A DNA stretch of 47,802 nucleotides. Source: Gammaproteobacteria bacterium. Lineage in GTDB: Bacteria; Pseudomonadota; Gammaproteobacteria; SZUA-152. The DNA lies in NCBI GenBank assembly GCA_011321815.1, contig DROS01000097.1, positions 1 through 47,802 on the forward strand. The letters are read 5' to 3'. The translations under genes and the position numbers were made by a program. Numbering within the stretch: the stretch's first letter is position 1; each line of letters opens with the position of its first letter. Positions 1-47,802 of this stretch are shown in pieces. The notes below the pieces were generated by a model that was given only the letters and a program-made list of their open reading frames with translations, ran no database searches and was not told the origin of the DNA.

Positions 1-1
1 A

Positions 2-499
2 CTGCGTGACCGGGCCATGTTGGAGCTGCTTTACGCCAGTGGACTGCGGGTCTCGGAACTGGTGGAGTTGCGTGTATTGCAGCTTAACCTGCGTCAAGGC
101 GTAGTGCGTACTCTGGGCAAGGGCAGCAAAGAGCGGTTGGTGCCATTGGGTGAAGTGGCAAGTGACTGGCTGGATCGCTATTTATGCACCGCACGTGACG
201 AGCTGCTCAATGGACGTGAATGTGATGTGCTGTTTGTCACCCACCGGGGGGGCGGTATGTCACGACAGGCCTTCTGGTATCTTATCAAGAGGCACGCACA
301 ACAGGCGGGTATCCACAAACCACTGTCGCCGCACACTCTGCGCCACAGTTTTGCCACTCACTTGCTGAACCATGGTGCGGACCTGCGTGTGGTACAGATG
401 TTGCTGGGACACAGTGACTTGTCTACCACACAAATTTATACTCACGTCGCACGTGAGCGTTTAAAAAACCTGCATGCCGAGCATCATCCGCGCGGTTAA
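2..499 (+). CDS. xerD: XerD tyrosine recombinase, C-terminal part (5' end outside window)
   Basis: XerD works with XerC at the dif site to resolve chromosome dimers at the division septum. The reading frame is open from base 2, so the N-terminal half lies outside the window. The catalytic domain is complete. Visible are the Arg-I motif (SGLRVSEL), the beta-hairpin Lys ([12 protein letters not shown]), the HxxR box ([12 protein letters not shown]), the second His ([11 protein letters not shown]) and the nucleophile Tyr (IYTHV). The C-terminal tail after the Tyr ([16 protein letters not shown]) is of XerD type. The xerD-dsbC association is common in gammaproteobacteria and supports XerD over XerC; here yajQ sits between the two. 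It lacks the extra patch characteristic of integron integrases, so it should not be taken as the source of the cassette at 38.6 kb. Confidence 0.93.
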
Positions 500-531
500 C
501 GTAGTTTGAAAAAAAAGAGAAGGAAAAACAA

Positions 532-1014
532 ATGCCCTCATTTGATGTGGTTTCTGAAGTTGAAATGCATGAGTTGAGTAATGCTGTAGACCAGGCAAAC
601 CGGGAGGTGGGCACACGGTTTGATTTCCGGGGCTCGGATGCCAAGTTTGAACAAAAAGGTAATGAATTGACATTAATTGCCGATGGCGCTTTTCAATTGA
701 AGCAAATGATGGACATTTTGCGCAATAAAATGGTCAAACGAGGGATTGACACAGGTTGTCTGGATATTGCTGAACCTGAGACCAGTAATTTAAAGGTCAA
801 ACAAAAGGTGACGGTGCGTGAGGGACTGGACAAAGAGACGGCGAAAAAAATCGTAAAACTGATCAAGCAAGCCAAGCTCAAAGTACAGTCCACAATTCAG
901 GATCAGCAGGTGCGGGTGACGGGTAAAAAGCGGGATGATTTACAGGCGGTAATGGCCATGTTGAAAGAGCAGAAGCTGGACCTGCCTTTGCAGTACACCA
1001 ATTTTCGAGATTAA
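532..1014 (+). CDS. yajQ: YajQ family nucleotide-binding protein
   Basis: This is a 160-residue cytoplasmic protein of the YajQ/DUF520 family, which has two tandem ferredoxin-like domains. Members bind nucleic acid or nucleotides, and some bind cyclic-di-GMP and act with a transcription factor. Family hallmarks are the start MPSFDVVSE, the segment TRFDFRGSDA at about residues 28-37, the phrase KQKVTVREGLDKE in the middle, and KVQSTIQDQQVRVTGKKRDDLQ before a C-terminus ending in LPLQYTNFRD. Length is normal and the ATG is preceded by AGAAGGA at good spacing. It lies 32 bp after xerD, so the two are probably co-transcribed. Its place between xerD and dsbC is not the usual one. The family assignment is secure; the cellular role is not settled in general. 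Confidence 0.95.
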   Translation: MPSFDVVSEVEMHELSNAVDQANREVGTRFDFRGSDAKFEQKGNELTLIADGAFQLKQMMDILRNKMVKRGIDTGCLDIAEPETSNLKVKQKVTVREGLDKETAKKIVKLIKQAKLKVQSTIQDQQVRVTGKKRDDLQAVMAMLKEQKLDLPLQYTNFRD

Positions 1015-1077
1015 CTGACAGCTAAGTTCTGCACGCAGGATCTAGGCGACAAATCCAAAGCGAGGTTTAAAAGTGGC

Positions 1078-1842
1078 ATGAAAAAGTTTATTAACAAATT
1101 GGCAGTGAGAAGTATGATCGGCCTCGTTTTTTTTACGGGTTTCACCTTTGCCGTACAGGCGGCTGCCGGTGAAGCCGAAGATGTCGCTAACATTCAAAAA
1201 ATACTGACGGAATTAATGCCGCAGGCAAAAGCGGACAGCATCAGGCCTGCTGCCTTTCCCGGTATGTATGAAGCAGTTTATGGGCCGCAGATTCTTTATA
1301 TTTCAGCCGACGGGCGTTATATGCTGGAAGGTGATTTGTACGATTTAAAAAGTCGCACGAATCTGACGGAAAATAAACGCCGTGTAGGCCGCGCCAAAAT
1401 TGTGCGGGACATGGATGAAAAAGATATGATTGTGTTTTCACCGGAAGCAGGAAAAGTGAAATACACCATCACCGTGTTCACTGATATCGATTGTGGTTAC
1501 TGTCGGAAAATGCACAAGGAAATAGAAGAATATAATAAACTGGGTATTGCTGTGCGCTACATGGCCTATCCGCGTTCTGGTGTGGATACACCATCTTATT
1601 TCAAGGCGGTTTCGGTATGGTGTGCGGATGACAGGCAGGCGGCAATGACCAAAGCCAAATCAGGTATTACCCTGCCCAGAGCCGAGTGCGCCAACCCGGT
1701 AAAGAAACATATGGAAGCTGCCAGCCTGGTAGGGGTGACGGGTACGCCGACACTGGTGCTTGAAAGCGGGCGAGTGATTCCCGGTTATGTGGAGGCGAAA
1801 CGGTTGGTCCAGATGCTGGAGCAACTGAAGAACCAGGGGTAG
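1078..1842 (+). CDS. dsbC: DsbC periplasmic disulfide isomerase
   Basis: DsbC is a periplasmic V-shaped homodimer that reshuffles wrong disulfide bonds and is kept reduced by DsbD. The 254-residue protein starts with a signal peptide (KK, a hydrophobic core around residues 12-27, cleavage near VQAAAG). A dimerisation domain follows (about 30-95), then a thioredoxin-fold domain with the redox motif C139-G-Y-C142. The cis-Pro loop of the fold is visible as GTPTLVLESG near residues 221-230, and two further Cys (in VWCADD and RAECANP) match the structural pair of DsbC. The ATG is preceded by GAGG about a dozen bases upstream. It is the last gene of the xerD-yajQ-dsbC run and is followed by a terminator. 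Confidence 0.95.
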   Translation: MKKFINKLAVRSMIGLVFFTGFTFAVQAAAGEAEDVANIQKILTELMPQAKADSIRPAAFPGMYEAVYGPQILYISADGRYMLEGDLYDLKSRTNLTENKRRVGRAKIVRDMDEKDMIVFSPEAGKVKYTITVFTDIDCGYCRKMHKEIEEYNKLGIAVRYMAYPRSGVDTPSYFKAVSVWCADDRQAAMTKAKSGITLPRAECANPVKKHMEAASLVGVTGTPTLVLESGRVIPGYVEAKRLVQMLEQLKNQG

Positions 1843-1916
1843 ACCAGAATATTAGGGAACGTGCATGTTCCCCAGTAAAGCCGAAATTATATGATCCGGG
1901 TACAAGCCCGGTAAAA

Positions 1917-1946
1917 AACGCCAGCGCCAATGCTGGCGTTTTTTTT
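1917..1946 (+). terminator. Rho-independent terminator after dsbC
   Basis: A perfect 9-bp stem (AACGCCAGC with GCTGGCGTT) closes a 6-base loop and runs straight into eight T. This should end the xerD-yajQ-dsbC transcript. Confidence 0.9.
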
Positions 1947-1989
1947 GCCGGCAGTATTCAGAACCGGCGTCTTGCAATAGACCGTTTGC

Positions 1990-2075
1990 TACGTGTCATT
2001 TCGTCCCGCCATGAAGCAAATATGATGCCCGCTAAACCGGAATCTCAAACGCCACGGGTATAAATTCCTGATTTC
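1990..2075 (+). repeat. Dispersed intergenic repeat, copy 1
   Basis: This 85-bp stretch aligns, with gaps, to the reverse complement of 45223-45300. Shared blocks are a GTCATT start, CGCCATGAAG, and an end reading AATC(T/C)CAA(A/G)CGCCACGGGTATA. A third relative is at 20403-20456. All three copies lie outside genes, which suggests a small non-autonomous mobile or REP-like element. The rest of the gap between dsbC and the next gene (2076-2347) shows no gene and nothing else I can name. Confidence 0.6.
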
Positions 2076-2359
2076 CACTTTCTTTTTTATGCGGAACCCA
2101 TTGCAAGGTATGGGCGTTCAACAGAAATGATGAACAGGATGTATCGGCTTTTTTGTGATTTGGTGGGTGTTTTTCGATACACATTGCCTTTAATCTGAAT
2201 CCTGCAAGTACTCACACGCACATAGCGCAAGCGCTTGATTTGTAGCTTGTGTAAACGCAATTACTTGCAGTCAGGTACAAAATGTTCACTGGGCAGCAAG
2301 CCCTCTTCTTTTGTTGATTGTTTTGCTGAGATTATTTGGCTCATATCGAGGAGGTCGAT

Positions 2360-3826
2360 ATGTCGTTCATGGATATTTATTTGATTGTTCCCAGCGCCTT
2401 TGCTTCCGGAATGATCTGGTTTGTATTACTGGCAGTACTGCTCTACATTGCACGCGATCCGGCGCATCAGGCCATCAGATCCCTGAGCCGGGTGATACAC
2501 AACAGCATGCGTTTGTCGGCCAGTGCAGTGGCGCGTTCCGAGCGTTGGATGTTGCAACGCAATAAAGATGTGCTGCTGGCTCAGGGCAGGGAAGCGGCAG
2601 AGCGTATGATTGAACGTGAGTTTGAGCGTATTGATGCGACCGTGCGTCGTGACCTGGCAGAATATCCAGCCCTGCACCGCCAGCTCAGTGAAGAAGCCAC
2701 CCGGTTGGATGAGGACTATCAATCCAGCGTTGAAGTGCCACCAGCACCACCAGGCTGGATAAAAGCAGTAGAAGCAGTGGCAAAAATTCCCGCCAAAGGT
2801 GACCCGGTGGTCAGTAATATTCTTGAAGATATCCATGTTTCGCTGGAAAAAGCCAGTGACGATGCCATGGAACAGTGCCGCAAATCCAGTCGTGAACGGC
2901 ACCAGATTCTGAAAGGCATGCTGCCACACTGGCGCAGAGTGTCGCAGCGTTTATCGCAAGTGAATAAAAATGTCGACAGTCTTTTGTTACGTTCCAAAAG
3001 TATTGATCGGCACATGGAAGAATATGAAAATATTGTGCAAGGTACCAATCAGGCCGTGCGTACCTTGTCGTCCTCCTCGATCACCCAGTTTTTTGTGTCT
3101 GCTTTTGTATTGGCGATTGCCGTAGGCGGTGCGGCGATTAACTTTAATTTGATTGCCACACCCATGGCGGAAATGGTGGGCGGCACATCACGTATTATGG
3201 GTTACTCCGTAGCAAGTATTGCCGCCATGGTGATTATCCTTGTGGAAATTGCCATGGGTTTATTTCTCATGGAAGCCTTGCGCATTACACGTTTGTTTCC
3301 CGTAATCGGCGCATTGGACGACAAGCTACGCCGGGGAATATTGTGGGCGGCGTTTATCTTTCTGTTTTCCCTGGCAGGCATTGAAGCAGGTCTGGCTTAT
3401 ATGCGTGAACTGTTAATGCAGGATGCTGCGGCGACACGGGCACTATTGCGTGCGGATGGTGCTACCGAAATTGTGCAGAATTCACATCTATGGATCACCA
3501 CTGCTGCACAAATGGGGATGGGTTTTATCCTGCCTTTTGCATTGACCTTTGTGGCAATCCCGCTGGAATCATTTGTGCACTCTCTGCGTACAGTGCTGGG
3601 CGTATTAGCCGTGTCCATTTTGCGCACTGTAATGTGGAGTTTACGTCTGCTGGGTAATCTGGCCCGCTTTACCGGCCGGTTATTGATTAATGTTTATGAC
3701 CTGTTGATTTTTGCGCCGTTATGGGTGGAACAGCTTATTAAAACGTCAGGTAAAAGAAAGGCGGAGGCGGTGGATGATATGGCTGAACCGGAAACAGTAT
3801 CTCCCCTTGCGCGCGAAAGTGCATAA
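2360..3826 (+). CDS. Polytopic membrane protein with coiled-coil N-terminal half, function unknown
   Basis: I do not recognise a named family. The start at 2360 is chosen because GAGGAGG at 2348-2354 sits five bases upstream; an in-frame ATG eight codons earlier lacks such a site. The 488-residue product has one N-terminal membrane segment (about residues 5-30). A long, charged, helix-rich region (about 35-235) with heptad-like spacing follows. After it come four or five hydrophobic segments (about 245-275, 285-312, 325-348, 380-408 and 415-435) and a polar tail. The gene stops 15 bp before the VWA lipoprotein at 3842, so the two are very likely one operon. A role in an envelope complex whose partner is the VWA protein is inference. 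No catalytic motif is visible. Confidence 0.8.
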   Translation: MSFMDIYLIVPSAFASGMIWFVLLAVLLYIARDPAHQAIRSLSRVIHNSMRLSASAVARSERWMLQRNKDVLLAQGREAAERMIEREFERIDATVRRDLAEYPALHRQLSEEATRLDEDYQSSVEVPPAPPGWIKAVEAVAKIPAKGDPVVSNILEDIHVSLEKASDDAMEQCRKSSRERHQILKGMLPHWRRVSQRLSQVNKNVDSLLLRSKSIDRHMEEYENIVQGTNQAVRTLSSSSITQFFVSAFVLAIAVGGAAINFNLIATPMAEMVGGTSRIMGYSVASIAAMVIILVEIAMGLFLMEALRITRLFPVIGALDDKLRRGILWAAFIFLFSLAGIEAGLAYMRELLMQDAAATRALLRADGATEIVQNSHLWITTAAQMGMGFILPFALTFVAIPLESFVHSLRTVLGVLAVSILRTVMWSLRLLGNLARFTGRLLINVYDLLIFAPLWVEQLIKTSGKRKAEAVDDMAEPETVSPLARESA

Positions 3827-3841
3827 AAAGGATTGTAACCA

Positions 3842-4516
3842 ATGAAAAATAAAATATATTTTAATTTAACTCTTGTCATAATGCCGGTGCTGGTATTGCT
3901 GGTGGCATGTTCATCAAATGATGCTCCGGTGCCAGATACACGAGGTGTTTATTTATTGATTGATACATCGGGTACGTACACACAGGAGCTGGAGCAGGCC
4001 AGGCGGGTAATCAACTTTACGCTGTCCAACCTCAGTCCGGGTGATTCGTTTGCGGTGGCGCGAGTGGATACAGGCAGTTTCAGCGAAAAAGATATTGTCA
4101 CCAAAACCACTTTTGATGCCCGTCCCAGTGTCAGCAATGAACAAAAACGTGTTTTTCAGGCAAATATCAATACATTTCTGAAAGAGGTGAAAAGCAGTTC
4201 ACATACCGATATTACCGGCGGTATTTTACAGGCCATCGAATACCTGGACGAAACAGGCGCCGGGCATAAAACCATTCTGGTTTTTTCCGACCTCAAAGAA
4301 GAGTTGCGCGAAGGGTATGTGCGTTCTGAAATTCCATTGGCTCTCAGTGGTTATAGTGTGGTTGCCTTGAATGTGACCAAGCTGCGCAGTGACAATGTTG
4401 ATCCGCGTGAATATCTGGGGCGGCTTGATGACTGGAAACAGCGAGTGGAAACAGGAGGTGGGCGCTGGAGGGTGGTGAACAACCTGGAGCGCCTGGAATC
4501 CTTGTTGGAGATTTAG
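3842..4516 (+). CDS. VWA-fold lipoprotein
   Basis: This is a 224-residue exported protein with a lipoprotein signal (hydrophobic stretch, then LLVAC with Cys23 as the lipidated residue; Ser-Ser follows, consistent with outer-membrane sorting). The rest reads as a von Willebrand factor A domain. There is a first strand ending in a MIDAS-like DTSGT (Asp41), a second metal-ligand candidate Thr in HTDITGG at about residues 121-127, and a third strand ending FSDLKEE near residue 150. The first motif is DxSxT rather than the classical DxSxS. VWA domains bind protein ligands through a divalent metal. The gene follows the membrane protein at 2360 by 15 bp. The fold is well supported; the ligand is unknown. 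Confidence 0.82.
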   Translation: MKNKIYFNLTLVIMPVLVLLVACSSNDAPVPDTRGVYLLIDTSGTYTQELEQARRVINFTLSNLSPGDSFAVARVDTGSFSEKDIVTKTTFDARPSVSNEQKRVFQANINTFLKEVKSSSHTDITGGILQAIEYLDETGAGHKTILVFSDLKEELREGYVRSEIPLALSGYSVVALNVTKLRSDNVDPREYLGRLDDWKQRVETGGGRWRVVNNLERLESLLEI

Positions 4517-4541
4517 CCGGATTCTGCAAGATGGGGCGCTA

Positions 4542-5750
4542 CTAAAATAAATCGATTTCACCTTCCTGCATATTTTGAGCGGTAACCGTTGCGCGGGGGC
4601 CGGCCGCCAGGTGTTCTTGCAATTTTATATCAATCTGCTGAAGGCACTGCTCAATGTCGTTGTTGGCGCTCAGTTCCTGAACGACTATGTTTGTGGTCGT
4701 ATCCATCGCCTGTAGTTGTTCCTGGACGTAATGCACTATTTGTGCAGCGGAATCTTCAAACTGCATAGCGGTTATTGCACTGGAGACATCTTTTTGGATT
4801 TCTTTGGCAATTAATGATGTGCTGTCAATAGTGTCTGAAATGCACTGGTTAGCCTCCACCAGCTCTTTGAGCATACTATCCATGTTGTCTTTGGTGGCCA
4901 AGGCATTATTCATATCCAGTGATGCCATTTCCTCTACAATTTGGGAGATGTCGATCAATAATGCTTTTGTGCCTGCGGTCTGTTCCCGGATACAGTTATT
5001 CAGTTTTTGTGATGATATTGAAAGGTTGCGAACTTCGTCAGCCACCACGGCAAAACCACGCCCGGCATCACCGGCACGGGCGGCTTCGATGGCGGCATTG
5101 AGCGCGAGCAGATTCGTTTGGTCTGCCAGTTTATGTACCTGGCTTAATAATTCAAACACTGAATCCATTTCATGCACCATGTCCTGAACCTTGTCTGCTG
5201 CGGCAACATTTTTGACGCTGATCTTGACCATGAGATCCACAAAACTTCCGAGTGTGGAATCAATCTCACGGGCAAAGTTCTCCATGGTCAGGTTAGTGCT
5301 ATCGAGATCTCCCCCTTTTAACTGGGTAAGCATTGTATTCAACTGTTCCAGTTGTTGGTCGGATTTGCTGACGAGGCCGGTAAAGCTTTCTTGCAACAGG
5401 TGAGTTCCGTCACTGATGATTCCTGTGACCTGTTCGAGACTTGTTCTGGCAGGCAACAAATGTTGCTGCATGTTTTCCTGTAGCCGTGTTCCAGCGGCAG
5501 TACGCACCTCTTGCGCGACGGATGTGTTCACTGCTGTTTGGGAGAATGTGTTTGCGGTGCTGGATATGTTGTGTTGAACCAGCCACGCCCATAATCCCAG
5601 CGTTACAACCGCCGCAAGCAGACTGACGCTCACCGGCATATCGGTTGCAATAACAGCCAATGTCACAAAGCTGGCCAGATAGGCGGCCCAGTGAGCCGGA
5701 GCGGACGGAGTCCATTTTGTCATTGTCATTCTAGGCATTGTTGTTTTCAT
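4542..5750 (-). CDS. Methyl-accepting chemotaxis protein, membrane-anchored, without a large sensor domain
   Basis: This is a chemoreceptor-like protein of 402 residues. Two hydrophobic segments close together (about residues 20-62) anchor it, leaving almost no periplasmic loop. There is no recognisable HAMP or PAS domain. A helical region leads to the signalling hairpin ([20 protein letters not shown], about residues 210-230, then [13 protein letters not shown]). The downstream part contains [12 protein letters not shown], a sequence seen in receptors of the phosphatase/adaptation-linked type. The C-terminus is GEIDLF, very like the GDIELF end of CheD in the facing operon. It points away from the chemotaxis operon and shares its upstream region. 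What it senses is not visible; membrane state or an internal cue is possible. Confidence 0.87.
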
Positions 5751-6035
5751 ACCCTGTGAAACCAGTTTGTTTTAAAGACATTTTCCTGTGCAGGATTTTA
5801 TGGCGCGTTGCTGTGAGACTGGGATCGGCATCTTTGTTTAATAACTTAAGTATTTTGTGATTTGTTATTGGCAATATGTGAGCGGGTTAATGCGCTGATA
5901 TATCGTCACTGTAATATGAGCGTATATTTTGAGATCCAAAATCCAATGCATGCAAAATTATTAAATGTGTCCTAAAGAATCTCAGGCATATACCGCTGTT
6001 CAGGGGCGAGACGGTATATTTTGAAGGAATGAAAG

Positions 6036-6347
6036 ATGGCAACTGAAACAGCAACAGATACGGATTTCTTTCACATTGAGTGCGCTGATGTATTGGATAT
6101 ATCCGGTGTGGCTGAGTTTCATGCACACTGTCTGGAAGCCCTGGGAACACAAAAGACCTTGATTTTAAATGCCAGTCAGGTGGATCGCGCTGATACGGCT
6201 GCCTTGCAGGTTTTGAGTGCCTTTATTCAAAATGCCAATGCTCAACAACAGACGGTGCAGTGGGAATCCCCCTCCGAAGCACTGTGCCAGTCTGCGGCTC
6301 TGCTGGGTTTATCGGAAATATTGTGTTTACCAATAACCGCAGAGTGA
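6036..6347 (+). CDS. STAS-domain protein, first gene of the chemotaxis operon
   Basis: This 103-residue protein is a single STAS domain, the fold of anti-sigma-factor antagonists. The core reads KTLILNASQVDRADTAALQVLSAF (given here as two parts: TLILNASQ and VDRADTAALQVLSAF), where the Thr of ADTAAL sits at the usual phospho-acceptor position (normally Ser or Thr). A GAAGGA ribosome site precedes the ATG. It is 62 bp before cheY and probably transcribed with it. STAS proteins head several Aer2-type chemotaxis operons; a link to receptor or CheA control is plausible but not proven. No partner kinase of the RsbW type is in the window. Confidence 0.82.
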   Translation: MATETATDTDFFHIECADVLDISGVAEFHAHCLEALGTQKTLILNASQVDRADTAALQVLSAFIQNANAQQQTVQWESPSEALCQSAALLGLSEILCLPITAE

Positions 6348-6409
6348 AAAAAGAACGAACAGTAACGAAACCTGACCGGGTCAGGAAGAAAATATTTCAG
6401 GAGTGAATG

Positions 6410-6772
6410 ATGGCAAATATTTTGGCGGTAGATGACTCCGCATCCATGCGACAGATGGTGGCCTTCACCCTCAAAGGAGCAGGACATCAGGTGACCGAGG
6501 CTGTAGATGGTCAGGCCGCACTGGATTTGGCCAAGAACCAGAAATTTGATCTGGTGTTGTCTGATGTCAATATGCCACGCATGGATGGCATTACCCTGGC
6601 AAAGGAACTCCGGAGTTTGCCAAACTTTAAATTTACACCGATCTTGATGTTGACCACAGAAGCAGGGCTCAACAAAAAACAAGAAGGTAAAGCAGCTGGG
6701 GCGACAGGCTGGATTGTAAAACCCTTTAACCCGGAACAGTTGCTGGCCACCATCAAAAAAGTGACAGGTTAG
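6410..6772 (+). CDS. cheY: CheY-type response regulator
   Basis: This is a 120-residue stand-alone receiver domain that takes phosphate from CheA and acts on the flagellar switch or another output. Visible are the acidic pair Asp8-Asp9 (AVDDSASMR), the phospho-acceptor Asp52 (LSDVNMPRMDG), the Thr of MLTTEAG and the conserved Lys of WIVKPFNP. Two ATG codons lie side by side; the second, at 6410, is chosen because AGGAG at 6399-6403 is then six bases away rather than three. The stop is four bases before the cheA start, so translation is probably coupled. No CheZ or CheC/X phosphatase gene is in the window. Confidence 0.93.
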   Translation: MANILAVDDSASMRQMVAFTLKGAGHQVTEAVDGQAALDLAKNQKFDLVLSDVNMPRMDGITLAKELRSLPNFKFTPILMLTTEAGLNKKQEGKAAGATGWIVKPFNPEQLLATIKKVTG

Positions 6773-6776
6773 TGTT

Positions 6777-8870
6777 ATGTCCATAGATATGGAACAGTTC
6801 AAGATTACCTTTGTGGAAGAAAGCCTTGAAGGCCTGGATACCATGGAGTCCGTTCTTCTGGATATGCATCCCGGTGAAGCCGATGCTGAAGCTATTGATA
6901 ATATTTTTCGTGCAGCGCACTCCATAAAGGGAGGTGCTGCTACCTTTGGTTTGGGGGATATCGCTAATTTTACCCATGTGGTTGAAACGTTGCTGGATGA
7001 GGTGCGCAATGGTGATCGTGATATTACCCAGGAGGCGATTGTCCTGTTTTTGAGTTCTGTGGACTGCATCCGCGAGATGCTCAGCGCTGATCAAAATGAT
7101 GAAGCGATTGACCAGGGGCGTATTGAAGAAGTCAAGGCCGGGCTGGATAAGATGCTGGGCTCGGAACAGGAAAGTGAACCCGCTTCAACAGAGAATAATG
7201 AAACAGTTTCCGATATACCAAGCAATCAGGAAAATGGCTGGCGAGTCATTTTCAAGCCATTTCCGGGCATGTTGCGTACGGGTAATGATGTTGTTCGTAT
7301 GTTCCGGGAGCTGGCCGAGCTGGGTGAATTTAATGCGGCAGTGAATGCAGACAGTTTGCCGCCATTGATTGATATGGACCCGGAAGAGGCCTACCTGAAT
7401 TGGCAGATTACCCTCAGAGGGGAAATTGACAAGGCGCAGATCAGTGAAATATTCGAATGGGTTGAAGATGACTGTGAGCTGGAGATTCTTCCCCTGGCAG
7501 ATGGTAATGCAGAGACTGTTGCCACCGGTGTGACCAACAACGACAGTACTGAAAAAAATCAACCCGTCGATCTTCAGGTTGCAAACCCGCCACCTGAGCG
7601 TCGCGCAGCAGAAGACCGGCGGCAGGAGGGTGATCGCCGGCAACCCGCACGTAAGGCATCGCCTCCTGAATCATCATCTATCCGTGTCGGTATCGACAAA
7701 ATAGATGATTTAATCAACATGGTGGGTGAGCTGGTGATTACACAATCCATGTTGGGTCAGCTGGGCGGGGATTTTGATATGAGCCGGGTTGAACGGCTTA
7801 ATGATGGTCTTTCCGAGCTGGAGCGTAATACACGCGAATTACAGGAAAGTGTTATGCGTATTCGCATGTTACCCATCAGTTTTGCATTTAACCGTTTCCC
7901 TCGCATGGTACATGATCTCAGCGCCAAACTGGATAAGAAAATTGAACTTACCATGTCTGGTGAACAGACCGAGCTGGATAAAACCGTCATGGAAAAAATT
8001 GGTGACCCATTGGTTCATCTGGTTCGCAATTCCATTGATCACGGTATTGAAACGCCTGAGGCGCGCAAGGCCGCCGGTAAACCGGAAACAGGTGTGGTCA
8101 ATCTTAATGCGTATCACCAGGGCGGTAATATTATTATCGAGATCACTGATGATGGTGCAGGGCTGAACCATGAAAAGATATTGGCTAAAGCTATCGAGCG
8201 CGGGCTGGTAGGCGCGAACGAAGAGTTGCCGGAAGAAAAAGTTTATGAGTTGCTGTTTGAGCCGGGTTTTTCCACCGCAGACGTGGTCAGTGATGTATCC
8301 GGTCGTGGGGTTGGTATGGATGTAGTGAAGCGGAACATCATGGCCTTGGGAGGAGGGGTTGATGTGAAATCCGTACCAGGTGAAGGCTCAACTTTTACCA
8401 TCCGTTTACCGCTGACTCTGGCTATTCTGGATGGCCAGCTGGTACGTGTTGGTGACAACACCTACATCATTCCACTGGTGTCGATTGTGGAATCCCTGCT
8501 GGTGGACCAAAAGAATGTCAACGAAATTGCGGGCAAGGCCGAGGTTTATCAATTGCGTTCTGACTATCTTCCCATTATCCGTCTTTATGAGGTTTTTGAT
8601 GTTGAGCCGGACCGGCGCTCTTTAGATGATGGTTTGCTGGTGGTGGTTGAGGGTGACGGTAAAAAAGGTGGCTTGTTGGTTGATGAATTATTGGGACAGC
8701 AGCAGGTTGTGATCAAAAGCCTGGAAACCAATTTCCGCCGAGTCGAAGGATTATCCGGCGCCACAATCCTGGGTGATGGTACTGTGGCATTGATTGTGGA
8801 TGTGGCCGGTGTGGTGCGTCTTTCCAGAGATGATGGGCGTGGTTCAAATGAACAGATCGTGGCGGCCTGA
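6777..8870 (+). CDS. cheA: CheA chemotaxis histidine kinase
   Basis: CheA autophosphorylates in receptor arrays and passes phosphate to CheY and CheB. The 697-residue protein has the classical order. The P1 Hpt domain carries His48 (RAAHSIKGGAATFG). A P2-like middle domain (about 150-245) and a polar linker with RRAAEDRRQEGDRR follow. The P3 dimerisation helices begin near VGIDKIDDLINMVGEL. In the P4 ATPase, the N-box (HLVRNSIDHGIET), G1 (DDGAGLN), the F-box/G2 (FEPGFSTADVVSDVSGRG) and GEGSTFTIRLPLTLAI are all present. P5 is a CheW-like domain at the end. All catalytic boxes are intact. It overlaps functionally with cheY (four-base gap) and cheW (77-base gap). Confidence 0.97.
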   Translation: MSIDMEQFKITFVEESLEGLDTMESVLLDMHPGEADAEAIDNIFRAAHSIKGGAATFGLGDIANFTHVVETLLDEVRNGDRDITQEAIVLFLSSVDCIREMLSADQNDEAIDQGRIEEVKAGLDKMLGSEQESEPASTENNETVSDIPSNQENGWRVIFKPFPGMLRTGNDVVRMFRELAELGEFNAAVNADSLPPLIDMDPEEAYLNWQITLRGEIDKAQISEIFEWVEDDCELEILPLADGNAETVATGVTNNDSTEKNQPVDLQVANPPPERRAAEDRRQEGDRRQPARKASPPESSSIRVGIDKIDDLINMVGELVITQSMLGQLGGDFDMSRVERLNDGLSELERNTRELQESVMRIRMLPISFAFNRFPRMVHDLSAKLDKKIELTMSGEQTELDKTVMEKIGDPLVHLVRNSIDHGIETPEARKAAGKPETGVVNLNAYHQGGNIIIEITDDGAGLNHEKILAKAIERGLVGANEELPEEKVYELLFEPGFSTADVVSDVSGRGVGMDVVKRNIMALGGGVDVKSVPGEGSTFTIRLPLTLAILDGQLVRVGDNTYIIPLVSIVESLLVDQKNVNEIAGKAEVYQLRSDYLPIIRLYEVFDVEPDRRSLDDGLLVVVEGDGKKGGLLVDELLGQQQVVIKSLETNFRRVEGLSGATILGDGTVALIVDVAGVVRLSRDDGRGSNEQIVAA

Positions 8871-8947
8871 TAGCGTGATGAAAAAACAGAATTTAGCGGT
8901 GAAATGCAGAAATGGTTTTACCCCGGTCAGATAAGAGGAGTTGAGTG

Positions 8948-9466
8948 ATGGACGCAGCACAAAATATTGCACATGAGATTCAGCATGACCTGGAGTCGGA
9001 TGGTGATCAATTCCTCACTTTTATCCTTGCCGGTGAAGAATATGGCGTTGACATCCTACGAGTACAGGAAATCAAAGGCTGGGATTCTGTGACACCTATT
9101 CCCAATACGCCGGAATATATTCGTGGCGTGATTAATTTGCGTGGCACTATCGTGCCAATTATTGATTTGCGTCGCCGTTTCCAGTTAGAGGCGGTGGAGT
9201 ATGGTCCCATGACCGTGGTGATTGTGTTGCGGGTGGATGATCCCGATGGTGGGAAAAGCCGGGTGATGGGCTTGGTGGTGGATGCCGTATCGGACGTTTA
9301 TAACGTACCGGAAGGTGCGATTAAGGCTGCCCCGGATTTTGGCAGTGTTGTGGATGTGAATTTTGTAAAAGGCCTGGCGACATTGGAAGACGTGATGGTG
9401 ATCATGTTGGATATTGATCGTTTGCTTAATGCCGATGAATTATCGGTGGTGGCGAAGATTGCCTGA
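8948..9466 (+). CDS. cheW: CheW coupling protein
   Basis: CheW links receptors to CheA in the signalling array. The 172-residue product is a single CheW domain: QFLTFILAGEEYGVDILRVQEI near the start (quoted as QFLTFILAGEEYGVDILRV), then TPIPNTPEYIRGVINLRG and TIVPIIDLRRRF, and later VMGLVVDAVSDVYNVP. The ATG at 8948 is preferred over a GTG one codon earlier because GAGGAG at 8935-8940 is then seven bases away. A slightly acidic N-terminal extension of about 17 residues precedes the domain. It sits between cheA and parA in the operon. Confidence 0.95.
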   Translation: MDAAQNIAHEIQHDLESDGDQFLTFILAGEEYGVDILRVQEIKGWDSVTPIPNTPEYIRGVINLRGTIVPIIDLRRRFQLEAVEYGPMTVVIVLRVDDPDGGKSRVMGLVVDAVSDVYNVPEGAIKAAPDFGSVVDVNFVKGLATLEDVMVIMLDIDRLLNADELSVVAKIA

Positions 9467-9532
9467 TAACAACGGTGTTGATTGACAACAGTCAGACAGA
9501 TTAAAAACAGCGGAACACATTAAGAAAGGATT

Positions 9533-10306
9533 GTGGCTACAGTGATTGCGGTAATCAACCAGAAGGGTGGCGTGGGTAAAACCACTACAGCCATTAACCT
9601 TGCCCATGCACTGGCCCTGTTGGGGCAGCGGGTGCTGGCATTGGATCTGGACCCACAGGGACATTTGGGCATCGGATTGGGTGTATCCGATAAAAATACA
9701 CCCGGCATGGATGAAGTTTTGCTTAATGGAAAAAATATACAGCAGCTTATGGTTGTGACCCGTAATGATACGGGCAATGGACAACTGGATGTGGTACCCG
9801 CTGGTCCCGATCTGGTAAATGTAGAACATCTTGCTGATGGTGGTACGCAGCGTGGCATGCGTCTGAAAAATGCCTTGCAGGATATTGCCCAGAGCTATGA
9901 TTCCGTGATTTTTGATTGTCCGCCATCCGCAGGTCTGTTGGGTATCAATGCTTTGTTTGCCGCCAGTGATCTGGTGATTCCTGTGTCCAGTGATTTTCTT
10001 GCGCTGCAAAGTCTGTCCAGCTTTATGACGACTTTGCAGTTTGTGGAAAAGACCTGTGGGCGCAGTATAGGCAAACATATTGTGATGACCCGTTATCATC
10101 AGCAGCGTCGCCTGGCGCGCGAGGTGCGTGAAAGTCTGCAACAGCATTTTCCCGGGCAGCTGACCAAAACAGCAATACGGGAAAACGTGGCATTGGCTGA
10201 AAGCCCCAGCTATGGGGAAAGCATTTTTGAATATCAAGTGGTGAGTCATGGTGCCGATGATTATCGTCAACTGGCGACAGAACTCGCTACAGAAAGGTGG
10301 CATTGA
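9533..10306 (+). CDS. ParA-family ATPase of the chemotaxis operon (ParC/PpfA-like)
   Basis: This 257-residue protein is a ParA/Soj ATPase. It has the deviant Walker A box (NQKGGVGKTTTAINLA) near the N-terminus, LALDLDPQGHLG as switch I, FDCPPSAGLLGINAL as Walker B, and the Arg-rich surface found in DNA- or matrix-binding ParA proteins. No ParB gene or parS site is seen nearby. ParA proteins coded inside chemotaxis operons (ParC of Vibrio, PpfA of Rhodobacter) position signalling arrays, at the pole or in the cytoplasm respectively; that role is inferred here from context. The start is a GTG at 9533, close behind AAAGGA; a GTG at 9542 is an alternative. Confidence 0.87.
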   Translation: MATVIAVINQKGGVGKTTTAINLAHALALLGQRVLALDLDPQGHLGIGLGVSDKNTPGMDEVLLNGKNIQQLMVVTRNDTGNGQLDVVPAGPDLVNVEHLADGGTQRGMRLKNALQDIAQSYDSVIFDCPPSAGLLGINALFAASDLVIPVSSDFLALQSLSSFMTTLQFVEKTCGRSIGKHIVMTRYHQQRRLAREVRESLQQHFPGQLTKTAIRENVALAESPSYGESIFEYQVVSHGADDYRQLATELATERWH

Positions 10307-10308
10307 AT

Positions 10309-10497
10309 ATGAGCACACAAACAGGTGCAAGCAGTGCGGAACATCGGCATTCTTCTGCAAATACCCGCAGTGGTGAATGCCCGCTACGCAGCGTCGCCAG
10401 ACGTGTACCGGTACGGCATGTAAAAAAAAGCCTGTTGACAATTTATACAACTGTGATGATGGATGTGTTTTCACACTCAAGCTGGAATGGCTGGTAA
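10309..10497 (+). CDS. Possible small protein between parA and the receptor gene
   Basis: This 62-codon frame starts two bases after the parA stop and has a fair ribosome site (AAGGTGG about nine bases upstream). It ends 29 bp before the receptor gene. The product is basic in the middle (RSVARRVPVRHVKK) and ends in HSSWNGW. I recognise no domain, and it is not a CheW- or ParP-like protein. It fills the slot between parA and the receptor, but it may be only the 5' leader of the receptor gene. Confidence 0.35.
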   Translation: MSTQTGASSAEHRHSSANTRSGECPLRSVARRVPVRHVKKSLLTIYTTVMMDVFSHSSWNGW

Positions 10498-10526
10498 GCC
10501 ATTAACAATTACCGGAGACGAACAGA

Positions 10527-13418
10527 ATGGCCCCGCGAAAAAAGGCAAAAATGGGTGCAGACCCGCTGGCATGGATGCAGGATAACGACACATCCCCTGT
10601 CAAAATGGTAACAAGCAAACCCGTCGAAAGGCGAAAAAAACCTCGCAGTAAAAAATCTGATGCGGGTTTGGATGTTGATCTTCTGGAGCAAACATTTGCA
10701 GCATTGGCCCCACAGGGCGAGGCTTTGGTGAAGCGTTTTTATGCGGAGTTGTTTGAACGTTATCCCGGCGTCAAGCCTATGTTTGATAATACAACAGTGG
10801 CTGAGCAGGAAAAGAAATTACTGGCAGCGTTGCAATTGGTGGTCAACAGCTTACGCAAACCCAAGGCATTGACTGATGCACTCATCCGCCTCGGCGCCAA
10901 GCATCATGAATACGGAGCCAGGCCGGAACATTACACAGCCGTGGCTGAAACCCTGTTGGATGTTATGGCTGAATTTGCAGGTGAGTTGTGGACGGATGAT
11001 GTTCGCGCGGCCTGGAGCAAGGCATTGAATACTGTCGCAACCACTATGTTGGCTGCGGAACAAACTGATAATACTGGAGAAGAGGACGAGACAATGGCAG
11101 CGAGTAAAAAAGTTGTGGAACACCAAGTACGTGATGAGGATCAATTGACTCGCCTGCAATCCGCAGTGGATGGCGCTATGACGGCGATTATGATGGTTGA
11201 CCGGGACTTTAATGTCACTTATGTCAACCAGTCCACAATCAAATTATTGAAGAGGCATGAGGAGATTTTGCGTGAGGTTTATCCCGGCTTTGATGCTGAT
11301 GCCCTTGTTGGCGCAAACATTGATATGTTTCATGCCAACCCGGCGCATCAACGGAAGTTGTTGAGCAACCCGGATAACCTGCCATATAAAACCGATATCA
11401 ATGTTGGGCCGCTGAAGTTTGAGCTTAATGTTACTGCGCAGATTGATTCTGCGGGAAACTATATTGGCAATACCCTGGAATGGTCGGATGTGACCGATTT
11501 GCGCGTCAAGGAAACCGAAGTGACGCGCTTGCAATCCGCGGTGAGTGGCGCCATGACGGCCATCATGATGATAGACCGGGATTTTACCATTACCTACGCC
11601 AACCAGGCCACAATCAAATTGTTGAAAGGGCATGAAGGGACTCTGCGCTCGATTTATCCGGGGTTCAATGCTGATGCCCTCATTGGTGCAAACATTGATA
11701 TGTTTCATGCCAACCCGGCGCATCAGCGGCAGTTGTTAAGCAATCCGGATAACCTGCCATATAAAACCGATATCAGTGTTGGGCCGCTGAAGTTTGAGCT
11801 TAATGTTACTGCGCAGATTAATAGTGAGGGTAATTATATTGGCAATACTTTGGAGTGGTCGGATGTCACTGCCACTCGCGCCAAGGAAATGGAAGTCTCG
11901 CGGTTGCAATCTGCGGTTGATGGCGCACAGAGCAATCTGATGCTTTGCGATACTGAGCTGAATATTGTTTATGCCAATCCAGCGGTAGTGGAAATGCTGC
12001 GGGTGCGTCAGAATGAGTTACGTCAGTTCTGGCCCACACTGGATGTGGATAACCTCATCGGTACCAACATTGATGGTTTCCATAAAAACCCAGCCCATCA
12101 GCGTGCTCTGTTGGGGGATGCCAGTCGTTTGCCGGCCAAGGCAGAAATAAAAGTGGGTGATCTGGAATTTCAGGTCAATGCCACCATGATCACAGGCCCC
12201 GATGGAAAATACATGGGCAATATGGTGGAGTGGAAAGATATTACCGAAGAGAAAAATGCCGAGCATCAGATTCAGGGTCTGATTGATGGTGCAGTGGCAG
12301 GTCAGCTGGACAATCGTATTGCGACCGATGAATTCGATGGTTTTTTACAGCACCTGGGTGAGGGTATTAACCGGTTAATGGATGCGGTGGTGGAACCTGT
12401 ACAGGAAACCCGTCGGGTGATCTCCGGCCTTGCGGAAGGTGATCTCACTCAGAACATGAATGGAGAATTCGGCGGTGAGTTTGCCGAGCTGCGTGACGCA
12501 GTAAACAGCACCATGAATAAACTGCTCAGCATGGTGAACGAGATTGGTACTGCCAGTGGCACTATTGCTTCGGCGGCCAACGAGATTTCACAGGGTACGG
12601 CGGATCTCAGTCAGCGTTCCGAAGAACAGGCTTCGTCACTGGAAGAGACGGCTTCCAGCATGGAAGAACTGACGGGTACAGTACGCCAGAATGCAGACAA
12701 TGCACGCGAGGCCAATCAGCTGGCTAACAGTGCACGGGATGAGGCCACCAAAGGTGGTGAAGTGGTGGGGCAGGCCATTACTGCCATGGCGGAGATCAAC
12801 CAGTCGAGCAAAAAAATCGCTGACATCATTGGTGTCATTGATGAGATTGCTTTCCAGACCAATCTGCTGGCACTGAACGCCGCCGTAGAAGCAGCCCGTG
12901 CCGGTGAGCAGGGACGTGGCTTTGCGGTGGTGGCGGCAGAGGTGCGCAACCTCGCGCAGCGCAGTGCTTCGGCAGCCAAGGAGATTAAATCACTGATCAA
13001 CGACAGTGTGGAAAAAGTTACGGAAGGCAGCAAACTGGTGGATCAGTCTGGCGCCACGCTGGAAGAGATTGTGGGTTCGGTGAAAAAGGTCAGTGACATC
13101 ATTGCCGAGATTGCATCGGCCGGACAGGAGCAGGCCAGTGGGATTGATCAGATCAACAAGGCCGTGACTCAAATGGATGAAATGACCCAACAGAATGCAG
13201 CACTGGTGGAAGAGGCCGCAGCTTCCAGCGAGGCCATGAACGACCAGGCAGCGGCGCTGGATGAACTGATAGGCTTCTTCAAGGTTGGAGAAAATACGCG
13301 GCGCGCAGAGGCGCCTGCCCCTCAGCGCGCAGCACGCCCGGCGGCAGCGGCAAAACCCGCATCCGCTCGCCGCTCGGCCCCGAAAGACAGTGGCGGTAGC
13401 GAGTGGGAAGAGTTTTAA
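10527..13418 (+). CDS. Soluble globin-PAS-PAS-PAS-HAMP chemoreceptor with C-terminal WEEF tail
   Basis: This 963-residue receptor has no membrane segment. Residues about 45-185 are a globin domain, with proximal His126 in [15 protein letters not shown] (the KH of flavohaemoglobins). Three PAS-like domains follow (about 200-330, 332-455 and 457-580), each with a HxNPAHQRxLL block and a closing EW(S/K)D(V/I)T. HAMP-like units come next (about 580-670, including GLAEGDLTQ), then the signalling hairpin ([20 protein letters not shown] near 775-795). A Pro/Ala/Arg-rich linker ends in SEWEEF. In Pseudomonas Aer2 a GWEEF tail tethers CheR2, so this tail probably recruits the CheR encoded next. PAS1 and PAS2 are almost identical in DNA. 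Haem-based sensing of O2, NO or redox state is inferred. Confidence 0.93.
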
Positions 13419-13494
13419 AGCAGGCTTTATATAGCGCACACAATGGCATGTTGTCGGGTTTACGACCCAATCTACTATAAACGGGGCATTGGAA

Positions 13495-14382
13495 ATGGCT
13501 GTCAACAGTGTAATGGAGCGAAGCTCTGAACAAGGGACTGAAAAGGCGCGTGAGTTCAATTTTACCGGAGCGGATTTCAGGTTTATCCGCGACCTGGTGG
13601 CGGATCGCACGGGCATCATGCTGTCGGAAAATAAACGTGATCTGGTGTACGGCCGGCTTTCCCGGCGTTTGCGTGAGTTAGGTTTGTCGCGTTTTCGGGA
13701 TTACTGCGATCTGCTGGAGAAGGGTGAATCTGAAGAGATGGTACAGTTTGTTAATGCCATCACCACTAACCTGACGTCATTTTTTCGTGAAAATCACCAT
13801 TTTGAGTTTCTTGGTAAAACATTATTGCCGGCTTTATTACAGCAAAAAGTGAAAGCCAATCTGCCGCGGCGTTTGCGCATCTGGTCGGCAGGCTGTTCCA
13901 CCGGTGAAGAGCCTTACTCCATTGCCATGGTGTTAAAAGAGGTTTTGGGGCGTGATGACGCATGGGATGCACGTATACTGGCCACAGACCTGGACACCAA
14001 GGTTTTGGCGAAGGCCAGTAGCGGTATCTATGAGCAACAACGGGTGGAAGGTTTGTCAAAATCCCGTTTGCAGCGATGGATAAAAAAAGGCAGTGGCAAT
14101 AACGCAGGGAAGGTCCGTGTCTCACCGGAATTACAGGCGCTGATTACATTTAAGCAGCTGAATCTGATGAATGACTGGCCCATGAGTGGACCGTTTGATC
14201 TTATCTTCTGTCGTAATGTTGTTATTTATTTTAACAAGCCGACACAGCAGGTGTTATTTGATCGTTATGCAGATCTGCTTGATGAGGGTGGCCACCTGTT
14301 TTTGGGGCATTCAGAAACCATGTTTCAGAAAACTGACCGGTATCGACTGATCGGTAAAACCATTTATCAAAAAGAACGTTAA
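13495..14382 (+). CDS. cheR: CheR receptor glutamate methyltransferase
   Basis: CheR methylates receptor glutamates with S-adenosylmethionine. The 295-residue protein has the N-terminal helical domain (FRFIRDLVADRTGIMLS, KRDLVYGRLSRRLRELG, then NAITTNLTSFFRE). The SAM-binding Rossmann domain follows, with RIWSAGCSTGEEPYSIAM, the acidic ILATDLD, and FDLIFCRNVVIYF. A beta-subdomain that would bind a receptor tail pentapeptide is expected between them. The ATG at 13495 is chosen over a TTG at 13489 because of CGGGG at 13482-13486. It directly follows the receptor with the WEEF tail, which fits the CheR2-Aer2 pair of Pseudomonas. Confidence 0.95.
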   Translation: MAVNSVMERSSEQGTEKAREFNFTGADFRFIRDLVADRTGIMLSENKRDLVYGRLSRRLRELGLSRFRDYCDLLEKGESEEMVQFVNAITTNLTSFFRENHHFEFLGKTLLPALLQQKVKANLPRRLRIWSAGCSTGEEPYSIAMVLKEVLGRDDAWDARILATDLDTKVLAKASSGIYEQQRVEGLSKSRLQRWIKKGSGNNAGKVRVSPELQALITFKQLNLMNDWPMSGPFDLIFCRNVVIYFNKPTQQVLFDRYADLLDEGGHLFLGHSETMFQKTDRYRLIGKTIYQKER

Positions 14383-14424
14383 TTGTGTCATGACGTTTTA
14401 CATGGAATGTTGGCGAGGTGTGTT

Positions 14425-15057
14425 GTGACGGCTATTTGCTCAAATCAGACTTCCGATTTACCCCGCGCTCTGCGTGGCTTTGGGCATGTTAAACGTTATT
14501 GGAACAAAAACAATAACAAAATTACGGCGCAGATATTGCCTGGTGAGCTTTATGTCACCAAAAGCGATGAAATGATCACCACTGTGCTGGGTTCATGTAT
14601 TTCGGCCTGTATACGCGATCCACATTCAGGCGTTGGCGGTATGAATCATTTTATGTTGCCCGCATCGAAAAATATGAATATTACCGATGGCAGTGCCGCC
14701 CGTTACGGTAACTTTGCCATGGAACAGCTGATTAACGAGATTTTGAAAAATGGCGGTCAGCGGAAAAATCTTGAAGTAAAACTGTTTGGTGGTGGCCAGG
14801 TATTGGCGCACATGACGGATATAGGAAAACGGAATATTGATTTTGCGCTGGAATATATAGACCTTGAAGGATTGACGCTGGTTGCTGAAGACCTGGGTGA
14901 CCGCTATCCACGCAAGGTACAGTATTGCCCATCCTCGGGTGCAGCGCGAATGAAAAAATTACGCGCCGTGCATAATCGCACAGTGGCAGAACGTGAAGAA
15001 GCTTATATGCAGGAAATTGATCAAACGCCAGCGACTGGTGATATTGAATTGTTTTAA
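14425..15057 (+). CDS. cheD: CheD receptor glutamine deamidase
   Basis: CheD deamidates receptor glutamines and can help control methylation. The catalytic Cys is in VLGSCISACIRDP and the His in GVGGMNHFMLP. GDRYPRKVQYCPSSGAARM follows near the C-terminus; the family signature is GG.NHF and FGGG (KLFGGGQVL is present). The start is a GTG at 14425 with GAGG upstream, because homologues begin just before a segment like LPRALRGFGHVKRYW; the frame is open further upstream to a TTG at 14383. The last residues, GDIELF, are almost the same as the end of the minus-strand receptor at 4542 (GEIDLF). The operon order cheR-cheD-cheB is the standard one for this class. Confidence 0.93.
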   Translation: MTAICSNQTSDLPRALRGFGHVKRYWNKNNNKITAQILPGELYVTKSDEMITTVLGSCISACIRDPHSGVGGMNHFMLPASKNMNITDGSAARYGNFAMEQLINEILKNGGQRKNLEVKLFGGGQVLAHMTDIGKRNIDFALEYIDLEGLTLVAEDLGDRYPRKVQYCPSSGAARMKKLRAVHNRTVAEREEAYMQEIDQTPATGDIELF

Positions 15058-15098
15058 TACAGCGCTTGTGAAAATAAAAATGTGAAAAAATGGATTAA

Positions 15099-16184
15099 AT
15101 GTCAATGGGCAAAATAAAAGTCTTGATAGTGGATGATTCGGCACTGGTGCGCCAGATGTTGTCAGAAATGTTGAACAGTGCACCTGATATTGAAGTGATC
15201 GGTGTTGCACACGATCCGATTATGGCGCGAGATAAAATCAAGACACTGAACCCTGATGTCTTGACGCTGGATGTGGAAATGCCACGTATGGATGGTGTTA
15301 CCTTCCTGAAAAATCTCATGCGCTTGCGCCCTATGCCCGTTGTGATGGTTTCGTCACTGACAGAAAAGGGGGCTGACATTACGCTGGAAGCCCTGGAATT
15401 GGGGGCGGTGGATTTTGTTTCCAAACCCAAAACAGATTTGGCGCATACTCTGGAAGATTACGCAGAAGAAATTATTGAAAAAGTGCGCGTTGCATCCAAG
15501 GCCAGAGTGAAGGCGCTCGATCTTAATTCTGCCAAGTTGAAACCAACCGAACGTCATAGTGCAGATGCGGTACTGGAAAAACAGGCGTTCAGTAAACACT
15601 TCAAAACTACAGACCGTATTTTGGCAATTGGCGCCTCCACGGGAGGAACGGAAGCAATCAAGGATGTATTAATACAATTGCCGCCGGATACACCGGGCAC
15701 GGTTATTTCCCAGCATATTCCGGCGGCATTCAGTGGGCCCTTTGCCAAACGTATGAATGGCATATCAGCAATGACGGTTTGCGAGGCTACGGATGGACAA
15801 CAGATTGTCACAGGCCATGTTTACATTGCGCCGGGCAATCGTCATTTACTGGTTGAAAGAGATGGCGCAAGATTTATTTGTCGTTTAAATGATGGTCCCG
15901 AAGTGAACCGGCACAAGCCATCGGTGGATGTCATGTTTCGCTCGGTGGCGCATAATGTGGGTCCCAATGCAATTTCAGTGATATTAACCGGCATGGGTAA
16001 CGATGGTGCACAAGGTATGCAGGAAATGCATGAAGCTGGTGCGCCAACAATTGCGCAAGATGAAAAAAGCAGTGTGGTGTGGGGAATGCCGGGTGAGGCG
16101 GTTAAACTGGGCTGTGTGGATACGATAACATCATTGAACAAAATACCTCAGGCCATTATCGCATTGATAAAAAAACAGTGTTAG
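15099..16184 (+). CDS. cheB: CheB receptor methylesterase/response regulator
   Basis: CheB removes methyl groups from receptors when CheA has phosphorylated it. The 361-residue protein has an N-terminal receiver domain ([11 protein letters not shown], phospho-acceptor Asp58 in [11 protein letters not shown], Lys in VSKPKTD). A linker of about 40 residues follows, then the methylesterase domain. The catalytic triad is visible: Ser180 ([12 protein letters not shown]), His206 ([11 protein letters not shown]) and Asp302 ([12 protein letters not shown]). This is the last gene of the operon, 41 bp after cheD. The ribosome site is weak. No terminator is evident between it and the converging response-regulator gene 26 bp away. 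Confidence 0.96.
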
Positions 16185-16210
16185 GGAATATGCGCGGGCA
16201 CAGACAGTTG

Positions 16211-16663
16211 CTATGCCGGTTCAGGTTGCTGGTTTAGCCCTAACCAGTAGGGGCCGAGTTGACCGATTGTTTTTATGAATTCATCAAAATCCACTGGTTT
16301 ACGGATGTAGCTGTTGGCGCCCAGGCCATACCCCTGGAGGATGTCTTCCTGTTCACTGGAAGAAGTTAAAATAACCACAGGTAAATAACGTGTATGTGCA
16401 GCGGCACGCAGCCTTTTTAATACACCGAAGCCATCAATTTTGGGTAGTTGGATATCCAGTAATACTAGGGCGGGTATTTGCGAGGCATCGCGCTCCGCAT
16501 ACTTTCCTTTTGCAAACAGGTAGTCCAGAGCCTCGACGCCATCCCGGGCCACTATAACCTTATTTATTATATTATTTTTTGCCAGGGCTCTCAGAGTGAG
16601 CGCTTCGTCGTCGGGGCTGTCTTCAACTAACAGAATTGTGTTTCGTGTTGTGCCGGGAAGCAT
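16211..16663 (-). CDS. Single-domain response regulator (Rcp1-like)
   Basis: This 150-residue protein is a receiver domain alone, of the kind with the signature LLVEDSPDDEALTLRAL at the start, phospho-acceptor Asp in LVLLDIQLPKIDGFGVL, VVILTSSSEQED and IRKPVDFDEF. This subfamily (Rcp1/CheY-like regulators) has an insertion after the second helix (LFAKGKYAERDAS here), and often works with phytochrome-type or hybrid kinases. No kinase is next to it, so the partner is unknown. It converges on cheB with a 26-bp gap and lies 208 bp after addA on the same strand. Confidence 0.9.
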   Translation of the reverse strand: MLPGTTRNTILLVEDSPDDEALTLRALAKNNIINKVIVARDGVEALDYLFAKGKYAERDASQIPALVLLDIQLPKIDGFGVLKRLRAAAHTRYLPVVILTSSSEQEDILQGYGLGANSYIRKPVDFDEFIKTIGQLGPYWLGLNQQPEPA

Positions 16664-16871
16664 TAATTCTTAATCCGTGTATCGCTATTCTATTGCCGTA
16701 TCGCTTTAGTCTACAGTTAAATGGAAAGCCATCAGTTTGTCTATCGTTCTTTTGGTGAATAATACCCATTCGCTAATGATCACTTTGCCCACTGCATGGC
16801 AGGTTTATAGTGGTGACTATTTAACGAAAATGCTCGGAAAAATGGACCCATTTCCCGCCGCCGCAGTAGAT

Positions 16872-19800
16872 TCACTCTAAGTCTAGTGGTTTCCACGTTA
16901 ACGTATCAGTAAATAACAGCCCTGCCTTGATTAAAAACGCTGGCCACAGGCGTTGAATACCGATGCGATAATAGTCGAGCTGTGGTCGATAATGTTCAAC
17001 CAGAACATCGAGTTCAGCACGGTTGTTAATGCGATGGGTTTTGTAGTCCACCAGCCAGATGCATTCTTTGTTAATCACCAGGCGATCAATAATGCCATAT
17101 ACGTTTTGACCATTGTGCTGGTAATGCAGGGGGACTTCGTTGTGCGCGGTGGTAAATTGTGCGGGGTCGAACAAGTGGGTAAATGCGGTTGACTGGAATA
17201 CAGTATTGGCGCTGTTGAACCATGTTATCAGGTGCTCATCGTCTGTTGGCAGACTTAATTCAGCGGCGACACGCTGTGGGATGTCTGTCGCCTGCTCACT
17301 GAGTAATTGCAGCATGCGATGGATGGCGATGCCGCGGGTACGGGCATCCGGATCAGTCATATGGGTGATCAACGGTGCAATGGCGTCATCAGTGGACACA
17401 TGACTGGGGGTAATGCTGTTTCTGGGCTTTTCCAGGACAAGCGGCTGAATTTTATTTTGCGGTATAGTGGCGCTATTATGTGCCGTGGATACATTAATTG
17501 CATGTGGTGTGGGTTGGCCACTGTTGAATACCCATCCAGTAGTTGACAATTCCCCGGCGGTTTCCGTAAAAGGCGCCTGTAAAGCGCCATACCAGCCTAA
17601 CTCGTTTCCACGTCGTGGTTGGCAGCCGGAAATAAACAAAAATTGTTTGGGGCGGGTGATGGCCACGTATAACAGGTTGGCGTCTTCCCGTTTTTCCGCC
17701 TTTGCATGTCGGTCAAGAATATTTTGAGTGAAATTATCCTGCTGTTCTTTGTTGCCCGCCAGCAAAAAACTCACTGGACGTGGTGCTTGTGCTGGCCAGT
17801 CCACGATAGCCTGGTGTGCCACAGAACTGTTTCGCACGTTTGTGCTGTCCACCAAAAAAACCACAGGGGCTTCCAGGCCTTTAGCGGCGTGAATCGTCAT
17901 CAGGCGGACACGGGAACCTGCTTGTAATGGGCTGCCTTCGTCCGGTGCATCCTGTTCCTGTTGTTGCAGGGTGTGCAGTCTTGATACAAAACGCCCAATA
18001 GACGGATAACGGCCGCTGTCGATTTCCAGCGCCAGTTCAATAAAGCGTGTGAGGTTGGCTGCCACCCGATGTTGCAGGTGTGTTGGATAGGCTGCATGGT
18101 AACGGTTGAGCACATCACCTTCGCAGTAAATACGATCCAGTAAATCGTGTACGGGCAGGGTGTCCACCTGTTTTCGCCAGCGAGACAACAGGGTGTGTGC
18201 GCGCTGCAAAGCAGTGCGCTTGTTTTTAGAGGCTGCAATTGTGGCTAGACGGTCTATCCACTGTCCATCTGTGTGACTGGCGAGAGTAATGAGATCTTCA
18301 TGGCTGCAATCAAACAGAGGAGAGCGTAGCACACTGGCAAGCCCAAGGTTATTGAACGGGGTTACCAGTAACGATAACAAACGCACCAGATCCTGCACTT
18401 CCAGGCTTTGCAGCAGGGTGCCGCGATTGGCGCCGATATAGGGGATGTCGGCTTCGCGCAGGGCTTGTTCGTAATCAGCGGCATGGGTGCGGTGGCGCAG
18501 CAGAATAATGATATCACCGTAATTCAGTGGGCGGGCCATATCAGCGGGGCCGGCCGGGGTATGGTTGTCGATCAGGTGACAGATTTTTTCTGCTACCATC
18601 CGGCCTTCTTCAAGGTGGCGTTGATCCTGTTTCAGCAAACGGGGCGTTTGCAAAGGGTTGCGTAAAGGGGCGTGTAATTCGTTTGATTCACTGTTTTCTG
18701 CTTCGTTGTCTGTACTGGCGACGAGCGGTAGAAACTCAACCTGTCCCCACAATTGCGGATGGTGTGTTGCATGGGTGGAGAATTGCATAAGCTGCTGATG
18801 CAGGGGGCCTTCACCAAACACACGATTCACCAGCGTCATAATTGCTTCGGCGGAACGCCAGGACGTATCCAATGGCTGGGTAATGGCATCAAGCTGTGTA
18901 TCCAGCCAGTCTTGTGCGTTGGCAAACAGTTCCGGGTCGGCACGTCGAAAGCGATAAATGGATTGTTTGTTGTCACCTACCAGAAATACGCTGCGGCTGT
19001 GCCTGTCTTCATTGGCCGCCAGCTCCTCCAGCAATGGCAGGATGAGCCGCCACTGGGTGGGGTTGGTATCCTGGAATTCATCAATCAGCAAATGGTCGAT
19101 GCGTTGATCCAGCTTGTATTGAATCCATTGCACGTTGTCGCTGTGATTGAGCAGCTGGTAGGCCCGCCATTCCAGGTCTGCAAAATCCAACAGGCGTTGT
19201 TCGGCCTTAAGTCGTTGATATTGCGTCAACAGTGCATGGCCCGCCTGGTACCAGGCACTGGTGCGACGCAGCGTATTCATGGCGTTGCGAATATTCAGGG
19301 TGTGTTCAATTTTTGCGCATATTTGCTGGTGGAGTTCCAGAAAGCGCTGTTGGCCTGCATCGCCCATGGATTTTGCCTGGGCTTTGGATTCCTTGCGGGC
19401 CAGTGGTGCGCCAGTGGCCGTTAAAAAGGCCTTGCAGCATCGCGTAAAACGCACATCGGGTTTTTCATTTTCATCGCGGGCAACGGCCAGGGCATCCAGT
19501 GCGGCCGCATTTTTTTTGCCAGGGTGTTTTTGCAGCAGGGCCACAAATTCGGTGAGCAGCGCAAGGGTGGCTGTGCTGAAAAAATCAGTTTCCGGGTTAT
19601 CGGTGGCGCGGACATTCAGCTGGGCGCCCAGTGTGTCCAGCGCAAAGCCGAGCGGGTCTGTTTGTGATTCGGTGAAGGCCCACCAGTCACTGCGGTGTGC
19701 GAGAAAATGGTTGAGTGCGGTTTGTGTATTGGCCAGACCGTTGCAGCTTTCAAAAAGGGTTTCGATAGCCTGGGCGTTATCGCTCTGTGGGTGGCGGCTG

Positions 19801-20270
19801 GCATCTGCACACAATGCATCCCAGGCGGCGCGTTTTAATTCTGCGGTGGATTCCAGTAATTCAAAGCCGGGTGGAATACCTGCCTCCAGTGGAAAGCGCC
19901 GCAGGATATCCTGACAAAAGGCATGGAAGGTGGTGGCTTTTACCGTGAATGGCGAACGCAATAAATCCTCATACAGTGTGGTGGCGCGTTTGAATGTCGC
20001 GGCATCAGCGGGGGCGCCGATTTGCTGGAGCAGGGTTTTCAGCCTGGCAGGTTCGCTCTGCGCCAGCTCCAGCAGGCGGGCGCTGAGACGGGTCTGCATT
20101 TCCGTGGCAGCCTTGCGGGTAAACGTGACGGCGAGGATGCCGTCGGCTCGTGCACCCGCGAGCAGCAGACGAATCAGCCGGGTGACCAACAGCCAGGTTT
20201 TTCCTGTGCCGGCGGAGGCGTTAACGGTGGCGTTAAGTTCGGGGTTGGAAGCGCGCAGGGGATTGGCCAT
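16872..20270 (-). CDS. addA: AddA helicase-nuclease subunit
   Basis: With AddB this forms the RecBCD-like enzyme that processes double-strand breaks. The 1132-residue protein is a superfamily 1A helicase. It has Walker A (NASAGTGKTWLLVTRL) about 20 residues from the start, motif Ia (LAVTFTRKAATEM), motif II (LLIDEFQDTNPTQW), motif III (GDNKQSIYRFRRADPELF) and motif VI (LLYVAITRPKQFLF). A C-terminal PD-(D/E)xK nuclease domain follows, with GIIDRLV and WLVDYKTH. The very short N-terminal lead is typical of AddA. RecB was considered, but the AddB-like gene 5.1 kb upstream on the same strand decides for AddA. The genes are usually adjacent; here accessory DNA lies between them. Confidence 0.9.
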   Translation of the reverse strand: MANPLRASNPELNATVNASAGTGKTWLLVTRLIRLLLAGARADGILAVTFTRKAATEMQTRLSARLLELAQSEPARLKTLLQQIGAPADAATFKRATTLYEDLLRSPFTVKATTFHAFCQDILRRFPLEAGIPPGFELLESTAELKRAAWDALCADASRHPQSDNAQAIETLFESCNGLANTQTALNHFLAHRSDWWAFTESQTDPLGFALDTLGAQLNVRATDNPETDFFSTATLALLTEFVALLQKHPGKKNAAALDALAVARDENEKPDVRFTRCCKAFLTATGAPLARKESKAQAKSMGDAGQQRFLELHQQICAKIEHTLNIRNAMNTLRRTSAWYQAGHALLTQYQRLKAEQRLLDFADLEWRAYQLLNHSDNVQWIQYKLDQRIDHLLIDEFQDTNPTQWRLILPLLEELAANEDRHSRSVFLVGDNKQSIYRFRRADPELFANAQDWLDTQLDAITQPLDTSWRSAEAIMTLVNRVFGEGPLHQQLMQFSTHATHHPQLWGQVEFLPLVASTDNEAENSESNELHAPLRNPLQTPRLLKQDQRHLEEGRMVAEKICHLIDNHTPAGPADMARPLNYGDIIILLRHRTHAADYEQALREADIPYIGANRGTLLQSLEVQDLVRLLSLLVTPFNNLGLASVLRSPLFDCSHEDLITLASHTDGQWIDRLATIAASKNKRTALQRAHTLLSRWRKQVDTLPVHDLLDRIYCEGDVLNRYHAAYPTHLQHRVAANLTRFIELALEIDSGRYPSIGRFVSRLHTLQQQEQDAPDEGSPLQAGSRVRLMTIHAAKGLEAPVVFLVDSTNVRNSSVAHQAIVDWPAQAPRPVSFLLAGNKEQQDNFTQNILDRHAKAEKREDANLLYVAITRPKQFLFISGCQPRRGNELGWYGALQAPFTETAGELSTTGWVFNSGQPTPHAINVSTAHNSATIPQNKIQPLVLEKPRNSITPSHVSTDDAIAPLITHMTDPDARTRGIAIHRMLQLLSEQATDIPQRVAAELSLPTDDEHLITWFNSANTVFQSTAFTHLFDPAQFTTAHNEVPLHYQHNGQNVYGIIDRLVINKECIWLVDYKTHRINNRAELDVLVEHYRPQLDYYRIGIQRLWPAFLIKAGLLFTDTLTWKPLDLE

Positions 20271-21424
20271 GGTGAGTGTACTTTATCCTAACACGCCGGT
20301 TGCATCTACTCGGCAATTATCGTTGTGTTACACGGATTAACAGCGTTCCTGCCGACATTGAGAATGTCCAACAGTGGTTTTTCAGAATATGTTGAACTTA
20401 CTATATATACCCGTCGCGATTGAGATTCAGGTCTGAAATCCCAAACGCTACGGGTATGGGTGGTGGATTTTTGTTCAAGATGAGCTGAAAAGATATTTTG
20501 TTTTTTGTATTACCGATTGTTGTCGATATGGTTTAACTGATTAATGTTATGTTTATCAACAGTGAAGCAAGATTTTGGTGAAAAAAATAATAAGCAAGCC
20601 GTTTTACATAACTTGATTTTGTTTCCGTCGTAAGCAGTGGTAGTATCCGTAACTGTAGCGCTGTATTGTTTGGAAATGTTGACTTGTATTTACTTGGTTG
20701 GTTATTACATCTGTCAGTTTGGGTTTTTGATTTTCCAGGTATTGTGAGAACGTTTTAAAAAAAACATTAACTGGCCGGTGAGCGGGAAAATACAGGGAGA
20801 CGCCCGAACAAGCACACGCCACACAATTGAGTTAAATAGTCACTGCATGGTGTGTAAACGCAGGAAATCAACTTTGCTTTATCAGGCAGTGAAACAAAGA
20901 GTTAAGTATTAATTAACCTGATTGCCTGGGTAACAATTTCTGGTTTACAGATCAACTGGGAAAAGGGTGTTAACAATCATTTTGCTAATCCTGTGTATTT
21001 GAATAAAAGCACCAGAAATAGGTATTTTTACGTAGGCGAGGCGAAAGGGGAGTTGTTTTGGTTATTCCAAAGGAACGGTAAATAATGCCGTTTGGCGTTT
21101 TTCAGGCGTAACCCGGGCAAAGGAGCAATGCTCATTTTTTATTCTTCAGCGTTGTTGTCCATTCCTGTTGTAACAATTGCACTGCACTCGTGTCATCCTG
21201 TTGGATCAAATAATGAGTGCCGGCAGGATTGTCAAAATGATTGTTAATGCCCTCTGATCAGTAGAGTAAGTAAGAGGAGGTGTTTATTCTTGGCCACAGT
21301 CATATTTAATTCTATTTAGGGGACCGTTGTTTTAATAGGGGAGCTAAGCCGGATCGGGCCAGAGGTGCTTTATGTTCTGGCATATTAGCTTGATATTGTT
21401 TTTACGCAGGAGATAAGTATAAGC
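20271..21424. other. 1.15-kb gene-free, AT-rich region upstream of the Gly-rich lipoprotein
   Basis: No coding frame here has a convincing ribosome site, codon pattern or family match. Apart from the palindromic repeat at 20403-20456 I see mainly AT-rich sequence. The last 130 bases form the likely 5' leader of the lipoprotein gene. They contain several GGA motifs (in GAGGAGG near 21280, GGGGACC, GGGGAGC, CCGGATC, and the ribosome site AGGAG at 21408-21412), a pattern seen in RsmA/CsrA-regulated leaders. That is a hint only. Confidence 0.5.
20403..20456. repeat. Dispersed repeat, copy 2: imperfect hairpin form
   Basis: Two inverted arms meet almost directly. The left arm starts ATATACCCGTCGCGATTGAG, and the right arm (AATCCCAAACGCTACGGGTA) is its imperfect reverse complement. 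The arms match the ends of the copies at 1990 and 45223. The whole unit could fold into a long stem with a loop of a few bases. It lies between addA and the inserted lipoprotein gene. Confidence 0.6.
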
Positions 21425-23608
21425 ATGGATACAAGAAAAAAAATGATTATTGCGGGAGTTTTAATGTCGCCACTGGTGATCACGGGTTGTAGTAACAGCT
21501 CATCGAATTCCCCTGAAAATTCAGACCCGGAGCCGGGCCCGGTCGTAGAGGGTGTTTATTCTATTGACGTAACCGGTGGCCTGGGAGGTGACAAGGGTGG
21601 ATCGGGAGGCGATGGCAACAACGTCAGTTTTTATAAAGCAGCGGGCACAGGTAATGTGGAAATGTTGGCCAGTGGCACTGCGGACGCCAGCTTTACCCGT
21701 ATCACCCCTGATGCCAATCTGGGGAGTAACCCGTTAAATATCACAGCAGCCATCACCATTGATGTTCTTGCCGGCGACGCGGATGAGCCGGCAGAAGGTA
21801 CTCCCTATCTGGTTGAGGATGACGACATGCTGCGTGTATCCGACGGCAATGACATCCTGAGTGACGAAGACCCGGTAACGGGTATTTCTGTTGTCAGCGG
21901 TGTGACGTTGACCCTCGGTCTCAATTACACAACTTATGCCCAGATCAGCCTTGATAACGATATGTCCAACTCCGGTGTCATCACTACGGCGGATGTTGAT
22001 CCTGAGATAGATGATCTTGACCGTGGCAGCTTGCGTATTTATCCCGCCTCGTATGTGGGCCGGGCAGGCAGTCGTATTGATACTGCCGGTATGCAGGACA
22101 GTCAAAATGGTGGTGACGTACTGATATCAGCCAATTATTCCATATACAACCACGGAATGATCAAAGCAAGCGGATCGGACAGCGCCAATGGCGATGGTGC
22201 TGTTGGCGGGTATGTTGAACTCTATGCGGATTACCTTGTACAAAACACGGGTGATATTGACAATTCGGGTGGCAATGCCGCTAACGGTACGGCCGGTCGT
22301 GGCGGAGATATTGATCTTGCAGCGGACTTTGGCAATATGTACAACAGCGGAAAGTTGATGAATCGTGGTGGTAACGGCGGGTTTGGCGGCGATGGTGGCC
22401 GGGTCAGCCTTTATGCTGTTGGTGACATGCTGAACAGCGGTGATATCAATGCCCAGGGCGGTACCGGCAGTGCAGATGATGGTGGTAGTGGTGACAGTAT
22501 CGAAATGTATGCTTATGGCAGCAAACTGGTCAACACGGGTAGTATTTTAGCCATGGGCGGTAATACAAGCGACATGGACTCCGATGGTGGTGAGGGTGGC
22601 GATTTGTATGTCTATGCAGAGTACGGTCCCATTGACAGGAACGGGGCTGAAGGAGGGCTTTTCGTTTCCGCCAATATTGATCTTTCCGGTGGTGATGCCG
22701 CAGCGGCGGGCTATGGTGACGGTGGCGCTGGCGGTTCTGTTGACGCCCAGCTCTACGGCTCCAACTATCCTTCTGAGGCGCGTCTGGCTTTCCTTGGTTA
22801 TACCGATGTTGACGCCAGTGGCGGCGATGCCAATTTTGGTGGTTCCGCAGGTGATGTGTTCATTTTTAATGACAGCGTAGAAGCAAATGCCGGTGTGTAT
22901 GTGCCTGCTGGCAATGTAACCAACGAAGCCAATATCATTGCCCGTGGCGGCAGTGTTGTGGAAACGGCGGACATAATACCCGCTGATGGTGGGGCCGGCG
23001 GTGATTTCAACCTCGAAACCGAATACGACTATGGTTACATCAACCCTGATCTGGAAATGGTCAGCAATAAAGGCGATGTTGATTTGTCCGGTGGCAGCAG
23101 TCAGGCGTCAATGATGGACGATATCAACCGTTCCGGTGCTACCTGGTTCTGGGGTTACAATGGAGTCAAGAATACCGGGAATATCACTGCAAATGGTGGT
23201 ACTGACCTCAGCACTGGTACTGATGGCTATGGCGGTTATGCCAGTGAAGTTGCCATGTATACAGAGCTGGGCCTGGCCAGCAACAGTGGTAACATCACCA
23301 ACAATGGCGGTAATGGTGCATACCGCGGCGGCCGTTCAGATGGCCTTATGCTGTATGGCGCCACAGCAAGCAATAGTGGTGCGATCAGCTCCAATGGTGG
23401 TAATGCCGATGCAAGCCTGGCAGGTTCCATGGGGGGATCTGGAGGCTGGGTTGAGTTCTTCTCGCCGGATGGTGTTGCTGGCGTGACTCATTCGGGTACT
23501 GTCAGCCACGCAGGTGGCACGGGTGAAACTGCCAGCGATGATGGTGCTTTTGTACGTGGCGGCATGTGTGTCAGTGGCAGTTGCAAGAACCTGGAAGCTG
23601 ATTTTTGA
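21425..23608 (+). CDS. Gly/Asp/Asn-rich repeat lipoprotein
   Basis: This is a 727-residue exported lipoprotein: the signal ends SPLVITGC, with Cys22 followed by Ser-Asn-Ser. The first 150 residues are acidic and contain a Gly-rich patch (GGLGGDKGGSGGDG). From about residue 210 to 700 there are many degenerate repeats of 35-45 residues. Each has the theme N-(S/T)-G-x-I, then GGN or GGT, then (G)GGxxxLYA. This suggests a right-handed beta-helix or similar elongated surface structure. I know no function for it. AGGAG at 21408-21412 serves the ATG, and a strong terminator follows. It lies in the interval that separates addB from addA and is transcribed against them. Confidence 0.85.
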   Translation: MDTRKKMIIAGVLMSPLVITGCSNSSSNSPENSDPEPGPVVEGVYSIDVTGGLGGDKGGSGGDGNNVSFYKAAGTGNVEMLASGTADASFTRITPDANLGSNPLNITAAITIDVLAGDADEPAEGTPYLVEDDDMLRVSDGNDILSDEDPVTGISVVSGVTLTLGLNYTTYAQISLDNDMSNSGVITTADVDPEIDDLDRGSLRIYPASYVGRAGSRIDTAGMQDSQNGGDVLISANYSIYNHGMIKASGSDSANGDGAVGGYVELYADYLVQNTGDIDNSGGNAANGTAGRGGDIDLAADFGNMYNSGKLMNRGGNGGFGGDGGRVSLYAVGDMLNSGDINAQGGTGSADDGGSGDSIEMYAYGSKLVNTGSILAMGGNTSDMDSDGGEGGDLYVYAEYGPIDRNGAEGGLFVSANIDLSGGDAAAAGYGDGGAGGSVDAQLYGSNYPSEARLAFLGYTDVDASGGDANFGGSAGDVFIFNDSVEANAGVYVPAGNVTNEANIIARGGSVVETADIIPADGGAGGDFNLETEYDYGYINPDLEMVSNKGDVDLSGGSSQASMMDDINRSGATWFWGYNGVKNTGNITANGGTDLSTGTDGYGGYASEVAMYTELGLASNSGNITNNGGNGAYRGGRSDGLMLYGATASNSGAISSNGGNADASLAGSMGGSGGWVEFFSPDGVAGVTHSGTVSHAGGTGETASDDGAFVRGGMCVSGSCKNLEADF

Positions 23609-23680
23609 TCCGGGTGACGATGGCGGTATGTGAGCCATCAGTGATCGCAACATTCAGTTAGTTGTTTATTATGTGTGATC

Positions 23681-23712
23681 AGCGTGGCGGGGATTCTCGC
23701 CACGCTTTTTTT
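23681..23712 (+). terminator. Rho-independent terminator after the Gly-rich lipoprotein
   Basis: A perfect 9-bp stem (AGCGTGGCG with CGCCACGCT) with an 8-base loop runs into seven T. It separates the lipoprotein gene from the gene at 23742, which therefore needs its own promoter or read-through. Confidence 0.9.
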
Positions 23713-23741
23713 AACGCTGAATATTTTCGGATGTCAGGATA

Positions 23742-24512
23742 ATGGGTGGTATGAAAATGGCTCCTTTTCGCAGGCTGCTTTGCCCAATATTGTTTACCAG
23801 TATTATTTTTTTTGTGAGTGGCCAGCTCTGGGCTGGGACACCCCGTATTTTTTATGATAAATCGACAGATAAAATTTCTGTCGCAGCAGATGATGCGTCA
23901 TACAAGGAGATAATGGCGCGTATTGCCACACTGAGTGGTATTGAAATTCTCATGGACCCCAAGGCTGAACACAATGTCACCATCGACATTAGCGATCTGC
24001 CTCTCGAAGCGGCGCTGAAGCAATTGAGTCGGCGTACCAGTTTTATGCTTATTCACGATACCCCCGAAGTGGATAAGGGCAAAACTCAGGAAAAACCGGC
24101 CCAGCCTATACTTGTGCGTATGCGTATATTGCCGGAAGGTGAGTTTAATGCCGGTACGTTATACCCTGTGTTGGCACCTGCGGGCGAAGCTTTTATACGA
24201 GAAAAAAACCGTTATTCAGCGCCTGCACAGCAGGTCAGGATTTTTAGCCACGCTCAAAAACGCTGGGAAGCCCGACTGAAAGCCATGCCCCCGGAAAAAC
24301 GGGAAAAACTTCTGGAAATGGCACAAGCGAAACGCGAACAAATGACACAGCGTCGCGCCAAACAAGAACAACGAAAAAAAGAGCTTGCCAAAAAGCGCGA
24401 AGCGTATAAAAAACGCCGTGATGCCCGGCTTGAAGAATTGAAATTGAACAACCCGGAGCGGTACAAGCGCCGAATGGAACAACGGGAACAGCTGAGGGCG
24501 AATAACGAGTAA
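23742..24512 (+). CDS. Exported protein with STN/secretin-like domain and Lys/Arg-rich coiled coil
   Basis: The 256-residue product has a signal peptide (hydrophobic core about residues 13-30, cleavage near LWA). A short domain then reads like the STN/secretin N-terminal fold: a helix with YKEIMARIATLSGIEILMD, a strand with VTIDISDLPLEAALKQLS, then SFMLIHD. The second half (about residues 170-256) is very rich in Lys, Arg, Glu and Gln, with no Pro breaks, and should be a long charged helix. The start could also be the ATG at 23751, three codons in. The STN part suggests contact with an outer-membrane machine or the cell wall; no secretin gene is nearby. Family unknown to me. Confidence 0.75.
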   Translation: MGGMKMAPFRRLLCPILFTSIIFFVSGQLWAGTPRIFYDKSTDKISVAADDASYKEIMARIATLSGIEILMDPKAEHNVTIDISDLPLEAALKQLSRRTSFMLIHDTPEVDKGKTQEKPAQPILVRMRILPEGEFNAGTLYPVLAPAGEAFIREKNRYSAPAQQVRIFSHAQKRWEARLKAMPPEKREKLLEMAQAKREQMTQRRAKQEQRKKELAKKREAYKKRRDARLEELKLNNPERYKRRMEQREQLRANNE

Positions 24513-25160
24513 AGTGTAAAACGTGAATTAACTCCCCCCTCCCCCCGAAACAAACAATAAAAACTGGGTATCTCTGCGGATTCCGCGCACCCGACACCAT
24601 GTTTCTTGGTTCCTCATACTGCACACACAGAATGCCTGAACACGATCTATAGTGTTGCCGGGTTCATAATACCTTGAGCTTGTTGCGGGATCGTTTATTT
24701 TACAGATTTCAGGGTGAAGTCCAGGCAGAGATAAAGGGCGGAAAGGTCTTGGCCGGGCGTTTCTATGCGCCGGGTAAACCGGTAATGCGGTGAAAAATGG
24801 TAACCCGGAGTCACATTCGGGTTGATTCATCGTTGCTCCGGTCTACAATTGCATGAGTGTTGCGGTCAGGCTTTCCGGCATTGTGGTTATCCTTAATCAA
24901 TTGAATCTGTTGCCCCCTCTGATCGCTTTCGTTGCAGGCTTGGAAACCGGCATGACGTTTTTATTATTTTGTCGGTGTTTTGGGTGAAAACAGCGGTTAT
25001 TGGTTTGTAGGAGTTTTCTGAAAGGCATGTAGTCCCACCACCTTGGTCATGCCCCCATGTGTTCGCAGGTTATTCGCCAACCCCTTGTTTTTGTAGGGTA
25101 AATGAAATTTCTGTTATCGTTATCACGTTAAGTGGTATTGGGAGTGCTACTTATAAAGCC
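24513..25160. other. Gene-free stretch before the small RNA
   Basis: I see no convincing gene. There is a C-rich tract near 24533-24547. At 25104-25111 the octamer GAAATTTC, followed by T, lies about 50 bases before the -35 box of the small-RNA promoter. It resembles the core of the LetA/GacA-type activator box known upstream of RsmY/RsmZ in Legionella. A looser inverted pair (TTAAGT near 25129 and ACTTAT near 25149) is closer to the promoter. Confidence 0.4.
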
Positions 25161-25188
25161 TTGTGATGAAGTGTCGATTTGGTATTAT
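25161..25188 (+). promoter_or_regulatory. Sigma-70-type promoter for the small RNA
   Basis: A -35 box TTGTGA (25161-25166) and a -10 box TATTAT (25183-25188) are 16 bases apart. The expected start, near 25195, coincides with the first base-paired segment of the RNA described next, and no coding gene follows on this strand. Confidence 0.55.
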
Positions 25189-25194
25189 GTATCT

Positions 25195-25335
25195 CGATTC
25201 CGCAAATTGCTCTCTAGGGCAAATACAAGGAAAGTTGCAGGGAGTAGGAATGGAATATTGTCGAAGGATCGACGTGGTCAAGGACTGACCAGCACGGAGG
25301 TAAACGAAGGCGGCTACCGGGATGTGCCGCCTTCG
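25195..25335 (+). ncRNA. Candidate RsmZ/CsrB-type small RNA (RsmA/CsrA antagonist)
   Basis: About 140 bases contain eight GGA motifs. Three hairpin loops in a row present AAGGA: the first stem-loop (CTCTCT 25210-25215 with AGGGAG 25239-25244, inside an outer ATTCC/GGAAT pair), GTCGA-AGGA-TCGAC (25260-25273), and TGGTC-AAGGACT-GACCA (25275-25291). Unpaired GGA occurs between them. A 10-bp GC-rich stem (25305-25314 with 25326-25335) closes the 3' end, and its loop holds another GGGA. This is the architecture of RsmY, RsmZ and CsrB, which soak up the translational repressor RsmA/CsrA. In Pseudomonas rsmZ lies next to fdxA, and here fdxA is one gene away (addB between). The weak point is the lack of a T tract after the last stem. 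Confidence 0.62.
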
Positions 25336-25392
25336 CTCGTTCCGGGCTAAAAACTTTCTCCCGACCGGATTGATTCTTGTTTCCCCGGTCTT

Positions 25393-28374
25393 TCAATACC
25401 CGCTCAGGTCTTGCCAGGTCTCCCGTCGGCAGATGCCCGACATTTGGCAGTATTCACAAGTGACATTATCACCCCAGGCTGGCATGGGGGTTCCCGCCGT
25501 GATTTGCTCTACCAACAGGTTCAACCGTGCCGCGGTGTTTTGCACCAGTGTGTCCAGGGTTTCTGTTTCCAGCATTCCCATTGCTTTTACTACCGGGGCA
25601 GTACCTTTTTTGGTGTTTGTGTCCAACGCAAGGTATGTGACCTGTGCGACGGTTTCGTGGCCAGTATGTTCCGCCAGCAGGGCGTAAAAGGGCAATTGCA
25701 CGGACTCGCCACTCAGTACGTCGGCGTTTTTGGGAATGGCGCCGGTTTTGTAATCAACAATGCCAACGATGGGGGCTCCGGCGTCAGCGTCGGTGCTTGC
25801 ATCGATCCGGTCGAGACGGCCGCGCAATGTTATTCTGCCGTGTTCACGGGTGACTCTCAGTTCTGTGGATTTCACCTGCCACTGCTGCTGTCGTTCCAAT
25901 TGCCAGTCAATATAAGCAGGAATCATTTCCTGCCAGCGTCTGAGCCAGCCCCGGTGTAAAAAGTTGTCTTCAAGGTCGCGGGCGAAAACCGCAGCGGCAA
26001 TTTCGTTGAGGCATTTAATGGCGGCGGGTTTGTTGCTGCCAGTGATGGTTGCGTTAAATGGCCCGGGAAGGTCGCGTACATTTTCATGGAATGCTTGCAG
26101 GCAGAGATGCACCCGTTCGCCGTAATCTGCTTTGGCAAGCATTTCACGAATGCTGTCAGGCGCTTCCAGTTGCAGGCAGCGCGCTGCAAAAAACTGATAG
26201 GGGCAGTTGATGAGTTGCTGGTAGCCGCTGGCCGACAAATGCGCAGGAAAAAGCCCGGCGGTAATATGGGCGGCAGGGTTGGCTGGCATTGGCTGGGGCA
26301 TGGGTTCAGCAGGTTGCGTGACCTGTAGGTCCGCTTGATTAACGAGTTCTGTCAACGGGATATTGATCAGCCGGTCAGCCCAGGCAATCTGGTGAAAGGA
26401 TTGCAGCCGTTCCAGCCAGGGGGAGGCAACAATTTCTTCGCCGTCCTGTTCGTTGCGACGGGTGAGCAGGACAGCGTCAGCCGATTCCAGCAGACAGCGG
26501 AAATAATAAAATTTTTCGGATAATTGCTGTGTGTGGCTGGTCAGCCCGAGGGACTGGCGCACACCGTCATTAAAAAATGGTGAACCGGGGTTGCTGCCCG
26601 GCAGGTATTCGGCTTCGGCCCCGGCGATAATCAGTGCATCAAACCGCGCCAGGTTGCTTTGCGCCAGGCTCATTAATTGTACCTGCCCGGATTGCGCGGG
26701 AGGCTGGAAGTTGAAGCGTTCCAGCGTACGTCCCAGCCAGGCGCGAAATTCGTCCCAGTGCATGTGCAATTCACTGTTCCTGCTTGCCGTTTGCATGGCG
26801 TGCAGTTCTTCGAGGATGCGTTGCCCGGCGGCATCGGCGGCCAGTGATATGTTCAGGCCTAATTGTATAAAGCTGTGTTCCAGGGCATGTAAAAACGTTA
26901 TGGGTGCATGTTTTGGGTTGCCGGTTTCGTTACTTGTCAGTGCTTGCAGTGGTGCGGCGGCAGATTCGATAATGTCTAACAACGAGTGGATGTCGTCATA
27001 CTCGGCGGCCAGTTCAGCAGGCAGGCGGTTTTGCCGGTACTGTAAATGCTCCCGATAGCGATTTATATTGCGGGCGATGTTTTCTTTGAGCACCACGCCC
27101 TGTTCAAAACGATAAACACAAGACAACAGCGCTTCGCGCTCATGCGCCGGTAATAAGAAGGGCGATTTGAGGAAATCCAGCAATGGCTGGTGGGCAAAAT
27201 CCTCTTCCACGGTTTCCAGCCAGCGCTCCACGGTGGCTGCCGCACTGGTAGTGGATAAGGCCCAGCCAGCAGCATCCTGTAATTCGATGCCCGAACGTTC
27301 CAGCAGGGCGCGCACCCGCCGTGCCAGCCGCCGGTTTTCCGTAACGATGCCGATGTTGCGTTTGCCCTCGTTCCACCAAAGCCGCACTTGTGCATCAATG
27401 GCCTGTGCTTCTTTTTCTGCATTGCTGGCCTCGAAGACCGACAAGCGTGCCGAAAGGGGGCTTGTGGGGATATCCCGGGCCAGATTGTGGGCGCGAACAC
27501 GCAATGGGGAGCTGCTGTTGCTGAATACACTGTCCAGGCAGCGTGTGTACCCGCTGTTTGTGTTTGAGGGAGATTCATCCGGTGATCCGGTGGGTAAATT
27601 GATGGTCTGCAACAGCTGCTGGGTAACGGCATCCGGGTGATAATCCGCATCGGTCTGTTCACGGGTGCCTTGTAACAACAAAAGGGCTCGTTCTTGTTGC
27701 AGCAATGGCCGAAGCCACTGTGCTTCGGCAGTGGAAAGCCGGGGCAGGCCCGCGATGTAAAAAGCGAGATTGTCAGGCAGGGTTGCGCGGCTGCTGGCGA
27801 GCTTCAGTGCGTAGTCTGTATGCCGGTCAATGACGCCATCTTGCTGCATTTCCTGCCGCCAGGCTTGCCACAGGGTGTGTACCAGCCGGGCTTCGCCGAG
27901 CAGGCTGTGGTGGCTTTTATTGTCCAGGCCATAAGCCGTGTCCAGGGTGTCAAGAAACTGCTCCAATGACTCAGGCAGGCTGAGGTGAGTGGAACCCAGA
28001 TCGTCAAACAGGGCCAGCAGACTGTCGGCCAGCATCCAGGGGCTGCCCTCGCCGTAAAGATATTTGTGCCCGATCAATGCCTCCACCAGCATCAATTCAC
28101 GCTGGTGCTCGGAAAGCACCGGCAGTTTGCCGGGTGTCTGCTGGCTGATCCAGCGTGGCAATGTGTCGATGGCAGGTCCTAATAATGCCGGGTGATGATG
28201 GCGGGCGGCAGCGTCGAGTAAAAGCTGACGAAAGCGGGTTGCTGCCTGTGGGGTGGGTAACAGAACAACAATATCAGTGAGGTTGGGCAATGCGGCATGA
28301 TGTTTTTCAACAATATGCCCGGCGAGCCTGTGCAGTGGATCGTCGCCATAGGCGATGATATGCAGGTTGGACAC
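25393..28374 (-). CDS. addB: AddB helicase/nuclease-like subunit
   Basis: AddB pairs with AddA in double-strand-break repair. The 993-residue protein is of the proteobacterial AddB type ('probable DNA repair protein'). Its N-terminal part is an inactivated helicase-like fold, without a clear Walker A box. The C-terminal PD-(D/E)xK nuclease domain has RGRLDRID and VGIVDYKTGAIP. The iron-sulphur-cluster cysteines are visible as one Cys before the nuclease (INCPYQFFAARC) and a final group CEYCQMSGICRRE. The start is a GTG three bases after the fdxA stop, so translation is probably coupled to fdxA. The 3' end is 57 bp from the end of the converging small RNA. Confidence 0.9.
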   Translation of the reverse strand: MSNLHIIAYGDDPLHRLAGHIVEKHHAALPNLTDIVVLLPTPQAATRFRQLLLDAAARHHHPALLGPAIDTLPRWISQQTPGKLPVLSEHQRELMLVEALIGHKYLYGEGSPWMLADSLLALFDDLGSTHLSLPESLEQFLDTLDTAYGLDNKSHHSLLGEARLVHTLWQAWRQEMQQDGVIDRHTDYALKLASSRATLPDNLAFYIAGLPRLSTAEAQWLRPLLQQERALLLLQGTREQTDADYHPDAVTQQLLQTINLPTGSPDESPSNTNSGYTRCLDSVFSNSSSPLRVRAHNLARDIPTSPLSARLSVFEASNAEKEAQAIDAQVRLWWNEGKRNIGIVTENRRLARRVRALLERSGIELQDAAGWALSTTSAAATVERWLETVEEDFAHQPLLDFLKSPFLLPAHEREALLSCVYRFEQGVVLKENIARNINRYREHLQYRQNRLPAELAAEYDDIHSLLDIIESAAAPLQALTSNETGNPKHAPITFLHALEHSFIQLGLNISLAADAAGQRILEELHAMQTASRNSELHMHWDEFRAWLGRTLERFNFQPPAQSGQVQLMSLAQSNLARFDALIIAGAEAEYLPGSNPGSPFFNDGVRQSLGLTSHTQQLSEKFYYFRCLLESADAVLLTRRNEQDGEEIVASPWLERLQSFHQIAWADRLINIPLTELVNQADLQVTQPAEPMPQPMPANPAAHITAGLFPAHLSASGYQQLINCPYQFFAARCLQLEAPDSIREMLAKADYGERVHLCLQAFHENVRDLPGPFNATITGSNKPAAIKCLNEIAAAVFARDLEDNFLHRGWLRRWQEMIPAYIDWQLERQQQWQVKSTELRVTREHGRITLRGRLDRIDASTDADAGAPIVGIVDYKTGAIPKNADVLSGESVQLPFYALLAEHTGHETVAQVTYLALDTNTKKGTAPVVKAMGMLETETLDTLVQNTAARLNLLVEQITAGTPMPAWGDNVTCEYCQMSGICRRETWQDLSGY

Positions 28375-28377
28375 TCC

Positions 28378-28701
28378 CTAACGTTCCAGGTATTCCAGTT
28401 TGTTGGGTACGTCTTCCCATTCTTTGGCATCGTCCGGTGCGGGCTTCATTTCAGTAATCACGGGCCATAGCGGGCTTAATTCGGCGTTCAGGGCAATGAA
28501 CTGCTCCTGATCCTCCGGCAGATCGTCTGCGGGGTAAATGGCATTGACGGGGCATTCGGGTTCGCAAAGGGTACAATCAATACACTCTGTCGGGTCGATG
28601 ACTAAAAAATTTGGGCCTTCGTGGAAACAATCCACCGGGCATACCTCTACACAATCGGTGTATTTGCATTTGATACAGTTTTCAGTAACAACGTAAGTCA
28701 T
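28378..28701 (-). CDS. fdxA: FdxA-type 7Fe ferredoxin
   Basis: This is a 107-residue electron-transfer protein with one 3Fe-4S and one 4Fe-4S cluster, like ferredoxin I of Azotobacter. Cys9, 12, 17, 21 and 25 form the first group and Cys40, 43, 46 and 50 the second ([12 protein letters not shown]), in the spacing of the family one residue shifted. The ATG at 28701 is chosen, not an upstream one, because GGGAGGA lies just before it on the minus strand. In Pseudomonas fdxA follows mutS directly; here mutS is 10.5 kb upstream on the same strand. addB follows after three bases. Confidence 0.95.
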
Positions 28702-28930
28702 TGGTTCCTCCCAAGCCAATTTGCGGTCGCAAGTCTAACAAGGAACGAGTCATTCAGTCATGTGGCGTGAAAATAATACAGGCTTTTAAGGATGGCAATT
28801 ATTTCATCACAGCCGGAGCCGCCTTTTTCGCTCTGCAAGGCGGAAATGCGGCCCTGCTCTGTGGCCGCGCCTGAAACGTCAACAGATTCTGGTAACAAAA
28901 GGAGTACTCTTTAACATTTTTGGAGGGGTA

Positions 28931-29038
28931 ATGGGCCGAAAACTGTTTTGGAGTGGTCGGTGGAAGCCTGTTAAAGATCTGTCGCTCAGCAAAGACAATG
29001 AGTGCGGTGTGGCTGCGGGGGCCGCGGGGGGTTATTGA
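28931..29038 (+). CDS. Possible 35-residue protein with strong ribosome site
   Basis: An ATG preceded by TTGGAGGGGTA opens a 35-codon frame. The product starts MGRKLFWSGRWKPVKD, is basic at first, and ends in an Ala/Gly-rich stretch. I recognise no family. The good Shine-Dalgarno sequence is the main support, and no homology was checked. The rest of the fdxA-GH17 gap (28702-29237) shows no other gene. Confidence 0.3.
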   Translation: MGRKLFWSGRWKPVKDLSLSKDNECGVAAGAAGGY

Positions 29039-29237
29039 ATGGCAATCACGGCTTGCCTGTGCTGGCTCCCCGTAGTGAGGCTTGCCGAATGTCTGCGGGC
29101 ACTGATATAAAGTCATGTGTACACATAGCCGTCAGTCAGAAAAGGGAACTTGGATTGCCGCGAACAGAATAAAGCCAGCTTGTTTTCGAGGCGGCGTTCG
29201 AAGCGTCAGTGTGGTTTTTTACAAAACCACCTAAAAT

Positions 29238-29277
29238 GAGGGAATCCAAAATGAATAAAATATTGTTGCCAAAATGA
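29238..29277 (+). promoter_or_regulatory. Ribosome site and 8-codon leader frame overlapping the GH17 start
   Basis: GAGGGA at 29238-29243 is ideally spaced (seven bases) for the ATG at 29251, not for the GH17 start at 29274. The 29251 frame codes only MNKILLPK, then stops at a TGA that overlaps the GH17 ATG as ATGA. One extra A in the run before it would fuse the two into a single normal signal peptide. This is either translational coupling or a one-base deletion or read error. Confidence 0.6.
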
Positions 29278-30170
29278 TAGCGCTGTTTTTCCGGATGGCT
29301 TTATTGTTTTCTGTAAACGCCCAGGTTTATGCGGGGGCGCCTGCTTTATTGCCGGATAAAATACAAATTACCGGGCCTGCAATAGCATATCAACCCAGAG
29401 AGTACGTGCCGACGGATGAAACCTCGGTGCTTACTGATGAGCAGATAACCGCTGACCTGCAATTACTGGCAGATGCAGGTTTCAGGAGCCTGGTAACGTA
29501 CAGCTCAACAGGGTTGATGGGGAATATTCCTGGTATCGCGCGTAAGAACGGTTTCGATGAAACCCTGATAATGGGGATCTGGGACCCGTTTTCCAGCGAT
29601 GAATGGAAAAATGCCGTACAAAACGCGCCTTTTGTTGACGGCTATTGCATTGGAAACGAAGGGCTGGGAATACGTTACACGCCTGAAGAGTTGGCGGTGA
29701 AGATGGAAGAGCTGCGACAGTTAACCGGAAAGCCGGTGACTACCTCTGAGCCAATAGATACTTACATCAGTGGTCCGCATAAAGAATGGTTGTTAGAGCA
29801 TTCTGACTGGCTTTTTCCCATCGCGCACCCTTATTGGGCGGAGCATGTAGATCCTGCGGAGGGGGTTGCCTGGGTGGTGACTCATCATGATCTTCTGGTG
29901 GCGTCCTCGAACAGACAGATCATGCTCAAAGAGGTGGGGTTTCCAACAATTTTTCCTGCTGAGCTTAACGAAAATCTTCAAGTCGGTTTTTTTCGGTTGC
30001 TTGATTCACACAGAATATCCTTTTTCTTTTTTGAAGCATTTGATCAGCCATGGAAGGGGAATACAATTGCCGAGCGTAGCGTGGAAGCTCATTGGGGAAT
30101 ATACCGGGCCGATGGAACACCAAAGAAAGTGGTTTCATGGATAACAAAAAACGGAGTAAACAGTGAATAG
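29274..30170 (+). CDS. Exported GH17-family beta-glucan hydrolase/transglycosylase
   Basis: This 298-residue protein has a signal peptide (cleavage near QVYA) and one TIM-barrel domain of glycoside hydrolase family 17, whose members cut or transfer beta-1,3-glucans. The acid/base is Glu129 in YCIGNEGLG and the nucleophile Glu220 in MLKEVGFPT. A late strand reads FFFEAFDQPWKG, as in GH17 and related clan A barrels. No carbohydrate-binding module is attached. The gene overlaps the next one by eight bases, and a GT2 synthase follows, so it probably trims or branches the glucan that the synthase makes. The actual N-terminus may lie at 29251 (see the leader entry). Confidence 0.85.
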   Translation: MIALFFRMALLFSVNAQVYAGAPALLPDKIQITGPAIAYQPREYVPTDETSVLTDEQITADLQLLADAGFRSLVTYSSTGLMGNIPGIARKNGFDETLIMGIWDPFSSDEWKNAVQNAPFVDGYCIGNEGLGIRYTPEELAVKMEELRQLTGKPVTTSEPIDTYISGPHKEWLLEHSDWLFPIAHPYWAEHVDPAEGVAWVVTHHDLLVASSNRQIMLKEVGFPTIFPAELNENLQVGFFRLLDSHRISFFFFEAFDQPWKGNTIAERSVEAHWGIYRADGTPKKVVSWITKNGVNSE

Positions 30171-30840
30171 CCGCATATTCATATTTTTATTCGTCAGCAT
30201 TATTCCTGGTCAACAGGCTTTTTGTTCTGGAGGAATGGCAGCAAATTTTGGCGCTTTCACTACCGGGGTGGCTGATAACGGAACCAAAAGGTACCGTGTG
30301 GGCCTGGATGAAGCAGGCCAGTTGCTTCTGGGGAGGCCGGATGACGGGGTTATTGAACTGATTACAATAGATGCGCCAGATACTGAAATCCGACAAATAC
30401 TGATCCGGGAAACCAAAAACGACCATGGAGAGGTTTCATTGTTGATTACCGCTCCAAACGGAATGTTGGAAAAACTCAAACGAGCCACAGTATATTTAAA
30501 GCCAGCCTATGCAAAACTGAAGTTTATTGAGAATATTGACGGTTATTGGGAACAGCGAAACCCTGTGTCAATTTCATTGGTCCAGAAAGGTTTGGAGCAA
30601 AAACCGGAAAATCACATTGTGGCTTTTCAGATCGTTTCTTTCGGTGAGAAAAGGCTGGTAAAAGATGCATCACATTTTTTAGAAAACAATGATGTTTCTT
30701 TGAAAGTTTCTGCGGGCCGTGCTTCAGACAGCAATATTACCAGTGCTTTATGGCCCTGGATAATGTCGGGAGTATTGTTGGTAATGGCGTGGTTTATTTC
30801 CTGTTGGATGCACACCCTGAACTGGCGGGGCGGCCATTGA
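30163..30840 (+). CDS. Exported protein with C-terminal membrane anchor, glucan locus
   Basis: I do not recognise this 225-residue protein. It has a signal peptide (hydrophobic residues about 5-15, likely cleavage near AFCSG). About 165 residues follow that look like beta-sandwich (many short strands, little helix), and one C-terminal membrane helix (WPWIMSGVLLVMAWFISCW). The bulk is therefore periplasmic and tethered to the inner membrane. The start is a GTG at 30163 inside the end of the GH17 gene with GGAG upstream, and the stop is one base before the GT2 gene. Tight packing implies a joint job, perhaps holding the hydrolase near the synthase or guiding the chain. Confidence 0.75.
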   Translation: MNSRIFIFLFVSIIPGQQAFCSGGMAANFGAFTTGVADNGTKRYRVGLDEAGQLLLGRPDDGVIELITIDAPDTEIRQILIRETKNDHGEVSLLITAPNGMLEKLKRATVYLKPAYAKLKFIENIDGYWEQRNPVSISLVQKGLEQKPENHIVAFQIVSFGEKRLVKDASHFLENNDVSLKVSAGRASDSNITSALWPWIMSGVLLVMAWFISCWMHTLNWRGGH

Positions 30841-30841
30841 T

Positions 30842-32365
30842 ATGGAATGGTCTGCGATTACCTTGTTGGCGGTGCAATGTACATTGCTGGTTATTTTTTG
30901 TTTTTTTGCATTTTTCAATTATTTATATGGTTTTGCCAGTTTATGGACGCCAAAGATTCAACGGGTTAAACCGTCAGGTAAAGAGGTGGCGGTGGTCGTG
31001 GTCTCTTTTAATGAAAAAAATGTTATCGAAGAAACAATAAAGGCCTGTGACCGGTTGACTTACAAAAACAAGCTTATTGTCCTGGCCGATGATTCATCAG
31101 ACGTTGACGTCATTGAGAAAAACAGAGCGCTTGCCAAAGCGCACGGTTGTCAATTGGTGAATCATCACTCTTTTGTACAGGAAGTTGCAGGACAAGATGG
31201 TGAGAAGGTTTTTGAGCCTGTTGAAATATGGGAATCACCCGGATTTGTTTTTTTTCATCGCCCTGTAAATACAGGATTCAAAGCCGGTAGCTTAAAGTTG
31301 GTGCATACTTATCTTAAAAAGCGTGGTATTGATCTTATGTACCTGCTTGATGCGGACTGGCATCCCCAGGAAGATGCCATTGAACGAACAATGGAGGTGT
31401 TGGAGGCCAACGAAGAAATCGCCTTTGTGCAAACAAAACGAATTTCCTCAAGAGAGGGAATGAATCTTTTCCAGAAATATGTGGCCCTTCATGAAGAGGG
31501 CTGTTATTACTCCGATTTTGAGGGACGCCAGGTGCTGAATCACCCGGCCCTGTTTTCAGGCTGCTGCACGTTATTGAGGTTGGATGTCATTGAGGAAATC
31601 GGTGGATTTACGCCAGGACATCTTACAGAAGATCTGGATCTGACAGACCGGTTCTGGCTTAATGGCTGGAAAGGAATTTATCTGGGCAGTGTTGTTAATT
31701 ATGGCGAAGTGCCGTTTACGTATGAGCATTTTCGTCGCCAGCAAGAGCGCTGGGCAGCAGGTTCGGCAAGGGCTTTCCGGGAGTTTTTCTGGCCCATCCT
31801 GAAAACAAATCGATTGGGGTGGTTTGCAAAGCTCTCCGCTATCCGGCAGAACGCCTATTTTACCAGCACGCTGTTTACCGGTATGGCGTTGGTCGTCGGA
31901 ATCATTTCAATCTCCTGGTTGGCTATAAACCGAAACAGTTATTCCGCAGAATATTATCTTTATCTTTTCAGTGTTATAAAAGAGCCATTTTTAATATTGG
32001 TGTATGGCTGCATTCTTGCGAATTTTATTGAGCCATTGGTCATGATACTTGTAAAAAAACGAAGCTATGAAGAATTGTTTCACCTGCCCATGTCGTTCTG
32101 GTATGCGTGGGGTAATCTTCATACTTATATTGCGGGAAACATAAAAGGGCTTTTTAATCTGAAGCTGGACTGGTTTTGCACACCAAAATTCAATCGTGGT
32201 AACGTGGGGCGCTTGCCGCGAATACCAACGTCTATCCGTGTGTTGAATATCAGTACATTTATGGTGTTTTTGGCGCTCTATTTCAGTGAAGGGTGGATAT
32301 TTGGCTGGCGTGACGAATTTGCCTTGCTGTGGTTACCCGCGTTTTTGATCGCTTCAGTAAAATAA
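30842..32365 (+). CDS. Membrane GT2 glycosyltransferase, beta-glucan-synthase-like
   Basis: This 507-residue inner-membrane enzyme resembles the processive GT2 family (cellulose synthase, NdvB). One N-terminal membrane helix comes before the catalytic domain. The domain shows VVVVSFNEKN, the first Asp in LADDSSD, the DxD in YLLDADWHP, the catalytic TED in GHLTEDLDLTDRF, and QQERW as the Q/RxxRW motif. Four or five membrane helices follow. There is no PilZ domain and no fused GH17 domain; in NdvB the GH17 and GT2 parts are in one polypeptide, here they are two genes. The product is probably a beta-linked glucan. The gene ends 26 bp from the converging RHS gene. Confidence 0.88.
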   Translation: MEWSAITLLAVQCTLLVIFCFFAFFNYLYGFASLWTPKIQRVKPSGKEVAVVVVSFNEKNVIEETIKACDRLTYKNKLIVLADDSSDVDVIEKNRALAKAHGCQLVNHHSFVQEVAGQDGEKVFEPVEIWESPGFVFFHRPVNTGFKAGSLKLVHTYLKKRGIDLMYLLDADWHPQEDAIERTMEVLEANEEIAFVQTKRISSREGMNLFQKYVALHEEGCYYSDFEGRQVLNHPALFSGCCTLLRLDVIEEIGGFTPGHLTEDLDLTDRFWLNGWKGIYLGSVVNYGEVPFTYEHFRRQQERWAAGSARAFREFFWPILKTNRLGWFAKLSAIRQNAYFTSTLFTGMALVVGIISISWLAINRNSYSAEYYLYLFSVIKEPFLILVYGCILANFIEPLVMILVKKRSYEELFHLPMSFWYAWGNLHTYIAGNIKGLFNLKLDWFCTPKFNRGNVGRLPRIPTSIRVLNISTFMVFLALYFSEGWIFGWRDEFALLWLPAFLIASVK

Positions 32366-32391
32366 CTGGCAGCTGAAAGAGTCATTTCGCA

Positions 32392-35300
32392 CTATTGAGT
32401 CGCTTCTCCAAAATAAATATCATCAATGTAAATCGTGCCTGACATCTTCTCCCACTCAAAGACAAACTGAAGCGTTGCAAGGTGCGTAAGATCTACGCCG
32501 TATTTTGCATACGCTTTCAGAGGAATGGTGATGTTGCTCCAATCTTGCGTTACTTCACCGTACTTCTCGATATCGACAAGCCAGCGGAAGTTTCCATCGC
32601 TCAAATAGATGTTGGGCTTTTCTCCACCTTCCGCGCCTTTGATGCGGAAGGAGAGCGAATCACATGCTATGCAATTGATGCCTTTGAGGTCCATGGACCA
32701 CCCGGAAAAATTCAATCCCTGGCCGTAGTTAAACGTTTTTCCGATACTGCCGCCATAAGAAATGCCGTAAATCCGGTTTGGCGATGAGGTGGTGTAGACT
32801 CCACTGGCTGCCGCCGCGCCATATGCATAGACGCCATGTTTGCCACCAATAACGTTAACCCCATTGATTGTTTCAAAATCCTGCACCATAAAATCACTTA
32901 ATTCCTTATGCAATTTGATATTGTCGACAAACAGGGTTTCTTGGGCATTTGTTCTTTGGTTAAAAGCAAAAACAAGGGCGTCGATTGATCTCCAATCCAG
33001 CCCATCTGCAAAAGCAAACAGGGGGATAGTGACCTCAGTCCATTGTGTGGGAAGGTCGCCCTGTTGCATGAACTGCTCAACATTTATTTTACTCTCCTTA
33101 CCTCTGCGATCCCTGATACCAAGTACCAGCTTCTGATTTTCACCACCTGCTTTAATCATAAAAGAGAGTGATTGAAACTCCCGCAGATCCAGGCGTGGAA
33201 GATGACTGATGTACCCAGCAAACCCGTTGTTTTCTGAAATGCCATATTCAAGTGCAAGAACAGACCCCTTCTCTAAAGATTCGCGGGCAGAGAAGCCAGC
33301 TTCAATTGCCCCCCACTTACCGTCGGTGAAAACGGTCGTTTTACCCCCGAGTTCATTGACTGGTTTCTTGTCATCAAAATCATCCACCAAAATGGTAGGC
33401 TGTTTAAATCCAGGCGGCATGGCCAGATCCTGGCCGATGGTGAAGTTGTCAACGTAGTAGGTTGCTCCGGCACGGTTGCTACCAAACTGGAGTTTCATAT
33501 AACCCGGCACATCCCAGTCAGCAAAGATGATCTCTTCCACCTGAGCGTTTCCGGTTTTGGTGCGCAACATATCGTAGAGGTTGAAACGCGCGGTGTGCCA
33601 ATGATCGTCAGCGATGATGCCTTCGATATCACCGATGTGGGCAATATTGACTCGCATATCCTTGAGCACCTTGGCATCGTCAGTAAAACCGACCTCATAC
33701 CAACGACCTGCGACCTTTACTAACAGGTTAGTTTTGACATCGTTGGAAATACGATAGTCGAACTGGATCAGCGGATACTCTCTGGCGTCAAAGGGCGTGG
33801 TAACGGCATTGACAGCAAAGTTGCCGCCGAGATTAGTGTTGGTAATGCGCAAGGCCTGACTTCCATCGACAGTGGCCTGGTTATCCAGGGCGACTTCTGC
33901 CCCGACATCACCATCCCGGTTCGACCATTGGCCCATATCCTGCTCGAAGTTATTACTCAGCAGATAGTGGCCTCTGGTTGTGGATGCACTCACTTGCTGC
34001 GTACCACCCTCTGTGCGCTGTTCTGCTTCCATGATAGAACCCTCTTCGGGCAAGTGGCTTGTCATCACCGCATAATAGGCATGGAGGGTGGTTAACTCGG
34101 TGTAAATAGATTGATTTTCAGCTGAACGGGTAGAAGGGAGGTATTCCCAATGGCTGGTTTCAGGATTGTATCCATAGATGCCCAATTGCCCGGATTGACC
34201 TTTGTTTCCAGCATCTTGATTGTACTCAATACTGAGGCGAACCTGCTTGGTGAAGCGTTCCCCCGGTTCCCTGACTTGGTAGATAGCGCTGGCAAGTTTG
34301 CGGCCCGCCAGTTCAGCTTCAGGCACCGATTTCGTTGACTGAATCGAAACGAGCCGGAAGGAATCTCTGATTGCCTGTTCTGGAACTGTAAGCAGCGCCT
34401 TACCATCACCGCTCTTGACGACACCACCCCAAGCGTTGGGGATAACATTGGCGACATTCACGGTCACGCGGTCTTCGACAGTGTTGCCATCCTCTCCTTC
34501 CACTACCAGACGAATGGTGTAAGTACCCTTTAGATTAGTCGGATGATCGGCTGGATGGGAGGGGAGATAAATGTAGTTTTTCAGGCCGGTATCCCAGGTA
34601 GCCAGGTTGCCATAGATAGTGGTGTCTAATGAGTCATCCATATCTTTAGCTGTGACCGCTTCTGTTTGTGGTTTGTCTGAGGTTGCCAGAGTACTCCATT
34701 CAGTTGGGTTTTCGCCTGCTCCAAATTCAACGCGGTACTGTTTGAAGTTTTTGCCATGTGCAAGACCAAAAATGGGGACATTCCCACGCACCATCGCTTG
34801 AGGATATGGAACTTCTATTGTTGCTATTAACCCTTTTGCTGATAGAGAAGGCTTTTTAATCAAACCTGCAACTATTTCTCCACTCTTGGCACTGTTTGTG
34901 GTGCGTTGGATAAATGTTGGGTCAGGTGCGCAGGTATTAGTGGCACTACAATTTGGAGGTTCTGTACATTGCGGGTTGGTACTGCATGTACATAGTTCAG
35001 GGTTTGCTGTGCAGCTCGGATTTGTTGGATCTTGAGGGTCTGGATCCCACGGATCAGGTATACCATCATCATCATCATCGTCAGTTCGGTCGTCAGATTT
35101 ACCATCTTTGTCTGTGTCACCGCCGTCACCAGGGCTTCTTTCTTTTTGAGAGCTAAGCATCTGCTCAGTGCTTTCAAGCAGTTCAGCTGCACATCCAATA
35201 GGACTCCCGCATGTGACGGCTTTAGCAACATTAAGTATATCTAACGATGTTTGGTCAATTTTTGGCATAGTTTCTTCGGGAATTATTGATGTTACAACTT

Positions 35301-38300
35301 TAAAAATTCCAACTTGAAAACCAACTGATCCCATTAGAACGGCTGCAACTGTTGCTCCAGGTGCCAGCATAGTCGCAGCTCCTAGCCCTATACCAACAAC
35401 ACCCCACCCAAACCTTTTCCATCTAAACGTAAGTGGACTTTTCTGAAATCCAAAGGGGTCGATCCCATTAATAGGGTTATTTATGACATAGGCATATAAA
35501 TTTATACCACCCAAGAAGCCAATTGGATCAAAATTTAAAAACCTACCAATTACTGGGTCGTAGTATCGTGCTCTGTAATAATACAACCCAATTTCAGGCT
35601 CATATTCTCTTCCTGTATAGAGATATGGGCTTCCAATACTGCTTATATTATTTGGTTGGCCATAAGCATCATAAGAATAGGTTTCGGCCACACTTTCTGA
35701 GTTATCAGTTAAATCAACAACACTCCCCAACCCATCCTGACTATAAAAATACTCACTACCTCCACGCGCCATCACCAACACTTCATCAATACCAATGCCG
35801 TAGGTATAAACAGCCTGTACCGTATCTGCTTCATCCTTTTCCATAATCACTTGAAAACCATCGTGAATAAAGAGGATTGTTCCTGAGCTGGTTGTTTTTG
35901 ATGTTCGGCGTCCCATAGAATCATAGGCATAACTCACCGTTTCAGATGGGGTGGTCACTTCAACAAGCCGATTCTCAAAATCATAGCTATAAGTAGTAGT
36001 ACCAGCTGATGTGGTCTTACTGGTCATGTTGCCATTGGCATCGTAGACATAGGTATCACCACCCACCTCGGTGTACTGATTAAGATCGTTAGTGGTGTAG
36101 CCAGTGGTACCGCTCGTATCTGTCACCGAGGTGCGATTACCTGCCGCATCCAGGCCATAGCTGGTTGCAGAGCTATTAGGCAGGGTTACTCCAATCAATT
36201 GACTGATGGCATCATAGGTATATTGCGTGGTGCCTTGCGGGGTGGTCATGGTGACCCGGTTGCCTCTATTGTCATAGGTATAGGCAAAACTGGAGATCAC
36301 TTCGGCAGTGGATTTGCTGTTGATCAGTTCCAACAGTTGGCTGGCGCTGTCATAGCTATAGGTGCTGTAGGTGCCGTTTTTGAGATTGCGGCGGGTGACT
36401 CTGCTTAATGCGTCGTAGGTATAGCTGGCAACCATCTGGCCCGATTCACTGATCTGTGTCAGACGGTTGAGGGCATCATAGCTGTAATCCAATGTCTTGC
36501 CGTTGGGGTAGACCAACTGGGTTCGATTATTGGCGGCATCATAAGCGTAGGAGACAATCTCACCTCCTGGGTAGGTGATCTGCGTCAGTCGATCCAGATT
36601 GTCGTATACGAATTGAATTTTCCCGTTTTCATCTACGGCTGTTACAAGGTTGCCAGCCGAGTCATAGGTAAAGGTGTCTGATGAGCTATCGGGAAAGGTT
36701 TTTTGTGTCAATCTACCTACAGCGTCGTAGGCAAATGTAATGGTCTGGTTTTTACGGTCTGTTTTGCTGACGAGATTACCAGCACTGTCGTAACCAAATG
36801 TTTCGCTGGCATTATTTGGGTAGGTCGTGGCTGTCAGGTTGCCATTGGCATCATAGCTGAATGTGGTGGCCTGGCCTCTGGCATCGGTGAGGCTGGTGAC
36901 TTGGTTAAAATTGGCATCGTAGGTGAGGGTCGTGCTGTTACCTTGTGGGTCTGTCGTGGTTAGCACATTGCCCGCAGCATCATAGGCGAATGTGGTTGTG
37001 CCGCCATTGGGGTCGGTGAGGCTGGTCAGGTTGAGATTGGCATCGTAGATCATCTGGGTGACGTTGCCGGCCGGGTCGACGCTTTGAGTGACCAGGGCAT
37101 TATTATCGTAGGTCAATACCGTTTGATTACCTAAAGTATCTGTTACGGTCATTTGATTTGTGCTTGGTACGCCATACTGGAAACTAATGCTATTGACTCC
37201 GCTTTCACCGGATACAGAGGCCAGGCGGTCGTCTGTATCGGTGGTAAAAAAGGTGCGCTTGCCCGCTGGATCGGTGATGGTGGTCAGGTTGTGATTGTTA
37301 TCGTAAGCGTAGGATGTGGTCAGTCCGCCATTGTTGGTTACGGTAATCAGATTGCCTGTGGTGTCGTAACCATAAGTGACTGTTTTTCCCAACGGGCTGG
37401 TAATTGTGCTGATGCGATTATTGGTGTCGTAGGTAAACGTTGTGGTTTGTCCGGCAGGGTCGGTAACCGTCAGCAGGCGCCCGATTGTATCGTATGTCAA
37501 TGTTTGGGTGTTGCCGTTTCGGTCGGTGAGTGAGATAAGTTCGCCTGCGGGGTTGAAGATAAAGCTGTTGCCGGATTTTCCCCGCAGCACGTAACTGCCG
37601 TCATTTTCTTTTGTCAGTGTTCGGTAATCTCCCAGAGGGGGTTGATATGTGCCATCGCCATTGGGAGTGAAATTTGAACCAGTACCATCGGCATTGAAAA
37701 TTTGGACAGTTCCGTCTGTTGGAATTAATTGAAGGTTGGCAATCAGGTTGGTAGGTGTTTCTACTGCACGCATTCTGTAAGAGTGTGTCCAGCCATAGCC
37801 GATAGGGCCATCAAATGTAGAGTCCAGCAGGTACGATCTAACGATGTTGACAGGGAATCCCTGGGCGGCTGAGCTGATATCAATTGTGCTGACCAGTTTG
37901 TTGATGGCCGGTGGGTTTGGAACAAGTGTAATAACCTGGGAGCTGTTCGTTGCGGTTTGACCTGCATTGTCAGTCAGTGTCACCTCAATCCGGTAGTCCG
38001 ATGCTGGGCTCAGCCCGGTGGTGTTCCACTCGTAAAAAATTGAACCAAATTTCAGGGGTTGAATGCCTGAATCATAATTTTGTGAAATGGAGGTGATACG
38101 GATCGTTCCACTGACGATATCGGATTCGCCTGACGTTTCTTCGATATCTATGCGAACCTGTCTGCCGGTAGGATAAACGGCATCTGAGTCAGCGATAACA
38201 CTGGAGCTGACGTCAGTGATTTCCGGCGGATTATTGGTGGCTGTAACTGGCGTGGAATCATTCTTGTTTTTTCCACATCCCCAAAGTAATAAAACCACAA

Positions 38301-38346
38301 GGCTTGTTACCGTCCACCATAGGTGGGTTTTGTTATTTTTCCTCAT
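32392..38346 (-). CDS. RHS/YD-repeat lipoprotein with glycan-binding-like C-terminal domains
   Basis: This is a 1984-residue lipoprotein (LLLWGC, Cys24). A short beta-domain comes first (about 40-145). From about 280 to 890 it is a long run of YD repeats (YDxxGN(L/R) themes), ended by an RHS core with GREYEPEIGLYYYRARYYDP and FLNFDPIGFLGG (about 905-945). A hydrophobic Gly-rich stretch follows (about 980-1015), then an Asp-rich spacer (about 1080-1105) and a Cys-rich piece with eight Cys. Beta-rich domains follow. The last 520 residues are three related units, each ending in a Y/F-(V/I)D-(N/D)-(F/I) strand, like CBM11/CIA30-type domains. RHS cages usually close with a toxin tip; here about 1000 residues follow the core and no toxin motif is seen. 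Confidence 0.85.
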   Translation of the reverse strand: MRKNNKTHLWWTVTSLVVLLLWGCGKNKNDSTPVTATNNPPEITDVSSSVIADSDAVYPTGRQVRIDIEETSGESDIVSGTIRITSISQNYDSGIQPLKFGSIFYEWNTTGLSPASDYRIEVTLTDNAGQTATNSSQVITLVPNPPAINKLVSTIDISSAAQGFPVNIVRSYLLDSTFDGPIGYGWTHSYRMRAVETPTNLIANLQLIPTDGTVQIFNADGTGSNFTPNGDGTYQPPLGDYRTLTKENDGSYVLRGKSGNSFIFNPAGELISLTDRNGNTQTLTYDTIGRLLTVTDPAGQTTTFTYDTNNRISTITSPLGKTVTYGYDTTGNLITVTNNGGLTTSYAYDNNHNLTTITDPAGKRTFFTTDTDDRLASVSGESGVNSISFQYGVPSTNQMTVTDTLGNQTVLTYDNNALVTQSVDPAGNVTQMIYDANLNLTSLTDPNGGTTTFAYDAAGNVLTTTDPQGNSTTLTYDANFNQVTSLTDARGQATTFSYDANGNLTATTYPNNASETFGYDSAGNLVSKTDRKNQTITFAYDAVGRLTQKTFPDSSSDTFTYDSAGNLVTAVDENGKIQFVYDNLDRLTQITYPGGEIVSYAYDAANNRTQLVYPNGKTLDYSYDALNRLTQISESGQMVASYTYDALSRVTRRNLKNGTYSTYSYDSASQLLELINSKSTAEVISSFAYTYDNRGNRVTMTTPQGTTQYTYDAISQLIGVTLPNSSATSYGLDAAGNRTSVTDTSGTTGYTTNDLNQYTEVGGDTYVYDANGNMTSKTTSAGTTTYSYDFENRLVEVTTPSETVSYAYDSMGRRTSKTTSSGTILFIHDGFQVIMEKDEADTVQAVYTYGIGIDEVLVMARGGSEYFYSQDGLGSVVDLTDNSESVAETYSYDAYGQPNNISSIGSPYLYTGREYEPEIGLYYYRARYYDPVIGRFLNFDPIGFLGGINLYAYVINNPINGIDPFGFQKSPLTFRWKRFGWGVVGIGLGAATMLAPGATVAAVLMGSVGFQVGIFKVVTSIIPEETMPKIDQTSLDILNVAKAVTCGSPIGCAAELLESTEQMLSSQKERSPGDGGDTDKDGKSDDRTDDDDDDGIPDPWDPDPQDPTNPSCTANPELCTCSTNPQCTEPPNCSATNTCAPDPTFIQRTTNSAKSGEIVAGLIKKPSLSAKGLIATIEVPYPQAMVRGNVPIFGLAHGKNFKQYRVEFGAGENPTEWSTLATSDKPQTEAVTAKDMDDSLDTTIYGNLATWDTGLKNYIYLPSHPADHPTNLKGTYTIRLVVEGEDGNTVEDRVTVNVANVIPNAWGGVVKSGDGKALLTVPEQAIRDSFRLVSIQSTKSVPEAELAGRKLASAIYQVREPGERFTKQVRLSIEYNQDAGNKGQSGQLGIYGYNPETSHWEYLPSTRSAENQSIYTELTTLHAYYAVMTSHLPEEGSIMEAEQRTEGGTQQVSASTTRGHYLLSNNFEQDMGQWSNRDGDVGAEVALDNQATVDGSQALRITNTNLGGNFAVNAVTTPFDAREYPLIQFDYRISNDVKTNLLVKVAGRWYEVGFTDDAKVLKDMRVNIAHIGDIEGIIADDHWHTARFNLYDMLRTKTGNAQVEEIIFADWDVPGYMKLQFGSNRAGATYYVDNFTIGQDLAMPPGFKQPTILVDDFDDKKPVNELGGKTTVFTDGKWGAIEAGFSARESLEKGSVLALEYGISENNGFAGYISHLPRLDLREFQSLSFMIKAGGENQKLVLGIRDRRGKESKINVEQFMQQGDLPTQWTEVTIPLFAFADGLDWRSIDALVFAFNQRTNAQETLFVDNIKLHKELSDFMVQDFETINGVNVIGGKHGVYAYGAAAASGVYTTSSPNRIYGISYGGSIGKTFNYGQGLNFSGWSMDLKGINCIACDSLSFRIKGAEGGEKPNIYLSDGNFRWLVDIEKYGEVTQDWSNITIPLKAYAKYGVDLTHLATLQFVFEWEKMSGTIYIDDIYFGEATQ

Positions 38347-38619
38347 GAGGCAGCTCCCTTGTCAGTCAGCGTATTGCCCACAGTGAAAAATGCCTGGAGG
38401 CTGTTTATTATTGAATTTATGAAAATACGCCCTTTGCTTACTACCAAAGAAACCAGGGGATTGCAACATATTGGTTTTTGGTTTTGTGCGAATGTTTGGT
38501 TTGCAGTAATGGGCGGGTAAAATACCCTGGAATCTTGTCAGGTATCGTTACGGCAAGGATGGCCGTGTGAACGGTTTCGATTTTCTTTGAGTCTTTTTCT
38601 TATGAGCTTCCAGAATGAT

Positions 38620-38689
38620 GTATAATGCCTTGCTCAGCGGCAGTTTAAAGTGACGCTTTAAACTGCCGCTGGAGCTAATTGTTAGAAGC
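38620..38689 (-). other. attC site of an integron cassette
   Basis: Read on the minus strand, the site begins GCTTCTAAC (R'', fits RYYYAAC). It continues AATTAGCTC, then a perfect 16-bp arm CAGCGGCAGTTTAAAG, a 5-base loop CGTCA and the matching arm, and ends with AGCAAGGCATTATAC. The stem extends through GCTC/GAGC with one bulged base, like the extrahelical bases that set attC strand choice. The far R' site reads ATTATAC, with A where the conserved G of GTTRRRY should be. Confidence 0.78.
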
Positions 38690-39065
38690 ATTTTATTTTC
38701 CGGCCTCACCGCCAAAAAATGACTCCATTTCTGTGATTAATTTTTCTTGATATTGCCTTAGCCAATAGTCCAGATGAAACCTATATTGTTTATCGAACAT
38801 AAGCATATTGGTATATTCCTTAACTAGCTCGCGCCTGGCTTTTTTAATTTCATCTGGTTTTTTGTTAAATATTTCTTCATACCAGCCTGAAATAAATTCA
38901 TCATTGAATTGATACTGACTCCGAATGGTTTTAGTTAAGAAATACGCGCACATCTGTTCTTCAGTGAATCGTTTTCTTAATTCCTTTTCAATTGCCTCTT
39001 CTTTTTCTGTAAGTTTATCAACCATTCGTGGCATTGTTACATTCCGACTTTTATATTGCTTCTAA
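38626..39065 (-). mobile_element. Single integron gene cassette (440 bp)
   Basis: On the minus strand the unit starts at TTAGAAGC, preceded by G (39066-39058), runs through one short gene and ends in an attC site. The first bases are the reverse complement of the attC 5' end (GCTTCTAAC at 38689-38681), exactly as expected if the unit was once a closed circle recombined at G/TT. Only one attC is present and no integron integrase gene is in the window. So this is a lone attC cassette, placed by off-site integration or left over from a lost array. Confidence 0.75.
38693..39034 (-). CDS. Cassette-borne hypothetical protein
   Basis: The 113-residue product is highly charged and predicted mostly helical (KLTEKEEAIEKELRKRF near the start, then FLTKTIRSQYQ and SGWYEEIFNKK). 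It has no signal peptide and no membrane segment. I recognise no family. The gene fills the cassette: its start is 24 bases from the cassette edge and its stop overlaps the spacer just before attC. GGA lies seven bases before the ATG. A second in-frame ATG is three codons in. Integron cassette genes are often unnamed; no toxin, antitoxin or resistance motif is visible. Confidence 0.7.
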   Translation of the reverse strand: MPRMVDKLTEKEEAIEKELRKRFTEEQMCAYFLTKTIRSQYQFNDEFISGWYEEIFNKKPDEIKKARRELVKEYTNMLMFDKQYRFHLDYWLRQYQEKLITEMESFFGGEAGK

Positions 39066-39234
39066 CAATATCTGTGTAATTCCCGTCAGAAACAAGAATT
39101 GATAATGCTGGAGTGTTTAATGTCCTGTTTGTCTGCCACCCCATTTCTTTGTTTTATCACCATTCTCGTTTGCTTTTCCGCTTTAAGTTAATAACTATCT
39201 TTCATTCATCAGTTTATTGGGCGTTTCATCGAAG

Positions 39235-41856
39235 TTATTTGTTGTTCAGCTCACGAAGGCGATAAAGTGTTTCCAGTGCTTTACGTGGTGTCAGTTCATC
39301 AGGGTCAATGTGCTTTAATGCATCCAATGCCGGGTGGTTTTCCACCGGAGTATCGAACAGCGAAAATTGTTCGACGGCTTCCCCACTGGGCGCATTGGCG
39401 TTTTGGTTTTCCAGTTGCAGCAGGCGTTGTCGTGCACGTTTGATCACGGTTTTGGGTACACCTGCCAGTGCGGCCACTTGCAGCCCATAACTTTGATTGG
39501 CCGGCCCTTCTTTTACTGCATGCATAAACACGATGCCATCGCCGTGTTCCACGGCGTCGAGGTGTACGTTGGCCACTTGCGACAGGGTTTCCGGCAGGGT
39601 GGTGAGTTCAAAATAGTGCGTGGCAAACAGGGTAAAGGCCTGCACGGTAGTGGCCAGTTCTTCGGCGCAGGCCCAGGCCAGTGACAGGCCGTCGAAGGTG
39701 GAGGTGCCGCGACCCACTTCGTCCATTAATACCAGACTGCGATCCGTGGCATTGTGCAGGATGTTGGCGGTTTCAGTCATTTCCACCATGAAGGTGGAGC
39801 GGCCCCCGGCGAGATCATCAGAAGCACCGATGCGGGTAAATATGCGATCAAACGGACCGATGACTGCGCGACGGGCAGGCACAAAGCTGCCGACGTGGGC
39901 GAGCAGGGTGATTAACGCGGTCTGGCGCATGTAGGTGGATTTACCGCCCATGTTGGGGCCGGTAATCACCAGCATGCGGCGTTGTTCGTCGAAGCGCACA
40001 TCGTTGGGAATGAAGGGGTCTTCCAGTACCTGTTCCACCACCGGGTGGCGGCCGCCTTCGATTAACAGGCCGGGCTTGTCCACTAATTCCGGTTGACACA
40101 GATCGAGGGTGTCGGCGCGTTCGGCGAGGTTGCTCAGTGCATCCAGTTCCGCCAGTGCCGTGGCGCTGTCCTGCATCGCAGGCAGTACGTCGGCCAGCTG
40201 GTCAAAGAGTTTTTCGTAGAGTATTTTCTCCCGCGTCAGCGCACGCTCTTTAGAGGACAGCGCCTTGTCTTCAAAGGATTTTAATTCGGGAGTGATGTAA
40301 CGCTCGGCACCTTTCAAGGTTTGGCGACGGATGTAATTATCCGGGGCATTGGCGGATTGCGCCTTGCTGATTTCGATGTAATAACCATGCACGCGGTTAT
40401 AGGCAACTTTCAGTGTGGCGATACCGGTGCGTTCACGTTCGCGGGTTTCGAGGTCTAACAGGAACTGTCCGGCGTTGTCTTTGATGGCGCGCAGCTCATC
40501 CAGCTCGGCGTCGAAGCCAGGAGCAATCACACCACCGTCGCGGATCAGCATGGGCGGCACGTCAATGATAGCGGCGCTGAGCAGGGCATGTTGCTCGGGG
40601 TATTCGCCGATGCGGGCGTCGAGGGCTTCCAGCAAGGCGCAGTCCTGTCCGGCAAAGATGCCGGTTAATGTGCTGCGCAGTTCCGGCAGACGTTCCAGCG
40701 TATCGCGCAGCTGAGAAAAATCCCGTGGCCGGGCGTTGCGAATGGCAATACGCGCGAGAATACGCTCCACATCGCCAATGGCGCGCAGGATGCTTTGCAG
40801 TTCTTCGTAGCGGTGGCCATCCAGCAACACGGCAATGGCCTGATGACGTTGGCGCAAAGCAGTGTGATTGGCCAATGGACGATTGATCCAGCGCCGCAGC
40901 AGACGACTGCCCATGGGCGTCGCGGTACGATCCATTACCCAGGCCAGAGTGTGCTCACGACCACCACCGAGATTGGTTTCCAGCTCCAGATTGCGACGGC
41001 TGGCGGCGTCCAGCACGATGCTGTCTTCGCGGCGTTCCACTTGCAGGCCACGCAAATGCGGCAGGGCGGTGCGCTGGGTGTCTTTGACATATTGCAACAG
41101 GCAACCGGCGGCACTCACGGCGAGGTGGAGCTGTTCACAACCAAAACCCGCGAGATCATGGGTGCCGAATTGTTGAGTGAGCAGACGGGTGGCGGTGTCC
41201 TGCTCAAAATACCACGGTGGCTGGCGGCGCAGGCCGGGGCGCGCGGTATCAATGCCCACAGGCATGGCTTCTTCATTGAGTAGCAGTTCCGAAGGATTCA
41301 GTCGTTCCAGTTCGCCGCTCAGTGCTTCTTCACCCTCTACTTCCAGTACGCTGAAACGACCGCTGGTGACATCCAGTGCGGCAATACCAAAAAAATTGCC
41401 TGATGTCTGTACGGCCACCACCAGATTGTCACGGCGCTCTTCCAGCAGGGCTTCATCGGTAACCGTGCCGGGGGTGACGATGCGGACTACCTTGCGTTCC
41501 ACCGGCCCTTTGGACGCGGCTGGATCGCCCACCTGCTCGCAAATGGCGACGGACTCCCCCTTGCGCACCAGTTTGGCAAGATAACCATCGGCCGAGTGAT
41601 AGGGAATGCCACACATGGGAATGGGATCACCACCGGACTTGCCGCGAGCGGTGAGGGTGATATCCAGCAGTTTCGCGGCCTTGCGGGCATCCTCGAAAAA
41701 CAGCTCGTAAAAGTCGCCCATGCGGTAAAACAGCAGAGTATCCGGGAATTCTGCCTTGATGCGCAGAAACTGGGTGATCATCGGCGTGTGCTGGCCGGTG
41801 GTTTTTGGGCTTTTTGACGAGCCTGTTTTCGGGATTTGGGGGGCAGTAGCAGACAT
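39235..41856 (-). CDS. mutS: MutS DNA mismatch recognition protein
   Basis: MutS finds mismatches and recruits MutL. The 873-residue protein is complete. The N-terminal mismatch domain carries the Phe-x-Glu motif in [12 protein letters not shown]. Connector, lever and clamp domains follow, then the ATPase with Walker A ([13 protein letters not shown]), Walker B ([16 protein letters not shown]), the His switch (FATHYFELT) and a C-terminal helix-turn-helix and tetramer-type tail. About 25 Ser/Thr/Pro/Lys-rich residues precede the usual HTPM start of the family. A decayed copy of exactly this 5' end lies at 42379-42458. There is no strong ribosome site, so the start is less sure. fdxA, its usual neighbour, is 10.5 kb further on. 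Confidence 0.97.
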
Positions 41857-41879
41857 CAGCGAAGTTTATCGAAATTGGG

Positions 41880-42115
41880 GGGCGGGCACTACCGGTGGCC
41901 GGGATTTCCGGGAGTTAATGTTGTGAGTATCAAGATTAAAAAAGACGATGTTGACCAGGAGTAGGGTGTCTGTTGGTGAGAGACAGCCCCGTTGATGAAT
42001 GCTTGTATTGGTGAAACGTATTGAAGCGTTGGAACGGGTGGTGGTTAGGTTAAACTAATGAAAAGACAACGCGGGAGGAAGCATTGCCGGGCTGACTGTG
42101 CCACTTGCTGATACC
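41880..42115 (+). pseudogene. Collapsed copy of the coiled-coil lipoprotein gene
   Basis: Bases 41880-42010 match the start of the intact gene (42480-42620), including the GGCGGGCACTACCGGTG leader, the GTG start region and the lipobox Cys. Bases 42011-42115 match its last part (about 43650-43760; shared block GGAACGGGTGGTG). About 1 kb in between is gone, and stops break the frame. This is a pseudogene left by tandem duplication and deletion. Confidence 0.8.
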
Positions 42116-42162
42116 GGGGGTGTCCCCCGCAAGCAGATAGAATATTCACCTGAAATTTTCAG

Positions 42163-42303
42163 CTACGCCCAATTTTCAACCCGAAGCTCCGGCGCCCGCT
42201 CAAACTCTTTCATATTGTTAGTTACGAGAATTAACCTCATGGCTCTTGCGTGACCAGCGATCGTCATGTCGTAAGGGTCAATTGGTTGTCCGATACGATA
42301 ATG
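42163..42303 (-). pseudogene. Remnant of a VapC-type PIN-domain toxin (C-terminal 46 codons)
   Basis: The fragment codes for the C-terminal end of a VapC RNase: IGQPIDPYDMTIAGHARAM carries the conserved Asp and the AxHA of the PIN fold, followed by LILVTNNMKEFERAPEL and RVENW. About two thirds of a normal 130-residue toxin is missing, and there is no vapB. It lies inside the duplicated mutS-lipoprotein segment, so it was inserted or rearranged there. Confidence 0.75.
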
Positions 42304-42378
42304 CCTAAAAGTATTAATATTAAGCAGAAATGCAGGTTTGCCTTGTAATAACAAAAAACCTATATAAAACACCTGTGC

Positions 42379-42458
42379 ATCATCGGTGTGTGCTGGCCGG
42401 TGGTTTTCGGATTTTTGGGGGAGCCGGTTTTCGGGATTTTGGGAGTAGTGGTGGACAT
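42379..42458 (-). pseudogene. Fragment of mutS 5' end
   Basis: Read on the minus strand from the ATG at 42458, 26 codons give MSTTTPKIPKTGSPKNPK and TTGQHTPM, clearly matching the N-terminus of the intact MutS at 41856. The copy breaks off after HTPM and runs into other sequence and a stop. It shares its upstream bases with the intact gene and proves a duplication that spanned the divergent promoter region. Confidence 0.85.
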
Positions 42459-42523
42459 CGGCGAAGTTTATCGAAATTGAGGGGCGGGCACTACCGGTGC
42501 CTGGAATTTCTGGAGGGAATGTT

Positions 42524-43786
42524 GTGAATATCGAGACGAAAAAAAGAAGTACAGGCAAGAAAAGATGGGGTGTTTGTTGGCTGGGGATAATTTTGGTGTT
42601 GTTGAGCGCTTGTGCGAATACACCAAAGGTGGTGGTTGACACCGCTGAAGTACAGCAGCGGTTCAAGGGTAAAACCGTTGCTCAGGCGTTGAAAGAAACC
42701 GAGGCCAGCATGGTCCGTGCTGAACAGGATCAGTTGGCTTTTTATTCCCCCGGTTTTTTTGCGGTGGCGCAAAAGGCGTTGGATGAGGCGCGGTTTTTGA
42801 TGCTGGTACCCAAAGAAACCACTCCCGGAATATCGCCGGATGCACAGGTCTTCAGCAAACTGTTGCTGGCCGATAAAAGTCTGGCGCAGGCCGTTGCCAC
42901 CAAATCTGAGGTGCAGCAACGCCTGAGGGATATTTTGAAAGTGCGCGATTCGCTTGTTGCCAAAGGTATCGATCAATCGGCGGCGGACGAATACAACGAC
43001 GTATTAAATGAACTGTCGAATTTGTTTCGGCGTATTGAGCGGAAGGATCTGGAAGGGTTTGAACGGGCCAGAGTTGTCACTCTCTACCAGTTTCAGCGAC
43101 TGGAATCGCAATGGGTCAAGGCTGCGCAGCTGGGCCGGGTTATTGCTGTACTGGAACAGGCCGAAGCTATGGGGGCTGGTGGCGCTGCACCCAAAAGTTA
43201 TAAAAAAACGCAACAGGCACTGAAAAACGCCCAGACCGTTATAGAACATAATCCCAATGATCAAATGGTTATTAAGGAGGCGGTGGAACGTTTTACTTTT
43301 GAGGCCAACCATCTGTTGCAGATTACGCAAGCCGTGAAAGAGTTACGGGCACTCAATGACTCGGCGATGGAAAATATCGTGCTTGCTGCTGAATCACGTC
43401 TGCTGGCCATTGCCGATGCGCTGGGTCAACCTGACCCAAGACAAAAAAGCCTGCGTGAGCAAACCGAAATACTGGTGAACGCAGCAGCCAGACTGGTTGC
43501 TGCCAAAACGGAGGGGGGTGCAAAGTCACGCACTCGGCCCATTAATAAAAATGAACTTGAGAATGCACATTTGCGTAATGCGCAATTGCAGGCGCAATTG
43601 CAGGACATGCAGGAAAAAAATGCGCGACTTAAAAGAGGCGAAAAGCCATTGTTGAAACGCATTGATGCGCTGGAACGGGTGGTGATCAAATTAAATAATG
43701 AAAAGGCAGCGTTAGAGGAAGAACTGGCTAAAGTGACAATGTTACCCGCTGGTGAAGTGACGATTACTCCGGTTGAGCGGCCATAA
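42524..43786 (+). CDS. Coiled-coil outer-membrane-type lipoprotein
   Basis: This is a 420-residue lipoprotein. A Lys-rich start is followed by a hydrophobic core and LLSAC (lipidated Cys near residue 30, then Ala-Asn-Thr). The mature part is almost all helix: three or four amphipathic segments, a longer Ala/Gln/Glu-rich region and a C-terminal coiled coil (about 345-410; NELENAHLRNAQLQAQLQ). The start is a GTG at 42524, because GGAGGG (42512-42517) is six bases upstream; an ATG at 42497 lies before that site. It is divergent from mutS. No enzyme motif is visible; DUF4398-like envelope lipoproteins have a similar build. A decayed duplicate lies upstream at 41880. Confidence 0.82.
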   Translation: MNIETKKRSTGKKRWGVCWLGIILVLLSACANTPKVVVDTAEVQQRFKGKTVAQALKETEASMVRAEQDQLAFYSPGFFAVAQKALDEARFLMLVPKETTPGISPDAQVFSKLLLADKSLAQAVATKSEVQQRLRDILKVRDSLVAKGIDQSAADEYNDVLNELSNLFRRIERKDLEGFERARVVTLYQFQRLESQWVKAAQLGRVIAVLEQAEAMGAGGAAPKSYKKTQQALKNAQTVIEHNPNDQMVIKEAVERFTFEANHLLQITQAVKELRALNDSAMENIVLAAESRLLAIADALGQPDPRQKSLREQTEILVNAAARLVAAKTEGGAKSRTRPINKNELENAHLRNAQLQAQLQDMQEKNARLKRGEKPLLKRIDALERVVIKLNNEKAALEEELAKVTMLPAGEVTITPVERP

Positions 43787-44165
43787 AGACAAGAGAAGGT
43801 GGTTGGAAAACGATGGAGGCTCTTTGACGGCCTTTCTTGTTTTGTTGCCGGTTGACCGTGGGCGAATACCAGAGAAGTGGTGTTTATTTTGTGAAAAATA
43901 CCAAATTTCAACTCAAGTGCATATTTTTACAGGTTGGAATGTTTCGATTAATTGTTTATTTGTTTTTTTGTGCTATAAGTAAAGCTTAAAAGATAATTAG
44001 TCTTGAATGTCAGGTGTTTGCAAATGCTCCATTAACGGCGCTTTTTATACGCCCGTAGTGATCGGGCTCCAGTGGTATGGCTTTGAAAAATGCTGTATTT
44101 TTTGTTGACGGTTAAGGATAAGAAGCTTATTTTCAGAAAATAAAAAACATCAGGGAAGAGAAGCG
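43787..44165. other. Gap before the AraC-type gene
   Basis: I see no gene. The likely promoter of the AraC-type gene is at 43952-43979, which leaves a leader of about 180 bases. AAGCTT occurs near both ends of that leader. No terminator is evident after the lipoprotein gene. Confidence 0.4.
43952..43979 (+). promoter_or_regulatory. Likely promoter of the AraC-type gene
   Basis: TTGTTT (43952-43957) and TATAAG (43974-43979) are 16 bases apart. TG one base before the -10 box gives an extended -10 element. Sequence around it is AT-rich. Confidence 0.45.
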
Positions 44166-45053
44166 ATGCCACATAAAAACTCGACAGAGCTATCCCATAA
44201 AGAGCGCGTTAACGCTATTATCAGTTATATCGACGCGCATATTGAAAATTCGTCGTGTCGGCTGGACCTGGATACATTGGCCAGAGTCGCTTGTCTTTCG
44301 TGTTATCATATTTCCCGGATTTTCAAGTCATACACCGGTGAAGGCATTCACCAATATGTTAAAAGACTGCGTTTGGAGAATGCAGCCAGGCAGCTGTTAT
44401 ACAGCAAAAAATCGATTCAGTGTATTGCCGAGTCCAGTTCGTATAATAATTTTCCGGCATTTACAAAAGCTTTCAAACAGCACTTCGGGTGTCCGCCCAG
44501 CGATTTCCGGGATAGAAAAAAAATATTCCCACTGCACAGCACGCATTCTGTTCGTGCCGAAGAATCAATAAATGGTAAAAATATTATTGATATGCAAACA
44601 AAAATTTTAGCCGACCAGAAAGTGGTGTTTACACTAAAAATCGGTCCTTATGAGGATGCCGCAAATCGTGCGTGGTCGAGCTTGATGCAATATGCCTACG
44701 CCAATCAACTCATCACCAGTAAAACAACAAATATTGGCATTACATACGATATGCCGGAATTTACACATGAGGAAAAAATTCGCTACTGTGCCTGCATCAC
44801 AGTAAATCATAATCACAAAACGGAAGGCGATATTGGCATAAAGCTGATCCAGGGGGGGCGCTTCGCAACTTTTATCCACCAGGGGCCCTATGCGGAGTTA
44901 AGTCACACGTATGATTATATATACAAAGACTGGTATTCCAGAAACAAAAAAGTTGTTCTTGGCAATCAACCCAGTTTTTCAATTTATCTTACGGATCCGG
45001 CAAAAGTGGAACCTGATGATTTGCTTACAGAGATTTATGTGCCAATTGAATAA
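44166..45053 (+). CDS. AraC-family regulator with GyrI-like effector domain (Rob-type layout)
   Basis: This 295-residue regulator has an N-terminal AraC/XylS DNA-binding domain (about residues 12-115). The first helix-turn-helix is at LDTLARVACLSCYHISRIFK and the second at IQCIAESSSYNNFPAFTKAF, followed by GCPPSDFR. The C-terminal half (about 140-295) is a GyrI-like/AraC-effector-binding domain, with GPYEDAANRAWSSL, CITVNH and FIHQGPYAELSHTYDYIY. Rob, SoxS-like fusions and multidrug or stress sensors share this order, so a small hydrophobic ligand is likely. A purine-rich ribosome site precedes the ATG. No target operon is next to it, so its regulon cannot be named. Confidence 0.92.
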   Translation: MPHKNSTELSHKERVNAIISYIDAHIENSSCRLDLDTLARVACLSCYHISRIFKSYTGEGIHQYVKRLRLENAARQLLYSKKSIQCIAESSSYNNFPAFTKAFKQHFGCPPSDFRDRKKIFPLHSTHSVRAEESINGKNIIDMQTKILADQKVVFTLKIGPYEDAANRAWSSLMQYAYANQLITSKTTNIGITYDMPEFTHEEKIRYCACITVNHNHKTEGDIGIKLIQGGRFATFIHQGPYAELSHTYDYIYKDWYSRNKKVVLGNQPSFSIYLTDPAKVEPDDLLTEIYVPIE

Positions 45054-45222
45054 TTCGTTATCCAAAGGCACAATGCCACCCCGACTGAAAACATGCTGAA
45101 ATGCCCAATGTGTTTCGCAGAGCCAGCGCTGACAACATTTGCAGCAGTGTCTTCAGCCCGGCAATTGACAGCGCACCTTCCCGGGGAAACAAGAAACAAA
45201 CAGCGTGCAGATTTGGAATGAT
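45054..45222. other. Gap after the AraC-type gene
   Basis: No gene or terminator is seen here; the dispersed repeat begins just beyond. Confidence 0.4.
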
Positions 45223-45378
45223 ATACCCGTGGCGCTTGGGATTGAGGTTTAAGTGTGCCTCGTATTTTCTTCATGGCGAGGCGAGAATGACGCGCCATCG
45301 TTATTCCATGGCAAGGGCCACAATGTGGCCATGGCGGAAACAGGGCGTGCAATCAGATCTGAATTGCTACGGGTATAT
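45223..45378 (-). repeat. Dispersed repeat, copy 3, with inverted ends, abutting tRNA-Leu
   Basis: The left end (GATATACCCGTGGCGCTTGG) and the right end (GCTACGGGTATATA) form imperfect terminal inverted repeats about 155 bp apart. The left 85 bp match copy 1 at 1990-2075 in reverse. The middle contains GGCCACAATGTGGCC, a small hairpin. The element stops 10 bp before the CCA end of the tRNA. Confidence 0.6.
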
Positions 45379-45388
45379 ATTGAATGAA

Positions 45389-45475
45389 TGGTGCCCAGGA
45401 GAGGACTTGAACCTCCACGGGGTTTCCCCCACTAGCACCTGAAGCTAGCGTGTCTACCAATTTCACCACCTGGGC
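45389..45475 (-). tRNA. tRNA-Leu (anticodon CAG)
   Basis: The 87-base gene has a 7-bp acceptor stem (GCCCAGG with CCTGGGC) and an encoded ACCA end. The anticodon stem CTAGC/GCTAG holds the loop TTCAGGT, which gives anticodon CAG. The long variable arm (TGGGGGAAACCCCG) is of class II, and the T arm has GGTTCAAGTCC. It reads CUG codons. It lies just upstream of rnr on the opposite strand. Confidence 0.96.
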
Positions 45476-45523
45476 CTGGATGCAACCATGCTGGGTGAAC
45501 GCCCCCGATTGCAACCGGCGGCA

Positions 45524-45552
45524 ACTCTACCCACAGATGGTATTTTTGTCAA
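45524..45552 (-). promoter_or_regulatory. Promoter of tRNA-Leu
   Basis: On the minus strand a perfect -35 box TTGACA (45552-45547) is 17 bases from TAGAGT (45529-45524). A GC-rich discriminator (GCCGCCGG) follows, a feature of stable-RNA promoters under stringent control. The leader before the tRNA would be about 42 bases. Confidence 0.75.
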
Positions 45553-45679
45553 TTGCCTGTTGCCCGTGAGACAACTTCTGCTGAGCAACTTTTATCCATT
45601 AAAAGCGCGTATACTCCACTGTACTTATAGCCGCACCCCGTTTGGGGCGCATTTACACCGATTTTTAAAGAAAGATTAC

Positions 45680-47802
45680 ATGTCCAAAAAACCTTCAAAA
45701 CTATCCCGCGACCCCCATGCCGAGCGCGAGGCCCGCAACTATGAAAACCCCATCGCCAGCCGAGAGCTGATTCTTGAAACCCTGGCCAAGGCCGGTGAGC
45801 CCATGACCTGGGAACAACTGGCCGAAGTGCTGGATCTCCGTGAGGATGATCAAACCATTGCCTTGACCCGCCGCCTGCGCGCCATGGAGCGTGATGGTCA
45901 AGTGGTGCGCAATCGCCGCAATGGCTACGGCCCGCTGGACAAGATGGATCTGGTGCGTGGCCGCATCCTGGCTCATCCTGATGGCTTCGGGTTTCTGGTG
46001 CCGGATGACGGCAGTGATGATTTGTTTATGTCAGCGCGGGAGATGCGTGCGCTGATGCATCGTGACCGTGTGGTGGCGCACGTTTCCGGTATTGACCGCC
46101 GTGGCCGCCGCGAAGGTGCCGTGGTGGAGGTGCTGGAGCGCAATACTCATCAGGTGGTGGGGCGTTTTCAGCTTGATAACGGCCTGGCTTTCGTGATTCC
46201 CGATAACAAACGCATCGTGCATGACATCGCTGTATTGCCGGAAAATATCGGCGCTGCCCGGCATGGTCAGATTGTGCTGGTGGAGCTGGTGCAGCAGCCC
46301 AGTCGCCGCCGTCAGCCCATGGGGCGTGTCATAGAAACGCTGGGTGACCACATGGCGCCGGGTATGGAAATCGATATCGCGCTGCGTTCCCACGCGCTGC
46401 CGCATGAATGGCCGGAGGAGGTGGATGACGAGATTGCGTCACTTAAATCCGAGGTGCCGGAGTCTGCCAAGCAGGGGCGTGAAGATATCCGTGATTTGCC
46501 GTTAGTGACCATTGACGGTGCAGATGCACGTGATTTTGATGATGCCGTGTATTGTGAACCCCAGGGCAAGGACTGGCGCCTGCTGGTGGCCATTGCCGAT
46601 GTCTCGCATTATGTGGCGGTGGATTCTGCGCTGGATAAAGAGGCCATTGAGCGGGGTAATTCTGTCTATTTCCCCGGCCGGGTGATTCCCATGTTGCCCG
46701 AAGTGCTGTCCAACGGCCTGTGCTCCATTAACCCGAAAGTGGATCGCCTGTGTATGGTATGCGAGATGATCGTCGGCAGCGGCGGCAAGGTAAAAAGCCA
46801 TCGTTTTTTTGAAGGCTTGATGCGTTCTCACGCACGACTGACCTATGATCAGGTGGCGGCCATGCTGGATGGCGATAAGGCTCTGTGCGAAGAATATGCT
46901 GCCCAGCTGCCGCATCTGCAAAACCTGCACAAGCTGTATCGTGCCTTTGACCGCCGTCGCAAACGTCGCGGAGCCATTGAGTTTGAAACCACCGAGACCA
47001 CAATTGTGTTCGGTGAAGGTAAAAAAATCGACCGCATTGTACCGCTGCAACGCAATGATGCGCACAAGATGATCGAAGAGTGCATGATCGCCGCCAATGT
47101 GGAGGCAGCCAAATTTCTTGCCGCCAACAATATGCCTACGCTGTACCGTATTCACGAACCGCCCAAGGAAGAGAAGCTCACGGACCTGCGGGCATTTTTG
47201 TCCGAACTGGGGCTGAACCTGCCTGGCGGCGACATGCCCGAGGCGAAAAATTATTCCAAATTGCTGGCCGAGGTACGTGAGCGTCCCGATGCACATTTGA
47301 TTCAAACGGTGATGCTGCGCAGCCTCAAACAGGCGGTGTACAGCCCTGAAAACAAGGGCCATTTTGGATTATCGCTGGAGGAATACGCGCATTTTACGTC
47401 GCCTATTCGTCGTTATCCCGATCTGTTGGTGCATCGCGCCATTCGTCATGTGTTGCGTGCTGGCGGAGCGAAAAAGAAATCCGGCATGGCAAGAGTAACG
47501 CGCGCACTGAAAAAACTGGTGGGCAGTGGCCCGGCCAAAACCTTCCATTACAGCATGACTGATATGGAAAGACTGGGTGAAAACTGCTCGATGACAGAGC
47601 GTCGTGCCGACGAGGCCACCCGCGATGTTACCGACTGGCTCAAGTGCGAATACATGATGGACAAGGTGGGCGAGGATTTTGATGGCATCGTCACCTCGGT
47701 ACTGGGTTTCGGCCTGTTTGTGGAGCTGGCCGATATTTACGTTGAAGGGCTGGTGCATATCACTTCGCTGCGCAACGACTACTACCATTTTGATGCGGCC
47801 AA
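45680..47802 (+). CDS. rnr: RNase R exoribonuclease (3' end outside window)
   Basis: RNase R degrades structured RNA from the 3' end. The frame is open from the ATG at 45680 to the window end (707 codons), so the C-terminus is missing. An N-terminal winged-helix part (ELILETLAKAGEPMTWEQLA) is followed by two cold-shock domains (first: GRILAHPDGFGFLVPDD). The RNB catalytic domain has the Asp cluster DGADARDFDDAVY (near residue 280), GAIEFETTET and HFTSPIRRYPDLLVHRAIRH. An S1 domain begins near the edge (GIVTSVLGFGLFVELADIYV). RNase II was considered, but the basic N-terminus, the helix-turn-helix and length favour RNase R. A -10-like TATACT is at 45610, without a clear -35 box. Confidence 0.96.
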   Translation, partial: MSKKPSKLSRDPHAEREARNYENPIASRELILETLAKAGEPMTWEQLAEVLDLREDDQTIALTRRLRAMERDGQVVRNRRNGYGPLDKMDLVRGRILAHPDGFGFLVPDDGSDDLFMSAREMRALMHRDRVVAHVSGIDRRGRREGAVVEVLERNTHQVVGRFQLDNGLAFVIPDNKRIVHDIAVLPENIGAARHGQIVLVELVQQPSRRRQPMGRVIETLGDHMAPGMEIDIALRSHALPHEWPEEVDDEIASLKSEVPESAKQGREDIRDLPLVTIDGADARDFDDAVYCEPQGKDWRLLVAIADVSHYVAVDSALDKEAIERGNSVYFPGRVIPMLPEVLSNGLCSINPKVDRLCMVCEMIVGSGGKVKSHRFFEGLMRSHARLTYDQVAAMLDGDKALCEEYAAQLPHLQNLHKLYRAFDRRRKRRGAIEFETTETTIVFGEGKKIDRIVPLQRNDAHKMIEECMIAANVEAAKFLAANNMPTLYRIHEPPKEEKLTDLRAFLSELGLNLPGGDMPEAKNYSKLLAEVRERPDAHLIQTVMLRSLKQAVYSPENKGHFGLSLEEYAHFTSPIRRYPDLLVHRAIRHVLRAGGAKKKSGMARVTRALKKLVGSGPAKTFHYSMTDMERLGENCSMTERRADEATRDVTDWLKCEYMMDKVGEDFDGIVTSVLGFGLFVELADIYVEGLVHITSLRNDYYHFDAA

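Follow-up and report, generated by a model that had tools for sequence, protein, structure and literature searches.

A lone integron gene cassette with a decayed attC site beside mutS in an uncultured gammaproteobacterium

The closest described counterparts of the locus reported here are single attC sites and cassettes that lie outside arrays. The term SALIN denotes a single attC lacking an integron integrase, as used with IntegronFinder at a calin-threshold of 1 (PMC12690207). IntegronFinder 2 omits single sites by default, some of them being false, and notes that they can be real (PMC9024848). In addition, insertion at nonclassical attG sites has been published by Loot et al. 2024, as cited in passages of PMC12901181 and PMC12444791. 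Within the attC site, extrahelical bases contact the integrase, and cleavage falls in the 5'-AAC-3' of the R box (PMC11641012).

Our analysis identifies a cassette beside mutS as a real, decayed case of the already known SALIN kind. The window that we analyzed is 47,802 nucleotides long and makes up an entire contig (C97) of a 3.58-Mb, 109-contig draft genome that is 99% complete. It holds one attC site in 47.8 kb, and there is no IntI on the contig. Like a SALIN, the locus combines one attC and one cassette with no nearby integrase, in a chromosome that has integrons elsewhere; unlike a typical one, its attC lacks the R' G, one extrahelical base, and the inner hairpin, and a generic model scores it weakly. 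As with attG insertions, a single cassette lies outside arrays, and rejoining its flanks gives a G/TT core, GTTATAC. It differs from them in being natural, old, and decayed, with no empty target seen. The features of the locus are as follows.

32392 to 38346, minus strand: RHS/YD-repeat-type ORF of 1984 aa, on the other side of the cassette from mutS.
38620 to 38687, minus strand: attC site of 68 nt, 54.3 bits in a covariance model from relatives (R2), 12.5 bits in a generic one (R1), single-stranded DNA fold z of -7.5.
38620 to 38626, minus strand: R' side, ATTATAC by sequence, with A for the conserved G; array kin have GTT.
38632 to 38675, minus strand: 19-bp stem with one bulged C and a 5-nt loop (38651-38655), from the fold and the alignment to kin, whose second extrahelical base and inner hairpin are missing here.
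38681 to 38689, minus strand: R'' side, GCTTCTAAC, from the sequence aligned to kin.
38626 to 39065, minus strand: whole cassette of 440 bp, beginning with TTAGAAGC and ending at the base that precedes TTATAC, placed by its junctions and by comparison with a second lone cassette (L064).
38693 to 39034, minus strand: unnamed 113-aa ORF with six predicted helices, under strong purifying selection among eight copies.
39058 to 39066, minus strand: left junction G/TTAGAAGC, a simple core site with its flanking G at 39066, exact complement of R''.
39235 to 41856, minus strand: mutS, 169 bp from the cassette start and in the same orientation, identified by its translation and by orthologues of 94-95% identity beside the same genes in relatives.

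An earlier note, made from the DNA letters alone, had described a 440-bp gene cassette at 38626-39065, and it proved exact in its coordinates and in its placement of the ORF, the hairpin, and both junctions. Reading along the minus strand gives, in order, ...ACAGATATT, G/TTAGAAGC, a short leader, the ATG (39034), the stop codon (38693), and then the attC, which after the stop reads ATGCTTCTAACAATTAGCTC C AGCGGCAGTTTAAAG CGTCA CTTTAAACTGCCGCT GAGC AAGGC A/TTATAC. The two junctions were read directly. The first base of the cassette is the minus-strand T of G/TTAGAAGC at 39065, which makes 39066/39065 a core of the G/TTRRRY type, as had been proposed, and the same TTAGAAGC also opens L064; the final base is the A of ATTATAC at 38626. 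The ORF is followed closely by the attC, with R'' beginning at 38689. The proposed complementarity between the first bases of the cassette and the 5' end of the attC extends over 9 nt: GTTAGAAGC has just two occurrences in the window, against 0.18 expected, one marking the cassette start (39066-39058, minus strand) and the other lying, as its complement, at R'' (38681-38689, plus strand). Local similarity to L064 spans gene and attC and stops at 38617, nine bases beyond the cassette end. We relied on local alignment for this boundary check, since free gaps raise the background of a global alignment and make it uninformative. These observations support the claim of an integron cassette with its attC, alone at its locus.

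The attC site was evaluated with a descriptor and with two covariance models, both built without the window site. The descriptor combined R'', stem, and R' and permitted any first base in R'; it found a single site in the 47.8 kb, with an arm score of 18, and 60 first-order Markov simulations never exceeded 12.5. R1 is a generic model of 22 attC sites, 12 from class 1 plasmid arrays and 10 from environmental loci, none of them of the window subtype. It ranks the window site best in 4 kb at 12.5 bits, but with an E value of 0.15, and such a low score is explained by damage to the site. R2 rests on five attC sites found in relatives, all with the same L-box sequence as the window. It matches strongly, at 54.3 bits, with an E value of 1.9e-13 genome-wide, the top match in the genome. 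The covariance check suggested in the earlier note thus came out in favor of an attC, strongly with one model and weakly with the other. Because similarity to the window guided the initial choice of these five seeds, R2 alone is no proof that the subtype is an attC; on their own, however, the seeds reach 22-34 bits in R1 and carry GTT at R', and several of them lie within arrays. The hairpin folds at -21.7 kcal/mol, compared with a mean of -6.6 for shuffled sequences (z = -7.5), and the site pairs a YYYAAC-type R'' (TTCTAAC) with a foldable L''-L' stem. The earlier note had given this hairpin a bulged base and a 5-base loop, both of which we recovered, and a 16-bp stem, which is an equivalent register of the inner part of what we fold as 19 bp.

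An ordinary gene followed by a hairpin, whether a terminator or a REP-like repeat, could account for the weak R1 score and for the fact that the gene is also found outside cassettes, in a spacer flanked by a nitrate-transporter-like MFS gene and a phosphatase-kinase gene in two genomes of the genus (G011 and G004). We consider this reading highly improbable. It is at odds with the 54 bits in R2, with the complementarity of the cassette start and R'', with the joint occurrence of the same start, gene, and attC at the unrelated locus L064, and with the simulations, 0 of 60 of which reach the score of the site; moreover, a terminator scan listed no site at the hairpin. An Rfam scan at gathering thresholds returned a tRNA only.

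Comparison with kin reveals three kinds of damage, one noted before and two further. First, R' reads ATTATAC rather than the GTTRRRY with its conserved G, ATT standing for GTT, as the earlier note had observed. Second, where an attC typically carries two to three extrahelical bases, the bulged C is kept, but the A found in all kin, the bulge in GCGGACAG, is absent (GCGGCAG). Third, the inner hairpin is gone, the pattern expected from a deletion between the two copies of CACTTT that bound it in kin. The central spacer (AAT.. / AAGGC) is retained. All three changes should lower or abolish recombination, and judging from its sequence we file the site as a decayed attC rather than a functional one.

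The 113-aa protein is encoded at nine loci among the genome contigs that we searched. The closest parallel is L064, from the metagenome-assembled genome (MAG) of another gammaproteobacterium (ES_M_Gamma_082), at a locus unrelated to that of the window. This second lone cassette starts with TTAGAAGC and carries the gene at 82% identity; its attC, which belongs to the window subtype and scores 67.7 bits in R2, has CTTAGGC at R', likewise without the G. Its neighbors are presumably a thiamine-diphosphate decarboxylase gene and an alcohol dehydrogenase gene, as read by eye. No empty site was found for L064, where the search covered one genome of its genus and the other matches belonged to an unrelated dispersed repeat. 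That repeat (L064:5514-5682), up to ~170 bp long, lies upstream of the lone cassette and has more than 10 other matches in the same genome. In a Thiotrichales MAG (L069), the gene belongs to a real array that contains several attC sites. The attC of this copy differs in subtype, yet the junction from the stop codon to TTCTAAC is common to the window, L064, and L069. Five other copies (L034, L035, L065, L067, and L070) have no clear cassette.

The copies in the MFS/kinase spacer look accessory too. Across the family (L060:5700-5900; L135, L136, L139, L142, L146, and L151), this spacer ranges from 126 to 1269 nt, with the gene present in two genomes, and it seems to be a spot where small genes come and go. 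Capture from the corresponding nitrate-assimilation-like cluster of the host was considered and rejected, as the host spacer is 126 nt long and without the gene, in a spacer of variable length.

The closest attC kin of the window site are found in other genomes and not in the host. As a separate observation, two attC-like sites of the window subtype (L041:7520-7607 and L042:7380-7430) are each preceded by CATGCCCATRCTGGGCGTACACAA, as if another element had inserted into R''. The CALINs and chromosomal arrays of the genus (L033, L036, L037, L039, and L111-L116) share the attC build and a common subtype with the window; they differ from it in having two or more attC sites and GTT at R' wherever it was read. 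Among 26 readable model matches, R' was GTT at 11 of 11 sites with a neighboring attC and at 9 of 15 singles. By our own arithmetic, the probability that all six exceptions fall among singles by chance is ~0.02. Confinement of GTT loss to singles is only suggestive, given that some singles may be false matches. The lineage of the window cassette could also be read as one that leaves arrays and becomes locked in chromosomes through loss of the attC crossover G, with attC damage reflecting selected domestication rather than neutral decay. We think this quite unlikely. If true, the domestication of a useful gene would have run in parallel in the window (ATT) and in L064 (CTT).

The earlier note had stated that there is no integrase and only one attC. 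This stands for the window and its contig but fails for the genome, which contains two IntI genes and has attC sites on a further seven contigs. Both integrase genes exceed the 265-bit cutoff of the IntI family: one on C16 (G000:C16; L031:17366-18259) scores 425 bits, with its N terminus cut by the contig end, and the other on C23 (G000:C23; L032:715-1701) scores 472 bits, with one in-frame TAG. A match to the IntI model at 2-499 of the window is a XerD, judged by its sequence and neighbors. Arrays of attC sites, counted by model search only, lie on C2 and near the ends of C90, C95, and C42, with further sites on C107 and C44 and a single site on C105. Since many of these sites lie at the ends of contigs, their actual number is probably larger. 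The C105 site (L117:2218-2270; G000:C105:20717-20769) is attC-like, with 23.5 bits in R1 and an intact GTTATGC; no ORF of at least 60 aa was found before it. An endogenous donor and integrase are thus at hand in the host genome, which makes insertion by the host's own IntI plausible.

We consider it probable that the cassette is an ordinary SALIN, which IntI placed at a secondary site of the attG type and which has since been immobilized. A cassette circle would have been excised from one of the host's own arrays or taken in from elsewhere, and an integron integrase would have recombined it, via the folded bottom strand of its attC, with a secondary site in the intergenic DNA downstream of mutS. 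The attC would then have decayed through the change of the R' G to A, the loss of the A extrahelical base, and the deletion of the terminal hairpin between CACTTT repeats, after which excision is expected to be inefficient or lost and the gene fixed. The gene is retained by selection and, sharing the orientation of mutS, could be read from upstream transcription. When the flanks are joined (...CAGATATTG|TTATACATC), they give a near-core GTTATAC; in the fuller reading (...ATTACACAGATATTG|TTATACATCATTC), this fits 6 of the 7 positions of the core GTTRRRY. Among the points against this reading, the right junction is expected to carry the G of the cassette on its cassette side but has an A there, so a later change must be assumed, and the generic attC model alone would not call the site (E value of 0.15 in 4 kb).

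Alternatively, the cassette could be the last piece of a lost integron array or CALIN beside mutS, from which the other cassettes and any platform were deleted. The host does have several arrays and clusters without a nearby integrase, and the attC has decayed as it would in an old remnant. Yet no attC, attI, or IntI is left on either side, the core site at the left junction G/TTAGAAGC stands bare, lacking an L-box partner upstream of it, and exact loss of all but one cassette takes more steps. Past the cassette start, a filters-off model search turned up no further attC, and the window does not contain the attI leader of the genus; for these reasons we favor secondary-site insertion over an array remnant, which we hold to be unlikely but credible.

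The locus itself varies among relatives. The RHS gene and the cassette together form 6.87 kb between a 507-aa gene and mutS. This block is missing in G002 (MutS 94.5% identical), where 160 bp separate mutS from the gene that precedes the RHS gene here, and other genes adjoin mutS in G009 and G006. The earlier note had named as a contrary outcome that gene and hairpin would always be present here in relatives; they are not, given these three genomes and the occurrence of the cassette elsewhere in L064 and L069. No empty site was found among 57 relatives, none of which matched the immediate intergenic flanks of the cassette. The insertion itself is therefore not seen, and the whole 6.87-kb block may have entered together. 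An entry of this kind, with a cassette already single in the donor, would agree with G002, which lacks both RHS gene and cassette, and with flanks not found in the relatives. No element ends were identified around the block, in a search not aimed at them, and the other genes held there by G009 and G006 may instead mark a general hot spot. We give this route little credence and retain insertion of the cassette at a secondary site as the probable origin.

A different observation concerns the integrons of the genus. Its complete integrons contain a stretch of ~430 bp that begins at attI and stops shortly before intI; a LexA-box-like CTGT-N8-CAG lies close to where the stretch ends. At least eight copies of this stretch are not followed by IntI:

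L084:2384-2821 (G009:C21:142413-142850), copy without IntI.
G009:C57:81331-81761, copy without IntI.
G009:C40:51265-51705, copy without IntI.
G009:C51:9084-9518, copy without IntI.
G003:C87:47577-48010, copy without IntI.
G007:C74:349-792, copy without IntI.
G006:C28:6661-7080, copy without IntI.
G006:C91:21-381, copy without IntI.

They end within a few bases of one point, past the LexA-like box and ~20 bases before the intI start, and their flanks are unrelated; three of them (C21, C57, and C40 of G009) have attC sites on the attI side. From its sequence, this looks like a dispersed integrase-less integron platform, for which a literature search found no publication. It may be of more interest than the cassette.

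The cassette gene was unnamed in the earlier note and stays so after searches of family, structure, and fold. Searches of Pfam, NCBIfam, PHROG, and PADLOC gave no significant family, and no solved structure of any relative was found. An AlphaFold model has six helices (pLDDT 74), and Foldseek returned no match to it better than an E value of 5. Plasmid, viral-contig, and phage searches for the protein yielded nothing. Among its copies, dN is 0.1-0.3 while synonymous sites are saturated between most pairs, which points to an old gene under strong purifying selection. A protein tree did not resolve cassette from non-cassette copies.

Taken together, the locus provides a clear natural example, from an uncultured gammaproteobacterium, of a cassette that has come to reside outside any array. 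Its nearest relatives, both lone and in arrays, are available for comparison, and the steps by which such an attC decays can be read from the locus. That a generic attC model nearly misses an old single site suggests that surveys may undercount them. The cassette also draws attention to an unnamed family of 113-aa proteins that is conserved from gammaproteobacteria to a spirochaete MAG.
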